The position numbers were made by a program, and so were the translations under genes. A stretch of DNA of 64,000 bases. Source: an uncultured Bryobacterales bacterium. Its GTDB lineage: Bacteria > Acidobacteriota > Terriglobia > Bryobacterales > UBA6623. Below the pieces are notes generated by a model. That model had not been told where the DNA came from. It made no database searches and saw only the letters and a program-made list of their open reading frames with translations. Location: the NCBI GenBank assembly GCA_958295955.1, contig OY282420.1, forward strand, positions 214,236 to 278,235, written 5' to 3'. Positions 1 through 64,000 of this stretch are shown piece by piece (the stretch's first letter is position 1; the number at the start of each line of letters is the position of its first letter).

Positions 1-699
1 GACGATGCGCGCCGCGCCAGGCACGAGCCGGCGGTAAACCGCGCAACCGTCCTCCCCTCCGAAAAGCGCCGGCGACGGCTCGTAACGCAACTCCCGCTGC
101 AAGCCGCCGATCTCCCGCAGCGGCACGTAGGGGGGGTTGCACAACAGCGCATCGACCGCCTGCGGCAGCACGCCCCGGTCGAGGTCGGCGACGAAGAACC
201 GCACGTCCGCGCCCAGCCGCCGGGCGTTTTCGCGGGCGATGCGCAGCGCCTCGCCGAAAAGATCGGAAGCGTATATTTGCGCGCCGGCGACATTTTTGGC
301 GACGGCGACGGCGACGGCTCCCGAGCCCGTGCCGATGTCGAGCGCGCGGTCGCCCGGACGGATGCGCTCGACCGCCGCCTGCACCAGATGCTCGGTTTCG
401 GGCCGGGGAATCAGCACGCTCGGCGTGACGCGGAACTCCAGGCCGTAGAACTCCTGCACGCCGCGCAGGTATTGCGTGGGCATGCCTTCGCAGCGGCGAG
501 CAATAAGTTGCCGGTAGGCGTCCCATTCCTCGGGGCGCAGAACGCGGTCGGAGTGGGCGTGCAGCCACTCCCTGCCCCGGCGCAAGACGTCGCCGAGCAG
601 CAGTTGCGCCGTCAGCTCGGGGGCGTGGATGCGGCCCTCCTTGAGCGAACCAACGCCGCCGCGCAAGGCGTCCCGAACCGTAACTAGGGGAGCGACCAT
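1..699 (-). CDS. prmC: Peptide chain release factor N5-glutamine methyltransferase PrmC (HemK), 3' end cut by window edge
   Basis: SAM-dependent enzyme that methylates the glutamine of the GGQ motif in release factors RF1/RF2, in the cytoplasm. The reading frame is open from an ATG at 699 down to base 1, so the C-terminus lies outside the window. It shows an N-terminal helical release-factor-binding region, a SAM motif I (DIGTGSGAVA, about residue 118) and the diagnostic NPPYVPLRE active-site motif near residue 188. The start overlaps the last 16 bases of the upstream ricin-like gene, so the two may be co-transcribed. Family identity is secure from NPPY plus the overall pattern. Only the last part of the methyltransferase fold is missing. 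Confidence 0.93.
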   Translation of the reverse strand, partial: MVAPLVTVRDALRGGVGSLKEGRIHAPELTAQLLLGDVLRRGREWLHAHSDRVLRPEEWDAYRQLIARRCEGMPTQYLRGVQEFYGLEFRVTPSVLIPRPETEHLVQAAVERIRPGDRALDIGTGSGAVAVAVAKNVAGAQIYASDLFGEALRIARENARRLGADVRFFVADLDRGVLPQAVDALLCNPPYVPLREIGGLQRELRYEPSPALFGGEDGCAVYRRLVPGAARIV

Positions 700-1202
700 T
701 CGCTGCGGGCCGGCGAGACGGAAGCGCAAGGCTCCAACGCGAGGTCGAGCCGGAGATGGCTCGGTCCGCCGGTCGGTTCTCCCGCGGCGTCCGCTACGGC
801 CAAACACAAGCCGGGCGCGCCGGCCGGATGCAGGCGCCCGTCGGCCCAGGCGAACCTCTGCAGCGCGTCAGCGGAACACTCCTTCAACCGCAGTTGCGCG
901 CCGGCCTCGGCTCGCTCGGCCTGCACGCACAGCGAATAGGCGGGCATCGCAAGCTGCCCCTCGCGCGGGTAATCCGCCTGGAAGATTTCGTCGTCGGCGC
1001 CGGGCTTGCAGGTATGCGCCATCAGCGGCGCTTGCAGATTCAGGCGGCGCCCCCAACCGGGCACGTCCAGGCAGTAGAACTCCGGCTCGTCCAGCGGGTC
1101 TTTCAGCTTCACCAAGCCTTTCCCGCCCGCAAACGCGCTCAACGGCAAAAGCAGGACAACCGCCGCCGCGGCGGTTCGACTGAAACGGCGCTCGAACGTC
1201 AC
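684..1202 (-). CDS. Secreted ricin B-type (beta-trefoil) lectin-like protein
   Basis: About 172 residues from a GTG start. A longer in-frame extension upstream exists but is lysine/arginine-rich and lacks sense, whereas GTG at 1202 puts a clean signal peptide at the N-terminus (hydrophobic core AAAAVVLLLPL, cleavage after AFA near residue 25). The mature part has the beta-trefoil flavour of ricin B domains: repeated Cys-Leu segments (FYCLDV, YSLCVQ, GLCLAV) and a QxW-like QRFAW. Ricin-type domains usually bind sugars outside the cell. No catalytic domain is attached. It overlaps prmC by 16 bases. Carbohydrate binding is inferred from the fold, not shown. Confidence 0.6.
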   Translation of the reverse strand: MTFERRFSRTAAAAVVLLLPLSAFAGGKGLVKLKDPLDEPEFYCLDVPGWGRRLNLQAPLMAHTCKPGADDEIFQADYPREGQLAMPAYSLCVQAERAEAGAQLRLKECSADALQRFAWADGRLHPAGAPGLCLAVADAAGEPTGGPSHLRLDLALEPCASVSPARSEWSLP

Positions 1203-1259
1203 GGTCTCAATATAGCGCCTCTTCTTGTATAATCGAGAATCGCCGCCGGCATACCCGCT

Positions 1260-1436
1260 GTGATTCCCTTCCCCGACATCGCCGGATTCGATTGGCGGAC
1301 GGCGGCAACGCTCGCGCTTTTCGTTTTCCTGATCCGGATCTGGTCGCAATTCGAGTTGCAGGCGGCCGAAGAGCGGTTGCGCGCCGCGAAGAGCGGCGAA
1401 CCGTCCCGGAAGCAAAACGCCGCGGACGGCGGTTAG
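1260..1436 (+). CDS. Small single-pass membrane protein upstream of comM
   Basis: A 58-codon frame begins with GTG at 1260 and ends with TAG four bases before the comM start codon. The product has one hydrophobic segment (TLALFVFLIRIW, about residues 14-25) followed by a charged, alanine/glutamate-rich helix (ELQAAEERLRAA), a layout common to small bitopic membrane proteins. Tight spacing to comM suggests translational coupling. I do not recognise the family and see no strong ribosome binding site, so it could be a chance frame in the comM leader. Confidence 0.42.
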   Translation: MIPFPDIAGFDWRTAATLALFVFLIRIWSQFELQAAEERLRAAKSGEPSRKQNAADGG

Positions 1437-1439
1437 ACA

Positions 1440-2966
1440 ATGGGCCTTTTCAAGACGCGAACCGCAGCGCTCTACGGCGTGGACGCGCTGCTCATCGACG
1501 TGGAAGTCGACGTTTACCGCGGCAGCGCCAAAGACTTTTTCATGGTCGGCCTGCCCGACACCGCCGTCAAGGAAAGCCGCGAGCGCCTCAAGTCTGCGCT
1601 CACCAACTCCGGCTTCGGCTACCCCAACCAGGCGGTCACCATCAACCTGGCGCCGGCCAACATTCGCAAGGAAGGCGCGGGATTCGACCTGCCCATGGCG
1701 CTGGGGATTTTGGGCGCGTCAGGCACGCTCCCCGAGGGCGCCGCCGACGAATTTTTGATTTCCGGCGAGCTTTCCCTCGACGGCGGCATCCGTCCGGTGC
1801 GCGGCGCCCTGCCGATGGCCGTGTGCGCGAAGGAGCAAGGCATCCGCAAGCTCATCGTGCCCGCGGCCAATGCGGCCGAGGCGGCGGTGGTCGAGGACGT
1901 TGACGTTTACCCCGTCAAACATCTGCGCGAGATTCCGCAACTGCTCGAAAACCGCGCAGAGCGCTCAACGACCGCCGCCCGCAACGACAGCGCGCCGCAT
2001 GTCCCGAACGCGCTCAGCGTGGACTTCGGCGAAGTCCGCGGCCAGGAGACGGCCAAGCGCGCCCTGGAAATTTCCGCCGCCGGCGGGCACAACGTGCTGA
2101 TGGTGGGTCCGCCGGGCTCGGGCAAAACGATGCTCGCCAAGCGGCTGCCCGGCATTCTGCCCAAGCTCACCATGGACGAAGCCGTCGAGACGACGAAGGT
2201 ACACAGCGTCGCCGGCGTGCTCGGGGAACACAGCGGCCTGCTGCGGGAGCGTCCTTTCCGCTCGCCGCACCACGGCGTCTCCAACGCGGGACTGGTCGGC
2301 GGCGGCTCCGGCATGCCGCGCTGCGGAGAAGTCAGCCTGGCGCACAACGGCGTGCTGTTTCTGGACGAGTTCCCCGAATTTCCGCGCAACGTGCTCGACC
2401 TGCTGCGCCAGCCGCTCGAAGACGGCCGGATCACCATCGCGCGCGGCGGCATCAGCCTGACCTTCCCTTCGCAATTCATGCTGGTCGCCGCCATGAACCC
2501 CTGTCCGTGCGGCTACTTCGGCGACCCCAATCGGGAGTGCCGCTGCACGCCGCCGATGATCCAGCGCTACGTTGGCAAGATCAGCGGCCCCATGCTCGAC
2601 CGCATCGACATCCACGTCGAAGTTCCGCCGGTCAAGTACCGCGAGTTGCGCGAGGATACGCCCGCCGAAAGCTCGGAGAAAATCAGGGAGCGCGCCGAGC
2701 GCGCCCGCGAGATCCAAATGCGCCGCGGCTACGCCAACGCCCGCATGCCGGCGAAAATGATCCGCAAGCACTGCAAGCTGGACGCAACGGGCGAGCAAAC
2801 ACTTGAAGTCGCCGTGCAAAGGCTGGGACTCTCGGCCCGCGCGCACGACCGCATCCTGAAGGTGGCGCGCACCATCTGCGACCTGGAAGGAACCGAGAAC
2901 ATCCTCACGGCTCAACTGGCCGAAGCGGTGCAATACCGCAGCCTCGACCGCACTTATTGGGTGTAG
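1440..2966 (+). CDS. comM: YifB/ComM family Mg-chelatase-like AAA+ ATPase
   Basis: A 508-residue protein of the usual ComM length. ComM is a hexameric helicase that promotes branch migration during natural transformation in gamma-proteobacteria. The N-terminal ChlI/Lon-like domain (residues 1-170) is followed by an AAA+ core with Walker A GPPGSGKT near residue 224 and Walker [11 protein letters not shown] cysteine cluster ([15 protein letters not shown]) and the C-terminal Mg-chelatase domain complete the family pattern. It starts four bases after a small membrane-protein frame and is followed by a convergent antitoxin-like gene. A role in DNA uptake in this organism is inferred from the family only. 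Confidence 0.95.
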
Positions 2967-2985
2967 TCCCGTCCGGGCGCATCGC

Positions 2986-3168
2986 TCAAGGCTGCATTGA
3001 GCGTCCGCAGCGCAACTCTTCGAAGTCGCCATCCCAGCCCGACCCGCGAAGCCGCCGGGCTTCCTCGACGCTGAGAGTCTTGGCTTCAAGCTCTTGCAAG
3101 TCAGCCGTCTCGCGCTTCAGTGCCTCCGCGCGCGCCTCATCGTCGCTGTTCGCATCGGTGCCTGACAT
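2986..3168 (-). CDS. VapB-like antitoxin, apparently orphan
   Basis: A 60-residue, acidic, probably helical protein starting at the ATG before SGTDANSDDE. An in-frame ATG at 3186 would add six residues. The C-terminal half carries EARRLRGSGWDGDFEELR, very like the LxGSGWEGDLxxMR toxin-wrapping tail of VapB antitoxins, which neutralise PIN-domain RNases. No PIN toxin follows: the next bases downstream on this strand run into the convergent comM 3' end. It therefore looks like an orphan antitoxin or a remnant of a toxin-antitoxin pair. The family call rests on the short tail motif. Confidence 0.5.
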   Translation of the reverse strand: MSGTDANSDDEARAEALKRETADLQELEAKTLSVEEARRLRGSGWDGDFEELRCGRSMQP

Positions 3169-3443
3169 ACCTCGAGCATACGCCATGAGCGGATGAGGCC
3201 AAGGGCTTGCGGCCGGCAAGGCCGGCTCAGAAATACGCCTGCGCTACAGCGAATGCAGCTATAATGTTACTCACCAACAGTTCCAATCGACGAACGAGAA
3301 CTGTTTGCCGGCAGGCTGGATCAGGTCCAAAGCATGAGTGTTGAGCCAATCGGCGCCTCGACCATGATCGTGGTGCTGAGAGTGGCGCTGGAGTGCCGAT
3401 CCCGACCAGCCCACAGGTGTGTCCAGGGGGGCCAAGAAAAACC
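3169..3443. other. Intergenic region between antitoxin and defence genes, with a possible -10 element
   Basis: No gene seen. This is where base composition shifts from the GC-rich host style to the AT-richer island. A TATAAT hexamer at 3260-3265 could be a -10 element for the rightward gene at 3444, but no convincing -35 precedes it. Confidence 0.3.
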
Positions 3444-4124
3444 ATGACTGATAAAGAATTAGCTAAGGAACTGGAGAATGGTAAAGAATTAGTTGAAGCA
3501 CTGAAGAGAGTCGAGGAGAGGGATCGGAGACGTGGGCACGCAACCTACTTTCATGCAGACAACGAATCCCAAGGTCTAATGGAAGTTGGCGCCGTGAGGG
3601 ATTGGGCCGAGGAAATGAACAGACGTGGCTGCCATGTCGATATCGATACGATCCGGAAGAACGACGATCCATACCCGGACTGTCTGGCCGAGATGGACGG
3701 GGAGAAGATTGGCGTCGAAGTGGTCGAGTTGGTTGATGAAAACGCGATTAAAGAACACCCGGAGCTCCCCCCGTATGAGGAACCAGAGCAATTCATGCGA
3801 GAATCTTCCAAGCTTCCCATACCGATGTCGCCGGAATGGCCCCCGGATAAGTTCCAAAGGCGCCTAGACCGGATAGTACGGAAAAAGGATAAACGAGTGA
3901 AAGACGGTTCGTTATCCAAGCAGTTTCTGTTGATCGTGACCGATGAGCCACGGCTGGATGAGACAACCTTGTCCAAGTACCTGAAAACCACCAAATTGCA
4001 ACAACCCCAACACTTCGATGGCGTCTATTTGGGGATGTCTTACATGCCTGATTCTGCTGGAAAAGGGCGCGGGAGCCACCCGGTCTTTGAAGTCTCCTTG
4101 CAGGATAGAGCAATGCGAGCTTAA
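3444..4124 (+). CDS. PD-(D/E)XK-like putative nuclease, partner of downstream methyltransferase
   Basis: A 226-residue soluble protein. The start is the ATG preceding TDKELAKELE; an upstream in-frame ATG would add an unconvincing proline-rich stretch. The central segment PYPDCLAEMDGEKIGVEVVE (about residues 77-96) resembles a PD-(D/E)XK core, with aspartate in a PDC turn followed by a beta strand carrying acidic residues, although the canonical ExK lysine is replaced (EVVE). A lysine/arginine-rich helix and a C-terminal YLGMSY strand follow. It lies 13 bases before a DNA methyltransferase-nuclease and shares its lower GC content, so a restriction or defence role is likely by context. The nuclease call is inference. 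Confidence 0.55.
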   Translation: MTDKELAKELENGKELVEALKRVEERDRRRGHATYFHADNESQGLMEVGAVRDWAEEMNRRGCHVDIDTIRKNDDPYPDCLAEMDGEKIGVEVVELVDENAIKEHPELPPYEEPEQFMRESSKLPIPMSPEWPPDKFQRRLDRIVRKKDKRVKDGSLSKQFLLIVTDEPRLDETTLSKYLKTTKLQQPQHFDGVYLGMSYMPDSAGKGRGSHPVFEVSLQDRAMRA

Positions 4125-4137
4125 CGAGTAATCGCGC

Positions 4138-5799
4138 ATGACTTCCAATTCTCTGTACTACGGCGACAACCTGGATATTCTCCGGCGCTACGTCCCGGAC
4201 AAGAGTGTTGACTTGGTTTATCTCGACCCTCCCTTCAAGAGCGACCAGACCTACAACGTTCTGTTTCAGGAGAAGGACGGCTCGCAGTCGGCTTCCCAGA
4301 TCAAGGCATTCGAGGACACTTGGCACTGGGATGAACAGGCGGCCCGGTCCTTTGAGGAGGCGGTCGAGGCTGGGGGGCAAGTAGCAGAGGCTATGCGCGC
4401 CTTCAGGACGCTCCTGGGGACCAATGACATGCTGGCCTACCTGTCGATGATGGCTCCCCGATTAGTGGAACTCCGCCGGGTTCTGAAGGACACCGGCAGC
4501 CTCTACTTGCACTGCGACCCTGTGGCGAGTCATTTCCTGAAACTGTTGCTGGATTCGATCTTTGGGCCGGGAAACTTCCAAAATGAGATTGTCTGGCAGC
4601 GCACCCTCGCGCACAACATGAGAACAAATCGATTTGGAAGAGTAAACGACATCCTTCTCTTCTATTCAAGATCCGCTAAGTTCTTTTTCAAACAGGTGTA
4701 CACGCCCTACAGCAAAGCGCAGCTCAAGAGATACCGGGCGGATGAGGATGGGCGTTTGTATAAAGCAGAGAATCTCACATTCTCAACCGTTAATCCGTCT
4801 CGCCAATTCGAATGGCGCGGCGCCAAGCCGCCGCCTCACCGATCATGGGGAGCATCTCGCGAACAGCTTGAAGAGTGGTATGCCGAAGGCCTAATTCTTT
4901 TGAAGAAAGATGGCACACCGCGCCTCGACGGACTAAAAGTTTACCTTAGTGAGATGCAGGGAAAGCCGGTTAACACTAACTGGACCGACATTCTCAGAAT
5001 CGGAAACACTTCAGCAGAACGCCTCGGTTATCCCACTCAGAAACCAGTAGCTCTCCTGGAGCGGATCATCCAGGCCGGCAGCAACGAAGGCGCTACCGTT
5101 TTAGACCCCTTCTGCGGATGCGGCACGACTATTGCAGCAGCCCAAAAGCTCGGTAGGCGCTGGATCGGGATCGACATCACCCATTTGGCCATCTCCCTGA
5201 TTCGTCACCGTCTGCGGGATTCGTTCGGTAAGGACTTCCGGCTTGAAGTCATCGGCGAACCGACCAGCCTTCAGGATGCGTTCGCTCTGGCGAAGCAAGA
5301 CCCCTATCAGTTTCAGTGGTGGGCGCTCGGTCTGGCCGGAGCGAGGCCGGTTGAACAGAAGAAAGGAGCCGACCGGGGCATCGACGGCAGGCTCTATTTC
5401 CATGATGAAGGACGGGGCGGCAAGACCAAGCAGATCATCTTCTCGGTGAAGGCCGGTCACGTCACAGTGTCCCACATCCGCGACTTGATGGGTGTTATCA
5501 ACCGTGAGGATGCTCAGATTGGAGCTTTCCTGTCCATGGAGACTCCAACCTCATCCATGCGTAGAGAAGCGGCCTCATCGGGTTTCTACGAGTCTCCCTG
5601 GGGAAAGCATCCACGCATTCAACTACTCACGATTGAAGATCTTTTGGGTGGGAAGAGCGTAGATTACCCCCTAGTCGCAGACGTGACTTTCAAGAAGGCG
5701 CAACAGGTGAGATACAAACCGCTGGAGAAGCAGCAGGACCTACAGATGGAGCCTAAGTCACACAAAAAGAAAAAGCGAAATCCAAGCCACGGGAGCTAG
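4138..5799 (+). CDS. Site-specific DNA methyltransferase fused to Mrr-like restriction endonuclease domain
   Basis: A 553-residue two-domain protein. Residues about 1-360 form a beta-class N6-adenine/N4-cytosine methyltransferase: catalytic DPPF at residues 30-33 precedes the SAM-binding DPFCGCGTT near residue 323. Residues about 390-520 resemble an Mrr-type PD-(D/E)XK endonuclease: GADRGIDG, then a strand with FSVKAG (the VK lysine) and an HIRDLMGVI helix. The C-terminus is lysine-rich. Modification and cleavage in one chain would suit a type IIG/IIL-like or modification-dependent enzyme. Target and activity are unknown. It probably forms an operon with the preceding nuclease-like gene and is compositionally foreign to the host backbone. 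Confidence 0.82.
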   Translation: MTSNSLYYGDNLDILRRYVPDKSVDLVYLDPPFKSDQTYNVLFQEKDGSQSASQIKAFEDTWHWDEQAARSFEEAVEAGGQVAEAMRAFRTLLGTNDMLAYLSMMAPRLVELRRVLKDTGSLYLHCDPVASHFLKLLLDSIFGPGNFQNEIVWQRTLAHNMRTNRFGRVNDILLFYSRSAKFFFKQVYTPYSKAQLKRYRADEDGRLYKAENLTFSTVNPSRQFEWRGAKPPPHRSWGASREQLEEWYAEGLILLKKDGTPRLDGLKVYLSEMQGKPVNTNWTDILRIGNTSAERLGYPTQKPVALLERIIQAGSNEGATVLDPFCGCGTTIAAAQKLGRRWIGIDITHLAISLIRHRLRDSFGKDFRLEVIGEPTSLQDAFALAKQDPYQFQWWALGLAGARPVEQKKGADRGIDGRLYFHDEGRGGKTKQIIFSVKAGHVTVSHIRDLMGVINREDAQIGAFLSMETPTSSMRREAASSGFYESPWGKHPRIQLLTIEDLLGGKSVDYPLVADVTFKKAQQVRYKPLEKQQDLQMEPKSHKKKKRNPSHGS

Positions 5800-6235
5800 A
5801 CTGGAACGGCAGGATGGCGCTAAAACCGGACTACGGGCTTCGATTGAAAAGGGTATTGTCAATAAACTGCTAATCGGCGCGGGCGCGGCGCTTGAGGATC
5901 GGCCTGTCGTCTTCTTCTGCGGGCGGGGCGTCTTCATCGACCTCGATCGTATCCGCCGTTACGTTCGACACCTGGAGCCGGCTGTCGAGTCATATCATGG
6001 GGCGCCGGCGGGCTCGTTGAACGCCTCCGCTCCGCTTAAACCCATGCTATTCTGGGTAGTCGAAATTGCGAACCCGAATGAGGGCGGCCCAGCTTCATCT
6101 TCCATGCAGCGTACGAAACGCAGCAGCGTCAACCGCATGAAAGGCAGACGCCGGGACACAGCGCGGTGGGCGCCCACCGGTCATGTGGATGCTACTTCAG
6201 CGACTTATCGGCAACAGTGAGAGGAGATCATAACA
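5800..6235. other. Intergenic region containing the left 88-bp repeat
   Basis: A 436-base stretch with no credible gene. It contains the left copy of the 88-bp repeat (5871-5958) and unrecognised DNA afterwards. It ends with a good ribosome binding site, AGGAGA at 6222-6227, eight bases before the ATG of the DUF262 gene. A 67-codon open frame at 6017-6220 looks random. Confidence 0.6.
5871..5958 (-). repeat. Left copy of 88-bp perfect direct repeat (3' end of M48 protease gene)
   Basis: Identical over 88 bases to 8504-8591. In minus orientation it encodes the last 28 codons of the M48 protease gene. The base before it changes the stop from TAA to TAG (bases 5870-5872). Sequence similarity ends abruptly on both sides. 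Together with the right copy it brackets 2.5 kb that contains only the DUF262-HNH-AlbA_2 gene. This looks like a long target duplication or attachment-site pair. Confidence 0.95.
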
Positions 6236-8365
6236 ATGTATATTCGAGAGCTACTCGACAGTATCCGCAAGCAGGACATTGTGCTACCGGAGTTTCAGCG
6301 TGAATATGTATGGACCCGTGAACAGGCCAAACAGCTTATGGTGTCCTTGTACAAACAATATCCAGTCGGTGGGCTGCTATTGTGGAAAACCGATAAACCC
6401 CCGGCACTGAAGAATGTCAAGGAACTACCGGACAAGCTCGGCACCGTCGAAGTGCTTCTTGACGGGCAACAGCGTTTGACAACGTTGCACATGTTGACAA
6501 CCGGTGATATCCCCTCCTTTTACACTGAAGCAGAAATCGAAAGCGACCCACGCGATCTATACTTCAATCTAAAAACGACCGATTTCCAATACTATCAGCG
6601 GTCACGCATGGATGGTGACGCCATGTGGAGGCGTGTGGTCGATTGCTTCACCGACAGCACTCTCAACGTGATGGCTATTGCGGATCAAGGGGCCGACGAC
6701 CCAAACGACAAATTCGATCTCGCGAAACGACTGAACGACAATCTAAACCGGCTCCGCCAAATCCGCGAACACGATCTTCCCGAACAAGTGGTGCCGCATC
6801 ATGCGGCATTGGATGACGCGATCGACATTTTTGACCGCGTGAATAGACAAGGCACAAAACTGACGGATGCTGAACTGGCCTTAACACACGTGACCGGCAA
6901 GTGGCCTCAAGCTCGGCGCGTGATGAAGGAAAAGATCGACGAATACAATGCGATCAACTTCTACTTCGGCCTGACATTCATGACACGCGCACTGACTGCG
7001 ACGGTTACCGGGCGTGCCCTATTCGAAACGATTCATGACCGCCCACGACAAGAACTGAAAGCGGGATGGGCGAAACTTAGCCGCACTTTGGCCTACCTGG
7101 TCAACCTCCTGCCGCATCAGGCATTCATTCATTCTACCGATGATCTGAATACGACCAATGCGTTGGTTCCGATTGTTGCGTACCTGTCGCGCAACAACAG
7201 TATTTTCCCCGATCAGAAATCCATCCACCATGCCGTGAATTGGCTTTATTCGGCTCTGCTTTGGGCGCGCTACGCGGGCCAGACGGATCAAAGACTGGAA
7301 GCGGATTTGTCGATTGTCGCCAAAGAAGTTGAGCCTTGGGAGTTGATGCGTAGGCAGATCGTCGACCAGCGCGGCCGTATCGAGGTAAAGGCAAGTGATT
7401 TTGAGGGGCGGACGGCGCAGCATCCGCTCTTTCGACTGGCGTTCGTGTTGTCGAAAGCCAATGGCGCCGTCGACTGGTTCAACGGCATACCGTTGGGCGC
7501 GACGCATGGCGCTGCGTATGCAATACACAGTCACCACATCTTCCCGCAAGCGCTCCTCTACAAGTCAGGATGGGATTCCGACAACTATCTGCACAGGCAA
7601 ATCGTTAACGAGATCGCGAACCGCGCCTTTCTGACGGCGGCAAGCAACCGGTCATTGTCGGATACGGAGCCGGCCGATTATCTACCTCGAGTCGAGGAGA
7701 AGTATCCCGGCGCTCTAGCTAATCAATTTATCCCAATGGACCCTAAATTGTGGCGGGTCGATCGTTACACCGATTTCCTTAATGCACGGAGGGAACTCCT
7801 AGCGCTCAAGATCAATGAGTTCCGTGCCGCCTTGATCACCGAACCGGAGGAAATTCGCCATCGCTCCGTCGCTGAGTTGATCGCACTCGGTGAAAGCATG
7901 GTGCTCGAATTCAAAAGCACGCTTCAGTGGGATGTGGTGCAGAACAAGCAAAACACGGAACTGCGCCACTCCGTCCTGAAGACAATCGCGGCATTTATGA
8001 ACAGCGAGGGAGGCACACTGGTCATCGGCGTCGAGGACAATGGCAATATCTATGGGTTAAGCAACGATCTAAAACTTATGGGCCAGTCACGCGATCGCTC
8101 TCAGCAACTCGACCTCTTTCAGCAGACGCTCAGAAATATCATTTTCGATAACATCGGTTCGGGCACTACGCGGTACATCGATACACGCTTTGAAGATATC
8201 AAAGGTAATACTGTGTGTGTCGTCACTGTGGAGCCAATCCGCGACGGCGTGTTCTTGAAATCATCCAAGGGTAAAGACAAGAGTAAAAAATTCTTCATAA
8301 GAGTCGGCAATATAACGCGATCACTCGATCCTGAGCAGACGCATGAGTATCTAAACAGAGACTAA
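6236..8365 (+). CDS. DUF262 (GmrS-like) + HNH (DUF1524-like) + AlbA_2 (Schlafen-type) fusion, candidate defence protein
   Basis: A 709-residue three-part protein. Residues about 10-250 are a DUF262/ParB-Srx-like NTPase domain: LPEFQREYVW near residue 18 and LLDGQQRLTTL near residue 73. Residues about 430-485 carry a DUF1524-like HNH nuclease signature, HSHHIFPQ followed by an NRxFLTxxSNRSLSDxEP-type segment. This DUF262 plus HNH layout is that of type IV GmrSD and related enzymes that cut modified phage DNA. The C-terminus (about 550-705) is an AlbA_2 domain: LEFKST, then FMNSEGGTLVIGVEDNG. AlbA_2 is found in Schlafen-like and transcription-regulatory proteins and is sometimes a nuclease. The gene is single, AT-rich relative to the host, and bracketed by 88-bp repeats. 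Function is inferred from domains and context. Confidence 0.85.
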   Translation: MYIRELLDSIRKQDIVLPEFQREYVWTREQAKQLMVSLYKQYPVGGLLLWKTDKPPALKNVKELPDKLGTVEVLLDGQQRLTTLHMLTTGDIPSFYTEAEIESDPRDLYFNLKTTDFQYYQRSRMDGDAMWRRVVDCFTDSTLNVMAIADQGADDPNDKFDLAKRLNDNLNRLRQIREHDLPEQVVPHHAALDDAIDIFDRVNRQGTKLTDAELALTHVTGKWPQARRVMKEKIDEYNAINFYFGLTFMTRALTATVTGRALFETIHDRPRQELKAGWAKLSRTLAYLVNLLPHQAFIHSTDDLNTTNALVPIVAYLSRNNSIFPDQKSIHHAVNWLYSALLWARYAGQTDQRLEADLSIVAKEVEPWELMRRQIVDQRGRIEVKASDFEGRTAQHPLFRLAFVLSKANGAVDWFNGIPLGATHGAAYAIHSHHIFPQALLYKSGWDSDNYLHRQIVNEIANRAFLTAASNRSLSDTEPADYLPRVEEKYPGALANQFIPMDPKLWRVDRYTDFLNARRELLALKINEFRAALITEPEEIRHRSVAELIALGESMVLEFKSTLQWDVVQNKQNTELRHSVLKTIAAFMNSEGGTLVIGVEDNGNIYGLSNDLKLMGQSRDRSQQLDLFQQTLRNIIFDNIGSGTTRYIDTRFEDIKGNTVCVVTVEPIRDGVFLKSSKGKDKSKKFFIRVGNITRSLDPEQTHEYLNRD

Positions 8366-8502
8366 GATTCACGCCTTCACTGTTCATGGCGCCTGCAATA
8401 ATGCTCCCGCGTTCAGTTGCTTCGACGAAGCGTACTCATCCATGTGGCTATGGCGGCCTATATTACGATCTCGTCTGAAAGTAGCGCCTCCTCCACAAGA
8501 TT

Positions 8503-9537
8503 TTAATCGGCGCGGGCGCGGCGCTTGAGGATCGGCCTGTCGTCTTCTTCTGCGGGCGGGGCGTCTTCATCGACCTCGATCGTATCCGCCGGGGCGCTGC
8601 GCCGCAGGCGCGGGCGGTTGGGGTCGTCCGCCGGCTTGCGGCGGTTTTGAAGCTGCGCCAGCCGGTCTTTCACGTTCATGAACTCGCTGTTGGTCACCGC
8701 GTATTGCGGCTGCTCGGGCAACAACTCGTCGATCGTTTTCTGCACGATTTGGATGCGCTTCTCCGTCAATGGGTGCGTGCCGAACGCCGCGGCGACCTTG
8801 CTCGTCTTGCGCTTCTGCGCAGCCTTCAGGCGCTCGAAGAACTGCACCATCGAAGCCGGGTCGTAGCCGGCCTTGTACAGGTACTGCACGCCCAGGAAGT
8901 CCGCTTGCTTCTCGAACTCGCGGGAAAATTTGAGGAAGGTCATGGGCACGGCGAAGCCGGCCGCCTGCCGAATGCCGTAACCGGTCCAGCCTCCCAGGAA
9001 AACCAGCGGGATGGTGGCTAACTCGGCAAGCTGTCCGCGGGAAGCGCTGCGCGTCCCGTGGCGCGCCGCCACGTGCGCGATCTCATGCGCCATGACGCCG
9101 GCCAACTCGGCCTCGTCCCCGGCCAGATCGACGATCCCCGTATTGATGTAGAAAAACCCTCCGGGCAAGGCGAACGCATTCAACTCGTCGGAGTCGATGA
9201 CCTTGATCGTGAACGGAACCTTGGCGTCGGAATTGCGCGCCAGGTTCTGCCCGATGCGGTTCACGTATTCCGAAATCACCGGGTCGTCGACGATCTTCGC
9301 GCGGCGCTCGACATCCTGCGCCATGCTCCGCCCGAGCTGAATTTCTTTTTCGAGCGAATAGAAGTTGACGCCGCCGCCGACGTTTCTGTCGCCGATTTGC
9401 GCAACGTCTTCCTTCGGCCCCTTGGGCTCGCGTTTCTGCACGGCGTCTTTGGCAAGCGCGGCCGGCACCGTCAACGCGGCCGCGAGCAGCACGGCGGACG
9501 CCAAGCGGTTCAGGCGATATCTTGCGGGATGTCTCAT
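8503..9537 (-). CDS. M48 family zinc metalloprotease (periplasmic, BepA/LoiP-like)
   Basis: A 344-residue protein. The open frame runs far upstream antisense to the next gene, but ATG at 9537 gives a signal peptide (ASAVLLAAALTVPAALA) and is the sensible start. The zinc-binding HEIAHVAARH lies near residue 150, and the third ligand sits in EFEKQADFLGVQYL. Family members degrade misfolded envelope proteins. The C-terminal tail (after about residue 300) is low-complexity and acidic/arginine-rich. Its last 28 codons are duplicated 2.6 kb away as part of a direct repeat. It is transcribed divergently from the TPR-VCBS gene. Confidence 0.92.
   Translation of the reverse strand: MRHPARYRLNRLASAVLLAAALTVPAALAKDAVQKREPKGPKEDVAQIGDRNVGGGVNFYSLEKEIQLGRSMAQDVERRAKIVDDPVISEYVNRIGQNLARNSDAKVPFTIKVIDSDELNAFALPGGFFYINTGIVDLAGDEAELAGVMAHEIAHVAARHGTRSASRGQLAELATIPLVFLGGWTGYGIRQAAGFAVPMTFLKFSREFEKQADFLGVQYLYKAGYDPASMVQFFERLKAAQKRKTSKVAAAFGTHPLTEKRIQIVQKTIDELLPEQPQYAVTNSEFMNVKDRLAQLQNRRKPADDPNRPRLRRSAPADTIEVDEDAPPAEEDDRPILKRRARAD
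8504..8591 (-). repeat. Right copy of 88-bp perfect direct repeat, inside the M48 gene 3' end
   Basis: Identical to 5871-5958 and covers the C-terminal 28 codons of the intact M48 protease gene. Because this copy supplies the 3' end of that gene, the cassette at 5959-8503 leaves the host protein unbroken. That is typical of elements that target gene 3' ends. Confidence 0.95.
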
Positions 9538-9580
9538 GTCGATTGGGACGCGGGCGCGGGAGCGGCGGTTGCGCCTTAAC

Positions 9581-9599
9581 AGCGGTTTTGCAAACCGCT
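9581..9599. promoter_or_regulatory. Perfect 8-bp inverted repeat in the divergent intergenic region
   Basis: Arms AGCGGTTT and AAACCGCT are separated by three bases, between the M48 gene (leftward) and the TPR-VCBS operon (rightward). It could be an operator or a stable hairpin in the M48 antisense/5' region. No T-tract follows, so it is not an obvious terminator. Confidence 0.35.
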
Positions 9600-9654
9600 C
9601 CGCCCGCGCCGGCGGCGGCGGCAAGCGACCGCCGGAGTACCATGAAAAGGAACC

Positions 9655-12600
9655 ATGACGGTACGTTATCTCGCTGTCTGGGCGCTGATTTTCGGGCTTG
9701 CGGCCTGGGGCGTCGCGACCCGGGCGCCGCAAGACCCGCAAGACGCAGCCGAGTTGCAGGAAATCCGCAATCTGGGCAAGGCGTTTTACGAAACGCCGGG
9801 GTTGGCGCAGCAGGCGGTCGCCCAACTCAAGCTCGCCGCGCAACGCAACCCCCGCTCGGCGCAAGACCGGCTCAACTACGGGCTGGCGCTGTTGCGGGCG
9901 GGTTCCGGCGAGGAAGGCATGGCGGAAATCGCCGCCGCGCAAAAGCTCGACCGAACGCTGCCCCATACCTATTTCAACCTGGGCATCGAATACAAAAAGG
10001 CCGGCGAAGCCGAAAAGGCCATTGCCGAGTTGCTGCAAATGGAACGGCTGGTTCCCGACGAGGCCAAGACGCAGTACAACCTGGGCGCCCTCTACAAGCA
10101 GATCGGCGACACGCGCCGCGCCATCGAGAAATTCGAGCGCACGGCGGAGTTGGACCCCTCGCTGGCCGCGCCGCGCTTCCAGCTTTTCGGCATCTACCGC
10201 CGCACCGACCGCGGGCGGGCCGACAGCGAGCTCGCCAAGTTCAAGGAGTTGAAGGCCGCGCAGGAAGGCGCCGCCGTCGGCGAGGACGTGGACTGGAGCT
10301 TTTACTCCGAGCTTTACGACCCGTCGCCGGCGAACGGCGCCGCCGCCGAGCCCGCGCCGTTCGTCTTTGGCGCCGCCGACTTGGGCGCGCTCAATGAAAA
10401 GCCGCTGGGGGCCTTGACCTTCGATTTCAACGGCGACTTGCGGGCGGATGCGCTGGTCTGGTCCGCCGGCGCGGTCCTCGCGCTGCGCGGCGGCGCAGAC
10501 CTGCCGCAAGCCGCGGACCTGGGGCTTGCCGGCGCCGCTTACTATGCAGCCGGCGACTTCGATAACGACGGCCTCGCGGACCTCTGCCGCGTCGATGCGC
10601 AGGGCGCCGCCGTCCTCGTAAACCAGGAAGGCCGCTCGTTTCGGACGGCGTTCAACCAAGCCGGACGGTTCGCCGCTTGCCTCTTTCACGATTACGACCA
10701 CGACAGCGACCTCGACCTGTTCGCCCTCGGCGAAGACAAGAGACTGTTGCAAAACAACGGCGACGGGACGCTCGCCGATGTCTCCTCGATCTTTCCGTTC
10801 GGGTCCGGAACCGCCCGCGCGGCCGCCGCCGTCGAGCTTTTCGAAGACAACGGCAACGATCTCGTGGTCGTTTACGGCGACAGGGTCGGCGTCCACCAAG
10901 ACCGCAAGCTCGGCCTCTACGGCGAAGCCCGCGACGTGGCCGGCGTCCGCGTCCCGCCCGGCGCGGTATCGCTGACCGTAGTCGATGCCGACCATGACGG
11001 CTATCTCGACGTTGCGCCGGCGAGCGCGGACGGCGCGCAGCTTCTGATCAACGCCGCCGGGGCATTGCGCGCCGGCCCCAAGCTGCCCCGAGTGACCTCC
11101 TGGGCCGATTTTCAATCGCGAGGCCGCACCGACGGCTTGACTCCCGAGAGTTTTCTGGTCAACGGGGGGCGCGGCGCCTTCACGCCGGCGGAAGCCGCGC
11201 CGGAGCATGTATTGGCCGTGAGCGGCGACTTCAACGGCGACGGCAAACCCGACCTGATCGGCGCCGGCGCGGGCGGCGCCGTCCGTTTCCACGCCAACCG
11301 GACCGCTGCCGGCTATAAGGGGATCACGGTCCGCCTCGAAGGCGTCAAGAGTCCCAAGCTGGCCCGCGGCGCCCGCGTCGAGATCAAGGCCGGCCTCGGC
11401 TACGCCAAGCAGGTCTATCACGGTCTCCCGCTGCGCTTCGGCCTGGGCGCTGCCGAAACATTCGACACGATCCGCGTCACCTGGCCGAACGGACTCATTC
11501 AAAACGAGCAGGAAGCGCAGGCCGGCGGCTCGATCGACATCAAGGAAGCGCCGCGGCTGTCCGGCTCCTGCCCGATGATCTACACCTGGAACGGCCGCGA
11601 GTTCGAGTACATTTCTGAAGTGCTCGGCGTGGCCCCGCTCGGCGCCGGCTTGGCCCGCGGCGTTTATTTCCCCGTCGATCACGACGAATACGTCTTCATC
11701 CGCGGCGGGCAGCTTGCCGCGCGCGGCGGCATGCTCGAGGCGCGCCTGACCGAAGAGTTGCGCGAGACGGCGTACATCGACCAGATTCGCCTGATCGCCG
11801 TCGACCATCCGGCAACGGCGGCGATCGTCAGCAACGAAAAGGCGAAAGGCCCGCCGTTCCCCGAGTTCAAGCTCTACGGCGTGTACGCGAAACGGCATCC
11901 GGCCGCGGCAACCGACCACCGCGGCCGCGACGTGCTCGACCTGCTGACAAGCAGCGACCGCCGCTACCCCTTGTTCGAGCGCGACTTCAGAAACATCGCC
12001 GAGCCGCACGCGCTGACGCTCGACTTCGCCGGCGCGGACCCGAACGACACGGTTCTTTTCCTCGAAGGGTGGGTGGACTGGCCGGCGGCGAGCGCCATCG
12101 TCGCTTCTTCGCAATCCGCGGGCGCGGCGATTCAACCTCCTTATCTGCAAGTGCGGGATGCGGGCGGCGCATGGGTCACGGCGATCGCCGACATGGGTCT
12201 CCCCGCCGGCCGCCCGCGCACGCTGGCCGTCGACCTCAGCGGCAAGTTCCGTTCCGCTTCCCGTGAAATCCGGATCGTCACCAACATGTGCGTCTATTGG
12301 GACGAGGCGTATGTTGCGGCAGGCTCCAAACGGCCCGAAACGCGGCTGACGACATTGGCGCCCGCCGCCGCCGAACTGCGCTTCCACGGGTTCGCTCGAA
12401 ACTTCGCGCATCCCCAACGCGCGCAGCCGGAGCGGTTCGTTTACGCGGAAACGGCCGCCGCCGGGATGTGGAACCCCACGCCCGGCCTCTATACCCGCTT
12501 CGGCGACGTCGGCGAACTGCTCGACGCCGTCGACGACCGCTTCGTCGTCATGGGCGCCGGGGACGAAATCGCCCTCGGCTTCGCTGCCGCCTCGCTGCCG

Positions 12601-12855
12601 CCGCTGCCTCGGGGCTGGTCCCGCGATTATCTGCTTTTCGTGGACGGCTGGGCGAAAGAGAACGAGGCCAACACGGCTTTCGGGGATTCAGTGGAACCGC
12701 TGCCCTTCCACGCCATGAGCGGCTACCCTTACGGGCCGGACGAGTCGTTTCCCGACACGCCTGAGCACCGGCGCTATTTGCAGGAATACAATTCGCGGCC
12801 GGCGATGCGCCTGATTCGTCCGCTGGTCGCGCGCGGAGACCGCAACGGAAGATGA
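9655..12855 (+). CDS. Large exported TPR + VCBS/FG-GAP + ASPIC/UnbV protein
   Basis: A 1066-residue protein. It has an N-terminal signal/anchor (LAVWALIFGLAAWGVA), TPR repeats at about residues 40-200 and degenerate FG-GAP/VCBS calcium-binding repeats at about 250-560 (FDFNGDLRAD, GDFDNDGLADL, GDFNGDGKPDL). An ASPIC/UnbV-type segment follows near 570-625 (GARVEIKAG, DTIRVTWPNG), then about 440 residues I cannot assign, beginning near CPMIYTWNG. VCBS repeats usually build extracellular beta-propellers. The stop overlaps the next start (ATGA), so it is translationally coupled to the multiheme cytochrome. Probably envelope or extracellular; the role is unknown. Confidence 0.85.
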   Translation: MTVRYLAVWALIFGLAAWGVATRAPQDPQDAAELQEIRNLGKAFYETPGLAQQAVAQLKLAAQRNPRSAQDRLNYGLALLRAGSGEEGMAEIAAAQKLDRTLPHTYFNLGIEYKKAGEAEKAIAELLQMERLVPDEAKTQYNLGALYKQIGDTRRAIEKFERTAELDPSLAAPRFQLFGIYRRTDRGRADSELAKFKELKAAQEGAAVGEDVDWSFYSELYDPSPANGAAAEPAPFVFGAADLGALNEKPLGALTFDFNGDLRADALVWSAGAVLALRGGADLPQAADLGLAGAAYYAAGDFDNDGLADLCRVDAQGAAVLVNQEGRSFRTAFNQAGRFAACLFHDYDHDSDLDLFALGEDKRLLQNNGDGTLADVSSIFPFGSGTARAAAAVELFEDNGNDLVVVYGDRVGVHQDRKLGLYGEARDVAGVRVPPGAVSLTVVDADHDGYLDVAPASADGAQLLINAAGALRAGPKLPRVTSWADFQSRGRTDGLTPESFLVNGGRGAFTPAEAAPEHVLAVSGDFNGDGKPDLIGAGAGGAVRFHANRTAAGYKGITVRLEGVKSPKLARGARVEIKAGLGYAKQVYHGLPLRFGLGAAETFDTIRVTWPNGLIQNEQEAQAGGSIDIKEAPRLSGSCPMIYTWNGREFEYISEVLGVAPLGAGLARGVYFPVDHDEYVFIRGGQLAARGGMLEARLTEELRETAYIDQIRLIAVDHPATAAIVSNEKAKGPPFPEFKLYGVYAKRHPAAATDHRGRDVLDLLTSSDRRYPLFERDFRNIAEPHALTLDFAGADPNDTVLFLEGWVDWPAASAIVASSQSAGAAIQPPYLQVRDAGGAWVTAIADMGLPAGRPRTLAVDLSGKFRSASREIRIVTNMCVYWDEAYVAAGSKRPETRLTTLAPAAAELRFHGFARNFAHPQRAQPERFVYAETAAAGMWNPTPGLYTRFGDVGELLDAVDDRFVVMGAGDEIALGFAAASLPPLPRGWSRDYLLFVDGWAKENEANTAFGDSVEPLPFHAMSGYPYGPDESFPDTPEHRRYLQEYNSRPAMRLIRPLVARGDRNGR

Positions 12856-15644
12856 CGACCGGCCGGCGGTCACGATGGCCCGCGGCGGCCTTTTTGCTGC
12901 TGTTGGCGAACTCCGGCTGGATCTGGGCTTTTCCCTCCCCCGATCTTTTCTACCTGGGCAACATCCTGCTGCACGTGCTGTTGGGGGCCGCGCTATGCGC
13001 GGGCTTGTGGTTCTCGCGCCGCGAGCTCTTCCGCTCGGCGCGCCGCAGTCGAGGCCCGGCAGCTTTGCTCTCGGTCTGCGCGGCGCTGGGCGTCGTGCTT
13101 TGCGTCATCGGCGCAACGCGGCCGCACTTGTGGGTGGTGATCGTTCACGCCTCGTGCGGCTTTGCCGGAGCGGCGCTGCTGGCCCGCGGCCGCAGGCGGA
13201 AACCCCTGGCGGCGGCCCTGGGCGCCGCTCTTCTGCTGCCCGCGTCGGCGCACGTCCGCGACCGCTGGTTTCCGCGCGCGGGCGAGCGCATCGTCAACCC
13301 CACCTCCCCGCCGCTGTCGATGTACGCAGAAGGCGCCGGGGCCGCCGGCCCGTTTTTCCCCTCGTCGGCCGACACCGACACGGGCGGCCTCATCCCATCC
13401 GATTTTTTCATGGACTCGGCAACCTGCGGCGAGTGCCACGTTGACATCTACGAACAGTGGCAATCGTCGATGCACCGTTTCTCGTCGTTCAACAACCAGT
13501 TCTACCGCAAGTCGATCGAATACATGCAAGAGACCGCCGGCGTGAAGGCGTCGAAATGGTGCGCCGGCTGCCACGACCACGCGATGTTTTTCAACGGGAT
13601 GTTCGACGAGCCGATCGCCGGCCAATTGGATACGCCCGAAGCCCACGCCGGCTTGGGCTGCATGTCCTGCCATTCGATCGTCCACGTCCCCGACACCATG
13701 GGCAACGGCGGATTCACGATAGAATATCCGCCGCTCCACGAACTGACCAAGAGCAACAACCGGTTCGTGCGCGCGATTCACAACTACGTCACCAGAACCG
13801 CTCCGGCGGCGCACCGCAAAGCTTTTCTGAAGCCTTTCATGCGCGAGGACGGCGCCGAGTTCTGCGCGGCCTGCCACAAGGTGCATTTGGACGTTCCGGT
13901 CAACGGCTACCGCTGGATACGAGGGTTCAACTCCTACGACAACTGGCAGGCGAGCGGCGTTTCGGGTCACGGCGCCCGCTCGTTCTATTACCCTGAAAAG
14001 CCGCAGGACTGCGCCGACTGCCACATGCCGCTGACGCCGTCCGACGACCCCGGAAACGTGGGCGGCATGGTTCACTCGCACCGCTTCCCGGCGGCGAACA
14101 CCGCGGTCCCCTACGTCAACCGCGACGAGAAACAGTTGGCGGCGACGCGGGCGTTTCTCGAAAACGAAATCGTGACCGTCGACATTTTTGCCGTTTCGCC
14201 GGCGCCCGCCAGCGGCGCGGCGCCGCAGATGATCCGCCGCGCGGACGGGCTGCAAGCCGCGACAAGCTTCGCCGTCGCCGAAGAATCCGGCCTGTCCGGG
14301 GCGCCAGCCGTGTTGCGCGAAGTGGGCAATCCGGCGGCGCCCATCGACCGCGCGCGCCCGGTCGTCGAGCCGGGCGAAACGGTCATTGTGGACGTGGTGG
14401 CGCGCACGCGCACGGTCGGCCACGTTTTCCCGGGCGGCACGGTGGACGCCTTCGACGTGTGGGTCGAGCTCATCGCCGAAGACGCGGACGGCGAAGTCGT
14501 CTTCTGGAGCGGCCGCGTGGCCGACGACGGCCGGGGTCCCGTCGATCCCGGCGCGCACTTCTACCGCTCGCTGCAACTCGACGCCCACGGCAACCCGATC
14601 GACAAGAGAAACGCATTCCACATGCGCAGCCTGCTCTACGCGCGGCTGATCCCGCCCGGCGCCGCGGACGCGGTTCATTTCCGCATCGATATCCCCGCAA
14701 GCGCCAAAGGGCCGATCAAGCTCACGGCAAAGCTCAACCACCGCAAGTTTTCCCATGCGTACACGGCGTTCTCATACGCCGGCAAAGCGGGCGAAGGGCA
14801 ATTCGGTCCGGGGTTCGACGACCGCGAGTTCACCTTCGATCCGTCCGATATCCCCGCAAACGTTGCGGGAAAGATCAAAGACCGCATCCCCGAGCTGCCG
14901 ATTACCGTTCTGGCGCGGGCCGAAGCCGAGCTTGCGGTCGGCCGCCGCAGCGGCGATTGGTCGCCGCAAATCCATGCCGGCGACTGGGAGCGCTGGAACG
15001 ATTACGGCATCGGCCTGCTGCTGCAAGGCGATCTCAAGGGCGCGGAACACGCTTTCGAACGCGCCGTCGAAGCCGACCCCTCGCTCCCCGACGGCCCGCT
15101 CAACATCGGCCGCGTGCTGGTCGAGGAAGGCCGCACAGCCGAGGCGAAAGCGCACATCCTGGAGGCGTTGAAACTGTCGCCGGGACTGCCCCGCGCGCTC
15201 TACTTCCTGGCGCTGGCGCAGAAGGCCGAGGGCGACTACGACGCCGCGCTCGACAGCCTCGAGCGGGTTGCCTCCCGCTACCCCAAAGACCGCGTCGCGC
15301 TCAATGAAATAGCCGGCATCCTCTTTCTGCGGCGGGACTACGCCGGAGCCCTCGAAATCCTCGACCGCGTCGCCCTGATCGACCCGGAAGATCTGCGCAT
15401 GCACTACACGAAGATGCGTTGCTACCGTGGTCTAGGAGATGCCGCATCCGCCGAGCGCGAAGAGAAACTGTTTCTGCGCTTCAAGGCCGACGAGTCCGCG
15501 CAGACCGGCACCGCCGATTTCCGCCGCGCCCGCCCGGAAGACAACAACGAGCGCCAGTCCATTCACGAACATGTTTCGGCGCCGCTGCAGCCGTCCGCCG
15601 GCGGCCGTGCTGCTCGCGGCCGTTCTGTCAGCCGCAGGATGTGA
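12852..15644 (+). CDS. Membrane-anchored pentaheme cytochrome c with C-terminal TPRs
   Basis: A 930-residue protein with several hydrophobic segments in residues 10-130, then a periplasmic cytochrome region. Five CxxCH heme-binding motifs are seen: CGECH 192, CAGCH 237, CMSCH 270, CAACH 338 and CADCH 387. A beta-rich middle follows, then TPR repeats at about 715-880. The layout resembles cytochrome c554/NrfB-like multiheme modules coupled to TPR scaffolds. ATGA overlap with the upstream VCBS gene and a 74-base overlap with the following CRTAC1 gene mark one operon. Electron-transfer chemistry is secure from the heme motifs; donor and acceptor are unknown. The last 25 residues are low-complexity because they read through the next gene's start. 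Confidence 0.86.
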   Translation: MTTGRRSRWPAAAFLLLLANSGWIWAFPSPDLFYLGNILLHVLLGAALCAGLWFSRRELFRSARRSRGPAALLSVCAALGVVLCVIGATRPHLWVVIVHASCGFAGAALLARGRRRKPLAAALGAALLLPASAHVRDRWFPRAGERIVNPTSPPLSMYAEGAGAAGPFFPSSADTDTGGLIPSDFFMDSATCGECHVDIYEQWQSSMHRFSSFNNQFYRKSIEYMQETAGVKASKWCAGCHDHAMFFNGMFDEPIAGQLDTPEAHAGLGCMSCHSIVHVPDTMGNGGFTIEYPPLHELTKSNNRFVRAIHNYVTRTAPAAHRKAFLKPFMREDGAEFCAACHKVHLDVPVNGYRWIRGFNSYDNWQASGVSGHGARSFYYPEKPQDCADCHMPLTPSDDPGNVGGMVHSHRFPAANTAVPYVNRDEKQLAATRAFLENEIVTVDIFAVSPAPASGAAPQMIRRADGLQAATSFAVAEESGLSGAPAVLREVGNPAAPIDRARPVVEPGETVIVDVVARTRTVGHVFPGGTVDAFDVWVELIAEDADGEVVFWSGRVADDGRGPVDPGAHFYRSLQLDAHGNPIDKRNAFHMRSLLYARLIPPGAADAVHFRIDIPASAKGPIKLTAKLNHRKFSHAYTAFSYAGKAGEGQFGPGFDDREFTFDPSDIPANVAGKIKDRIPELPITVLARAEAELAVGRRSGDWSPQIHAGDWERWNDYGIGLLLQGDLKGAEHAFERAVEADPSLPDGPLNIGRVLVEEGRTAEAKAHILEALKLSPGLPRALYFLALAQKAEGDYDAALDSLERVASRYPKDRVALNEIAGILFLRRDYAGALEILDRVALIDPEDLRMHYTKMRCYRGLGDAASAEREEKLFLRFKADESAQTGTADFRRARPEDNNERQSIHEHVSAPLQPSAGGRAARGRSVSRRM

Positions 15645-17283
15645 GCATCGCCCGGACGCCCCCTCCGCGGCGGCTTCTCCGCCGGTGAAAGTCGCCTTCC
15701 GCGACGTCACGGCGGCCGCCGGAATCGACTTCGTTCACCACAACGGCCGTTCGGGAAAGAAATATCTGCCCGAAACGCTCGGCTCCGGCTGCGTGTTCTT
15801 CGATTACGACAACGACCGCCGCCCGGACATCTTTCTGGTCAACAGCCGCCCCTGGAAAGGCGAGGGATCCCCCGTGACCGGCAAGCTTTACCGCAACGAC
15901 GGCGGCGGCAAATTCAGCGACGTTACGGCCGGCTCCGGCCTGGACATCGAGATTTACGGCCTGGGCGCCGCCGCCGGCGACTACGACAACGACGGCTTCG
16001 TCGATCTCTACGTCACCGTGCTCGACGGCGACCGCCTGTTCCGCAACCGCGGCGACGGAACATTCGCAGACGTGACGCGCGCGGCCGGAATCGACAACGC
16101 CCGTTTCGGCACGAGCGCCGCCTGGCTGGACTTCGACCTGGACGGCCTGCTCGATATCTTCGTCGCCAATTACGTCGAATGGTCCATCGACAAAGACCTC
16201 TGGTGTACGCTCGACGGCGCCAACAAAACCTACTGCACGCCCGAATCGTACAAAGGGCAACCCGCGGCTCTTTACCGCAACCTCGGCGACGGAACGTTCG
16301 CAGACGTAAGCGAGCAGGCGGGCGTCGCCGACCCGACCGCCAAAGCTCTGGGCATCGCCGTTTTCGACTACGACGGCGACGGCCTGCCCGACATTTTCCA
16401 AGCCAACGACACGCAGCCCAACAAGCTCTACCGCAACGAAGGCAACGGGACTTTCAGCGAGCACGGACTCTCCGCCGGAATCGCTTTCGGCGAGGACGGC
16501 AAGGCGCGGGGAGCGATGGGAGTCGATGCCGCCGACTACGACCGCAGCGGGCGGCCGCATCTGTTGGTGGGCAATTTCGCCAACGAAATGCTCAATCTCT
16601 TCCACAACGAAGGCAACGGGCTTTTCGTGGACGAGGCGCCGACCAGCGCCATCGGCGCCGGCAGCCTGCTCTCGTTGACCTTCGGCGCGTTCTTTTTCGA
16701 TTACGACCTCGACGGCCTGCTCGATATCTTCTGCGCCAACGGGCACCTCGACGAAGAGATCGACCGCGTGCAGCCCACGGTCAAGTTCGCGCAGCCCCCG
16801 CTACTGTTTCGCAATTCCGGAAGCGGCCGCTTCCGCTTGGCGAACGACGCTATCGGCGACGATCTTCCGCGGCCCGCGGTGGCGCGCGGCGCGGCCTACG
16901 CCGACTACGACGGCGACGGCGATCTCGACATCCTGGTCAGCAACAACAACGGCGCCGCGCGTTTGTTCCGCAATGACGGCGGCAATGCCAACGCGTACCT
17001 CCGCGTCCGTCTGCAAGGCAAAAAATCGAACCGCGACGGGCTTGGAGCGAAGATCACGCTGCGCAGCCGATCCGGCGAGCAGACCGCCGTGGTCCGCAGC
17101 GGCTCGAGCTATTGCTCACAGAGCGAGATCGTCGCCACGTTCGGCCTCGGCGCGGACGACAAAGTCGATGCTCTGGAGGTGCGCTGGCCCGGCGGCGCAA
17201 CGGAGACCTTCGCCGCTATCGAACCGAACCGCCGGATCCTGATCGTCGAGGGCAAGCAGCAGTGGATAGCGGATAGCGAATAG
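15571..17283 (+). CDS. CRTAC1 family lipoprotein (FG-GAP/VCBS repeats + ASPIC/UnbV)
   Basis: The start at ATG 15571 gives a lipoprotein signal (LLAAVLSAAGC, lipidated Cys24); an upstream in-frame extension is nonsense. About 570 residues. At least seven FG-GAP/VCBS calcium-loop repeats are visible (FFDYDNDRRPDIF, GDYDNDGFVDLY, FDYDGDGLPDIF, ADYDGDGDLDIL). The C-terminal ASPIC/UnbV domain lies at about residues 470-550 (NRDGLGAKITL, VRWPGGATE). Such proteins form outer-surface beta-propellers. It is the third gene of the operon with the TPR-VCBS protein and the pentaheme cytochrome. The shared architecture suggests one secreted or envelope complex, though no substrate can be named. Confidence 0.88.
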   Translation: MFRRRCSRPPAAVLLAAVLSAAGCEHRPDAPSAAASPPVKVAFRDVTAAAGIDFVHHNGRSGKKYLPETLGSGCVFFDYDNDRRPDIFLVNSRPWKGEGSPVTGKLYRNDGGGKFSDVTAGSGLDIEIYGLGAAAGDYDNDGFVDLYVTVLDGDRLFRNRGDGTFADVTRAAGIDNARFGTSAAWLDFDLDGLLDIFVANYVEWSIDKDLWCTLDGANKTYCTPESYKGQPAALYRNLGDGTFADVSEQAGVADPTAKALGIAVFDYDGDGLPDIFQANDTQPNKLYRNEGNGTFSEHGLSAGIAFGEDGKARGAMGVDAADYDRSGRPHLLVGNFANEMLNLFHNEGNGLFVDEAPTSAIGAGSLLSLTFGAFFFDYDLDGLLDIFCANGHLDEEIDRVQPTVKFAQPPLLFRNSGSGRFRLANDAIGDDLPRPAVARGAAYADYDGDGDLDILVSNNNGAARLFRNDGGNANAYLRVRLQGKKSNRDGLGAKITLRSRSGEQTAVVRSGSSYCSQSEIVATFGLGADDKVDALEVRWPGGATETFAAIEPNRRILIVEGKQQWIADSE

Positions 17284-17299
17284 CAAGACCGACAGGCGG

Positions 17300-17674
17300 C
17301 TAGGCGAGCCGCCGCTCCGGCGGCCGCGACAAGTACGAGCAGGCGCCGGCGCCCCACACAAAGAGCGGAAGCACAATCGCCTCCAGCGGGTCGCCTGAGC
17401 GCAGGTGCGCATACGCCGCGCCCATGAGCAGGAAGCACAGACCTGCGTAGGCCCATTCCTTGAGCAGCGGCAGCCCCGGAGCGAGGACCGCGCCGACCGC
17501 GAACAACTGGGCCGCGCCGAGAAACAGCCCCAGATACGCCGGAAACCCCAGATGGCGCAGCCCCTGAGCCGGCTCCTCGAAGCCCAAGACGTTGGCCGCG
17601 CCGCCGACGGTAAACACCAGGCCGAAGATGCCCGTCGACGCCCAATAAACGAAACGCGAACTCATGAACTGCAC
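17300..17674 (-). CDS. DoxX-like small integral membrane protein
   Basis: 124 residues from a GTG placed nine bases after a GGAGG; an ATG three codons later is the alternative. Four hydrophobic helices are predictable (ASTGIFGLVFTVGG, YLGLFLGAAQLFAVGAVLA, LCFLLMGAAYAH, AIVLPLFVWGAGACSYL), matching the four-helix DoxX/DoxX_2 family. Members are poorly characterised inner-membrane proteins, some linked to redox or stress. It is convergent with the CRTAC1 gene. Confidence 0.7.
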   Translation of the reverse strand: MQFMSSRFVYWASTGIFGLVFTVGGAANVLGFEEPAQGLRHLGFPAYLGLFLGAAQLFAVGAVLAPGLPLLKEWAYAGLCFLLMGAAYAHLRSGDPLEAIVLPLFVWGAGACSYLSRPPERRLA

Positions 17675-17740
17675 TTTCTGCGGCCTCCGATCTCTTGGGG
17701 GATTCTAACCCATGCTCCGCTGCGTTACAATACGCTCGTT

Positions 17741-18400
17741 ATGCGCAGCCTCATTTTCTGCTTCGCCTTGTTGGCGGTTCTGCCGCCCCCCGGTCTTTTC
17801 GCCGAAGAAGGCTGGATCGACCTATGGGACGGCAAAACCTTCGACGGATGGCGGGTGAACAGCGAAAACCCGTCAACGTTCAAAATCGAGAACGGCGCGA
17901 TCGTCGCCAACGGCCCGCGCACCCATCTGTTTTACGCGGGCAGCGTCAACGGCGCCAAGTTTCGCGACTTCGAGTTGAAAGTGGACGTGCTGGCGAAGAA
18001 AAACTCCAACGGCGGCATCTACTTCCACACGGCGTACCAGCCGTCGGGCTGGCCCGATGCCGGATTCGAGGTGCAAGTCAACAACACGTTCGTCAAGGAC
18101 CCGCGGAAATCCGGCAGTCTCTACGCCGTACAAGACAACGTGCTGCCGCCCGCCGGCGACGACGAATGGTTTACCGAGCACATCGTCGTGCGCGGCAAGG
18201 TAGTCAAGATATTCGTCAACGGCCGCCGCATCGTCAGATGGAAGCAGCCCAAGAACTGGAACGGCGTCGAGCCGCTGCCCAACGGCAGAGGCCAGAACAT
18301 GCCCGGCCGCAAGCTCGGCGAAGGCACGTTCGCGCTGCAAGGGCACGACCCGGGCAGCACGGTCATGTACAAAAACATCCGCGTCAAAATTCTGGATTGA
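17741..18400 (+). CDS. DUF1080 (3-keto-disaccharide hydrolase family) secreted protein
   Basis: 219 residues: a signal peptide (SLIFCFALLAVLPPPGLFA) followed by one DUF1080 jelly-roll domain. The diagnostic opening WIDLWDGKTFDGWR, the SNGGIYFHT strand, and the C-terminal ALQGHDPGSTVMYKNIRVK are all present. DUF1080 proteins act on 3-keto-glucosides or bind glycans, and are numerous in Acidobacteriota and Planctomycetota. Length is that of a single-domain member. It sits alone between a DoxX gene and dnaG. Confidence 0.88.
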   Translation: MRSLIFCFALLAVLPPPGLFAEEGWIDLWDGKTFDGWRVNSENPSTFKIENGAIVANGPRTHLFYAGSVNGAKFRDFELKVDVLAKKNSNGGIYFHTAYQPSGWPDAGFEVQVNNTFVKDPRKSGSLYAVQDNVLPPAGDDEWFTEHIVVRGKVVKIFVNGRRIVRWKQPKNWNGVEPLPNGRGQNMPGRKLGEGTFALQGHDPGSTVMYKNIRVKILD

Positions 18401-18470
18401 GCCGCCCGGCTCCCGGCCCCGGCAGCCGCTCCGAATCCGGCTCCGGCGGGAAGTAAACTAACGAAGTCGG

Positions 18471-20228
18471 ATGGACTTCGCCCGGCAAGTCAAGGGTTCG
18501 GTTGACATCGTAGATACGATCGGCGAGTTCGTGCGCCTGAAGAAGCAGGGCTCGCAGCGGTTCGTCGGTCTGTGCCCGTTCCACACGGAGAAGACGCCCT
18601 CGTTCTCCGTTCACGCCGGCCTGCAGATTTACAAGTGTTTCGGCTGCGGGCAGAGCGGCGACGTATTCAACTTCCTGATGGAATTGCAGGGGTTGACGTT
18701 CTACGAAGCGCTGCAGACCCTGGCCGATCGGCAGGGCATCCCCATGCCCCGGGGCAACGCGGGCTCCGACGCCGACTCCATGCTCCGCGATACGCTGCTG
18801 CGCATGCACGAAACCGCGCAGGCGTTCTTTCAAGAGCGGCTGCCGGCGAACGTCGGCGCGCGGGCCAGAGAATATCTGCGCTCGCGCGGACTCTCGAAAG
18901 AAACGGCGGCGCAATTCGGCATCGGTTACGCGCCCGGCGGCAACGCGCTGCTCGGTCTGCTGCGGAAAAAGGGGTTCCGAGAGGAAGCCCTGGAAGCCTC
19001 GGGACTGGTCGGCAAGGCCGAAGACCGGCCCGATTTCTACGACCGCTTCCGCGAACGCCTGACTTTCCCCATTCACAACGAAACCGGCCGCGTCATCGCT
19101 TTCGGCGGCCGGGCGATGCAGGCCGAGCGCCAACCGAAGTATCTGAACTCGCCCGAAACCGCGATCTACAAGAAGAACGCCGTGCTCTACAACCTCGGCC
19201 GGGCCCGCGCCGCCATGCGCCAAGAGAATCGAGTCGTGCTCGTCGAAGGCTACATGGACGTGATCGGCGTCTGCAAGGCGGGCGTCGCCAACGCCGTGGC
19301 AACCTGCGGCACGGCCTTGACCCCGCAACAGGTGCGCGCGCTGCGCCGGCACGTCGATACCGTGACGGTCAATTTCGATTCCGACGAGGCCGGCCGGAAC
19401 GCAGCCGAGCGCTCCATCGAGATGCTGCTGCGCGAGGGCGTCAACGTGCGCGTGCTCGAATTGCCCGACGGCAAAGACCCCGACGATTTCTGCGCGGCCC
19501 ACGGCGGCGAGGAGTACAAGAAACGACTCGAACACGCGCCGCGCCATTTCATCTGGTTGACCGACCGGACGCGCCTGCGGTTCGACACGGCCACGTCCGA
19601 AGGGCGCGTCGCCGCTTTCGAGCACATGCTGCCGACGATCAATCTGCTGCCGGACGATATCCGCCGAGCGGCGGCCGCATCCGAGTTGGCCGATCGGCTG
19701 GGCGTCGCGCGCAGCTTGGTCCTGGAACGTCTGCGGCGCTCCGGCGACCGGCGCGGCCCTGCGTCTCCCGCGGGCAGCGACTCCGACGGTTTCTCGGCCG
19801 CCGAGCGCCTGCTGCTGCATCTTTTCGCCGGCTCGGCCGAAGCGCGCGGCGCGCTGCTCGGCGATGCTCTGGCGCTCGCAACCGAAAACGGAATGGCCGG
19901 CCGGGAAGCGCTGGCGGCGATGGCCGCCGTTCACGAAGACGGCGGCGAATTCCAGTACTCGGCGGTAGAAGGGCGGCTCGCCGAACGCGACCGCGACCGC
20001 CTGGCGAAGCTCGTCTTCGACAAGGACCGCGCTCTTGCCTCACTCGACGAAGGCAAGGAAGCGCTCGAAGCGCTGCGGCGTCAAAACCGGCAGCGCCGCT
20101 ACCGCGCCGTGCGCAACGCCATCGCCGAAGCAGAACAGTCGGGCGACCGCGCCGCCGCGCTCGAACTGCTGCGCGACAAGATCGACCTCGAACGCAAGCT
20201 CGGCATGTCCGCCGCCGCGGGACGGTAG
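18471..20228 (+). CDS. dnaG: DNA primase DnaG
   Basis: A 585-residue primase that makes RNA primers at the replication fork. The CHC2 zinc finger is complete (C35, H38, C56, C59). The catalytic core follows, with the primase signature around GRVIAFGGR and a TOPRIM motif VLVEGYMDV near residue 258 plus DSDEAG near 305. The C-terminal helicase-interaction region (after about 430) is arginine/glutamate-rich and divergent, as is usual. No rpoD follows, unlike the macromolecular-synthesis operon of enteric bacteria. Confidence 0.96.
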   Translation: MDFARQVKGSVDIVDTIGEFVRLKKQGSQRFVGLCPFHTEKTPSFSVHAGLQIYKCFGCGQSGDVFNFLMELQGLTFYEALQTLADRQGIPMPRGNAGSDADSMLRDTLLRMHETAQAFFQERLPANVGARAREYLRSRGLSKETAAQFGIGYAPGGNALLGLLRKKGFREEALEASGLVGKAEDRPDFYDRFRERLTFPIHNETGRVIAFGGRAMQAERQPKYLNSPETAIYKKNAVLYNLGRARAAMRQENRVVLVEGYMDVIGVCKAGVANAVATCGTALTPQQVRALRRHVDTVTVNFDSDEAGRNAAERSIEMLLREGVNVRVLELPDGKDPDDFCAAHGGEEYKKRLEHAPRHFIWLTDRTRLRFDTATSEGRVAAFEHMLPTINLLPDDIRRAAAASELADRLGVARSLVLERLRRSGDRRGPASPAGSDSDGFSAAERLLLHLFAGSAEARGALLGDALALATENGMAGREALAAMAAVHEDGGEFQYSAVEGRLAERDRDRLAKLVFDKDRALASLDEGKEALEALRRQNRQRRYRAVRNAIAEAEQSGDRAAALELLRDKIDLERKLGMSAAAGR

Positions 20229-20236
20229 AATTTCGC

Positions 20237-20252
20237 GGAGAATATTTTCTCC
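20237..20252. terminator. Short hairpin after dnaG
   Basis: A perfect 6-bp stem (GGAGAA / TTCTCC) with a 4-base loop begins nine bases after the dnaG stop codon. No run of T follows, so intrinsic termination is only possible, not clear. Confidence 0.3.
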
Positions 20253-20327
20253 ACTCTTGACCAACCTGCGAACAAACGGGAAACCGCAGCCTTCCCGCAG
20301 GCGCGGCCGATTCGTTACGCTGGCGTC

Positions 20328-20942
20328 ATGGGGCGGGGCTTCATGGCGGACCCGGCGGCCGCCAATATCCTGCCGCGGTCGTTTTACGCGCGGGACACGG
20401 TGGCGGTCGCCCGCGCCCTGCTGGGGAAAATCGTCGTTCACCGGCTCGGCGGCGCGGTTATGGCGGGGCGCATCGTCGAAACGGAAGCCTACCTCGGCAG
20501 CGGAGACCGGGCCGCGCACAGCTTCGCCGGATGCACCGCCCGCACCCGGGTCATTTTCGGCCCGCCGGGCCATGCTTACGTCTATCTGGCTTACGGCATG
20601 CATCACTGCCTCAACTTCATCGCCGAGCGCGCCGGCGTTCCCGGCTGCGTGCTGATCCGGGCGCTCGAGCCGCTGCAGGGCATCGAGGCCATGCGCGCGC
20701 GCCGGCCGCGCGTCCGCCGCGACCGCGAGATCGCCAACGGCCCGGGAAAACTGACGCTGGCGCTGGGCATCGACAAGCGGCATTACGGCGCCGACCTGAC
20801 GCGGGGGCCGCTCACCGTGCGTGAAATCCCCGCGGAGCCGCCGCCCGAAATCCGGGTCACGCCGCGCATCGGCATCGCCCAATCGAAAGACCTTCCTCTT
20901 CGCTTTCTGATCGCCGATAATGAAGCCGTCGGCAAACGCTGA
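20328..20942 (+). CDS. mpg: DNA-3-methyladenine glycosylase (AAG/MPG family)
   Basis: 204 residues; an internal ATG six codons in (MADPAAAN) may be the true start. Base-excision repair enzyme that removes 3-methyladenine and other alkylated purines. Family hallmarks are visible: LLGKIVVHR, the ETEAYLGSGDRAAHSFAG segment carrying the catalytic Glu, YVYLAYGMHHCLN, and ANGPGKLTLALGI. It is followed closely by dinB, so it forms a DNA-damage pair: glycosylase plus translesion polymerase. Confidence 0.94.
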   Translation: MGRGFMADPAAANILPRSFYARDTVAVARALLGKIVVHRLGGAVMAGRIVETEAYLGSGDRAAHSFAGCTARTRVIFGPPGHAYVYLAYGMHHCLNFIAERAGVPGCVLIRALEPLQGIEAMRARRPRVRRDREIANGPGKLTLALGIDKRHYGADLTRGPLTVREIPAEPPPEIRVTPRIGIAQSKDLPLRFLIADNEAVGKR

Positions 20943-20944
20943 AC

Positions 20945-20949
20945 GGAGG
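20945..20949 (+). promoter_or_regulatory. Ribosome binding site that selects the ACG start of dinB
   Basis: A GGAGG seven bases upstream of the ACG codon at 20957-20959. It is 31 bases from the first ATG (20981), too far to serve it, so it supports the non-canonical start. Confidence 0.55.
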
Positions 20950-20956
20950 CGCGGCC

Positions 20957-22216
20957 ACGCGAACCATCTTCCATCTCGACATGGACGCTTTTTTCGTGTC
21001 CGTCGAAGAACTGGCCGACCCGACGTTGAAAGGAAAGCCCGTCGTGGTCGGCGGCAAGGCGCACGAGCGGGGCGTGGTTTCGGCGGCCTCTTACGCCGTG
21101 CGCAAGTTCGGCGTTCATTCGGCTATGCCGCTGCGCGAGGCGTACCGCCGCTGCCCCCAAGCGATTTTCATCGAAGGCAGCCCGGCAAAATACCGCGAAT
21201 ACTCGCGCAAGGCGCGCAAAATCCTCAAAGGATTCTCGCCCTCCGTCGAAATGGCCTCCATCGACGAAGCTTACCTGGACATGACCGGCTGCGAGCGTCT
21301 GCTCGGCCCGCCGCTCAAGGCCGCCCACGACCTGCATGAAGCCGTCCGCGCGGAGACCGGCCTGCCCTGCTCGCTCGGCATCGGCTGCTCCAGGCTGACG
21401 GCGAAAATCGGTTCCGGCCTGGCCAAGCCCAACGGCATCCTGCGCGTCATGCCCGGCGCGGAAGCGGCGTTCCTGGCGCCGCTCGACATCGCCAGGATTC
21501 CCGGCGTCGGCAAGACGATGCAGCAGAAACTGCGCAGGCTCGGCATCCGTAAAATCGGGCAGATCGCCCAACAGGACGCCGGTTTTCTTGCAGACCGCTT
21601 CGGCAAAGCCGGGTTGGCGCTCGCCGGCAAAGCCCGAGGGGAAGACGCGGGCGCCTGGTTCAGCGCGCCGTTCACCGACCGCGAGACGCCCAAATCATTC
21701 AGCCACGAAACGACATTCGGCGAAGACACGATGGACGGCGCGCTCATCGACGCCACCCTGGCCAAGCTGGTCCAGCTCACCGCGCGGCGCCTGCGCGAGC
21801 ATCGGCTCTTCGGACGCACGGTGCAACTCAAGATCCGCTACAGCGACTTCACCACCGTCACCAGGGCGCGTACCCTCGATTCGCCCACTCGGCTGGATTC
21901 GGTCATCCTGCGGGCAATCCGGGAATTGTTCCGGAAGAACCGGCAGCGCGGCAGGCCGGTCCGCCTGCTCGGCGTGCATATCGGCTCGCTCGAAGAGTCA
22001 GAAGGCCAACTGCCCTTGATCGACAAGGAGCAACGGCAGAAATGGAGCCGCGCGCTCGAAGCGGCCGATGCGCTCCGCGACCGCTTCGGCGAGTCGGCGG
22101 TCGGTCTGGCCGCGGCGCTGCGCCACGGACGGCGCGAAAGGGTCCACGAAAACCCCGCCGTATCGGCCGGCAAAGAAAATCTCGAAAAAACCGAAACAGC
22201 CCCGAACCGGAGCTAG
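20957..22216 (+). CDS. dinB: DNA polymerase IV (Y family), apparent ACG start codon
   Basis: About 419 residues. Translesion polymerase with fingers/palm/thumb, then a little-finger domain. The frame has no ATG, GTG or TTG between an in-frame stop at 20921 and the ATG at 20981. Starting at that ATG would delete the first catalytic aspartate. ACG at 20957 gives T-R-T-I-F-H-L-D-M-D, aligning residue for residue with the start of E. coli DinB (MRKIIHVDMD) and keeping Asp8. The second acidic pair lies in SIDEAYLDM near residue 100, and helix-hairpin-helix IPGVGKTMQQKL near 175. A GGAGG sits seven bases before the ACG. The C-terminal tail after about residue 385 is non-conserved and lacks a clear clamp-binding motif. 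Confidence 0.92.
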   Translation, partial: TRTIFHLDMDAFFVSVEELADPTLKGKPVVVGGKAHERGVVSAASYAVRKFGVHSAMPLREAYRRCPQAIFIEGSPAKYREYSRKARKILKGFSPSVEMASIDEAYLDMTGCERLLGPPLKAAHDLHEAVRAETGLPCSLGIGCSRLTAKIGSGLAKPNGILRVMPGAEAAFLAPLDIARIPGVGKTMQQKLRRLGIRKIGQIAQQDAGFLADRFGKAGLALAGKARGEDAGAWFSAPFTDRETPKSFSHETTFGEDTMDGALIDATLAKLVQLTARRLREHRLFGRTVQLKIRYSDFTTVTRARTLDSPTRLDSVILRAIRELFRKNRQRGRPVRLLGVHIGSLEESEGQLPLIDKEQRQKWSRALEAADALRDRFGESAVGLAAALRHGRRERVHENPAVSAGKENLEKTETAPNRS

Positions 22217-22227
22217 TTCTTGGCCCC

Positions 22228-22719
22228 TCAACCAGGCCGGAACGGGAGCACGTCCTCGCCCGGCTGGAACGGCGGGTCCGCCGCCAGTTTTTGCGCGATC
22301 CGCTCGACGTCGCTCTTCGACCAACTCTCCATCTTGTACGCGATGCGGCCGTCCGGTTCGATCAGAAACGCCGTCGGCACGTGCGTGATCCCGTAAGCGT
22401 TCGATACCGGATATTGCTCATCCTCCGCGTCGAACAATTCGGGCGATTCGAAGCGAAACTCCGCGTTGAACCGCTCGGTGTCGGCGGGCGTGTCCTGCGA
22501 GATCGCGAACATCTTCGCCGCAGAACCTGCGAGTTGTTTGCCGAGCCGATCCAGAAACGGCATGCCGTATTGGCACGTCGGGCAGGAAATCTTGAAGAAG
22601 GTCAGCAGCACCGGTCCGTTTTTCAACGCGTCGGCGAGCCGCACCTGCTTGCCGTCCGCCGCGGGAAGCGTGAAGTCGGGAGCCTGTGAATTTTCTGAGA
22701 GAGCAGCCATTGCTCTCAT
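22228..22719 (-). CDS. Thioredoxin-like redoxin (TlpA/AhpC-TSA family)
   Basis: 163 residues without a clear signal peptide; the second ATG (MAALSEN) may be the start. The thioredoxin fold is visible from APDFTLPAADGKQVRL, and the active site reads SCPTC (CxxC) after LLTFFKI. The cis-proline lies in THVPTAFLIEPDG. Such proteins reduce disulfides or peroxides. It is convergent with dinB and divergent from the small membrane protein at 22764. Confidence 0.85.
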   Translation of the reverse strand: MRAMAALSENSQAPDFTLPAADGKQVRLADALKNGPVLLTFFKISCPTCQYGMPFLDRLGKQLAGSAAKMFAISQDTPADTERFNAEFRFESPELFDAEDEQYPVSNAYGITHVPTAFLIEPDGRIAYKMESWSKSDVERIAQKLAADPPFQPGEDVLPFRPG

Positions 22720-22763
22720 GATAACCCGTCAGGCCGGAAAATTTCTTCTAAAATAAGGGCTTT

Positions 22764-23030
22764 ATGTCCAAAACCGCGGGGCTGGCGATCGTCTTTGTTC
22801 TTGGGGTGGCGTGCCTGCTGGTCTATCTGACGCTCGGACTGTCGCAATTCACCTGCGAAGTCTGCATGGAGTACAAGGGGCGCAAGAACTGCGCCACGGC
22901 CTCCGGGACCACGAAGGAAGAGGCCGTGCGCACCGCCTCCGACACGGCTTGCGCCACGATCTCGGCCGGAATGACCGAGAGCATCCAGTGCGGCAACACC
23001 CCGCCCGTCAGCGTGGCCTGGATCGAATGA
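22764..23030 (+). CDS. Small conserved-looking membrane-anchored protein with cysteine motif
   Basis: 88 residues: one N-terminal transmembrane segment (GLAIVFVLGVACLLVYLTL) followed by a soluble domain of about 60 residues. That domain has four cysteines (CEVCMEY, NCATAS, TACATIS, IQCGN), suggesting disulfides or metal binding outside the membrane. I do not recognise the family. It begins 45 bases after the divergent redoxin start; shared regulation with that thiol protein is possible but unproven. Confidence 0.65.
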   Translation: MSKTAGLAIVFVLGVACLLVYLTLGLSQFTCEVCMEYKGRKNCATASGTTKEEAVRTASDTACATISAGMTESIQCGNTPPVSVAWIE

Positions 23031-23052
23031 CGAGCGCATGGCCGAGCGCAAG

Positions 23053-23085
23053 ACCGGCGCAGCGATCACGGGGCGTCGCGCCGGT
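23053..23085. terminator. Inverted repeat between convergent genes
   Basis: Arms ACCGGCGC (23053-23060) and GCGCCGGT (23078-23085) with a 17-base loop follow the small membrane-protein gene and overlap the 3' end of the convergent gene. A short TTT only partly supports intrinsic termination. Confidence 0.35.
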
Positions 23086-23719
23086 TTGAGCGGTAGCGAT
23101 GCCAAGCGAACGACAGCGCCGTCACCGAGGCGACGCCGAGCGCCGCGGCCCAACCTTCGACGGCTCCCCCGCCGGGCGCGGCGCCCGCCTCCCGAGCTGT
23201 CCCCGCACCGGCGGCAACAGGGCTCCAGGGCACGAGCAAGACCGCCGTCAGGTGACTCCAGGCGGCTAGTCGGGATCGCGAACCGGCGCCCCCGATTTTT
23301 TTGACTCCGGCCCCGAGCGCCGCGACGAGGAGCAGATAACCGCCGGCGGCGGCGGCGCCCGCCTGCCACCCGCTCAGCGCGTTCGTCCGCTCCAGTACGA
23401 TGCGCGCGGTCAGCACAAGAGCAACCGCAAAGACCGGCGAAGGCAGCGCCGCGACCAGGCCGCCGGCCGCCGCGTTCCCCGCCCGCCGCAAGCTCCACAG
23501 CGCCAAGCCCGAATGCGCCGCGAGGCCGCCTGACCAAAAAACCGGATGCGACAACCAGGCGTCCACCTCGGCGGCGGATAAAGCCGCGCCCAAACCGCCG
23601 GCGGCGAGCCCCGCAAGCAGCGTGACGGCAACGAACGCATACGCCGACCGCGGCGGCGCCCAAGCGTCGCGGACCGCGAACACGGCGACCGCCCCTACAA
23701 ACAGCCAGACGCGATCCAT
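23066..23719 (-). CDS. Polytopic integral membrane protein of unknown function
   Basis: 217 residues, strongly hydrophobic, with about six predicted helices (VWLFVGAVAVFAV, AYAFVAVTLLAGLAAGG, VFWSGGLAAHSGLAL, FAVALVLTARIVL, GGYLLLVAALGAGV, AALGVASVTALSFAW) and a glycine/alanine-rich loop near residues 170-190. No family motif recognised. It is convergent with the small protein gene and divergent from mtnP. Confidence 0.6.
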   Translation of the reverse strand: MDRVWLFVGAVAVFAVRDAWAPPRSAYAFVAVTLLAGLAAGGLGAALSAAEVDAWLSHPVFWSGGLAAHSGLALWSLRRAGNAAAGGLVAALPSPVFAVALVLTARIVLERTNALSGWQAGAAAAGGYLLLVAALGAGVKKIGGAGSRSRLAAWSHLTAVLLVPWSPVAAGAGTAREAGAAPGGGAVEGWAAALGVASVTALSFAWHRYRSNRRDAP

Positions 23720-23777
23720 CCCGCACCGACTACGTTAACAGCCTCCATGAGGCCGCAACGCTACAATAGTTCGTTCC

Positions 23778-24632
23778 ATGAGCATACGCATCGGCATCAT
23801 CGGGGGCAGCGGCCTCTACAAGATGGACGTCCTTGAAGAAAGGCGCGAAATCACGGTCGAAACGCCTTGGGGAGACCCTTCCGACGCCTACGTCGCAGGC
23901 AAGATCGCCGGACGCGAGGTTGTTTTTCTGGCAAGACACGGGCGCGGCCATCGCATCATGCCCTCGAATCTGAATTTCCGAGCGAATATCTACGGCCTGA
24001 AAAACCTGGGCGTCGAATATATCCTGTCGTTCAGCGCGGTCGGCTCGCTGCAGGAGCATCTGGAACCGATCCACTTCGTCATCCCCGATCAATTTTTCGA
24101 CCGCACGCGCGGGCGCGCTTCGACGTTTTTCGATGAAGATGTCGTCGCCCACGTCACTTTTGCCGACCCGGTTTGCCCGCTGCTGTCCGGCGTTGCCGAA
24201 GACGCCTGCAAGGCGGCCGGCGTGACCGTCCACCGCGGAGGCACGTACTGCTGCATGGAGGGCCCGGCGTTCTCGACGAAAGCCGAATCGAACCTTTACC
24301 GAAGCTGGGGCTTCGACGTCATCGGCATGACCAACCTGCAAGAAGCCAAGCTCGCCCGGGAAGCCGAGATGTCGTACGCGACGATCGCCATGGTGACCGA
24401 CTACGACTGCTGGCATCCGCAGCACGACGCCGTAACCGTCGAAACCGTGATCGAGTATCTGACGAAAAATTCCGAGAACGCTCAACGGGTCGCGGTCGAA
24501 GCGGTCAAGAGAATCCCCGACGCGCCGAGCCCTTACGCTTCGGCCTTGCGTCATGCGATCCTGACCGACCGCGCGAAAATTTCCGATGCGGCGAAGCGGA
24601 AGTACGACTTGCTGATCGGCAAGTATTTTTGA
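23778..24632 (+). CDS. mtnP: S-methyl-5'-thioadenosine phosphorylase
   Basis: 284 residues. Cleaves methylthioadenosine with phosphate to adenine and methylthioribose-1-phosphate in methionine salvage. The PNP/MTAP family signature is clear: IGIIGGSGLYKMD at the start, phosphate-site residues around ARHGRGHRI, and the MTAP-type YCCMEGPAFSTKAES. DYDCWHP is consistent with adenosine-type substrates. A PfkB-family kinase follows 20 bases later, so the two probably share an operon. Confidence 0.92.
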   Translation: MSIRIGIIGGSGLYKMDVLEERREITVETPWGDPSDAYVAGKIAGREVVFLARHGRGHRIMPSNLNFRANIYGLKNLGVEYILSFSAVGSLQEHLEPIHFVIPDQFFDRTRGRASTFFDEDVVAHVTFADPVCPLLSGVAEDACKAAGVTVHRGGTYCCMEGPAFSTKAESNLYRSWGFDVIGMTNLQEAKLAREAEMSYATIAMVTDYDCWHPQHDAVTVETVIEYLTKNSENAQRVAVEAVKRIPDAPSPYASALRHAILTDRAKISDAAKRKYDLLIGKYF

Positions 24633-24652
24633 GTCTCTCGAACCCCAAAGCC

Positions 24653-25567
24653 ATGTCTCTTCTGGTAGTCGGCTCCGTTGCCTACGACGGCATCGAAACC
24701 CCGCACGGCAAGGTGGACCGCATGCTCGGCGGCGCCGGAACCTACATCGCGCTGGCTGCCGGCCATTTCTCGCCGGTGCGGCTGGTCGGCATCGTCGGCA
24801 GCGACTTCGCCCCGGAAGACAAGGCCGTGCTGCACGATCACGGAGTCGATCTCGAGGGTCTGGAAAAGGCCGCGGGCAAAACTTTTTTCTGGAAAGGCGT
24901 TTACTCCAACGACATGAACGCCCGCGAGACAATCGCCACGGAACTGAATGTTTTCGCGGATTTCAACCCGCAACTACCGGATTCCTACCGCGAAACGCCG
25001 TACGTCATGCTGGGCAACATCCACCCGTCGTTGCAGTCCCGGGTGCGCAATCAGGCCGCGGCCCCGCGCTTCGTGGGCGGCGACACGATGAATTTCTGGA
25101 TAGACGGCACGCCGCGGGAACTCGCCGCAGCGATTCGCGGCTGGAACTTTATCCTGATCAACGACGCCGAAGCCCGCCAGCTTTCCGGCCGGTACAATTT
25201 GCGGGCCGCCGCGCGGGCAATTCAGGAAATGGGTCCCGCAACCGTGATCGTCAAGCGCGGCGAATACGGCGCAGTCCTGTTCCACGACGGCGGGCGCTTT
25301 ATCGCTCCGGGATATTTGCTCGAAGAAGTCTTCGACCCCACCGGCGCGGGCGATTCGTTCGCCGGAGGCTTCATGGGCTACCTCGCCGAGCAAGGCGTCG
25401 CGGCCGGCGATCCGCACATCGAAGCGCATCTGCGCCGGGCGATGATTTACGGCTCGGTCATGGGCAGCTTCTGTTGCGAGCAATTCGGCATCGGCCGCCT
25501 GCGCACGTTGACGCGCGAACAGATCGACGAGCGCTTCGAGGAGTTCCGCCGCTTCACCGATTTTTGA
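24653..25567 (+). CDS. PfkB (ribokinase) family sugar or nucleoside kinase
   Basis: 304 residues from the ATG at 24653, 20 bases after mtnP. The ribokinase fold is recognisable from LLVVGSVAYDGIETP, the GGAGTYIALAA substrate strand, and the C-terminal PfkB signature DPTGAGDSFAGGF with catalytic Asp and anion hole. The substrate cannot be read from sequence. Operon linkage to MTA phosphorylase suggests a nucleoside or methylthioribose-related sugar, which is inference. Confidence 0.87.
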   Translation: MSLLVVGSVAYDGIETPHGKVDRMLGGAGTYIALAAGHFSPVRLVGIVGSDFAPEDKAVLHDHGVDLEGLEKAAGKTFFWKGVYSNDMNARETIATELNVFADFNPQLPDSYRETPYVMLGNIHPSLQSRVRNQAAAPRFVGGDTMNFWIDGTPRELAAAIRGWNFILINDAEARQLSGRYNLRAAARAIQEMGPATVIVKRGEYGAVLFHDGGRFIAPGYLLEEVFDPTGAGDSFAGGFMGYLAEQGVAAGDPHIEAHLRRAMIYGSVMGSFCCEQFGIGRLRTLTREQIDERFEEFRRFTDF

Positions 25568-25620
25568 CCCCCGCGGTGCTATACTCCGGCAATCGCGCTC
25601 CCTGCAGAGGACTCGCGCCC

Positions 25621-25983
25621 ATGTCCCGCCCGTTTTATTTTGAAATTCTATCCGCCGAGCCGGAGAAAACGGTCGCCTTTTACAAAACCGTCCTCGGTTG
25701 GAAGTTCAACGAAAAAGGCCCGCAAGCCTACTGGCCGGCCGACACCGGCCCCGGCGGCGAACCCGGCATCAACGGCGCCGTCATGGGCGCCCATTTCGAT
25801 CAAAAGATCATCAATACCATCCGGGTGGACTCTCTCGACGATGTCCTGGCGAAAGTCGAGGCTGCCGGAGGCAAGAAGATTCACGGGCCGATGGAGATTC
25901 CGAATATCGGCCTGCATGCCTATTGCACGGACCCGCAGGGAACGATATTCGGCGTCCTGCAACCGGCGGCCCCTGCCGATTAA
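25621..25983 (+). CDS. VOC (glyoxalase/bleomycin resistance) superfamily protein
   Basis: 120 residues, one vicinal-oxygen-chelate unit: FYFEILSAEPEKTVAFYKTV opens the first beta-alpha-beta-beta-beta module and VFG-like TIFGVLQP closes the second. This subfamily of short, stand-alone VOC proteins is common and mostly uncharacterised. It is monocistronic. The metal-binding set is not complete enough to name a reaction. Confidence 0.83.
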   Translation: MSRPFYFEILSAEPEKTVAFYKTVLGWKFNEKGPQAYWPADTGPGGEPGINGAVMGAHFDQKIINTIRVDSLDDVLAKVEAAGGKKIHGPMEIPNIGLHAYCTDPQGTIFGVLQPAAPAD

Positions 25984-26030
25984 AGCATGAAACGCCGGCT
26001 GACCGGCAACGGAAGCAGCCTCCTTTGCCG

Positions 26031-26460
26031 ATGTGGAATCAGCAGCCGCAGTCTTCCTCTCCGTTCAAGTCCGCTCGGCAGAAGGTATTCGGACTCGGAT
26101 ACTCACCGCTCGTTTTCGTTTACCGCAAGACGGACGATAATGTGAAACGAACCGGGAAGCTCCAGATTCTCCATTACCGTCTTCATCGACGCGTCGCGCA
26201 CTGCCGACTACCAAACCACGCGGGGCATTCGCGAGATAATTTTTGAGCGCGAAGGTAACGCGGACGACTTGATCGCGTTCATGGGCGACCGGAATCTGCC
26301 CATCGACGACGTGCAAGCTATGCAGCTCGCCGAAGAATTACTGAAGAACCCGCCGAAACTTGGATATTTGACGATTTCTAACGCCCTTCAGTGGCGACTT
26401 CAGTACAGCCGGGTCATTGAGACGGCGGGCACGGTCGATGGAATCCTGCGAGTGCGGTAG
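26031..26460 (+). pseudogene. Frameshifted remnant, probably of a type II restriction endonuclease
   Basis: Two overlapping frames each look coding for half the length. From ATG 26031 the first frame reads RQKVFGLGYSPLVFVYRKTD, then degenerates. From about 26150 the next frame reads FSITVFIDASRTADYQTT through a helical C-terminus ending at the TAG at 26458-26460. A single indel near 26130-26160 would join them into a protein of about 140 residues. The gene ends three bases before the methyltransferase start, the normal R-M arrangement. The restriction identity is inferred from position, as I cannot name the family; the loss of frame is seen directly. Confidence 0.55.
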
Positions 26461-26463
26461 AAC

Positions 26464-27942
26464 ATGCCTGCAAAGACGAGGCGGAAAGTCGAGTTCGGCG
26501 ACTTCCAAACCCCGGATGCGCTCGCGCGCAGAGTATGTGCGCTACTCCGCCGCTTGGGGGTATCTCCTGAATGCATCGTCGAGCCGACCTGCGGAGAGGG
26601 TTCGTTTCTCCGCGCCTCCGTAGCGGCCTTTCCCCAGTGCCCCCTGCGCCTCGGGTTCGAAATCAACCCGAACTACGCACAGGCAGCTCGGTCAGTCGAG
26701 CAAGCGGAAGTCCATTGCGAGGACTTCTTCCGGAAAGACTGGCTCGGCCTGCTGAACGGTCTTCGCGCGCCGATCCTCGTCGTCGGCAACCCGCCTTGGG
26801 TGACGAACTCTGCCGTGGGCGCGCTGGGCGGCGCGAATTTGCCGGCCAAGTCCAACATTCACCGACTCAGCGGCCTCGACGCAATCACGGGCAAGAGCAA
26901 CTTCGACATCTCGGAGTGGATGCTGTTGCACCTTCTGGAATGCCTTTCGGGAAGAAAAGCCGTGCTGGCGATGCTCTGCAAGACCGTAGTGGCTCGGAAG
27001 GCGCTCCGTCATGCCTGGAGCTGGAACTCGCAAATCGCAATGTCGGCCGTCTATTCCATCGATGCGACCAAGCATTTCGGAGCCTCGGTCGATGCGTGCT
27101 TGCTGGTTTGCATCCTCGAACCGGGCGCCGCATCTCAGGAATGCGCCGTCTATTCGGACCTTGACGCATCCTCGCACGATTCAACGTTTGCCTTCCGCAA
27201 CGGGCGACTGGTTGCAGACATGGATTGCTTCGAAGCATACGGCCGCTTGTCCGGCGCATCTCCCCTCAAGTGGAGATCGGGCGTGAAGCACGACTGCTCG
27301 CGAGTCATGGAGTTGCGCTCCAGGGGATACCAAGACTTCGAGAATGGATTGGGCGAAGTCGTGAGACTCGAATCAACCTATCTGTATCCCATGCTCAAGA
27401 GTTCCGAACTGATGAAGCCGCACCCAACTCCGTCGCGCTACATGCTCGTCACGCAACGGGCGGTGGGGGAAGAAACTTCGCCGATCGAGCACGATGCGCC
27501 GCGGACATGGGACTACCTCCAGTCCCACGCAGACCACCTGGACGGGCGCGCCGGCGCAATCTACCGGAACCAGCCCCGGTTCTCCGTCTTCGGCGTAGGA
27601 GCGTACAGCTTCGCTCCCTGGAAAGTCGCGACCTCGGGTTTCTACAAGCGTCTCGATTTCCGTTGCGTCGGCCCCGTCGAGGACAAACCGGTCGTGCTCG
27701 ACGACACCTGCTACTTCCTTCCGTGCCGCACCGAGCACGATGCCGGGCTCCTCGCCGAGTTGCTCAACTCCGAGGCTGCCGGGAGTTTCTTCCGCTCATT
27801 CATCTTCTGGGATGCGAAGCGGCCCATCACGGCTCAGTTGCTCGCCTGCCTTGACCTCGGCATATTGGCCGAAGAAGCCGGAGCGCAGCTACCCGCGTGG
27901 TCCGACGCAGGCGGGCAACAGTTGCCCTTGAAGCTGGATTGA
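26464..27942 (+). CDS. N6-adenine DNA methyltransferase (type II R-M-like)
   Basis: 492 residues. SAM motif I lies in VEPTCGEGSFL (about residues 41-51) and the catalytic motif NPPW in VVGNPPWVTNS near 108. Motif I comes before motif IV, the gamma-like order, which indicates adenine methylation. The remainder is a variable target-recognition region ending in an Eco57I/TaqI-like C-terminus (FFRSFIFWDAKRPI). Three bases separate it from the broken upstream gene, so it is now an orphan methyltransferase that could act epigenetically or as an antirestriction relic. Codon use is near host style, less foreign than the island at 3444-8365. Confidence 0.85.
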   Translation: MPAKTRRKVEFGDFQTPDALARRVCALLRRLGVSPECIVEPTCGEGSFLRASVAAFPQCPLRLGFEINPNYAQAARSVEQAEVHCEDFFRKDWLGLLNGLRAPILVVGNPPWVTNSAVGALGGANLPAKSNIHRLSGLDAITGKSNFDISEWMLLHLLECLSGRKAVLAMLCKTVVARKALRHAWSWNSQIAMSAVYSIDATKHFGASVDACLLVCILEPGAASQECAVYSDLDASSHDSTFAFRNGRLVADMDCFEAYGRLSGASPLKWRSGVKHDCSRVMELRSRGYQDFENGLGEVVRLESTYLYPMLKSSELMKPHPTPSRYMLVTQRAVGEETSPIEHDAPRTWDYLQSHADHLDGRAGAIYRNQPRFSVFGVGAYSFAPWKVATSGFYKRLDFRCVGPVEDKPVVLDDTCYFLPCRTEHDAGLLAELLNSEAAGSFFRSFIFWDAKRPITAQLLACLDLGILAEEAGAQLPAWSDAGGQQLPLKLD

Positions 27943-27989
27943 GCGGCAACCGGTCCGCATGCCGCGGCTTTCGCCGGCGTACGCGTACT

Positions 27990-29462
27990 CTAATCGGCCG
28001 CGAGCATTTTCGGCCGCTGCGCTTCGAGTTGCGCTCGCAGCGCGGCGATGACAGCGGGACGGTCGGCCGCGGCGTTCACGGTTTCATGCGGGTCGCTGCG
28101 ATGGTCGAACAGCTCGTATTCGGGGCCGCCGCCGGGGTTCTCGTGCTTGACGATGCGGTAGCGTTCGGTGCGCATCGTGAACCGCCCGCGCCAGTAGCCG
28201 AAGGCCGCATCCTTGCCCGGGTGCGCGGGATCGTCCATGATCGGCCGCAAGCTGGTTCCGGTCAGTCCCGCCGGCGCTTCCAGTCCCGCGTAGTCCGCGA
28301 GCGTGGGGTAGATGTCCAGAGTCTCGACAAGGCCACGGGCCGGCTCGCCGGGAGCAGGCATGCCCGGCGCGCGGATCATCAAGACGCTGCGCAACGACCG
28401 TTCGAAAGTCGTGTGCTTGCCCCAGACCGCATGATCCCCCAAGTGCCAGCCGTGGTCGCCCCAGACGACGACAATCGTGTTCTCGGCAATGCCCAGCCTG
28501 TCCAACTCGTCCAGAACCTTGCCGACTTGCGCATCGACGAAAGACACCGAGGCATGGTATGCATGCCGCAGCAAGCGGGCGTGAGCGTCCGACAGGCGAA
28601 TGCCGATGCCGCCCTCTTCGTCATGCTTGTAGTTGCCGAACATCTCTCCGCTGCGGTGCAGGCTCGCAGGGTTGACCTCTTCCGGCGCCTCCGGGTTCGG
28701 CGAAATGTCGATCGCCTCGCGGTCGTAAAGGTCCCAATACTTCGCGGGCGCCGTGAACGGCAAGTGCGGCTTGAAAAAACCGACCGCCAGTAAAAACGGC
28801 TCATCCTGCAACTCGCGGAGTTGCGCAACCGCCTCCTCCGCGATCAACCCGTCGGGGTAGGCGGTGTCGGGGACATCGGCATTCTCGAACGGCGGGTAGG
28901 CGCCGCGCTCCATGTTGCGGTTGGAGCCGTCCGCGTAACCGAAAAAAGCATTCCAGGCCGTGCCCCATTTTTCGTACGGCATGATGCGGCGGTCCCAACT
29001 GAAGGGCATTTCGAATGCGCCCTCTCCCTCGCCCTCGTAGCTGTAAATACGTCCGTCCACGTAGTGGCTGATCTTGCCGATCGAGACGGTCCGATATCCG
29101 GCCCGGCGGAACAGATGGGCGAAGGATTCCGGCGTCTCCCGCTCGGTCTTCGGCAGCAGATCGCGGATCGCATCGTTGCGGGTATGCGCGGCGGACGCCG
29201 GACGGTTGCCGGTCAGCAGCGCATAGCGGGAAGCCCCGCAGGTGGGAACCTGCACGTAGTGGCGTTCGAACAGCCGCGCCTGCGCAGCGAAGCGGTCGAA
29301 GTTGGGCGTGACCATCCCGCTCTCGCCGTACGCGCCGGTCTGAGGCCGCAAGTCGTCAACGGCGATGAACAATACGTTCGGAGGCTTCTGCGGCGCCGCG
29401 CCGCAAGCGCACAAGAACACAAGGGCGGCGGCAGCCGAGCGGAGAGCGTATGGGCGCGGCAT
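27990..29462 (-). CDS. Sulfatase (family S1, iduronate-2-sulfatase-like), lipoprotein or secreted
   Basis: 490 residues: an N-terminal signal with a lipobox-like LCAC (Cys20), then an alkaline-phosphatase-fold sulfatase. The metal-binding FIAVDDLRP and the formylglycine signature CGASR (Cys75, a CxxSR variant with Ala in the third position as in iduronate sulfatases) are clear, followed by ALLTGNRP. The second metal site appears in VVWGDHGWHLGDH. It desulfates glycans outside the cytoplasm. Activity needs a formylglycine-generating enzyme or anSME, not seen here. It sits 12 bases downstream of the formate dehydrogenase genes on the same strand, with no functional link evident. Confidence 0.92.
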   Translation of the reverse strand: MPRPYALRSAAAALVFLCACGAAPQKPPNVLFIAVDDLRPQTGAYGESGMVTPNFDRFAAQARLFERHYVQVPTCGASRYALLTGNRPASAAHTRNDAIRDLLPKTERETPESFAHLFRRAGYRTVSIGKISHYVDGRIYSYEGEGEGAFEMPFSWDRRIMPYEKWGTAWNAFFGYADGSNRNMERGAYPPFENADVPDTAYPDGLIAEEAVAQLRELQDEPFLLAVGFFKPHLPFTAPAKYWDLYDREAIDISPNPEAPEEVNPASLHRSGEMFGNYKHDEEGGIGIRLSDAHARLLRHAYHASVSFVDAQVGKVLDELDRLGIAENTIVVVWGDHGWHLGDHAVWGKHTTFERSLRSVLMIRAPGMPAPGEPARGLVETLDIYPTLADYAGLEAPAGLTGTSLRPIMDDPAHPGKDAAFGYWRGRFTMRTERYRIVKHENPGGGPEYELFDHRSDPHETVNAAADRPAVIAALRAQLEAQRPKMLAAD

Positions 29463-29474
29463 GCGGAGTTCCGT

Positions 29475-30452
29475 TCAGGCGTCGTTCTCAGACGCGGCGC
29501 GTTCGTCCCCAGGGGACTGCCCGCCGTCGATATTCTGCACGAACTGCCAGCCGAACCGGCCCTTGATGCAGAGATGTCCGCGAGTAACTTCCTGATCCAG
29601 CGGCGACGAGACCTTGACGATCCGCTTTTCCTGCGTATGTACCGTCAACGTGCAGCCAACGCCGCAATAGGGGCAAATCGTATCGGTCCGTTCCTGTCGC
29701 GCCTCGTCCCAGGAGCCCGCCTCGCGCATGTCGCGCTCGGTCTTGGACATTAGCGCTCCGGTCGGACAAACCCCGATGCAGTTGCCGCAATAGACGCAGG
29801 CCGATTCCGTGAGCGGCACGTCGTATTCCGTCGAAATTTCGGCGTCGAAACCGCGCCCGGCAACCGCGATGGCAAAAGTATTCTGCGCGTCCTCGCCGCA
29901 AGCCTCGACGCACTTGTAGCACAGGATGCACTTCGAGTAATCGCGGATGTAGAGATCGTTATCGATCTTGACCGGCTGCGCGACCGTGGCCGCCCGCTCG
30001 GAACCGTTTCCGTAGCGGTCCGGGGCGGCGCCGTACTCCGTCATATATCCGCGCAACTCGGGCGCGGTCGAAACATCGGTCGCCGAAGCCAGAAACTCGA
30101 GCACCATGCGCCGGCTCAAGCGCACCCGCTCGGAATCGGTGCGCACTGACATTCCCGCCTCGGCTTTCCGCGAGCAGGCGGGAACCAGCGTCCGCGATCC
30201 CTCGAGTTCGACCACGCACACCCGGCAAACGTTCACGGGCGTCAGATTTTCGAGATAACAGAGCGTAGGCGTCTCCACGCCGGCCTGGCGGCAGGCATCG
30301 AGCAGCGTCGCGCCCGCGGGCACGGCAACTGCCCGGCCGTCAACCGTCATTTCGACCGCCGCTGCTCGCTCGCGGCGCGGAACGTCCGGGACGGGACCTC
30401 GCGGAACGGGAATCTTCAAATCGGGCGCGTCGGGATTGGCGTTGGTCTCCAT
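29475..30452 (-). CDS. Iron-sulfur subunit equal to the N-terminal third of formate dehydrogenase alpha
   Basis: 325 residues holding four cluster sites. A [2Fe-2S] plant-type/NuoG-like domain comes first (TLCYLENLTPVNVCRVC, about residues 63-85). Two [4Fe-4S] ferredoxin sites follow (CILCYKCVEAC near 174; CVYCGNCIGVCP near 219). Finally there is the molybdopterin-enzyme N-terminal [4Fe-4S] motif CPYCGVGC with the closing HLCIKGRFGW near 300. In usual NAD-dependent FdhA this module continues directly into the catalytic domain. Here it stops after about 24 further residues, and the catalytic domain is a separate gene two positions upstream in the operon. The start is the ATG eight bases after the fdhB stop. 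Confidence 0.85.
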   Translation of the reverse strand: METNANPDAPDLKIPVPRGPVPDVPRRERAAAVEMTVDGRAVAVPAGATLLDACRQAGVETPTLCYLENLTPVNVCRVCVVELEGSRTLVPACSRKAEAGMSVRTDSERVRLSRRMVLEFLASATDVSTAPELRGYMTEYGAAPDRYGNGSERAATVAQPVKIDNDLYIRDYSKCILCYKCVEACGEDAQNTFAIAVAGRGFDAEISTEYDVPLTESACVYCGNCIGVCPTGALMSKTERDMREAGSWDEARQERTDTICPYCGVGCTLTVHTQEKRIVKVSSPLDQEVTRGHLCIKGRFGWQFVQNIDGGQSPGDERAASENDA

Positions 30453-30459
30453 GTCGTCG

Positions 30460-32349
30460 CTAGCGGAAGATCGGAAAACGGTCGAGCGCGGATTCGACTG
30501 CGCTCGATGCGGTTTGACCGAGCCCGCAGATCGAGGCGTCCCTCATCACTTGGCCGATTTCCTTCAACAGCTTCATTTCCTGCTCGGTCGAACCGAGCGG
30601 GCCGCCCCGGTGGAGACGCTGCAGCAACTCTTCCTGGCGGACCGCGCCGATGCGGCACGGCACGCACTGGCCGCAGGTCTCGTCGCGAAAGAACTCGGCG
30701 ATGCGCAGCAGTATTATACTCAAATCGACCGTGTCGTCAAAGGGCATGACCACGGCGGAGCCGACCGCTGCGCCGACGGCGCGCATGCCCTCGAAGGTAA
30801 ACGGCGTATCCAACTCGCTCGGCGACAGGAAAGCCCCGGCCGCCCCGCCGACGAGCGCCGCCTGCAATTTTCCGCTGCCGGAAACCCCGCCGGCCAACTC
30901 GATCAGCCCTCTCACCGAAATGCCGAAGTCGGCTTCATAGACGCCGGGCCGCGCAACGCGCCCGGAAAGGCAGAACAACTTCGGCCCGGCGGAGCCGCCG
31001 GTCCCGCTTGCGGCGTATGCGTCTCCGCCCGCCAACACGATGCGCGGCACGTTGACCAAAGTCTCTACGTTGTTGACCAGCGTCGGCCGGCCGAAGAGTC
31101 CCGAATCGGTGGGATACGGCGGCTTGTTCCTCGGCTCGCCGCGAAAACCCTCGATCGAGTTGAAAAGCGCCGTCTCTTCCCCGCAGATGTACGCGCCCGC
31201 TCCCCGGCGCAATTCAATATCGCAGCCGCCGTCGAGCAGCCCGGCCGCGCGCGCCGCCCGAAGCGCATGTTGCAGCCGCGCGGTTGCCAACGGGTATTCC
31301 CCGCGGATATAGATGAAACCTTTTTGGCACCCCGTAGCGAACGCCGCGATCGCCATCGCCTCGATCACGGCAAACGGATCGCCTTCCATCAAGACGCGGT
31401 CTTTGAAGGTCCCCGGCTCGGATTCGTCCGCGTTGCAAACCAGATACTTCCGCCCGCCGCGGGCGGCAACCGCCTGCCATTTGCGGCCTGCCGGAAACGC
31501 CGCGCCGCCGCGGCCGAGCAGGTGCGAGCGCAAGACCTGCTCGATGACCCATTCGCGGCCCTTTGCGCGCGCCCGAGCGAGCGCCGCGAAACCGCCATGC
31601 GCGCGATAGTCGTCCGGACTCTCCGGATCCACCCGCCCTACGCGCTGCAGCAGCTTGAGTTGCGGCTGCCCGGCCTGAGGAACGGAAACCGCCGCAGGCA
31701 GCGCGGCGGCCTGCGCTGCGCCGCCGCGGGTCAGATGCCCGCCCACCTCTTCGGCCGAAGCCGGAGCAAGCACGCACTCGCGGCGCCGCTTGCCGGACTC
31801 CGCAATCAGCACGGCCGGCGCGCGCTCGCAGTGGCCGAGACAGGGGCTGCGAAACCACGCCGCTTCCCCGCCCCGGCACGGCTCGCCGGCCGGCCCCAGG
31901 TCGGCCTCCAGCCGAGCGCACAATTCCTCGGCCCCGCGCACCCGGCAGGCGATGTCGTCGCAAACGCGCGCCGTCAACGGCGGCCGCGGCTTCGTCGAGA
32001 ACAGCGCGTAAAAATCGGCAACCCCGAAAGCTTCCGCCGGCGGAACGTGCAGCCGCCTGCAGGCGTAGTTCAGCGCGCCCGGACTGATCCAGCCCACGCG
32101 CCCGTGAATCGCATGCAGCACCGGCAGCAGCAAATGCCGGTCGGCGCGCGCGCCATGCCCCCCGCGCGAGGTCTGCGCCTCGTTATCCCCGCGGCCGCCG
32201 CCGGCCCAACGCGAGGCCGCCGCTCCCAATACGGAATCCACGGCGGAAATCTCGGCCGCCGTGGGCTCATCCGCAGTGAAGTGAAGATCCAAGCAGTTGC
32301 TCCGTTCGGTTCCGCCCGCACGCTGGAAAAACGCTCCGGCGGCAATCAA
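30460..32349 (-). CDS. NuoE-NuoF fusion, NAD/FMN-binding diaphorase subunit of formate dehydrogenase
   Basis: 629 residues from a TTG overlapping the stop of the catalytic subunit gene. Residues about 75-190 are NuoE-like thioredoxin-fold [2Fe-2S] (CDDIAC and CLGHC). Residues about 250-620 are NuoF: GRGGAAFPAGRKW FMN/NADH loop, CNADESEPGTFKD, GAGAYICGEETAL, and the C-terminal [4Fe-4S] site CGQCVPCRIG with CGLG. This is the electron-exit module that reduces NAD+ in soluble formate dehydrogenases and bifurcating hydrogenases. The exact start is uncertain. Confidence 0.9.
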   Translation of the reverse strand: MIAAGAFFQRAGGTERSNCLDLHFTADEPTAAEISAVDSVLGAAASRWAGGGRGDNEAQTSRGGHGARADRHLLLPVLHAIHGRVGWISPGALNYACRRLHVPPAEAFGVADFYALFSTKPRPPLTARVCDDIACRVRGAEELCARLEADLGPAGEPCRGGEAAWFRSPCLGHCERAPAVLIAESGKRRRECVLAPASAEEVGGHLTRGGAAQAAALPAAVSVPQAGQPQLKLLQRVGRVDPESPDDYRAHGGFAALARARAKGREWVIEQVLRSHLLGRGGAAFPAGRKWQAVAARGGRKYLVCNADESEPGTFKDRVLMEGDPFAVIEAMAIAAFATGCQKGFIYIRGEYPLATARLQHALRAARAAGLLDGGCDIELRRGAGAYICGEETALFNSIEGFRGEPRNKPPYPTDSGLFGRPTLVNNVETLVNVPRIVLAGGDAYAASGTGGSAGPKLFCLSGRVARPGVYEADFGISVRGLIELAGGVSGSGKLQAALVGGAAGAFLSPSELDTPFTFEGMRAVGAAVGSAVVMPFDDTVDLSIILLRIAEFFRDETCGQCVPCRIGAVRQEELLQRLHRGGPLGSTEQEMKLLKEIGQVMRDASICGLGQTASSAVESALDRFPIFR

Positions 32350-34265
32350 TCGCCGCCGAGCGGAGCCTCGATTTTATCAACTCGAATCGCCGTCGCCTTG
32401 AACTCGGCCGTTCCTGATTTGGGGTCCACGGCGTCGATCGTCAGCTTATTCGTATCCACTTGATCCGGGAAATGCGGGGTCATGAAAGCCAACCCCGGCC
32501 GCAATCCGGGATCGAACCTGACCGGCGCGGTCACCGCCCCCCGCCGCGAGCGCACCATCACGCGCTCGTACTCCTGCAGCGCCAGCCGCTCACCGTCCTC
32601 GGGCGAGAGATCGAGGGTCTCCTCGCGCCGCAGCGGCGAGGGAAACAATGCGCTTTGCACTCCCGTGTTGTACGAATCGAGCCGGCGGCCGGTAGTCAGG
32701 CGGATCGGATATTCTGCGTTGAGCTTATCCACCGCCCGCGAGTCCTCGACCGCGCTGAACGGCGCGCGCGGTCCGATCAACGGATCCGCCCAAAGCCGGC
32801 TGTGCAGGAACTGCTCGCCCGGGTGCGACTCGTCGTAACAAGGCCAGCGGATCCCGCCGAGCCGCTCCAGCCGCTCGTAGCTCATCCCGCCGTGCATCGG
32901 ACTCAGGCTGCGCAACTCGTTCCACAACGCTTCAGGATCGGGGCGCCCCCAAGCGGCGCCGAGCGCATTGGCGATCGCAAACAATATCTCGAGATCGTCC
33001 TTGGCGCCCTCGGGGGGAGCGGTTGCCCGCCGCATCCGCTGCACCTTGCGCTCGCTGCTGGTGACGGTCCCCTCCGATTCCGACCAGCCCGCGCCCGCGG
33101 GCAGAACCACGTCGGCAATCTCGGCGGTCTGGGTCAAAAAGAGATCTTGCACGACCAGGCACTCGAGCCCCTGCATCAAGCCGAGAATGCGGTTCTTGTC
33201 GGCTTCCGAGCTTACCGGGTTTTCGCCCAACACATAGGCCGCGGTCAGGTCCCCGCGCTCCATCGCATCGAACATTTCGTTCAGGCGCCAACCCCGCTTC
33301 GGCGGAATCGCGCAGCCCCACGCCCTCTCGAATTTCGCGCGCAGCGCGTCGTTCTCAACGTGTTGGAAACCGGGCAGCCGGTCGGGCAGCGCCCCCATGT
33401 CGCCGCTGCCTTGCACGTTGTTTTGCCCGCGAATCGGACACAGACCCGATCCCCAGCGCCCGACGTGCCCGGTCAGCAAGGCCAGATTGATCAGCGCCAG
33501 AACGTTATCGACGGCGTTGTGGTGCTCGGTGATGCCCAACGTCCAGCACAACTGCGCGCGGCCGGCGCGGGCATAGTCATGCGCCAACTCCCGCACCGCC
33601 TCGGCAGGCACGCCCGTCTCGCGCTCGGCGTATTCCAGGGTGAACGGCTGGACGCACTCGCGGTAGGTCTCGAATCCGCTGGTCGCCCGCTCGATGAACT
33701 CCCTGTTCTCCAGCCCGGCGGCAAGGATTTCGCGGCCGACCGCGTGCGCCAGGGTAATGTCCGTGCCGACGTCGATTCCCAGCCAACGATCGGCCCATTG
33801 CGCCGAGCTCGTTCGCCGCGGATCTACGACGAACATCCTCGCGCCGTTGCGCGCGCCCTGCAGCACATGGTGAAAAAAGATCGGATGCGTCTCGCGGGCA
33901 TTCGACCCCCAGAGGAGAATGACGTCGGTCTCCTCGATCTCCCGGTAAGAACTGGTGCCGCCTCCGACCCCGAACACGGTCGCCAGACCGGCGACGCTGG
34001 GGGCGTGTCAAGTACGGTTGCAACTGTCGATATTGTTGCTGCCGATCACGCTCCTGACGAACTTCTGCGCCGCATAGTTCAACTCGTTCGTAGTCTTCGA
34101 GCAACTGAACATGCCGAACGCGGCCGAGCCGTGCTTGGCGACGGACGCCGTGAAACCGCGCGCGGCGCGCTCGACCGCCTCATCCCATGAGCAGGACAGC
34201 AGGCGGCCGCCCTTTCTGACCATCGGGCGCCTGATCCTCGTGCTGCGCTCGCATTTCACTTTCAT
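32346..34265 (-). CDS. Selenocysteine-containing formate dehydrogenase catalytic subunit (UGA read as Sec86)
   Basis: Read through an in-frame TGA at 34010-34008, the gene encodes about 639 residues of the molybdopterin (MopB) catalytic domain. The context NNIDSCNRT-U-HAPSVAGLATVFG is the formate dehydrogenase active site, where Sec or Cys ligates Mo/W. The frame continues without interruption for over 550 codons after the TGA, and a SECIS-like hairpin follows it. The protein starts at MKVKCERSTRIRRPM, after the position where the [4Fe-4S] N-terminal segment normally lies; that segment is on a separate gene (29475-30452). The downstream fdhB start overlaps its stop. An alternative GTG start lies two codons upstream at 34271. 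Likely reaction: formate + NAD+ to CO2 + NADH, or the reverse. Confidence 0.93.
33979..34010 (-). promoter_or_regulatory. UGA codon with bacterial SECIS-like hairpin
   Basis: Minus strand: TGA at 34010-34008, 12 bases, then a perfect 6-bp stem with apical loop GGUCU (GUCGCC-GGUCU-GGCGAC, 33995-33979). E. coli fdhF has the same spacing and the same GGUCU loop, which SelB recognises. This supports selenocysteine insertion rather than termination. Confidence 0.88.
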
Positions 34266-34329
34266 AGCCACTTATCGTAACCAATGCCGCCAATGTAAAA
34301 ACCGCCGCGCTAAGCTGTGCGCACCAATT

Positions 34330-34806
34330 ATGACAACGCGTTCCTTCGACCGGATCGAAATCGGCGAGAGCCGCGAGACGCCCGGCGTGACCGTCACCGA
34401 TTGGCGCGTGATGACCTTCGCCGCCGTTTCGATGGACTATTTCGAGTTGCACGCCAACGACGAATACGCCAAGAGAACGCAGTTCGGCAGGCGCGCGGCC
34501 CACGGCCTGATGGGGCTTGCCCCGGCCGACGGCCGCAAGCACCGTTCCGCTTTCCAAGTGGACGCCGGCGCCTCGCTGCATTGGTCGTGGGATTTCATCG
34601 GCCCGACCTACATAGGCGATACTATTAGAGCGAAGCTGACGGTTACCGGCAAGAAAGCCTCGCGGTCGAAACCCGACCGCGGCGTCGTGACGGTCGCCTA
34701 CGAAGCGCGCAATCAAAACAACGAAGCGGTCCAACGCGGGACCGACAAAACGATGGTGCGACGATGCTCGAACGAAGAAACTTCCTCAGAATCTCTCTCG
34801 GCCTGA
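34330..34806 (+). CDS. MaoC-like (hotdog fold) hydratase family protein
   Basis: 158 residues from ATG 34330. The single hotdog domain shows the MaoC pattern: DYFELHANDEYAKRTQFG contains the conserved Asp-x5-His-like hydratase motif region. AAHGLMGLA forms the central helix, and the C-terminal strand reads GVVTVAYEARNQNNEAVQ. Members hydrate enoyl-CoA thioesters. It is divergent from the formate dehydrogenase operon (64-base gap) and overlaps the next gene by 43 bases. Confidence 0.85.
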   Translation: MTTRSFDRIEIGESRETPGVTVTDWRVMTFAAVSMDYFELHANDEYAKRTQFGRRAAHGLMGLAPADGRKHRSAFQVDAGASLHWSWDFIGPTYIGDTIRAKLTVTGKKASRSKPDRGVVTVAYEARNQNNEAVQRGTDKTMVRRCSNEETSSESLSA

Positions 34807-36086
34807 CGGCGGCCCCCGGTTTGGCCAACTGGCCGCAATTCCGCGGACCCGGCGTGCGCGGTATCGTGGACGACGACCCGAGCCTGCCCGAAAGCTGGAG
34901 CGCCGCCGAAAACATTGCCTGGAAAACCCGCATCCCCGGCTTGGGCTGGTCGTCCCCGGTCGTTTGGGGAAACCGCATTTTCCTGACGACCGCCGTTGCC
35001 GACAGCATGAGCGGCAGCCCGCGAGGCGGGTTTTTCGACGGCCGCGTCGTCAACCCGACGCCCACCGAAGAATATCGCTGGATCGCCTATTGCATCGATC
35101 TGCAATCCGGCAAGATCGCCTGGGAACGCGAGCTTCACCGCGGCGCCCCCAAGACGCCCCGCCACAAGAAGAACACCTACGCTTCGGAAACCTGCGTGAC
35201 CGACGGCGTCCACGTCTGGGCACATGTCGGAGACCTGGGAACCTACTGCCTCGACATGGAGGGCAAGCTCGTCTGGTCGCACGATTGGCCGGCCCTGGAG
35301 ACCCGGTACGGCTACGGCTCCGCCTCTTCGCCCGCGCTGCACGAAGGCCGGCTCTACATCACCAACGACAATCAGGAGCAGTCCTATACCGTCGCGCTCG
35401 ACAAGCTCACGGGCAACGAAATCTGGCGCGTCAACCGCGAGGAGCCGACGACCTGGTCGACGCCCTTCGTCTGGGAATCCGGCAAGCGCACCGAAATCAT
35501 CACCGCCGGACGCGAAAAGGTCCGCTCCTACGACCTTGACGGCAAGCTCTTGTGGGAGATATCCGGCATGTCCTCGCTGTCGATCCCGACGCCTTTCACC
35601 GTGGACGGCCTGCTCTACGTCACGTCGGGTTATTTCAACAGCGAAGAGCGCCCGGTTTACGCCATCCGCCCCGGAGCGTCCGGAGACATCACTCCGGCCG
35701 CAGGCGAGACAGCCAACGAATACATCGCCTGGAGCCTGCCCCAAGGCGGGCCGTACCACCCCACGCCCATCGTTTACCGCGGCCTCTACTACACGCTTTA
35801 CGACCGCGCTTTCATGACTTGCCACGACGCGAAAACCGGCGAGCTCGTTTACGACAAGCAGCGCATCTCGCGCGACGGCGAGGCATTCACCGCATCGCCC
35901 TGGGCCTACAACGGCAAGCTCTTCTGCCTGGACGAGGCGGGCACGACCTTCGTGGTGCAGGCAGGCCGCGATTTCAAGGTCGTGGGACAAAACCGTCTGG
36001 AAGAAATGTGCATGGCCACCCCGGCAATCGCCGGCGGCAGCGTGTTAATCCGCACTTACGCCCACCTCTACCGCATCGGCGCATAG
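34764..36086 (+). CDS. Tat-exported PQQ-like beta-propeller protein (BamB-like repeats)
   Basis: 440 residues with a twin-arginine signal (RRNFLRISLGL) and a PQQ-like eight-bladed propeller: repeated WxxxxPGLGWSSPVVWGNRIF, GKIAWERELHRG and GKLVWSHDW blades. Many Acidobacteriota and Planctomycetota carry this quinoprotein-like family without known catalytic residues, often labelled serine/threonine kinase-associated or BamB. Its start lies inside the MaoC gene in another frame, suggesting coupling. Confidence 0.85.
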   Translation: MLERRNFLRISLGLTAAPGLANWPQFRGPGVRGIVDDDPSLPESWSAAENIAWKTRIPGLGWSSPVVWGNRIFLTTAVADSMSGSPRGGFFDGRVVNPTPTEEYRWIAYCIDLQSGKIAWERELHRGAPKTPRHKKNTYASETCVTDGVHVWAHVGDLGTYCLDMEGKLVWSHDWPALETRYGYGSASSPALHEGRLYITNDNQEQSYTVALDKLTGNEIWRVNREEPTTWSTPFVWESGKRTEIITAGREKVRSYDLDGKLLWEISGMSSLSIPTPFTVDGLLYVTSGYFNSEERPVYAIRPGASGDITPAAGETANEYIAWSLPQGGPYHPTPIVYRGLYYTLYDRAFMTCHDAKTGELVYDKQRISRDGEAFTASPWAYNGKLFCLDEAGTTFVVQAGRDFKVVGQNRLEEMCMATPAIAGGSVLIRTYAHLYRIGA

Positions 36087-36228
36087 CGACGCCCCGGCCG
36101 GCGACGGTCAAGGCGGCAGCAGACGCAGGGTTGTCGAACTTTCCGCCTGCGATCTCGTCGCCTGCCGCGGCGTTGAACAGCGCTTCGATCTCCCGGCCCG
36201 GAACACCGGGGAGGAATCTGTCGGCCAT
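35974..36228 (-). pseudogene. Truncated gene fragment downstream of a nuclease-like gene
   Basis: An 84-codon frame starts with ATG 14 bases after the stop of the gene at 36242. The first 42 residues look real (FLPGVPGREIEALFNAAAGD, then EIAGGKFDNPASAAALTV). The rest is arginine/cysteine-rich and overlaps antisense to the propeller gene, so the real coding sequence appears cut near 36100. I read it as the N-terminal remnant of a second gene of the small cassette. Its product is unknown. Confidence 0.35.
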
Positions 36229-36241
36229 TTTCTTGTCTCTT

Positions 36242-37003
36242 TTACGGCGCGGGCCAAACCGGAGTCAATCCATTGAACGCATCGCGGATTTGCCGGCCCT
36301 CGGCGGTCAACCTGTGCGTATCGCATCTATCCTTGACTTGTTTCCCGTTCCCAAACGGCATTTGGAAATCCGCGGGAAAGGCGAGCGCATCCAAAGACAT
36401 CGATAAGCCGTGGATTTTGGAACCGGCAAACTTATCAAGGGATTTGCGCATCCGCGCAATGCGTGGCCTCTCGTCATAGCCGGAATAGAAGCTCCAAGGC
36501 GCGGCGACTTCGAGTGCGACATGGCAGACATTCATCAAAGGCCGTCCTTGAAGAGGCAATTGCTTTTTGTGAACGCGGCAAAAAATGTACGCGGCGCCGT
36601 AGCGAAGAACCTGGCTGAGCGCGTAAGGCGGGTCGTTGCTCATCCACTTCAACTCGACCAGCCGCGCGTGCTCACCTGATTCGGATAGGTGAACAAGATC
36701 AATGTTGCCTTTCTTGCCCACGGCGGCGGATCTTTTCCTACTTTCAGAGCAATCAGTAATCCCCGAGGCGGTCGGACATTGGTTGAACCACTTGTGCATG
36801 TGCCTGTTTTCCGCCAACATGGCTACGGCTTTTTCGAGCAATGTTTCAGGCGACGAATTACCAGGATCAATATGGCCTGCGTGGCGAAGCTCCCAAAGTT
36901 TTTGGGATGTAGAGCAAGGATCAGGGCAATTGACTTCCATCATTTCGTAGATTTCCCCGATGTCCTCAATACCGTCAGTACCGTCGAACAGACTGCGAAG
37001 CAT
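36242..37003 (-). CDS. PD-(D/E)XK-like putative nuclease of unknown family
   Basis: 253 residues from the ATG placed eight bases after GGAGG; an in-frame ATG eight codons earlier has worse spacing. The core NIDLVHLSESGEHARLVELK fits a PD-(D/E)XK site with D102, E117 and K119, followed by a helix LSQVLRYGAAYIFC. Base composition is AT-richer than the flanks, so this is probably acquired DNA, and a truncated companion follows. A restriction or defence role is inferred from the fold and composition only. Confidence 0.55.
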   Translation of the reverse strand: MLRSLFDGTDGIEDIGEIYEMMEVNCPDPCSTSQKLWELRHAGHIDPGNSSPETLLEKAVAMLAENRHMHKWFNQCPTASGITDCSESRKRSAAVGKKGNIDLVHLSESGEHARLVELKWMSNDPPYALSQVLRYGAAYIFCRVHKKQLPLQGRPLMNVCHVALEVAAPWSFYSGYDERPRIARMRKSLDKFAGSKIHGLSMSLDALAFPADFQMPFGNGKQVKDRCDTHRLTAEGRQIRDAFNGLTPVWPAP

Positions 37004-37033
37004 GGTCAAACCTCCCCATGAAACCACTTTACA

Positions 37034-37741
37034 TCATAATCGCCCGGCCAGACTCCAGGCTGCGACGGTCCCGGCGAAGTTCCGAGCCGCCAATGCCCCC
37101 ACGTAGCCCGGCGCGGGCTCCAGCCGGTGCAGGAACCAGCGTTCGCACTCCCCTTCCGGAAGATGCGTTTTGAGAGCGGGCGGCCGCCCTTCCCCGAACG
37201 TCACGTCGAAGCTGCGCAGCGAAATCGCCAACCCGTCTCCCACCGCTTTCACATAGGCTTCCTTGCAGGTCCAGCAAGCGAAGAACGCCTCGGTCTTGCG
37301 TTCCGCCGGCTGCGCGGCCAGCATTTCGCGCTCGGCCTGGGAGAAGAAGCGCCGCGCAATCGCCTCGGGGTCCCGCAGGGGGCGCAGGCGCTCGATATCC
37401 ACCCCCAACGGAATGCGCCCCAAGGCAATCAACGCCCTCTCGCCGGAATGCGAGAGGTTGAAGTGCAAACCGGCCGTCCGCGGCTTCCCTTTGCGTCCGT
37501 AAGTGAAGGCGACATCCGCCGGAGCACGATCGAGATATGCGCCGAGCAACCGGCGCAGCAGGCCCCGAGCGGCGATAAACCTGCGCCGACCACGCTCGAA
37601 ACGGAACCGCTCGGCCCGCGCCCGCTCATCCTGCGACAGAACCGCCTCCAACGCGGCGGTTTGTGCTGCTGGAACATCGAGCGTAACCGACCAGACTTCT
37701 ATCCGCCCCTGCTCCAGCCCGGCCTCGCCGCGGCGCGGCAA
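37034..37741 (-). CDS. 4'-phosphopantetheinyl transferase (Sfp/AcpT-like)
   Basis: About 235 residues if translation begins at the TTG at 37741; no ATG is suitably placed, and the open frame extends upstream into the divergent pseudogene. Transfers phosphopantetheine from CoA to carrier proteins. The superfamily motifs are present: HFNLSHSG, GVDIERLRP (Mg-binding D-x-E) and FACWTCKEAYVKAVGDGL (W/KEA). Broad Sfp-type rather than AcpS-type by length. No PKS/NRPS genes occur in the window. Confidence 0.88.
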   Translation of the reverse strand: MPRRGEAGLEQGRIEVWSVTLDVPAAQTAALEAVLSQDERARAERFRFERGRRRFIAARGLLRRLLGAYLDRAPADVAFTYGRKGKPRTAGLHFNLSHSGERALIALGRIPLGVDIERLRPLRDPEAIARRFFSQAEREMLAAQPAERKTEAFFACWTCKEAYVKAVGDGLAISLRSFDVTFGEGRPPALKTHLPEGECERWFLHRLEPAPGYVGALAARNFAGTVAAWSLAGRL

Positions 37742-37807
37742 TTCCCGCGGCGCGAAACCGCCGCCCGCGTCCTCTAAACTAGCGGGGTGCGCTGAAGCAG
37801 CACGGCT

Positions 37808-38225
37808 ATGACCGACTTTCGTTTCTTCCATGCCGCGGACATCCGCCTCGACAGCCCGCTGAAGGGTCTCAGCGGCCATGAGGGCGCCGCCGTCGAACGC
37901 ATCCGCAGCGCAACGCGGGAAGCGTTCGACCGACTCCTCAGCGCGGTTATCGAGGAACAAGCCGACTTTCTCATTATCGCCGGCGACCTCTACGACGGCG
38001 ATCGGCGCGACTACAAGACGGGCTTGTTGACGGAGACGATGACGCGCCGACGACCTGTTCATCAATTTCGACGACCGGCGAGCCGCGGCAGGTCTCAAGC
38101 TGCCGGAGCAATTGGCCGCAAAGACGCAGGCGCTCTTCTTCATCCATCACCGCCGGCCGGTGGAGATTGCCCGCGGCGCACTCGGCCCCTCCGTCCACGT
38201 CATCGACTTGGATGGGAAACCGTAG
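37808..38225 (+). pseudogene. Deletion scar joining the start of a YhaO/SbcD-like nuclease to the end of a YhaN/SbcC-like ATPase
   Basis: Residues 1-75 read as the N-terminus of a metallophosphoesterase DNA-repair exonuclease (FRFFHAADIRLDSPLKGLS, FLIIAGDLYDGD). The metal-binding histidine of the usual DxH motif is already changed to arginine. After about 38030 the same frame is nonsense, but the next frame reads DDLFINFDDRRAAAGLKLPE, then LFFIHHRRPVEIA, ending with TAG at 38223. That matches the C-terminus of the AAA/SMC-like partner ATPase. Several kilobases that would lie between are missing. Non-functional. Confidence 0.75.
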
Positions 38226-38278
38226 AGTCGGCCGCGCAAGATATCGCCATGCAACCTCAACAAATCTTATAATCTGTT

Positions 38279-39742
38279 ATGCTGCAAAATCTTACGCTAA
38301 CAATCTCAATCGCCTCTTTGATTCTGAGCGCGGCTTGTTCCGCTCCCGAATCGGGGGCCGGCAGCGCGCCGCCCAATATCGTTTTCCTGCTGGTCGACGA
38401 CATGGGCTACGCCGACACCGGCGTTTACGGGAACGCCTACCACCTGACGCCCCACATCGACGCTCTGGCCGCGGCAGGCATGCGCTTTACGCACGCCTAC
38501 GCCGCGGCGCCGAACTGCTCGCCCACCCGCGGCAGCATCGTGACCGGCCGCTGGCCCGCGAGAAACGGGGTCACGCAGTATTTGCCGGGCAACGTCCTGC
38601 CGCACGCCAAGCTACTGCAAGCCGAGCTCCCCTTGGGCCTGCCCCTGAGCGAGACCGTCATCGCCGAGCCGCTCGCGAAAGCCGGCTATGCGACGGCCAG
38701 CATCGGCAAATGGCACCTCGGCGGGGGCAGGTACGCTCCCGAAAACCGCGGCTTCGACCTCAATTACGCCGGAGGACACTGGAACGCCCACCGCTCGATG
38801 TTCGCGCCGCATCCCTTCGTCGCGGTCCCAGACGCCCAGGAAGGCGACTATCTGACGGACAATCTGACAGACGCCGCCGAGCGCTTCATCGAAACCAACA
38901 AAGATCGGCCGTTTTTCCTCTACCTGCCCTACTACGCGGTGCATGGCCCGATTCAAGCCAAGCAGGAACGCCTCGAGCGCTACGCCGGCCGCGTCGACCC
39001 GTCCGCGCGTAACAACGCAACCTACGCCGCCATGACCGAGGGCGTCGACGAGTCAGTGGGCCGCCTGATCGGCAAGCTCGAAGAGTTGGGACTGACCGAG
39101 CGGACCGTCATCGTTTTCTTCTCCGACAACGGCGGAGTGCCACGCGTCGCCTTCAACGGCGGCCTGCGCTCCGGCAAGGGCTACCTGTGGGAAGGCGGCA
39201 TCCGCGAACCGCTGATCGTCAAGTGGCCCGGAGCCACGCAACCCGGCGCGGTGGAGGCCACGCCGGTCAGCAGCATCGACTTCTACCCCACAATTCTGGA
39301 AATGGCCGGGGCGCCGGACGCCGCGGGCCATACCGTGGACGGGACCAGCCTGGTTCCCCTGCTCAAGCAAACCGGCGAATGGGACCGCGACACCCTCTAC
39401 TGGCACTACCCCCACTATTCCAACTCCGGCTCGACTCCCGCGGGCGCCGTCCGCCGCGGCGACTGGAAACTGCTGGAGTTCTTCGACGACAACCGCGTCG
39501 AGTTGTACAACCTCGCCGAAGACCCGGCCGAATCGAACGATCTTGCCGCGGCGCGGCCGGAGTTGACCGGCCGGCTGCGGGCCGACCTGGCCGCTTGGAG
39601 AGAGTCAGTCGGCGCAAAAGAAGTCCTGCCGAACCCCGACTACGACCCCGAACGCGCCAAGGAACGCTATGGCGTCCGCTACAAGCCGGCTTGGGACGAA
39701 AACGACCCGTTCCTGCCAAGACCCCGACGCAAAGGCGGCTGA
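38279..39742 (+). CDS. Sulfatase (family S1, arylsulfatase-like) lipoprotein
   Basis: 487 residues with a lipoprotein signal (ASLILSAAC, Cys20) and canonical formylglycine signature CSPTR at residues 80-84, followed by GSIVTGRWPARNGV. Metal site residues appear in FLLVDDMGYADTG and VIVFFSDNGG. The C-terminus contains the typical HYPHYSNSG and GDWKLLEFFDDNRVELYNL. It probably removes sulfate from polysaccharides at the cell surface. It is a second sulfatase, of a different subfamily from the one at 27990, and is isolated here without a carbohydrate-utilisation neighbour. Confidence 0.93.
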   Translation: MLQNLTLTISIASLILSAACSAPESGAGSAPPNIVFLLVDDMGYADTGVYGNAYHLTPHIDALAAAGMRFTHAYAAAPNCSPTRGSIVTGRWPARNGVTQYLPGNVLPHAKLLQAELPLGLPLSETVIAEPLAKAGYATASIGKWHLGGGRYAPENRGFDLNYAGGHWNAHRSMFAPHPFVAVPDAQEGDYLTDNLTDAAERFIETNKDRPFFLYLPYYAVHGPIQAKQERLERYAGRVDPSARNNATYAAMTEGVDESVGRLIGKLEELGLTERTVIVFFSDNGGVPRVAFNGGLRSGKGYLWEGGIREPLIVKWPGATQPGAVEATPVSSIDFYPTILEMAGAPDAAGHTVDGTSLVPLLKQTGEWDRDTLYWHYPHYSNSGSTPAGAVRRGDWKLLEFFDDNRVELYNLAEDPAESNDLAAARPELTGRLRADLAAWRESVGAKEVLPNPDYDPERAKERYGVRYKPAWDENDPFLPRPRRKGG

Positions 39743-39787
39743 GCGCCCGGGCAGGGGAACGCATGGACCGCTTGAAAGGCTGTTTGA

Positions 39788-39816
39788 AGCCCGTTTCAAA
39801 GATACTGAAACAGGCT
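39788..39816. terminator. Bidirectional hairpin terminator between convergent genes
   Basis: An 11-base stem with one mismatch (AGCCCGTTTCA / TGAAACAGGCT) and a 7-base loop, followed by TT. It lies between the rightward sulfatase and the leftward XRE gene and also marks the left edge of the second defence island. Confidence 0.65.
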
Positions 39817-39831
39817 TTACAAGCATGGCGT

Positions 39832-40914
39832 TCAGTTCCCCGTAATGGCCTGGTCGGGGGCCGGCTCTTCCATCAGGCGGTTCAGGTCGCGGACCGGGAT
39901 TTCCAGCAATTCAGCCGCCTCGGCAGCGGAGAGCGCGCCTTCCGACAGCGCGCGGAAGCATAGACGCTCGAAACGCATGGGCTTTTCGCCGGCCAGTGCG
40001 CAGGGCTCTCGATACGGCGGCTTGCGCCAGCCGCGGCGGATGCATTCGTCGAACAGCCGCTGGAACAGAGTCGGCCCGAATATGCCGAGGTCCCGGCAGC
40101 GCAAGAGCAAAGCCTGCACGCTGACGCCGAATATCCGCTTGAGTTCGAGGAGTTCGCCCCAGCCGATGGACTTGCGGCGCCGGCCGACCTCCGCCCGCAG
40201 CTTCTCCGCGGGCAGCAGGAAAGCCGCGGCGAAGCGGTTCGCGGCCTCCTCGCCGTCCATCTTGGCGGCAACGTCCAACACCATATGGCCCAACTCGTGC
40301 GCCAGCGTAAAACGCTGCCTCTCGCCCCAATGTCCGCTGTTCACGACGATCACGGGCGTGGCGCTGCCGTCCCCGCCGCGCGCCCGCGCCGTCAAGCCGT
40401 CCACGGCGGCGAGGTCTATGGCGAGAACCTTGATCCCGCGCTCCTGCAGCAACTCGGCCATGTTGGGAATCGGATTGGGTCCCAAGCCCCAATGGGCGCG
40501 CAGCCCGCGCGCGGCATACTCGACCTCGGCAAGATCGCACAGCACGGGCCAGGGGGCTTCCCGCGGCTTGTCCCAAGCCGTGCTCGACAGGCCGAGAAGC
40601 TCTTCCACCGCCAGATAGCGCTCCAGCAAGCGCAAAACGCGGGCTTCGGTCCGGGTTTCCTCACGCTTGCTCGGGATCGCCTTCTTGCGGAACTCGACAC
40701 CCTCCAGAACCATGCTCCGGCCGCCGGCCAGATAGGCCGCGGATACGCCGAGCGCGTCGGCAAGCACAGCGAGGACGCCCGCGCGCGGCATCGTCTCGTC
40801 GCGCTCGTACTTGCTGATCGCCTGCGCCGTCACCCGGTTGCCGATCTTGGCCTCAAGGCCGCGAAGAGACAAGCCCGCGGCGGAACGGGATAGTTTGAGC
40901 CTTTGGCCGATCAT
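39832..40914 (-). CDS. XRE-family HTH regulator with ImmA/IrrE metallopeptidase domain
   Basis: 360 residues: HTH_3/XRE at about 1-65 (LSLRGLEAKI, VTAQAISKYERDETMP) and an ImmA/IrrE zinc peptidase with TLAHELGHMVL near residue 205, followed by a conserved helical tail (NRFAAAFLLPAEKL). This fused architecture is typical of phage and defence regulators in which the peptidase cleaves or is activated to release repression. It is transcribed divergently from two nuclease-like genes, across a near-consensus promoter carrying a palindrome, so it probably controls them. The trigger is unknown. Confidence 0.9.
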   Translation of the reverse strand: MIGQRLKLSRSAAGLSLRGLEAKIGNRVTAQAISKYERDETMPRAGVLAVLADALGVSAAYLAGGRSMVLEGVEFRKKAIPSKREETRTEARVLRLLERYLAVEELLGLSSTAWDKPREAPWPVLCDLAEVEYAARGLRAHWGLGPNPIPNMAELLQERGIKVLAIDLAAVDGLTARARGGDGSATPVIVVNSGHWGERQRFTLAHELGHMVLDVAAKMDGEEAANRFAAAFLLPAEKLRAEVGRRRKSIGWGELLELKRIFGVSVQALLLRCRDLGIFGPTLFQRLFDECIRRGWRKPPYREPCALAGEKPMRFERLCFRALSEGALSAAEAAELLEIPVRDLNRLMEEPAPDQAITGN

Positions 40915-40936
40915 GGTTTTAGCTCCATGCTGAGAG

Positions 40937-40966
40937 TTGACAAAAGGATTCTAAAATCCATAATAT
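40937..40966 (+). promoter_or_regulatory. Near-consensus sigma-70 promoter for the nuclease pair
   Basis: TTGACA at 40937-40942, an 18-base spacer, and TAATAT at 40961-40966, unusually perfect for this GC-rich sequence. The predicted transcription start (about 40973) nearly coincides with the ATG at 40975, so the mRNA would be leaderless or almost so. Confidence 0.72.
40946..40959. promoter_or_regulatory. Operator-like palindrome between -35 and -10
   Basis: A perfect inverted repeat, GGATT-CTAA-AATCC, sits inside the spacer of the promoter at 40937-40966. This is the ideal place for the divergent XRE regulator to bind and repress. Binding is inferred. Confidence 0.5.
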
Positions 40967-40974
40967 ATCAACTT

Positions 40975-41805
40975 ATGTACAAAGCATTGTATCCTATCCT
41001 GTTCCGCGACAATTGGCCCGCCCGCGGGCTGGAACATGCCATCGCCTCCATAGACCCCGATGCGTTGGCTGCCGAATACAAGGCGCTGCGGAAAAACGCG
41101 CCGCGCCGCCGTGAAGTTGGCAAAGCATACTTCGTCGAACATTCCGGGGCGCCGTCATCGGGAAGCTCCAGCAACCGGCTGGAAGAGCACTACGCAATGG
41201 CTCTCTGGAATCTCTCGTGCCGCCTGCCGCGGCGCTCCGGCGGTTGGCATCGCTTTCTCGACTACCAAGCGCCGCTCAAAGCCAGGCGAGCGGACTCCGG
41301 CATCGGCAAGGTCGATCTGCTCGGCATCACGGACCGGGGCAGATTGATTATTGTCGAATTGAAGTATCCGCGCAGCGGCCGCGGCGATTCGCCGGCGCAC
41401 GCTCTGATGGAAGGGCTGCGCTACGCCGCCATTGTCGAAGCCAACCTGCAACCCATAGCAATCGAGGTCAAAAGAAAATTGGGCGTCAAGCGGGTTGACG
41501 ACAGGACGCCGCCCATTGCGCAGGTGCTGGGGCCGGGCGCGTGGTGGCGCGGTTGGCTCGATCCCGGACTCAAAAACCGGGCGGCGGGCGATTGGAATCG
41601 CGCTTTCGCCCGACTCGCTTCAGCGCTCGAGGCGCAAATCGGCGTGACCGTCGAATGCATGGCGACGGATGACAATGCAAAACTCACCCTTGGCTTGAAT
41701 GGGCAAGCGCCGGCGCTCGACTGTCCGCCGGACCTTTACCATATTCATCTCGACCGCAATCCGCCCGAATGCGAAGCCCTGCCGCCGGTCGACCGCCATG
41801 CATGA
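40975..41805 (+). CDS. PD-(D/E)XK-like putative nuclease A
   Basis: 276 residues if started at the ATG just after the promoter; upstream in-frame ATGs (40903, 40930) lie in or before the promoter and are unlikely. The core GKVDLLGITDRGRLIIVELK gives D114, E128 and K130 of a PD-(D/E)XK nuclease, followed by a helix with EGLRYAAIVEA as in related folds. No HTH or ATPase is fused. It overlaps the next gene by eight bases. Context (XRE-ImmA/IrrE regulator, second nuclease) suggests a defence or programmed DNA-damage function, which is inference. Confidence 0.68.
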   Translation: MYKALYPILFRDNWPARGLEHAIASIDPDALAAEYKALRKNAPRRREVGKAYFVEHSGAPSSGSSSNRLEEHYAMALWNLSCRLPRRSGGWHRFLDYQAPLKARRADSGIGKVDLLGITDRGRLIIVELKYPRSGRGDSPAHALMEGLRYAAIVEANLQPIAIEVKRKLGVKRVDDRTPPIAQVLGPGAWWRGWLDPGLKNRAAGDWNRAFARLASALEAQIGVTVECMATDDNAKLTLGLNGQAPALDCPPDLYHIHLDRNPPECEALPPVDRHA

Positions 41806-42748
41806 ACAGCAATACCATGACTTGATCCTGCGAGCCCTGTGGAACTGGGCCGACCGGCATTGCGCGGGGATGCTCGACGGCCGCCGCCGGCAGGGGCGCC
41901 CGCCGGTTTTGCAGCCCGAATTCGCCGCGATGAACGTCATGGTTCCGCCGGACGGAACCCATGCAGCCGCGATTCGCGGCGCCGTCGCGCCGGAGCAGCG
42001 CCACCGCTGGTTTCACAGCATGCGCAGCTCTCAGGCGCTGGCGCAGAGCGTTTTCGGGGCGGCCGCCGCCTTCGACCGTCTGGACGTCCTGGAGGGCATC
42101 GCCGCCGAATGCGGCCGGCCTGCGTTCTTTACGGACAGCAGCAACTGGGGTCTCGAACTGGAGCACGCGGTCAATACTTTGGGCGAGCGGGTTCCGACCA
42201 GCATCGACGTGCTGCTGCGCGGACCGGCGCGGCGGGTCGCCGTCGAGTGCAAGCTCATGGAGCGCGAGTTCGGCAAATGCTCGCGTCCGGCTCTGAATAC
42301 CGATCACCCGAGTTATTGCGACGAGAACTATCGGGTTCAGGCGGGGCGCAGCGAACGGTGCGCGCTGACCGAGATCGGCATCCTTTATTGGCAGTACTTG
42401 CCGCGTCTCTTCGACTGGCCGGCGGACCGCGACCACGAGCCTTGTCCCTTTGGCGCGGTCTATCAATTGGCGCGGAACGCGCTCGCCGCCTGCTTCACTG
42501 CGGACGGCGGCTTCGACCCGAAGCGGGGGCACGCGCTGATCGTTTACGATGCCCGCAACCCTGCCTTTCAATCCGGCGGCGAAGCGGAACGGCAATGGCG
42601 CGACGCGCTCGCCGCCTGCCGCGCGCCGGGACTGCTGCGCCGCGTAAGCTGGCAGCGCCTGGCCGCGGCCTTCGCCCCGGCGCCGGACCTGGCATGGCTG
42701 GCCGCGGGGCTGCGCGCAAAGTACGGGATCGAACACTCATCGCCTTGA
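41798..42748 (+). CDS. PD-(D/E)XK nuclease B, PGN_0703-like
   Basis: 316 residues from the ATG that overlaps the end of nuclease A. The core SIDVLLRGPARRVAVECK (D137, E150, K152) followed by EFGKCSRP resembles the PGN_0703 family of putative restriction endonucleases. A conserved QLARNALAA helix and YDARNPAF strand lie in the C-terminal half. Translational coupling implies that nucleases A and B work together, perhaps as a heteromer. Host-like GC content distinguishes this pair from the AT-richer operon that follows. Confidence 0.7.
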   Translation: MHEQQYHDLILRALWNWADRHCAGMLDGRRRQGRPPVLQPEFAAMNVMVPPDGTHAAAIRGAVAPEQRHRWFHSMRSSQALAQSVFGAAAAFDRLDVLEGIAAECGRPAFFTDSSNWGLELEHAVNTLGERVPTSIDVLLRGPARRVAVECKLMEREFGKCSRPALNTDHPSYCDENYRVQAGRSERCALTEIGILYWQYLPRLFDWPADRDHEPCPFGAVYQLARNALAACFTADGGFDPKRGHALIVYDARNPAFQSGGEAERQWRDALAACRAPGLLRRVSWQRLAAAFAPAPDLAWLAAGLRAKYGIEHSSP

Positions 42749-42973
42749 ACCCGCCGGGCCGCAGCCCGCTCGCAAGAACGGCAAGCGCGCCCGTTCGAAC
42801 ACAGGCAACGAACGCCCACAGCTTGCACCGCGTGACAAGCTCGGCAGAAAAGGCGTATCATGAGGCTTGGTAGCCGGTTCTTCAAGTTGGTGGCGTACAG
42901 ACTCGGTTGCTGACAAACCTATAAGCTATTTCAACAACTTGGTACATGCTCGCTACCAACTTAACCCAGTCCG

Positions 42974-43002
42974 GTGAATAATTCGGGGGGGGGGGGTAGA
43001 AT
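42974..43002 (+). promoter_or_regulatory. Candidate promoter with poly-G tract in the spacer
   Basis: A weak -35-like GTGAAT (42974-42979), a 17-base spacer made mostly of G, and a good -10 TAGAAT (42997-43002). Slippage in the G run would change spacer length. This is the same design as the phase-variable porA promoter of Neisseria. Confidence 0.42.
42985..42996 (+). repeat. Homopolymer of 12 G
   Basis: The longest single-base run I see in the window. It lies 72 bases before the start codon of the DUF262 gene at 43069. Long poly-G runs are mutable by slipped-strand mispairing; they are also error-prone in sequencing. Confidence 0.9.
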
Positions 43003-43068
43003 TGTGCTGCCCGCAGAACGCCGACGCCCCGATCCGACAATCAGCTATGTACTGGAGATAGGTTTGTC

Positions 43069-44205
43069 ATGAGTGCAGTCAATTCTTTGCCCGGTAGTGC
43101 GGTGGACAACGAACAGGACAGCGGCCTCGAAATTGAACAGGAAGAATCTGCGGACTCTGTCGTTATCAAGCCTTTCAACCCCGAGAAGATCAAGGTCCGC
43201 ACAGTCAATGTCGTCGTCGATCAAATGGTCTCGCGTATCGACCATGACGAAATCGATCTCGCACCGAATTTTCAGCGTAAGGCCGGCATTTGGGACAATA
43301 AACGCAAGAGCCGGCTTATCGAATCTCTTCTTCTGCGCATTCCTATACCGGTTTTCTATGTAGCATCGGATGAAAACGAAAGATGGTCCGTGGTAGATGG
43401 ACTGCAACGGACATCCACAATCCATAACTATGTGAAAAATAACTTTCCACTGAATCAGCTCGAATATCTGGATCTTGACAAACGTCTCTACAAGAACCTC
43501 TCACGGCCACTGCAAAGACGAATCAGCGAGACCCAGCTCATAGTGAACGTCATCGAATCCGGAACTCCAGAAGAGGTTATGTTCAATATATTTCGACGTA
43601 TCAATACCGGTGGAATGATGCTCAACGGACAAGAAATTCGTAACGCTCTGCATCCAGGTCCGATTCGGGAGTATCTCGAAAAACTGGCTGAGACTGATGA
43701 ATTTCTGACCGCTACAGATCACTCGATCAAGACTCATCGCATGGCAGATCGGGAATGCATACTACGGTTTCTTGCTTTTCATGTTGAGCCATGGGAGAGA
43801 TATTCCGCCAATGATCTCGACGGTTACCTTGGGAATACGATGAAAAAAATCAATAGAATGAATTCATATGAGCGAGAAGTACTGACAAAGGATTTTCGGA
43901 GAGCCATGCGCTCTGCATTCAATATTTTCGAAAACGATGCTTTCCGAAAACGTTACGAATTTCCTGGAAATCGCCGTCCGATCAATAAAGCTCTGTTCGA
44001 GTCGTGGAGTGTGGGACTGGCTCGTCGCTCGGATCAAGAAATCGGATTCCTCGTACATAACAGAGAAAAAGTCATCCATGAATTTAAGTCATTGATGAAC
44101 GAAGACCGCGAATTTGAAACAGCAATCTCCTACTCTACCGGCACTCCCAGCCGTGTAAAGAAGCGCTTTAGGGCGATCGAAGAACTCATCAAAGGGTGTT
44201 TTTGA
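43069..44205 (+). CDS. DUF262 protein (ParB/Srx-like NTPase fold), first gene of a three-gene candidate defence operon
   Basis: 378 residues, DUF262 only. The acidic N-terminus (1-35) is followed by LAPNFQRKAGIWD near residue 64 and the nucleotide-site VVDGLQRTST (D110-R114). A helical C-terminal domain ends in a GTPSRVKKRFRAIEEL segment typical of stand-alone DUF262 proteins. No HNH/DUF1524 nuclease is fused, unlike the DUF262 gene at 6236. The stop shares one base with the next start (TGATG). Related GmrS/SspE-type domains hydrolyse NTP and sense DNA modification. A similar sensor or licensing role here is inference. Confidence 0.85.
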   Translation: MSAVNSLPGSAVDNEQDSGLEIEQEESADSVVIKPFNPEKIKVRTVNVVVDQMVSRIDHDEIDLAPNFQRKAGIWDNKRKSRLIESLLLRIPIPVFYVASDENERWSVVDGLQRTSTIHNYVKNNFPLNQLEYLDLDKRLYKNLSRPLQRRISETQLIVNVIESGTPEEVMFNIFRRINTGGMMLNGQEIRNALHPGPIREYLEKLAETDEFLTATDHSIKTHRMADRECILRFLAFHVEPWERYSANDLDGYLGNTMKKINRMNSYEREVLTKDFRRAMRSAFNIFENDAFRKRYEFPGNRRPINKALFESWSVGLARRSDQEIGFLVHNREKVIHEFKSLMNEDREFETAISYSTGTPSRVKKRFRAIEELIKGCF

Positions 44206-45308
44206 TGCTCCAAAAAATCAAACTGAAAAACTTCAAATGCTTCGAAAGCATAGATTTGGCATATGCACCGCTAACTTTGCTGTGCGGCTTGAACGGAATG
44301 GGCAAGAGCAGCGTCTTGCAAATGCTGCTCTTGCTGAGGCAATCGTCCAATTCCGGAGAGTTGGATCAGGGAAGACTTGTTTTGGGTGGTGAGTTCGCGG
44401 ATCTCGGTACCGGTCAGGACATCCTTTTCGAAGACGCTGAAACAGATATGGTGGAGTTTGAGCTTCACTGTGACGATGCTCCAACACCTTGCAGATTGTC
44501 TTTCAATTATTCGAGAACTGCAGACGAATTGCGGACTAGAGACGATGTGCCGGCACAGTGGAGAGATATCCCGCCGCTGGGCGGCCATCTGATCTACGTC
44601 AATGCCGAGCGGGTCGGTCCTCGCAAGCTCTATAGCCACTCCGAGGTATTCGCCCGCAGCGGTAATCTCGGTGTGCGCGGTGAGTACGCATGGAACTATC
44701 TCCATGCTCAACAGAATAAAACCCTGCAGCCAACCGACCCACGCTGCCTCGATCTGCCCGGTCGGCGCCTGATCGAAATTGTCGATCATTGGATCCAGGA
44801 AGTGACTCCCGGCGCGCATCTTCAACTGGAAACGATCCAGGATGCCGATGCCATCCTCGCCGGTTTCTCATTCGACCGCCCCGGCGATGTGAGGACCAGA
44901 CGCTACCGCGCTACAAACGTCGGTTTCGGGCTGTCCTACACGCTGCCGGTGCTGATGGCCCTGTTGGCTCCTCCCGGCTCGCTGTGCCTGATCGAGAATC
45001 CGGAAGCTCACTTGCATCCCCGAGGCCAGACCAAGCTGGCGGAACTCGCCATCCGCGCCTCTCTTGCCGGCGTGCAAGTAATTGCCGAAACGCACAGCGA
45101 TCATTTCATCGACGGCGTCCGAATTGCCGTCCGAGACGGGCTCATTCAGCCGGATGGGACCGCCTTCCACTACTTCGAACGTGACGGAGGCAAGACGGTG
45201 GTATCTTCGCCACGGGTAGATGTCGACGGTCGTCTTTCATCCTGGCCGGCGGGGTTTTTCGATCAGTACGAAGAAAATCTGGCCAGGCTGCTCGCACCGA
45301 AATCTTGA
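44205..45308 (+). CDS. AAA ATPase with DUF3696-type C-terminus (OLD/ABC-ATPase-like)
   Basis: 367 residues. Walker A GLNGMGKSS (residues 28-36) comes right after the LKNFKCFESIDL strand typical of SMC/ABC-like AAA_15/AAA_21 ATPases. The late segment LIENPEAHLHPRGQTKLAEL (about 260) is the Walker B/D-loop form of DUF3696 proteins, followed by VIAETHSDHFIDGVR. No TOPRIM nuclease is visible, unlike OLD proteins. It is coupled to the DUF262 gene (TGATG) and to the next gene (one-base gap). Such ATPases are sensors or motors in many phage-defence systems. Its role here is inferred. Confidence 0.88.
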   Translation: MLQKIKLKNFKCFESIDLAYAPLTLLCGLNGMGKSSVLQMLLLLRQSSNSGELDQGRLVLGGEFADLGTGQDILFEDAETDMVEFELHCDDAPTPCRLSFNYSRTADELRTRDDVPAQWRDIPPLGGHLIYVNAERVGPRKLYSHSEVFARSGNLGVRGEYAWNYLHAQQNKTLQPTDPRCLDLPGRRLIEIVDHWIQEVTPGAHLQLETIQDADAILAGFSFDRPGDVRTRRYRATNVGFGLSYTLPVLMALLAPPGSLCLIENPEAHLHPRGQTKLAELAIRASLAGVQVIAETHSDHFIDGVRIAVRDGLIQPDGTAFHYFERDGGKTVVSSPRVDVDGRLSSWPAGFFDQYEENLARLLAPKS

Positions 45309-45309
45309 C

Positions 45310-46251
45310 ATGCGCGAAATGATTCTCAATCACGCGAGCCTGTCCGTTCCCGGTTCGGACCGTGATTTAATTTCCGAGTGGCTCAAAGATGTCGTGAGCG
45401 GCATGAACGGGCTTATTCAAAACAATGTTGCCTCCAAGAGTTTGCGCATGTCCCAAGGTTTTCATGACACGCCGTGTTTGTCCGGTTATTCATTGAACGA
45501 CGCCTGTCAAGAACTGCGAAGGCAGGGTTATAGAGATGAGTACATATCTCTGCTGAGATTGGGGGCCAAAATGCCCCTTTTGAGCGACATTGGAGAGAGT
45601 GTCAAAGACCGGTTTCGCGCTTGCGAGGAACGAACGCTGCCTGCGAGTGATGGAGAACCCCTGGTCTTGTGCGCTATTGCCGACGGGATAGCTGTCGGAT
45701 TCCCGTCGGAGCCGATCTGGGACCATGATCGGCTCTCAATCAGCTTCGACGAGTTGTTACCTGACGAAACGATCAGCGAAGCATCCGAAGAGATCGACCA
45801 GCTTACGCGTTCCGCACACGCCGAACCCATCTCTGATCGGCACCGCGCTCGACTCCGCGCAGGCATTGATCCCCTTAACTTGTGGGAGAACCGCCAAGCA
45901 ATCTTCCCCAATCTCGTCTTCGGCCCGGACGTTAAAGATAACCTCCAGGATTCCTCGCACTTGTTCCCGACCATTGTGAGGAAACTGGCGGACCTCGATC
46001 GGTCGGCCGGAGATTGGCGCGACATGGGCGGCCCAGCCCCTCCTTGGAGGACGAAAGTGTCGCCTGAGAGCATCAATACGATGGAAAAACCGGCTCGCCG
46101 GAAAGCACGCATGTTTCGATCTCATCGCGGTATGTCGGAACTGTTCGAATGGCACGCTCGTTGTGGCAGCGGTTATCGTATCCACTTTCGTTTCGACCGT
46201 GACTCCCGGGAAATCGAAATCGGATACATCGGGCCGCACCTGCCCCTTTGA
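45310..46251 (+). CDS. Unknown protein with RelE/ParE-like C-terminal segment, third gene of DUF262-ATPase operon
   Basis: 313 residues, starting one base after the ATPase stop. Most of the protein is unrecognised: a helical N-terminus, and a middle with EPIWDHDRLSISFDELL and LTRSAHAEPI. The last 50 residues (MFRSHRGMSELFEWHARCG, then YRIHFRFD and EIEIGYIGPHL) have the strand order and closing IGYIGxHL pattern of RelE/ParE-fold ribonuclease toxins or related folds. If real, this is the effector of the operon, with the ATPase and DUF262 protein as regulator or sensor. Homology is suggested by pattern only. Confidence 0.6.
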   Translation: MREMILNHASLSVPGSDRDLISEWLKDVVSGMNGLIQNNVASKSLRMSQGFHDTPCLSGYSLNDACQELRRQGYRDEYISLLRLGAKMPLLSDIGESVKDRFRACEERTLPASDGEPLVLCAIADGIAVGFPSEPIWDHDRLSISFDELLPDETISEASEEIDQLTRSAHAEPISDRHRARLRAGIDPLNLWENRQAIFPNLVFGPDVKDNLQDSSHLFPTIVRKLADLDRSAGDWRDMGGPAPPWRTKVSPESINTMEKPARRKARMFRSHRGMSELFEWHARCGSGYRIHFRFDRDSREIEIGYIGPHLPL

Positions 46252-46377
46252 TTTGACATTCAGCGGACCGTTCTACCGAGTCGCGAACGCAAGGTCGATG
46301 CTGTTCAAACGCCGTGTCAGAGCCGCCCGGTAATCTTGACGGCGGTCTTAAAATAAGAGGTTCGGGTCCAAGTCTCG

Positions 46378-47427
46378 ATGCTGCGTTTCGAATCACCGTG
46401 GATGTTCCTGCTTCTGCTCGCGATCCCGGCGCTGGCGTATTGCAGTATGCGCCGCGGCAACCGCGCGGCTTTGCGCTTCTCCTCCACCGCGGCCGCCGAG
46501 GCGCTCGCGGGATCGTGGAGGCAGCGCCTCGCCTTCCTGCCCGGCCTGCTGCGCGTGCTGACCCTCATCGGCCTCGTCGTCGCCCTCGCGCGGCCGCAGC
46601 AAGGCACGGAGAGCGTTCGCGACATTTCGCGCGGCGTCGCCATGCACATGGTCGTGGACCGCTCCTCCAGCATGAGAGCCGAAATGAAGCTCGACGGCCG
46701 CGTGGTCACCCGCCTCGATGCCGTCAAGCAAGTCTTCCGCGACTTCATCGACCCCGCAAGCGGCGGCATGCCCGGACGTCCGAACGACCTGATCGGCATG
46801 GTCGCCTTCGCCCGCTATGCCGATACGATCTGCCCCCTGACGCTCTCGCACGATACGTTGGAAGAACTGCTCGCCACCGTTCGTCTCGCGGACAATCCCA
46901 ATGAAGACGGGACAGCGATCGGCGACGCCGTGGCGCTGGCCGCGGCCCGACTCCAGCAAGCCGAAACGTTCCTGCAGGAAAAAGCGGGCGGAAGCCAAGA
47001 CTATGAGATCAAGAGCAAGATCGTCATCCTGCTCACCGACGGCGAAAACAATGCCGGAGACCGCAGCGTCCGGGACGCAGCCGATCTCTGCAAGGAATGG
47101 GGGATCAAAATTTACGCCATCGGCGTGGGCAACAAACGCGGCGTGCAAACGCCGTTCGGCATGCTTTCGGCGCCCTTCAGGCGGGGATTCGACGATAGAT
47201 CCTTGCGCGCGGCAGCCGCAACCACCGGCGGCATCTACCGTCTGGCCGAGGACGCCGGCTCGTTGCGCGACATCTACGCGGAAATCGACGACTTGGAGAA
47301 AAGCGAGTTCGAGGCGGTGCGCTTTCTGGACTACCGCGAACTCTTCATGCCCTGGGCGCTGGCGGCGCTGCTGCTGCTAAGCGGCGAGGCGGCGCTGCGC
47401 AATACCATCCTGCGGAGGGCGCCGTGA
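46378..47427 (+). CDS. batA: BatA-like VWA-domain membrane protein
   Basis: 349 residues: an N-terminal BatA segment with two transmembrane helices (PWMFLLLLAIPALAYC; FLPGLLRVLTLIGLVVALARPQ), then a VWA domain with intact MIDAS (VDRSSSM, DxSxS). A C-terminal transmembrane helix (ALAALLLLSGEAAL) follows. Bat proteins (Bacteroides aerotolerance) work with a MoxR ATPase and DUF58 protein in envelope stress or metal handling. GTGA overlap couples it to the next gene. Confidence 0.87.
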   Translation: MLRFESPWMFLLLLAIPALAYCSMRRGNRAALRFSSTAAAEALAGSWRQRLAFLPGLLRVLTLIGLVVALARPQQGTESVRDISRGVAMHMVVDRSSSMRAEMKLDGRVVTRLDAVKQVFRDFIDPASGGMPGRPNDLIGMVAFARYADTICPLTLSHDTLEELLATVRLADNPNEDGTAIGDAVALAAARLQQAETFLQEKAGGSQDYEIKSKIVILLTDGENNAGDRSVRDAADLCKEWGIKIYAIGVGNKRGVQTPFGMLSAPFRRGFDDRSLRAAAATTGGIYRLAEDAGSLRDIYAEIDDLEKSEFEAVRFLDYRELFMPWALAALLLLSGEAALRNTILRRAP

Positions 47428-49556
47428 GCGGCTTCCGCTTCCATGACATCGCCATGCTCAACTGGCTCTGGCTGGCGCCGTTGCCGGCAATCCTCTTTTA
47501 CTATGCCGCCCGCAAGCGCCGGAACGCGCTCGCAAACTTTGTCGATGCGCGCCTGCTGCCGCAACTGAATCCGCATGTCAACGGCGGCAACCGCGTCTGG
47601 AAGGCGATCGCCATCACCCTGACAAGCGTATTTCTGGTCGTCGCTCTGGCGCGCCCCGCATGGAACCGCCTGCCCCAAACGGTCCAACAGCGCGGCCGCG
47701 ATGTCGTCTTCCTGCTGGATGTCTCGCGCAGCATGTTGGCGGAAGATCTTGCGCCCAATCGGCTCGAGCGCGCCAAGCTGGCCATCATGGACGCCGTCGA
47801 CAAACTGGAGGGCGACCGCGTGGCCCTGGTGGTCTTCTCCGGCGCCGCGGTGGTCAAGTGCCCGCTCACCCTCGACTACGGCTTTTTCCGCATGGCGCTC
47901 GACGACGTTTCCCCGTTGAGCGTCACCCGCGGAGGCACATTGATCGGAGACGCGTTACGAAAAGTCTCCGGCAGCGTCTTCGATAGCAAGCAGAGCCAAT
48001 ACCGCGATGTCGTGCTGATCACCGACGGCGAGGATCACGAGAGCTTTCCGGTCGAAGCGGCAAAATCTCTGGGCGAGTTGCAAGCGCGGTTGATCGCGAT
48101 CGGACTTGGCGATGAAAACGTAGGCAAACGCATCCCCATAACGGGCCCCGACGGCGCAATGACCTTTCTGCAATTCAACGGCCGGGAAGTATGGTCGAAG
48201 CTCGACGCCGAGACTCTCCGCGAAATGGTCAACGCCACGCCCGGCGGGCGCTATCTGAACGTTTCCACGGGGGCCATCGACCTGGGCGACGTTTACCGGC
48301 AGCTCATCGCCTCCGCCGAGCGGCAGGATATCGAGTCGCGCACGATCGACCGCTACGAGGAAAAATTTCAGGTTTTCCTGGCAGTCGGCTTTTTGCTGCT
48401 GGCGGTCGAAATGCTCCTCCGCGAACGCAAGCCCCGGCGGAAACGCAAACGCGGAGCAGCATCGCCGGCCGGCGCCGCGCTCATCGCCGCGGCGCTGCTC
48501 GCGTTTCCCTCCGGCGCGCGGGCCGCATCCGTCCGCAGCCTCGTCAACGAGGGCAACGACGCCTACCGGCAAGAGGCGTACGAAAAGGCGATCGCCGCTT
48601 ACGACCGGGCCGCCGAGCAAGACTCCGATTCCGCATACGCCGCTCTCAACCGAGCCAACGCCCTCTACCGCAGCGAAAACTTCAGTGAAGCGATCGCAGC
48701 ATACGAACTGGCGGTGCAACGGAGCCTCGACCGGGGCCGCGCCGATCTGGAGGCCGGCGGGCGCTACAACCTCGGCAACGCGCTCTACAAGCAAGGCGAG
48801 CAGCTTGCCGAGCAGAATCCCCAGGCGGGAATCGACTTGCTGAGCAAGGCGGTGCGTTCCTACAAGGACGCCTTCCGTCTCAACCGCGGCTTGACCGACG
48901 CCGCGCACAACGTCGAGGTCGCCCGCCGTCTGATCCGGCAACTGCGCGAGAAGGCCGAACAGCAGCAACAGCAGCAAGACGGGGAGCAAAATCAAGACCC
49001 GAACCAGGAGCGGAAGAGTGATCTCCAAAAAGCGGCCGACAAGCAGAAGGAACTGGCGGAGAAGAGCAAGCAACTGGACGAAGAGCGGCAACGCAATCGA
49101 GACACGGAATCCAGGCGGCGCCAACAGCAGCAATCCGAGCAACTGGCCGACCGGCAGGAAGACCTGCGCGAGCAAACCGAGCAAATGGCCCGCGATGCCG
49201 ACCCGCAAACCAGGCGGCGCCTGGACAACGCCGCCGAGAGCCAGCGGCAGGCTCAAGAGAAACTCGAGCAGAACCAACCCGAGCAAGCCGAAGAGCGGCA
49301 GCGCAAGGCAGCCGAAGAGTTGCAGCAGGCCGCTGACAGTCAACGCGATCGACAGCAGGCCGGCGAGCAAAGCGAGCAGCAGGCCGAACAGCAGCAACCG
49401 CCGCCCGCGCAACCCTCCGGGCAGCGGCAGCAAGCGAAGAATTCAGCGCAGCAGGCGCTGACCGCGGCCGATATCCTCGACAAGGAAAAGCGCGACAAAC
49501 GCGCCCGCCAAGCCTTGCGCAGAGCCCGCATCGTCCCTGTCGAGAAGGACTGGTAG
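47424..49556 (+). CDS. batB: BatB-BatC fusion: VWA domain plus TPRs and Gln-rich coiled coil
   Basis: 710 residues. Residues 1-330 are BatB: membrane segments, a VWA domain with complete MIDAS (LLDVSRSM) and a third membrane helix near 318. A second signal-like hydrophobic stretch near 350 is followed by a TPR region (about 370-500), then a long Q/E/R-rich coiled coil (about 510-680). In Bacteroidota BatB and BatC (TPR) are separate genes, so this is a fusion. The glutamine-rich tail is low-complexity. GTG start overlapping the batA stop. Confidence 0.85.
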   Translation: MSGFRFHDIAMLNWLWLAPLPAILFYYAARKRRNALANFVDARLLPQLNPHVNGGNRVWKAIAITLTSVFLVVALARPAWNRLPQTVQQRGRDVVFLLDVSRSMLAEDLAPNRLERAKLAIMDAVDKLEGDRVALVVFSGAAVVKCPLTLDYGFFRMALDDVSPLSVTRGGTLIGDALRKVSGSVFDSKQSQYRDVVLITDGEDHESFPVEAAKSLGELQARLIAIGLGDENVGKRIPITGPDGAMTFLQFNGREVWSKLDAETLREMVNATPGGRYLNVSTGAIDLGDVYRQLIASAERQDIESRTIDRYEEKFQVFLAVGFLLLAVEMLLRERKPRRKRKRGAASPAGAALIAAALLAFPSGARAASVRSLVNEGNDAYRQEAYEKAIAAYDRAAEQDSDSAYAALNRANALYRSENFSEAIAAYELAVQRSLDRGRADLEAGGRYNLGNALYKQGEQLAEQNPQAGIDLLSKAVRSYKDAFRLNRGLTDAAHNVEVARRLIRQLREKAEQQQQQQDGEQNQDPNQERKSDLQKAADKQKELAEKSKQLDEERQRNRDTESRRRQQQQSEQLADRQEDLREQTEQMARDADPQTRRRLDNAAESQRQAQEKLEQNQPEQAEERQRKAAEELQQAADSQRDRQQAGEQSEQQAEQQQPPPAQPSGQRQQAKNSAQQALTAADILDKEKRDKRARQALRRARIVPVEKDW

Positions 49557-49569
49557 GAGGATACGCCCG

Positions 49570-51423
49570 TTGCCCCGGACACTGCCGCTCCTGCTTCTCT
49601 TGGCGCTATCGGCCGCCGCGCCCCTGCCGGCCCAACAACAGCAACCCTTGCAGGCGCGGGCCGCGGTCGAGTCCCCGCGAGTGTACGTCGGCCAGGGATT
49701 CATCTTGCAAATCCAGGTGGAGGGCGCCGACGAGCCGGAAGCCGTGGACACGGGCGCCATCGAACGAGATTTCATCATTCAAGAAGCCGGCGGAAGCTCC
49801 AACAACAGCACTTCGCTGACAGTCGTCAACGGCAGAATCAGCCGGATTGTGCGCCGCGGCTACACCTTCAACTACCGTCTCGCGGCCCGGCGCCGGGGAA
49901 CGTTCGTCATTCCGCCGCTGACGGTCCGCCACGAAGGCCGGTCGGCGCGCACGCAACCGCTCGAGATATTCGTACAGCCTCCCCAGGAAAACGACGATTT
50001 CAAGCTGCGCCTGACGCTCTCCGAACGGACGGCTTACGTCGGGCAGCCCGTCACGCTCAAAACGACGTGGTACTTGGGCCGCGAAGTCAACGACTATGCG
50101 TTCACCATGCCGCTGCTCGACGACGGCCGTTTCGAAATCGTCGACCCCAACGCGAAGCCGCCCGCCGCGAACCAGCGGAAATACATAGAGATCCGTCTCG
50201 GAGACCGCCGGGCCACGGCGCTGCAGGGGAACGGCGAGCTCGACGGCCGCAATTACCTCACGCTGCAATTCGAGAAAATCCTGATACCCCGCGCCGCCGG
50301 CGATATCGCTTTGGCGCCGTCAACAGTGACCTTTCGAGCCGTCAAGGGCTACCAGCGGCGCAGCGGCATGTTCGACGATTTTTTCAGCGACGGCTTTTTT
50401 TCCGGCAGCGGTTTCGGGCGGCAGGCCGTCTATGAAACGCTTGCCGTTCCCTCCAACAAGCCGGTTCTCAAGGTGCAGGCCTTGCCCGACGAAGGCCGAC
50501 CGGCAACGTTCAGCGGGCTGATCGGCGCGTACTCGATCGAGGCCGACGCCCGACCGACCGCGGTGAACGTCGGCGACCCCATCACGCTCAATCTGAAAAT
50601 CGGCAGCAAGGGCTACCTGGGCGGCGTACGGCTCCCGCCGCTCGGCGAGCAGTACGCCCTGGCGCGCGATTTCAAAATCCCCGAAGAAACGGGCGCGGGC
50701 GCAATCAAGGGCCGCGCAAAACACTTCACGCAGACGATCCGCGCGAAGCACTCCGGCGTCACCGCCATTCCGCCCATCGAGTTGAGCTATTTCGACCCGC
50801 AAACAGGCCGCTACCGCACAGCCAAAACCGAGCCCATCGGCCTGTCGGTCAAGGGCGCGCGCATCGTCACCGCCCAGGACGCCGAAGGAATCGGCGGCTC
50901 AGGCATCCGGCAGACCCGCATCGAAAGCAGCGAGCAGGGGATCGCGCACAACTACGTCGATGCCGACTCCCTGATCCCGCAGTCCGCTTCCCTCGCGGAA
51001 CGCCTCGCTTCGCCTTTCTGGCCGGCGGCGATTCTACTGCCCCCGCTGATTTTCGCCGGGCTGTCGGGCGCGCGGTTTCTGCAAGGCCGAGAAAGCCCGG
51101 CAGAGCGGCGCGCCAAGCGGGCCTACGCCCAATGGCTTGCCGGCGCCGCGGCCTTATCTCACCAGCGGCCCGATGAACTCCTGGCGGCAATGCGCGAGTA
51201 CTTGGGGGCGCGGTTGCATCTGCCCGCGGGCGCATTGACCTATCAGGACATTCAGGAACGCCTTGCGCAGGCCGGAGTCCGGGGAGAAACCCTCAGCCGC
51301 CTGAAGACGGTTTTCGAGCGCTGCGAAGCCGGCCGTTACGCCGGAGCAGCCCTCGGTTCGTCCGGCGGCCTGACGGCGGAGGCGCAAACAGCCATAGCCG
51401 CCATCGAAGAGAAACTGCGATGA
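49570..51423 (+). CDS. batD: BatD-like oxygen-tolerance protein
   Basis: 617 residues from a TTG start nine bases after AGGAGG. Signal peptide (LLLLLALSAAAPLPAQ), a periplasmic BatD region of several immunoglobulin-like repeats (SPRVYVGQGFILQIQVEG; SERTAYVGQPVTLKTTW; GDPITLNLKIGS), then a transmembrane helix near 475 (FWPAAILLPPLIFAGLSG) and a cytoplasmic helical tail. Length and layout fit BatD. ATGA overlap leads into batE. Confidence 0.87.
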   Translation: MPRTLPLLLLLALSAAAPLPAQQQQPLQARAAVESPRVYVGQGFILQIQVEGADEPEAVDTGAIERDFIIQEAGGSSNNSTSLTVVNGRISRIVRRGYTFNYRLAARRRGTFVIPPLTVRHEGRSARTQPLEIFVQPPQENDDFKLRLTLSERTAYVGQPVTLKTTWYLGREVNDYAFTMPLLDDGRFEIVDPNAKPPAANQRKYIEIRLGDRRATALQGNGELDGRNYLTLQFEKILIPRAAGDIALAPSTVTFRAVKGYQRRSGMFDDFFSDGFFSGSGFGRQAVYETLAVPSNKPVLKVQALPDEGRPATFSGLIGAYSIEADARPTAVNVGDPITLNLKIGSKGYLGGVRLPPLGEQYALARDFKIPEETGAGAIKGRAKHFTQTIRAKHSGVTAIPPIELSYFDPQTGRYRTAKTEPIGLSVKGARIVTAQDAEGIGGSGIRQTRIESSEQGIAHNYVDADSLIPQSASLAERLASPFWPAAILLPPLIFAGLSGARFLQGRESPAERRAKRAYAQWLAGAAALSHQRPDELLAAMREYLGARLHLPAGALTYQDIQERLAQAGVRGETLSRLKTVFERCEAGRYAGAALGSSGGLTAEAQTAIAAIEEKLR

Positions 51424-52211
51424 CTTGCCTGCTCGTCGTCTTTCTGTCGGCGCTGCTTCCCGCTGCCGCTCAAGACGCGCCGGCGATTTTCGACGAGGCC
51501 AACACGTTTTTCCGGCAAGCCAACCGCATGCAAGCGAACAATCCCGAAGCCGCCCGCGCCCTGTATGAGCGCGCCGTGCTGCGCTACGAGCGCCTGACCG
51601 CCGAGTTCGGAATTCGCAACGGAAAGCTCTACTACAACTTGGGCAACGCCTATTTCCAGATGGACGACATCGGCCGGGCAATCCTCAATTACCGGCGCGC
51701 GCAGCGCCTGAATCCGTCCGACCCCAACGTCAGCCGCAACCTTGCCTTCGCCCGAACCCGCCGCTACGACAAGTTCGAAGAATCCCAACAAACCCAGGTC
51801 TTGCGCACGTTGCTCTTCTGGCATTTCGATCTCGCCCCGGTTACCCGGCTGACGATTTTCACGGTTTCCTCGGCGCTTTTCTGGGGCGCCATGATCTTGA
51901 GGCTTCACCGCCGCATCCCGATCTCGACAGGCATAACGGCGGGCTTGGGACTGGTTGCCGCTCTCTTTCTCGGCTCGGTTCTTTACGACGCCGCGATAGC
52001 AGAGAAGCAGCGGCACGGGGTCGTCGTCGCGCCCGACGTGGTCGCGCGCAAGGGCGACGGCGAGACGTACGAGCCCAGCTTCACCGATCCGCTGCATGCC
52101 GGGGCGGAAGTCCGGCTCATCGAACAGCGGTCCGACTGGCATCAGGTCGAGTTGCCGGACGGCCGGCGCTGCTGGCTGCCGTCCCGCGATATCGAATGGA
52201 TCGATCCGTAG
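51420..52211 (+). CDS. batE: BatE-like TPR protein with C-terminal SH3-like domain
   Basis: 263 residues: signal peptide (LLVVFLSALLPAAA), TPR-type repeats (YYNLGNAYFQMDDIGRAILN near residue 71), two membrane helices (about 145-185) and a C-terminal bacterial SH3-like module (VRLIEQRSDWHQVELPDGRR). The architecture is that of BatE. It closes the batABDE cluster. MoxR, DUF58 and a partner lipoprotein are 8.6 kb downstream. Confidence 0.85.
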   Translation: MTCLLVVFLSALLPAAAQDAPAIFDEANTFFRQANRMQANNPEAARALYERAVLRYERLTAEFGIRNGKLYYNLGNAYFQMDDIGRAILNYRRAQRLNPSDPNVSRNLAFARTRRYDKFEESQQTQVLRTLLFWHFDLAPVTRLTIFTVSSALFWGAMILRLHRRIPISTGITAGLGLVAALFLGSVLYDAAIAEKQRHGVVVAPDVVARKGDGETYEPSFTDPLHAGAEVRLIEQRSDWHQVELPDGRRCWLPSRDIEWIDP

Positions 52212-52234
52212 CCCGCCGGCGCGCGCAAGCGGCC

Positions 52235-54199
52235 TCAGGCGCCGTCCAATTGCTCGACCAACTCCGTCCACTCGCTCTCCCGCTCCTGGATCGACTGCCG
52301 GCGTTCCTCGAGAGCGCTGAGCACGCGCCGGCGGCGCTGGTGATCCCGCCCGATTTCGCCAAGCTCGGCCTGGAGTCGAGCGCTCTCGTTTTCGAGCGCC
52401 GCAATTTCGTTTTCGAGCGCCGCGGCCCGCCGGCGCATTTTCTCCGCCTTGAGCGGATTGAGACGTTTCCCCTGCCTCCCGAAACCCTTGCCGGAGCCGC
52501 CGTTTTTAGCAGCGCCGTCGGCGCCGGGAGCGGCGACCGTGAGCGCGGCCTGCAACTCCGGGCTGATTGCAGCGGCGGTTTCCTCCACGCCGCCCCTGTG
52601 CCCCAGCGCCCATAGATAGTCTTCGTAGTTGCCGGGGTAAACGTCCGCCTTGCCGCCGCCGACGGCGAACACCTTGGTCGCCAGGCGGTCGATGAAGTAG
52701 CGATCGTGCGAGACGAAGACAAGCGTGCCGTTGAAGTCGAGCAGCGCTTGCAGCAGCACGTCCTTGGCGCGCAAGTCGAGATGGTTGGTAGGCTCGTCCA
52801 TCAGCAGGAAGTTGCTGGGCTTTACCAGCATTCCGGCCAGCGCGTAACGGTTGCGCTCGCCGCCGGAGAGAACTTTCACTTTCTTGAAAACATCGTCCCC
52901 GGAAAACAGGAAGCACCCCAGCAAGCCGCGAATCTGCGAGTCGCTCAACTGCGGCGCCCGCGAGGCCAGATCGTCGAAGAGCACGGCTTCGGGGTCGAGT
53001 TCCTTGTACTGATCCTGAGCGAAATAGTCGATCTCGACCTTGTGTCCGGTTTTGCGCATGCCGGCGGTCAGCGGATCGCTTCCGGCCAGCAGACGGATCA
53101 AAGTGGACTTCCCTGCCCCGTTCGCTCCCACGAGCGCTATGCGGTCGCCTTTCTCGACGTGCAGCGAGACGCCGCTGAATACGCGGGTCTCGCCATAGCT
53201 CTTGGCGGCGTCCTTGAGCGCGACGACCACGCGCCCCGAGGCGTGAGGCTGGGGAAATCGGAAACGGACCGCTTTCTCTTCGGGCGGCATCTCGATACGC
53301 TCGATTTTTTCGAGCTCCTTGATGCGGCTTTGCACCTGCTTCGCCTTGGTCGCCTGATAACGGAAGCGGTTGATGAACGCTTCGAGCTGCTCGATGCGAT
53401 TTTGCTGGTTTCCGTACGCCGCCCGCAGCCGCGCCAGGCGGTCTTCCTTCAGCTTTTCGAATTTCGAATAATTCGAAGCGTAGAAGTGCGCCTGCCCGTT
53501 CCAGAGATGGACGATCTTGTTGACCGTCGTATCCATAAAAAAGCGGTCGTGCGAGATGACGAGAAACGCGTAGGGATAGTCTTTGAGATAATCCTCGAGC
53601 CAGTTGCGAGCCTCCAGGTCGAGATGGTTCGTCGGCTCGTCGAGAAGCAGCAGATTGGGCTTTTCGAGCAGCAGCTTGGCCAGCGCAACGCGCATCTGCC
53701 ATCCGCCGGAAAATTCCTCGCAGGGGCGGCCCCAGTCTTCTTTGGGGAAAGCCAAGCCCGCGAGCACCGTTCCAACCTGGGCTTCCTTGGTGTAGCCGTC
53801 GAGCGCCAAGTAGCGGTTGGAGCACCATTCATAGCGGTCGATGACGGCTTGGTATGCGCTGCCGGCCGGGTCAAGCGCCGACATCTTGTCCGCGAGCTCC
53901 TCCAGCTCTTGCTCAAGGGCGACGGCCTCGTCGAATACGCTCAGGCATTCCTCGAAAACGGTGCGGCTCGAAAGCGTCAGGCCGTCTTGCGGAAGATAAC
54001 CGATGCGGATGCCTTTTTGCATCGCGATGGAGCCGGAATCGAGGTGCTCCATGCCGTTGAGAATCTTGAGCAGGGTCGATTTGCCCGCGCCGTTGGCGCC
54101 GACGACGCCCACGCGGTCGCCGGGCGAGATCAGCCAGTCCAGGCCGCTGAAAAGCACCCGGTCGCCGTAGCGCATTTTGGCCGCGGTGATTTGAATCAT
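52235..54199 (-). CDS. ABC-F family ATPase (Uup/YbiT/YheS-like ribosome-associated)
   Basis: 654 residues with two ABC domains: Walker A GANGAGKST near residues 35 and 358, and signatures LSGGERN and FSGGWQM. LLLDEPTNHLDL and LLMDEPTNHLD complete the pattern. An arm/linker between domains includes the ABC_tran_Xtn motif region (RYQATKAKQVQSRIKELEKI), and a C-terminal coiled coil covers about 560-654. ABC-F proteins act on the ribosome in translation quality control or antibiotic protection. A 4-base overlap with the upstream kinase gene marks an operon. Confidence 0.93.
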   Translation of the reverse strand: MIQITAAKMRYGDRVLFSGLDWLISPGDRVGVVGANGAGKSTLLKILNGMEHLDSGSIAMQKGIRIGYLPQDGLTLSSRTVFEECLSVFDEAVALEQELEELADKMSALDPAGSAYQAVIDRYEWCSNRYLALDGYTKEAQVGTVLAGLAFPKEDWGRPCEEFSGGWQMRVALAKLLLEKPNLLLLDEPTNHLDLEARNWLEDYLKDYPYAFLVISHDRFFMDTTVNKIVHLWNGQAHFYASNYSKFEKLKEDRLARLRAAYGNQQNRIEQLEAFINRFRYQATKAKQVQSRIKELEKIERIEMPPEEKAVRFRFPQPHASGRVVVALKDAAKSYGETRVFSGVSLHVEKGDRIALVGANGAGKSTLIRLLAGSDPLTAGMRKTGHKVEIDYFAQDQYKELDPEAVLFDDLASRAPQLSDSQIRGLLGCFLFSGDDVFKKVKVLSGGERNRYALAGMLVKPSNFLLMDEPTNHLDLRAKDVLLQALLDFNGTLVFVSHDRYFIDRLATKVFAVGGGKADVYPGNYEDYLWALGHRGGVEETAAAISPELQAALTVAAPGADGAAKNGGSGKGFGRQGKRLNPLKAEKMRRRAAALENEIAALENESARLQAELGEIGRDHQRRRRVLSALEERRQSIQERESEWTELVEQLDGA

Positions 54200-54825
54200 T
54201 TATCCCAGTTTATCCGGGAGGCTGCGGGCAAAGGAGCGGTGCGCAGGGAAGCGAACATGCGGCGAATCTCGTCCTCGGTCGGGGCCTCGCCGTTGACGAT
54301 GAAATCGGCGTAGCGGCGCGTCGGGGAGGTATGCCGGCGGAACATCGGCAGGGTGTGGCGTTCCCACTGCAAGCGGACGGATTGCGGCGTGCGGCCGCGC
54401 TCCGCCGTATCCCGCGCGATGCGCCGCTCCCGGCAGACGGCATCGGCCGTATCGACGAAGACGGCGAGATCGAGCATCCCGCGCACCCGGGGATGCCAGA
54501 GCGCGAAGATGCCTTCCAGGACGGTCGCCGCGGATGGGCCGACGATTTGCGGCTCGGCCCGGCGCGTATGCGTCTTGAAATCGTAGCGGGGGACAGGCAC
54601 GGACCGCCCGGCGCGCCGCGCGGCCAGATGCTCCAGCAGCGTTTCCCAGTCAATCGTCTCCGGGAGGTCGAAGTTCACGGCGGCCCGCTCGGCCGGCGGC
54701 AGGCGCGCAAGGTCGCAGTAGTACGCATCCGTCGACAGCAGCGCGGCAGCGGGCAGGCGCGCCGCGAGCGCCTTGGCGAACGTCGTCTTTCCCGCGCCCG
54801 AAGCGCCGGCGATGCCGACCGTCAC
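54196..54825 (-). CDS. udk: Uridine kinase-like P-loop kinase
   Basis: 209 residues: Walker A GASGAGKTT at residues 7-15, the DAYYCDL substrate region, NFDLPETIDW, and VLEGIFALWHP as the Walker B strand, then DTADAVCRERRIARD as the lid. It fits uridine/cytidine kinase or phosphoribulokinase-like enzymes. UMP/CMP salvage is most likely. ATGA overlaps on both sides place it between a cyanophycinase and the ABC-F gene in one operon. Confidence 0.82.
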   Translation of the reverse strand: MTVGIAGASGAGKTTFAKALAARLPAAALLSTDAYYCDLARLPPAERAAVNFDLPETIDWETLLEHLAARRAGRSVPVPRYDFKTHTRRAEPQIVGPSAATVLEGIFALWHPRVRGMLDLAVFVDTADAVCRERRIARDTAERGRTPQSVRLQWERHTLPMFRRHTSPTRRYADFIVNGEAPTEDEIRRMFASLRTAPLPAASRINWDK

Positions 54826-55700
54826 GGCCGCGCGACGACCCGCTCGAGGGGGGCGAGGCGCTCGCGGAACGCTTGCCGCGCCGCGAGGTCGTAGCGGTCT
54901 CCCGGCGCCAGGAAATAGAAATCGCCGCCCGTATCGATTTTCCGCTTGGCGTCGTAGATCGCCGCGTAACCCTGCCCGATCACCTCGAAGCGGTCGCCGG
55001 TCACGACGATGGCGGTGTCCTCGTCGATGCCGATGCCGAGCAATTCGGGGCGGGCGCGAATCACCTCGAGCAGATCGAATTGGCGGTTGCGCCGCAGCAG
55101 GTGCTGGTCGATCGCCGCGTTCTTCAGAAATCCGAAGCCTTCTTCGTGGTCGCCCATCATGATCGTGTTGGTCTTGGCGTCGCCGCGCGCCAGGTACGAC
55201 CCCTGGATCGTCGCGCCCGCCGAGCTTCCGCCGATCACGCCGCCGCGGGCCAGCAGATTGCGCAATTCCTCATGGACTTTGGTGTTGAGGTACGCATCGG
55301 CGAGACGCCACTGCCGGCCTCCCGGAAACCAGACGCCGCGGGCCCGGCGGAGCGGCTCGACGAAAGCTTCCCGGTCGGCTTCTCCGCGGTCGTAGGTATG
55401 CGCCAACGCCGCGTTGCGCGCGCCCAGCTCGCGGTAACGCGCAAGACCGGGCCAGTGGGGACCATAGGATTCCGCGCCGCCGGCCGTCGGGATCACCACG
55501 ATGGGCGCTTCCGGACCGCCGGCCAAGTCGAGGAACCGCTCGAAAATCGCCGGGTCTTGCATGGCGCCGCCGACGATCACCAACGAGCCGTTCTTCGGCC
55601 CGACGGTTTGCGCCGCGGCGGCGCCCGCGAAACCGAAAGCGATGAGCAAGAACGGCAGAAAACGCCGGCCTGCGCAACGGTCTTGCTCTTTACCGCCCAC
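54822..55700 (-). CDS. Cyanophycinase (peptidase family S51), exported
   Basis: 292 residues with a signal peptide (FLLIAFGFAGAAAA) and the S51 fold: SLVIVGGAMQDPAIFERFL, FPGGRQWRLADAY and the nucleophile motif GGSSAGATIQGS near residue 158, then GFGFLKNAAIDQHL. Cytoplasmic cyanophycinases cleave the Asp-Arg storage polymer to dipeptides; an exported form would act on external cyanophycin or related beta-aspartyl peptides. No cyanophycin synthetase is seen. ATGA overlap with the kinase gene. Confidence 0.88.
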   Translation of the reverse strand: MGGKEQDRCAGRRFLPFLLIAFGFAGAAAAQTVGPKNGSLVIVGGAMQDPAIFERFLDLAGGPEAPIVVIPTAGGAESYGPHWPGLARYRELGARNAALAHTYDRGEADREAFVEPLRRARGVWFPGGRQWRLADAYLNTKVHEELRNLLARGGVIGGSSAGATIQGSYLARGDAKTNTIMMGDHEEGFGFLKNAAIDQHLLRRNRQFDLLEVIRARPELLGIGIDEDTAIVVTGDRFEVIGQGYAAIYDAKRKIDTGGDFYFLAPGDRYDLAARQAFRERLAPLERVVARP

Positions 55701-55712
55701 TTGCCACGAACC

Positions 55713-56672
55713 TCAAGCAACCCGATGCGGCGCGTTGCCGGCGATGGCCTCGAAGACGTTGTCGACCGCCAATTGCAGCCCGGCTTCGAGCGCCTCGGGC
55801 GTCACGCCTCCCGAATGCGGCGTCATCACGACGTTCGGCAGCGCCGACAGCGGATGATTTTCGGGCAAGGGCTCGGTGTCGTAAACGTCCAGGCCCGCTC
55901 CGCGGATCGACTTCGAGCGCAAGACATCGATCAGCGCCGCCTCATCGACAATCGGGCCGCGGGCGGTGTTGATAAAAATCGCCGACGGTTTCATCAGCTC
56001 GAATTCACGCTTGCCGATAAAGCCGGTCGTGTCGGACGACTGGCGCAGGTGCAGGCTGACCACGTCGCTCTCGCGGTACAGCTTGTCCAACTCGACCGGC
56101 CGAATGCCGATCTCGTCGAGCGGCTTGCCGTCCGGGTGCATCGTCCAGGCGATGACGTTCATGCCGATGCCGCGGGCGATGCGCGCAGTTTGCAGGCCGA
56201 TGGCGCCCAGACCGATCACGCCGAGCGTCTTGCCGTGAAGCTGCGTCACGAAGCCGCGCGGCCAAGCCCCCTTTTTCGTCTTGGCGTCGATGCGCGGAAT
56301 TTCTCGCGCTACGGACAACATCAACGCCAGGGCGTGCTCGGCCATGGCGATTGCCGAGACCGCCGGCGTGTTGGTGACGGTCACTCCCAAGCGCGCCGCC
56401 GCCGCGAGATCGACATGGTCGGTTCCGGTGCCCCACAGCGACAGCGCCTTGAGCCGCGGACAGGCCGCCAGAACCTCCGCCGTAAAGGAAACCGACGAGC
56501 GGATATTGATCACGTACTCGGCATCGCGGACGCGGTCGAGCAGCATTTCGGCCGAGACCGGAAGGTTGTCGTGATAGCTGACATCCGCGCGGCCGGTCAG
56601 CGACCGATACGCCGCGCTCGGCCCCATCACCGCGGGGTAGTCGTCGGGAATCACGATCGTCGGTCGAGGCAT
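55713..56672 (-). CDS. D-isomer-specific 2-hydroxyacid dehydrogenase
   Basis: 319 residues from ATG 56672; a longer frame upstream lacks a sensible start. The NAD-binding Rossmann GLGAIGLQTARIA near residue 152, catalytic Arg in FINTARGPI, Glu in DVYDTEPLPENH and His in TPHSGGVTPEA are all present. It belongs to the SerA/LdhA-like reductase family. Substrate not predictable. It precedes the cyanophycinase on the same strand with a 12-base gap, so it may be the first gene of that operon. Confidence 0.9.
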   Translation of the reverse strand: MPRPTIVIPDDYPAVMGPSAAYRSLTGRADVSYHDNLPVSAEMLLDRVRDAEYVINIRSSVSFTAEVLAACPRLKALSLWGTGTDHVDLAAAARLGVTVTNTPAVSAIAMAEHALALMLSVAREIPRIDAKTKKGAWPRGFVTQLHGKTLGVIGLGAIGLQTARIARGIGMNVIAWTMHPDGKPLDEIGIRPVELDKLYRESDVVSLHLRQSSDTTGFIGKREFELMKPSAIFINTARGPIVDEAALIDVLRSKSIRGAGLDVYDTEPLPENHPLSALPNVVMTPHSGGVTPEALEAGLQLAVDNVFEAIAGNAPHRVA

Positions 56673-56803
56673 GAAAGCTCCAGCGTAACACCGGCGGGCC
56701 GCGGGCGGAAAACAGCGTCCCGGACGGATCGATTTTTGCGGCTCCAAGTGAAACCTGCCGAAGAGGTTCACTCGTCCAAGTTGATAAGGTGAAGCTGTAC
56801 CGT

Positions 56804-56835
56804 CATCTCAACTGAAGGGCATCTCAACTGAAGGG
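56804..56835. repeat. Tandem duplication, two 16-bp units
   Basis: CATCTCAACTGAAGGG occurs twice in direct succession, 12 bases before the GTG start at 56847. The second copy supplies an AAGGGG that can serve as ribosome binding site, so the duplication creates a spare site. Confidence 0.9.
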
Positions 56836-56846
56836 GTATCACAGTC

Positions 56847-57755
56847 GTGTCGCATAAAATCATCCACTCGGGCCGTCGGGCGCCCGCAAACGCCGGAGAA
56901 GGTTCCGTGCCTCTGATCGCACTCGTTTTATTGGCGGCCATCGCCCTGCTCGCCGGCGTCAATGTCTATTCCTTTCTGGAGATTCGCTCCCTGCAGGACG
57001 AAGTCGCCCGGCAATTTACGGTCGTCGACGAGCGGCTGGCCTTGTTGGACGGCAGCGTCGAGCGGACGTCCACCCGGCTCGACTCGAAAGTCGGCGAGGT
57101 CAAAAGCCTGGTCGCCTCGGCGGAAAAGGAACTGAGCCAACGCACGCGCCAAGTCGAAAGCCGGGCGCTGGGCCGAGCGAGCGCCGTCGAGAAGAGACTT
57201 GAGGAAACCGCCGCCGACCAGCAGGCAAAAATCAGCGCGGTCGGCGGCCAGTTGGAGCAATTCCAAGAGGACACGACCAGCAAGGTCGGCTCGCTCGACG
57301 GCCGCGTGACGACGGTCAAGGAAGAGGTCGACAAGACCAAGGCCGAGTTGGAGAAGACCATCGCCGCTCTGTCGAGCGTGCGCGGCGACCTCGGAGTCCA
57401 GAGCGGCCTGATCGCGACCAACGGCGAAGAGCTCGCGGCGCTGAAAAGGCTGGGCGAGCGCAACTATTACGAGTTCGACATGCGCAAGAGCAGACAGCCC
57501 GGCAAGGTGGGTCCGGTCCGCATCAAGCTGACCGGCACGGACCGCAAGAGGAACCGCTATTCGCTCGAACTCTGGGCGGACGACAAAAAGATCGAGAAGC
57601 GCCGCAAGACTCTGCTCGAGCCGGTGCAGTTCTATGTCATCGGATCGCGCGTCCCCTACGAGTTGGTCGTCAACAAAATCGACAAGGACCAGATCGCAGG
57701 CTATCTGGCGACGCCGAAGGACGGTCCGCGGGGCGCCGGCGGCTCGACGGAATAG
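56847..57755 (+). CDS. Single-pass membrane protein with long coiled coil, unknown function
   Basis: 302 residues from GTG 56847. One transmembrane helix (VPLIALVLLAAIALLAGVNV, residues 21-40) is followed by a coiled coil of about 150 residues with repeated S/T-x-V-x-x-L-D/E heptads (VDERLALLDGSVERTSTRLD; VGSLDGRVTTVKEEVDKTKA). A C-terminal globular beta-rich domain covers about 205-290 (YYEFDMRKSRQ, VRIKLTGTDRKRNRYSLEL). Bitopic scaffold or sensor by appearance. No family recognised. Convergent with the VWA gene, three bases apart. Confidence 0.7.
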   Translation: MSHKIIHSGRRAPANAGEGSVPLIALVLLAAIALLAGVNVYSFLEIRSLQDEVARQFTVVDERLALLDGSVERTSTRLDSKVGEVKSLVASAEKELSQRTRQVESRALGRASAVEKRLEETAADQQAKISAVGGQLEQFQEDTTSKVGSLDGRVTTVKEEVDKTKAELEKTIAALSSVRGDLGVQSGLIATNGEELAALKRLGERNYYEFDMRKSRQPGKVGPVRIKLTGTDRKRNRYSLELWADDKKIEKRRKTLLEPVQFYVIGSRVPYELVVNKIDKDQIAGYLATPKDGPRGAGGSTE

Positions 57756-57758
57756 CCC

Positions 57759-58580
57759 CTATTCGACAACCAGAACCGACGCGGCGAGCTTGCGTTTCGA
57801 TTTCCGAGTCACCTTGACCGCAACGCGGCGGCTGAGCAGTCGGGCGCCGCTGACGGTCAGTTCGTACTGGCCGCGGGCGGCGGCAAAGACGAGCCGGCTG
57901 AGCGCCTGCGGGTCGCTCTGGAACCGCTTGGCGTGAAAATAGGCGCCGCCGGAACGCATCGCAAGGTTTCGCAACAGGCCGCGGTCCGTTGTATTGACGA
58001 ATACCGCATAGATGGAAACGCCTTTCTCCCGCGCCAACGAAAGAACATCGGCTTGCGCGCTGCGGCTGCGGCCCTCGACTCCGGCGGACAGCAGGATGAC
58101 GACCCGGCGCCCGGCGCTGTTCTCGAAGCCGCTGTCCAGCGAGGCGAAAACCGCATCCGCAATACGCGGCGCATTGCCGTAACGAACATCGGCTGCCGCC
58201 CGGCGCAACAACGGCTTGTCGGCGGTGAAATCTTGCTCCAAATCGGCGGAGTCGCGGTAGGAGACAAGCGCCATCTGCTCGCCGGCTTCAAGACGGTCGA
58301 TAAATGCCGGAACGAAAGGCCGCACGATCTCGCCCACAAAGCTGGCGTCAACCAGCAGCAGGACATCGACCGGGCCTTGCGCGGGCTTCGCCGACTCCAC
58401 GCGCAGCGCTCTCTTGTTGTCGATGACGGTAAAATGCTCGGACGCAAGCCCGCCGACGGTCTCGCCCGTCTTTTCGTCGAATGCCGTTACGCGCAACGCG
58501 ACTTGCTGGGCGCACAGGCTCGACGCAAAGGCGGCGGCGAGGGCAAGCCGGGCAAGCGACTTTTCAACGCTGCCGCGCAC
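57759..58580 (-). CDS. VWFA-related secreted protein with degenerate MIDAS
   Basis: 273 residues from the GTG at 58580, giving a signal peptide (LALAAAFASSLCA). The family (VWFA-related Acidobacterial domain) is recognisable by VTAFDEKTGETVGGLASEHF, the ALVSYRDSADLEQDFT segment and GRRVVILLSAGVEG. The metal site reads VDASFV: the Asp and first Ser of DxSxS are kept but the second Ser is replaced by Val, so metal-ion-dependent adhesion may be lost. The start lies 77 bases from the divergent sialidase gene. Confidence 0.75.
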   Translation of the reverse strand: MRGSVEKSLARLALAAAFASSLCAQQVALRVTAFDEKTGETVGGLASEHFTVIDNKRALRVESAKPAQGPVDVLLLVDASFVGEIVRPFVPAFIDRLEAGEQMALVSYRDSADLEQDFTADKPLLRRAAADVRYGNAPRIADAVFASLDSGFENSAGRRVVILLSAGVEGRSRSAQADVLSLAREKGVSIYAVFVNTTDRGLLRNLAMRSGGAYFHAKRFQSDPQALSRLVFAAARGQYELTVSGARLLSRRVAVKVTRKSKRKLAASVLVVE

Positions 58581-58657
58581 ATCCGGAATCTTAGCACCTG
58601 GGGAACGGCTAATATAATGAGGAGGTTGCCGAGAAAGATCGAGGGCGGCCGGACGCG

Positions 58658-59659
58658 ATGACTGCACAAATTCGAAAATTGCTGGTTTTCTTTCTTGTTT
58701 CGAGCGTCGCCGCCGCCGCGCCGCGCGAGGAATTCGTTTTCACCACCGCCCCCTTCGCGCAATGCCACGCTTCGACCGTCATGGAAACCAAAGACGGGGA
58801 GATGCTCGCGGCATGGTTCGGCGGCACGCGCGAAAGGCATCCCGATGTCGCCATCTGGATGGCGCGGCGGAGCGCCGGCGGCTGGTCAGCGCCCGCAGAG
58901 ATGGCGCGCCATGAGAACACGCCGACGTGGAACCCCGTGCTGTTCCGCACGTTGGACGGCGCGACCTGGCTGTTCTACAAATTCGGCGTCGATCCCCGTC
59001 AGTGGACCGGCGCTTACCGCCGCTCGGACGACGACGGCCGCACCTGGTCCGCTGCGCGGCCCCTTCCCGCCGGATTGCTGGGGCCGATTCGGGTCAAGCC
59101 GCTGATTCTGCCCAACGGCGACGTTCTGGCCGGGACCTCGGTCGAAAGCTATCGATCCTGGTCGGCCTGGGTCGAGCGCTCCACCGATCACGGGCAATCC
59201 TGGACGAAGCACGGCCCCGTGAGCCACCCCCGCGAACCCTACGGCATCATTCAACCCACTTTGATTCCGCGCTCCGGCGGAGGCGTCCGCATGTTCGCGA
59301 GGGCGCGCAATATCGGCTCGATCTGCTACGCCGACTCGTTCGACGGCGGACGCAGTTGGACTCCGGCCCGCGAAACCGAGTTGCCGAACCCCAACGCGGG
59401 CGTCGATGCGGTCAAGCTCGCCGACGGCCGCGCAGTGATGATCTACAACCACGCGACGAAGGGCCGCACGCCCCTGAATCTTGCCGTTTCAACCGACGAC
59501 GGCGATTCCTGGAAGCCGTTTCTCGAGCTTGAGACGGAACCGGGGGAGTATTCCTACCCGGCGCTCATCCAGGGCAGCGGCGGCGACTTGCACATGACCT
59601 ATACCTGGAAGCGCGAACGGATCAAGTACGTTCGCGTTCCGCTCGCCGACGTGCCGTAG
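58658..59659 (+). CDS. BNR-repeat sialidase-like glycosidase (exo-alpha-sialidase family)
   Basis: 333 residues: signal peptide (LLVFFLVSSVAAAA) and a six-bladed propeller with Asp-box-like repeats (SDDDGRTWSA, STDHGQSWTK, SFDGGRSWTP, STDDGDSWKP). An N-terminal WFGGTRERHPDVAIW matches the BNR_2 subgroup. Substrate could be sialic acid or another acidic sugar; the catalytic Arg triad was not traced. It sits before a TIM-barrel isomerase, possibly forming a small sugar-related unit. Confidence 0.83.
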   Translation: MTAQIRKLLVFFLVSSVAAAAPREEFVFTTAPFAQCHASTVMETKDGEMLAAWFGGTRERHPDVAIWMARRSAGGWSAPAEMARHENTPTWNPVLFRTLDGATWLFYKFGVDPRQWTGAYRRSDDDGRTWSAARPLPAGLLGPIRVKPLILPNGDVLAGTSVESYRSWSAWVERSTDHGQSWTKHGPVSHPREPYGIIQPTLIPRSGGGVRMFARARNIGSICYADSFDGGRSWTPARETELPNPNAGVDAVKLADGRAVMIYNHATKGRTPLNLAVSTDDGDSWKPFLELETEPGEYSYPALIQGSGGDLHMTYTWKRERIKYVRVPLADVP

Positions 59660-59693
59660 CAGCCCGCAAACAATTTGCTAAAGTAGCAACGCT

Positions 59694-60617
59694 ATGACGG
59701 AAAGCACGCGGCGGCGGTTTCTTTACGGGGGCCTCGCGGCGGCGGCGGCTTCGGGCGCGACGGCAGCCGGCAGGAAGTTTACCATTGCCTTCATTCCCGG
59801 CAGCATCGGCATCAAGGCCGACCAGGGGCGCTCGATCGAATTGGCCGCGAAGCACGGCTTCGAATCCGTCCAACCTTTCGGCCGACAGTTGCTGCAGGAC
59901 GGCGTTTCCCGCCACGTCGAAGCGCTGGAAGCGGGCAAGTTGCAGTGGGCCGCCGCGAGCCTGCCAGTAAACTTGCGCGGAGATGAAGACACTTTTTCCA
60001 GTGGTTTGAATAATTTGCCGCAAGAAGCTCAAGCATTGCATCGAGCCGGGGTCGCGCGGGTGGGAACCGCGATCGCATCGAGCAGCGACACGCTCAATTA
60101 CCTTGAGAACTTCAAGCGCACTTCCCGCCGGCTGCGCGAAGTCGGCGCCGTGCTGGAAGACCACGGCCTCCGCCTGGGACTGGAATATCTCGGCACCAAG
60201 CACCTTTGGACCGCGCGCCGCCACGCCTTCGTGCATTCGATGGCCGAATGCCGGGCGCTCATCGCGGAAACCGGCAAAGCCAACATCGGCCTGGTCATCG
60301 ACAGTTGGCATTGGTGGACGGCGTACGAAACCGCTAACGACATCCTGGCCCTCGCGAACGACGATATCGTCTCCGCAGACCTTAACGACGCTCCCAGCGG
60401 CATCGAGCGCGACCTGCAACGGGACAACCGGCGCGAGCTGCCCCTGGCGACCGGCATGATCGACGCCAAGGCATTTCTAGGCGCTCTGGCCGCAATCGGA
60501 TACGACGGCCCGATCCGCGCCGAGCCGTTCAATAAAACGTTGAACGCAATGGACGACGATCAAGCCGGCGCAACCACCGCCCGCGCCATGAAAAAAGCCT
60601 TTGCCCTGGTGGAGTAA
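59694..60617 (+). CDS. Tat-exported sugar phosphate isomerase/epimerase (xylose isomerase-like TIM barrel)
   Basis: 307 residues with a twin-arginine signal (TRRRFLYGGLAAAAASG) and an AP_endonuc_2/IolE-like TIM barrel: RSIELAAKHGFESVQPFG, LRLGLEYLGTKHLW, IGLVIDSWHWW and IVSADLNDAP. Metal-binding residues (Glu in LGLEY, Asp in VIDSWH, Glu in IRAEPF) are present. A periplasmic location is unusual for the fold but common in Acidobacteriota and Planctomycetota. Exact substrate unknown. Confidence 0.86.
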   Translation: MTESTRRRFLYGGLAAAAASGATAAGRKFTIAFIPGSIGIKADQGRSIELAAKHGFESVQPFGRQLLQDGVSRHVEALEAGKLQWAAASLPVNLRGDEDTFSSGLNNLPQEAQALHRAGVARVGTAIASSSDTLNYLENFKRTSRRLREVGAVLEDHGLRLGLEYLGTKHLWTARRHAFVHSMAECRALIAETGKANIGLVIDSWHWWTAYETANDILALANDDIVSADLNDAPSGIERDLQRDNRRELPLATGMIDAKAFLGALAAIGYDGPIRAEPFNKTLNAMDDDQAGATTARAMKKAFALVE

Positions 60618-60706
60618 TTGCTCGCTCCCTATTACGCCGCAACGTTTGAGATAGCCTTGCCGGAGTAGAATCGCCGTCTCGCCGACCGAGTAATACACCG
60701 CAAAAT

Positions 60707-60740
60707 CGCTACTCCCCGGCATACGCTACTCCACGGCAAC
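60707..60740. repeat. Imperfect 17-bp tandem repeat in 203-base intergenic region
   Basis: Two adjacent units begin CGCTACTCC (60707-60723 and 60724-60740) and differ at a few positions. An inverted partner GGAGTAG lies at 60662-60668, so RNA structure is possible. The region (60618-60820) holds no gene. Confidence 0.5.
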
Positions 60741-60820
60741 GGTCACGCCGGCTTGGCTCGCCCTGCCGCCGGCCGGTGGGATAGCATAGAAAAATATCCC
60801 GGGTTTGGAGGTAGAGTGCG

Positions 60821-61810
60821 TTGTCCGTTGACGTCAAGGCGATTCATGAGCGCGTGGAGTCCGAGGCTCCGCTGCTGTCGCGCATACGGGAAGAAATCGG
60901 CAAGGTCATCGTCGGTCAGGAAGAACTGATCGACGGCCTGCTGCTGGCCCTGCTCTGCAACACCCACGTGTTGATCGAAGGCGTTCCGGGGCTGGCCAAG
61001 ACGCTTTCGATCACAACCTTGGCGCAGACGGTCCAGGCGTCGTTTCAACGCCTTCAGTTCACCCCCGATCTGTTGCCGGCAGACCTGATCGGCACACTGA
61101 TCTACAGTCCGAAAAGCGGCGAATTCACCGTCAAGAAAGGCCCCGTGTTCGCCAATATCGTCCTTGCGGACGAGATCAACCGGGCGCCGGCGAAAGTGCA
61201 AAGCGCCTTGCTGGAGGCCATGCAGGAGCGTCAGGTCACGATCGGCGACGAGACCTTCGCCTTGCCGCGGCCTTTCCTCGTGCTGGCGACCCAGAACCCG
61301 ATCGAACAGGAAGGGACTTACCCCCTGCCGGAAGCCCAGGTTGACCGCTTCATGCTCAAGCTGCGCATCGGCTATCCGTCGAAAGATCAGGAACTGAAAA
61401 TCCTCAGGCGCATGGCGCGTTCCAACGCCGCCCGCGAGACCGCCCCGATCGTCGAGCCGGAAGACATCTTCCGGCTGCGCGGGCTGGCGGACGATATCTA
61501 CATGGACGCCAAGATCGAGGAGTATATCGTTTCCCTCGTCGAAGCCACCCGCAACCCCGCCGAGCATGGTCTCGACATCGCCGAGTTGATACGCCACGGC
61601 GCATCGCCGCGCGCAACGATCTTCCTGGCTATGGCTTCGCGGGCGCGGGCGCTGCTCCAGGGGCGCGGATACGTGACGCCTCAGGATGTCAAATCCGTGG
61701 CCTACGACGTGCTGCGGCACCGGGTAATCGTTACCTATGAGGCCGAAGCGGAGGAACTGACGTCGGAGGATCTCATCAAGAGAGTGCTGGACACCGTCGA
61801 TGTCCCCTGA
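60821..61810 (+). CDS. moxR: MoxR family AAA+ ATPase
   Basis: 329 residues from a TTG nine bases after GGAGG (60807-60811). Walker A GVPGLAKT near residue 55, Walker B NIVLADEINRAP, and sensor 1 LATQNPIEQEGTYPLPEAQ are canonical MoxR. MoxR chaperone-like ATPases act on VWA-domain partners such as the DUF58 protein encoded next and the Bat proteins at 46378. It opens a three-gene cluster. Confidence 0.95.
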   Translation: MSVDVKAIHERVESEAPLLSRIREEIGKVIVGQEELIDGLLLALLCNTHVLIEGVPGLAKTLSITTLAQTVQASFQRLQFTPDLLPADLIGTLIYSPKSGEFTVKKGPVFANIVLADEINRAPAKVQSALLEAMQERQVTIGDETFALPRPFLVLATQNPIEQEGTYPLPEAQVDRFMLKLRIGYPSKDQELKILRRMARSNAARETAPIVEPEDIFRLRGLADDIYMDAKIEEYIVSLVEATRNPAEHGLDIAELIRHGASPRATIFLAMASRARALLQGRGYVTPQDVKSVAYDVLRHRVIVTYEAEAEELTSEDLIKRVLDTVDVP

Positions 61811-61836
61811 GCGCCAAGCGCGCCGACCCGCCGCCC

Positions 61837-62712
61837 ATGATCTCGAAAGAACTCGCGAAGAAAATCCGTCTGATCGAAATTCAGACCGGCAAGGCCGTCA
61901 ACGACGTGCTGGCCGGCGAATATCACTCGGTTTTCAAGGGCCGCGGGATGGAATTCGACGAGGTTCGGGAATACATGCCCGGGGACGAAATCCGCACGAT
62001 CGACTGGAACGTCACCGCCCGCATGGGGCGCCCGTTCGTGAAACGCTACGTGGAAGAGCGCGAGTTGACGGTCTGGTTGATGGTCGATCTCTCGGCATCG
62101 GGCTCGTTCGGCAGCCGCGCCCAGCTCAAGAACGAAGTCGCCGCCGAATTGTGCGCCCTGCTGGCGTTTTCGGCGATCAAGAACAACGACAAGGTCGGCC
62201 TGGTTGTTTTCACCGACCGCGTCGAGTTGTTCGTCGCCCCCAATAAAGGGCGCTCGCACGTCCTGCGGCTGATTCGCGACCTGCTGAACTTTCGTCCGCA
62301 AGGCCGCGGCACGGACATCGTCGAGGCGCTGGACTACCTGGGCCGGATTACGCACAAAAAGGGCGTCGTCTTTCTCGTCTCCGACTTCCTTGCGCCGGAC
62401 TACCGCAAGCCGCTGGGCATCGTTGCCCGGCGCCACGATCTGATCGCGGTTTCAATCGCCGACCCGCGCGAGGCGGCGCTGCCCGACGTGGGACTGATCG
62501 AATTGGAAGACGCGGAGACGGGCAGGCGCGTACTCGTGGACACTTCCAGCCGAAAAATTCGCAACCGCTATGCGGAAGCCGCCGCGCGGCGGCAAAACGA
62601 CCTGCGCGAGCTTTTCCGCTCGATGAGCATCGATCAGGTCGCAGTGGAAACCGGAGAGGACTATGTCCGCGATCTGATGCTGCTGTTCCGCAAACGGGAG
62701 CGGCGGCGATGA
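61837..62712 (+). CDS. DUF58 VWA-like protein
   Basis: 291 residues, soluble. The DUF58 signature EVREYMPGDEIRTIDWNVTA (residues 42-61) precedes a VWA-like domain with MIDAS MVDLSASGSFGS and a threonine/aspartate site later (GRGTDIVEAL, SDFLAPD). It is the usual partner of MoxR. ATGA overlap with the next gene. Confidence 0.93.
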   Translation: MISKELAKKIRLIEIQTGKAVNDVLAGEYHSVFKGRGMEFDEVREYMPGDEIRTIDWNVTARMGRPFVKRYVEERELTVWLMVDLSASGSFGSRAQLKNEVAAELCALLAFSAIKNNDKVGLVVFTDRVELFVAPNKGRSHVLRLIRDLLNFRPQGRGTDIVEALDYLGRITHKKGVVFLVSDFLAPDYRKPLGIVARRHDLIAVSIADPREAALPDVGLIELEDAETGRRVLVDTSSRKIRNRYAEAAARRQNDLRELFRSMSIDQVAVETGEDYVRDLMLLFRKRERRR

Positions 62713-63713
62713 GCGCCGTCGGACCGCGCGGCCGGCGGGCATGCCGTCCGCTCGCGGCGGCGGCGCTCGCGAGCTGTCTGCTCAATTGCTCGACCGCAGA
62801 CCGCGAACCCGTCGCCGGCATCGAACAGGTCCATGAAGCGGACGGCGCAACGCTCACGCTGACGCTCGACCGCCGTGCGCTGTCGACCGCTGACAGCCTG
62901 CTCTTGACGCTGGAAGTGGAAGCAGCGGAATCCGACCGGGTTGCATTCCCGAATCCGGCGGCGGGCTTCGGCGAATTCGAGTCGGCGAGCGACGCGTCCG
63001 CGCCGGCCCGGTTGGGCGCTGACGGCCGCGTGACCCGCGGCCACCGCTACGAGCTCGAGCCGTTCCTGCCGGGGGAATTCGAGATCCCCGCCCTGACCGT
63101 CGTGCTGAACGGCTCGACGGAAATCGAGACGGACCCCGTGAAGGTCACGGTGAACAGCGTGCTCGACGACCCCGAGAACGCCGAATTGCGCGATATCGGC
63201 GGCCCGGTTGACGTTCCGGCGCCCTGGTGGTGGTGGGTCTTGGGCGGATCGGCCGTGGCCGCCGCCGTTGCGGGATATCTCCTGTGGAGAAAGCGCAAGC
63301 GCGAAGCAGCGGCGCCTCCGCCGCCTCCGCCGCATGAAACCGCGCTTGCGGCTCTGCGCGCCCTGCTGGCCGAAGACCTGCCTGCAAAAGGCATTTTCAA
63401 GCCGTTTTACAGGCGGCTTTCAGGGCTTTTACGGCGCTATATGGAAGACCGGTTCGGCTTGCGCGCGCCCGAGCAGACGACCGAGGAATTTCTTGAAGCG
63501 ATGCGCGATTCGTACGCCATCGAGCGGGCGCACAAAGATCTGCTGAAGGAATTTCTCCGCCACGCCGATATGGTGAAATTCGCAGAATTGACGCCGGGAC
63601 CGGCGGATGCGGAACGCGCGGCCGACTCGGCCCGCCGCTTTATCGAGCAGACGATTGCGGAGACCGACCCACTACAGGCAACGGCGGCAGCCCGAGTCGA
63701 GAAGCAGGCGTGA
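62709..63713 (+). CDS. Membrane lipoprotein partner of MoxR/DUF58 (BatD/DUF4381-like)
   Basis: 334 residues: lipoprotein-like signal (LAAAALASCLLNC), a BatD-type immunoglobulin-like region (LTLTLDRRALSTADSLLLTL; GHRYELEPFLPGEFEIPAL), one transmembrane helix near 180-197 (WWWWVLGGSAVAAAVAGYLL), a proline-rich linker and a cytoplasmic helical domain (RLSGLLRRYMEDRFG, TTEEFLEAM) as in DUF4381/BatD tails. It completes the second half of the split Bat system. Confidence 0.83.
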   Translation: MSAVGPRGRRACRPLAAAALASCLLNCSTADREPVAGIEQVHEADGATLTLTLDRRALSTADSLLLTLEVEAAESDRVAFPNPAAGFGEFESASDASAPARLGADGRVTRGHRYELEPFLPGEFEIPALTVVLNGSTEIETDPVKVTVNSVLDDPENAELRDIGGPVDVPAPWWWWVLGGSAVAAAVAGYLLWRKRKREAAAPPPPPPHETALAALRALLAEDLPAKGIFKPFYRRLSGLLRRYMEDRFGLRAPEQTTEEFLEAMRDSYAIERAHKDLLKEFLRHADMVKFAELTPGPADAERAADSARRFIEQTIAETDPLQATAAARVEKQA

Positions 63714-63767
63714 GCGGAAGACGATGCGCGTGGTCCGCTGCCGACGGCGGCGCGGAGCAAGCGCCGG

Positions 63768-64000
63768 CTACTCGCGGCGTTGACGATCCTGCAAAACAGC
63801 CTGCATCCAGGCAACTTCGCCCGTGAGCAGCTTCTTGACGTCGTCGATGTTCCTGGTGAGGTCCTGCTTGACGTCGTCGATCTTCTGGTTGAGGTCCTGC
63901 TTGACGCCGCCGATGTTCTTGGCAATGGCGTCGTGGGCAGCGGCGTTCTCCGACCGAATCCACTCCAGTCGGACGACCAGCCATACAAGAGCCAACAACA
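63768..64000 (-). CDS. Membrane-anchored coiled-coil protein, 5' end cut by window edge
   Basis: At least 76 residues, open at the right edge. A hydrophobic N-terminal segment (ALVWLVVRLEW) is followed by a coiled coil with repeated 11-residue units (GGVKQDLNQKI, DDVKQDLTRNI, DDVKKLLTGEV), ending WMQAVLQDRQRRE. Codons are GC-rich and host-like. Function unknown; convergent with the MoxR cluster. Confidence 0.6.
   Translation of the reverse strand, partial: LLALVWLVVRLEWIRSENAAAHDAIAKNIGGVKQDLNQKIDDVKQDLTRNIDDVKKLLTGEVAWMQAVLQDRQRRE

Follow-up and report, generated by a model that had tools for sequence, protein, structure and literature searches.

The locus and its genomic setting

Three co-directional genes, nsnA, nsnB and nsnC, occupy positions 43069-46251 on the forward strand of the 64 kb stretch of DNA that was analysed (the window). 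The genes, the putative functional domain of the third protein and a homopolymeric tract in the leader are listed below.

43069..44205, + strand: nsnA, DUF262/GmrSD_N (ParB/Srx-like NTPase) protein, 378 aa
44205..45308, + strand: nsnB, OLD/ABC-like ATPase with a C-terminal DUF3696, 367 aa
45310..46251, + strand: nsnC, third protein, 313 aa, with an N-terminal domain (residues 1-~185) and a predicted C-terminal RelE/YoeB-fold domain
45865..46248, + strand: NsnC tail, putative RNase domain of RelE/YoeB/YafQ (BECR) fold, residues 186-313, from AlphaFold2, VIA-align and conservation
42985..42996, + strand: homopolymer of 12 G in the leader, 72 bases 5' of the nsnA ATG

The best start of nsnB is the ATG at 44205-44207, which shares one base with the nsnA TGA (TGATG), and nsnC begins one base past the nsnB stop. 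The GC content is 46% in nsnA, 56% in nsnB and 55% in nsnC, giving 52% across the operon, compared with 63% in the window as a whole. These coordinates and GC values bear out the initial annotation, which described three AT-richer genes whose junctions are a one-base overlap or a one-base gap. Its neighbours were likewise recovered with Pfam, i.e., HTH-ImmA/IrrE and REase-ARP genes upstream and the Bat cluster downstream. The operon start that it set at 42974 has to be moved, as no gene starts there and the segment is leader only, with the 12-G run.

The operon is variable at this site: in five same-family relatives that have the Bat genes (60-68% identity), 16-18 kb of sequence upstream of batA was examined and contains no nsnABC homologues. 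NsnB is 69% identical to its Spirochaetaceae and Pseudomonadales homologues but 58% identical to the homologue found in its own family; this greater closeness to distant groups suggests that the operon was acquired by horizontal transfer.

The G12 tract in the leader is the sole homopolymer of at least eight bases in the window, and runs of 10 or more G or C number about 11 in the 4.58 Mb genome. No such tract precedes nsnA in 13 other loci. It is possibly a slippage (phase-variation) tract or an assembly uncertainty, and it could make expression of the operon phase-variable in this strain.

The operon as a RelE/YoeB-tailed Menshen copy

Judged by its protein sequences, the window operon is a Menshen copy of the RelE/YoeB-tailed class, also published as ptuXYZ; the system is already known and only local details are new. 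All three proteins match their respective PADLOC models in identical order and orientation: NsnA over residues 15-376 (4.8e-144), NsnB over residues 3-365 (5.5e-103) and NsnC over residues 1-313 (PDLC03912, 2.7e-61). There is no structural difference from Menshen, and PDLC03912, the RelE/YoeB-like NsnC type present in the window copy, is one among many NsnC types already in PADLOC. We take the gene names nsnABC to denote the Menshen system, which was reportedly described by Millman et al. in 2022 and whose domain polymorphism is said to be treated by Li et al. in 2025 (NAR gkaf357).

Menshen has been reported to protect against phage, and it carries a DUF262 gene, adjoining a predicted OLD nuclease, whose mutation or deletion abolishes resistance (PMC10952713). 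The ptuXYZ operon (mBio 2025) encodes a DUF262 protein, a PtuA-like ATPase and a third protein in which a PIN-like N-terminal domain without catalytic residues precedes a C-terminal YoeB-related BECR fold; its authors name PtuX a putative nuclease, and the word Menshen is absent from their text (PMC11980606). Both ptuXYZ and the window operon have a DUF262 protein without DUF1524, then a PtuA-like P-loop ATPase, and a two-domain third protein whose C-terminal part takes a BECR fold related to YoeB, as predicted for the window copy. On this evidence, the two literature names ptuXYZ and RelE-tailed Menshen refer to a single operon family. The initial annotation took the combination for an undescribed one with no named system, and had set beforehand a match to an already named defence system as the finding that would overturn this view. 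Such matches exist, both to the PADLOC NsnA, NsnB and NsnC models and to the published ptuXYZ with its YoeB-like tail, and the Menshen assignment removes a false 'new system' candidate.

NsnA and NsnB carry conserved NTPase features without recognised nuclease domains

NsnA contains the GmrSD_N (DUF262) domain (Pfam, 3.7e-21), its residues V109-D110-G111-x-Q113-R114 are invariant in 10 homologues, and the DUF1524 nuclease domain (GmrSD_C) was not found by Pfam. NsnB matches AAA_15 (5.8e-23), AAA_21 and DUF3696 (1.9e-14); the protein ends in DUF3696, and Pfam found no TOPRIM domain. Its Walker A and IENPE/ETHSDH motifs are kept in 12 homologues, and its PDB sequence matches include PtuA (8ee4, 1.5e-4) and an OLD-family protein (6p74, 1.8e-9). 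Pfam and PADLOC thereby agree with the families first proposed, DUF262 for the first protein and a DUF3696/AAA ATPase for the second, and with the ATG at 44205 the Walker A lysine of NsnB is indeed K34.

The DUF262 NTPase domain links NsnA to GmrSD, BrxU and SspE; however, NsnA lacks DUF1524, and the ATPase and the putative effector are on separate genes here. Similarly, NsnB shares ATPase motifs and a sequence match with Septu PtuA and the OLD ATPases, but it has DUF3696, lacks TOPRIM and is not accompanied by a PtuB partner gene. Type IV restriction was rejected because NsnA lacks DUF1524, and a Gabija (GajA)/OLD nuclease because NsnB lacks TOPRIM.

Exchange of the NsnC tail

The C-terminus of NsnC varies between loci. 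We compared 50 third proteins, some of them near-copies, with profiles of the tail (residues 186-313) and of the N-terminal domain. The tail profile matches 33 of the 50 (E < 1e-10), and the N-terminal domain profile matches the window-like NsnC types. Two proteins, L042 and L047, have the NsnC N-terminal domain (7e-37 and 2e-28) without the window-type tail, and the tail of L042 matches the C-terminal part of the CARF-DUF2103 model. Another eleven combine the window-type tail with an N-terminus undetected by the N-domain profile, which extreme divergence could also explain. The tails of L043 and L111 weakly resemble the colicin E3 cytotoxic domain (Pfam 0.12 and 0.14). When the tail labels are placed on a tree of the 50 NsnB proteins, at least three changes of label are required by branches with good support, the labels other than the window type having been assigned partly by eye. 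The NsnC C-terminus has thus been exchanged while the putative sensing genes were kept, a pattern expected of an effector. Tail swapping points to NsnC as the Menshen effector, and the RelE/ParE-superfamily C-terminus also supports the earlier view of the third protein as the likely effector.

It is unlikely that NsnA or NsnB is itself the destructive enzyme, acting in modification-dependent restriction or as an OLD-type nuclease, with NsnC merely aiding recognition. This reading draws on the presence of DUF262 in type IV restriction enzymes, on the OLD-like character of NsnB and on published descriptions of PtuX as a putative nuclease (PMC11980606) and of a Menshen component as an OLD nuclease (PMC10952713). 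However, the nuclease domains that it calls for, DUF1524 in NsnA and TOPRIM in NsnB, are missing in Pfam searches, and the NsnC C-terminus is the part that swaps between toxin-like domains, as fits an effector.

The same RelE-like tail also ends proteins of ~450 aa (L136:3099-4433, L137:2593-3969, also L006 and L005) that have an unrelated N-terminus and no nsnA or nsnB nearby. At three further loci (L068:8046-8789, L069:5968-6711 and the end of L081), the third proteins after NsnB-like ATPases start with VLDxxLL, a motif that also opens PIN domains, and have no Pfam match; they may be Menshen variants whose PIN-type effector is intact.

Distribution across phyla, plasmids and phages

The A-B-C arrangement recurs in several phyla, plasmids and phages, more than chance would give. 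The same order is found in Spirochaetaceae (L007) and Pseudomonadales (L008), in relatives of the window genome (L002, L039-L041, and the B-C ends of L003/L004), on plasmids (L073-L079), where the genes are annotated as DUF262, DUF3696 and hypothetical, in a Peduoviridae Vibrio phage (L080) and in viral contigs including L059/L064/L065. The conservation of the three-gene neighbourhood, which the initial annotation had asked about, is therefore evident from co-occurrence in the same order across these hosts and elements. An ORF of 252-336 aa directly follows nsnB in 29 of 32 viral NsnB loci; two of the remaining three are cut near a contig edge and one is without such an ORF. Viral scans with three NsnC alignments (A8, A9 and A5) yielded no contigs beyond those already found. 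For plasmids, tblastn with NsnC returned only 3 records, and NsnA and NsnB served as baits instead. Three viral contigs (L060, L061 and L062) encode NsnA relatives (35-36% identity) with no recognised adjacent NsnB, perhaps belonging to other DUF262 systems.

Occurrence on plasmids and phage contigs, together with the toxin-antitoxin type fold of the tail, is also what would be seen if the operon were a three-part toxin-antitoxin or element maintenance module, in which NsnA and NsnB neutralise the NsnC toxin and the main gain is persistence of the plasmid or phage rather than defence. We regard this as quite improbable. The operon lacks a small antitoxin gene and its NTPase motifs have been kept; moreover, PADLOC classes these families under defence, and phage protection by Menshen has been reported (PMC10952713). 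The maintenance and defence readings overlap.

A predicted YoeB/YafQ-like fold and a conserved His-Arg-His set in the NsnC tail

The NsnC tail is predicted to have the BECR/RelE-superfamily fold, a conclusion resting on the consistency of structural matches. The AlphaFold2 model of residues 186-313 alone, built from an alignment of 18 sequences, has a mean pLDDT of 91.8 and a pTM of 0.86. Foldseek against the PDB placed YoeB, RelE and their relatives at the top, with weak E-values (best 0.022). VIA-align gave moderate Z-scores, the best being 8.3 for Sa2YoeB, with 8.0 for both YafQ and E. coli YoeB, and aligned 78 residues with YoeB at 2.6 Å; all 50 entries shown are titled toxin or toxin-antitoxin, and YoeB, YafQ, RelE, HigB or ParE structures make up nearly all of the top PDB matches. 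ParE structures match at Z 6-7, and at the sequence level the tail is only ~6-19% identical to the toxins that it matched. The RelE/ParE-like C-terminus of the initial annotation is thus confirmed at the level of superfamily fold, and its extent is corrected from residues 260-313 to ~186-313.

Sequence searches returned little for NsnC. The protein has no Pfam match, its N-terminal domain included, and the tail and 18 homologues match no Pfam toxin family (YoeB, RelE, HigB, ParE and others); stray single-member matches were all that Pfam gave for the tail homologues and NCBIfam for the full-length homologues. A PDB sequence search with NsnC found no matches. The 18-row tail profile retrieved three unrelated PDB chains (best E 0.011, a human TNF-inducible protein), which we judged to be chance, and BFVD structures gave no convincing match to the tail. 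A full-length NsnC AlphaFold model from 3 sequences had a pLDDT of 35 and was discarded.

Conserved residues in the tail favour a YoeB/YafQ-like RNase over a ParE-like gyrase poison. H282 and R290 are invariant in 18 of 18 sequences, which are only 15-56% identical to the window tail, and H310 is present in 16, with Lys in the other two. In the model, H282 sits on a central strand, the next strand opens with R290, and H310 comes just past the last one. The catalytic residues of YoeB are, in order, Glu46, Arg65 and His83, and His50 of YafQ may replace Glu46 of YoeB (PMC3814384). The predicted tail resembles the YoeB, YafQ and RelE toxins in fold and in the order of its His/Arg/His set, whose positions appear to correspond; the Glu46 position of YoeB appears as His in NsnC, as proposed for YafQ. 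Unlike these toxins, the tail is part of a larger protein, with no antitoxin gene and no Pfam family match. The RNase assignment is favoured, from residue order and secondary structure, because the conserved residues follow the YoeB/YafQ order and ParE toxins are without such catalytic residues. A ParE-like poison or a non-catalytic RNA- or ribosome-binding domain would accord with the ParE matches and the low identity to any toxin, but it is very unlikely given the invariant H282 and R290 and the nearly invariant H310 at positions consistent with YoeB/YafQ.

A proposed mechanism for the window operon

We think it likely that the window carries a Menshen (NsnABC) operon in which NsnA and NsnB act as sensor and switch and NsnC as an mRNA-cutting effector; the phage trigger, the complex, the ribosome dependence, the RNA cleavage and the roles of single residues are what we infer. 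NsnA and NsnB would form an NTP-driven infection sensor and switch, on which the N-terminal domain of NsnC would dock. The YoeB/YafQ-like tail would be an endoribonuclease kept inactive until phage infection, whereupon NsnC would be released and mRNA cleaved, probably on the ribosome. His282 would serve as the general base, Arg290 would stabilise the transition state and His310 would be the general acid. Translation and growth would stop, leaving the phage unable to multiply. In concrete terms, killing or growth arrest by this Menshen effector class is predicted to depend on three residues, H282, R290 and H310.

More tentatively, it is quite possible that NsnC is a chassis whose docking domain receives swapped toxin-like domains, YoeB/YafQ-like here and CARF-DUF2103-like or weakly colicin E3-like elsewhere. 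The window version would cut mRNA on ribosomes via a YafQ-like His-Arg-His site, and ptuXYZ would be one Menshen effector class.

Other defence-like genes

Several other genes in the window have defence-like features. At 39832-42748, an HTH and ImmA/IrrE protein matches RmrA of RosmerTA (PADLOC, 8e-50); the PADLOC RmrT model has no match to the adjoining gene. Beside the RmrA-like gene lies a protein of 300 aa whose nuclease-like matches are all weak; a REase-ARP protein (3.1e-24) overlaps it in another frame. At 4138-8365, a fusion of an N6_N4 methylase with an Mrr-like domain is followed by a GmrSD_N protein ending in a Schlafen AlbA_2 domain, and these genes are a possible further defence pair. 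Elsewhere in the same genome (L134:4513-6350), a second NsnB/DUF3696-like ATPase has directly downstream a small protein that appears PIN-like by eye.
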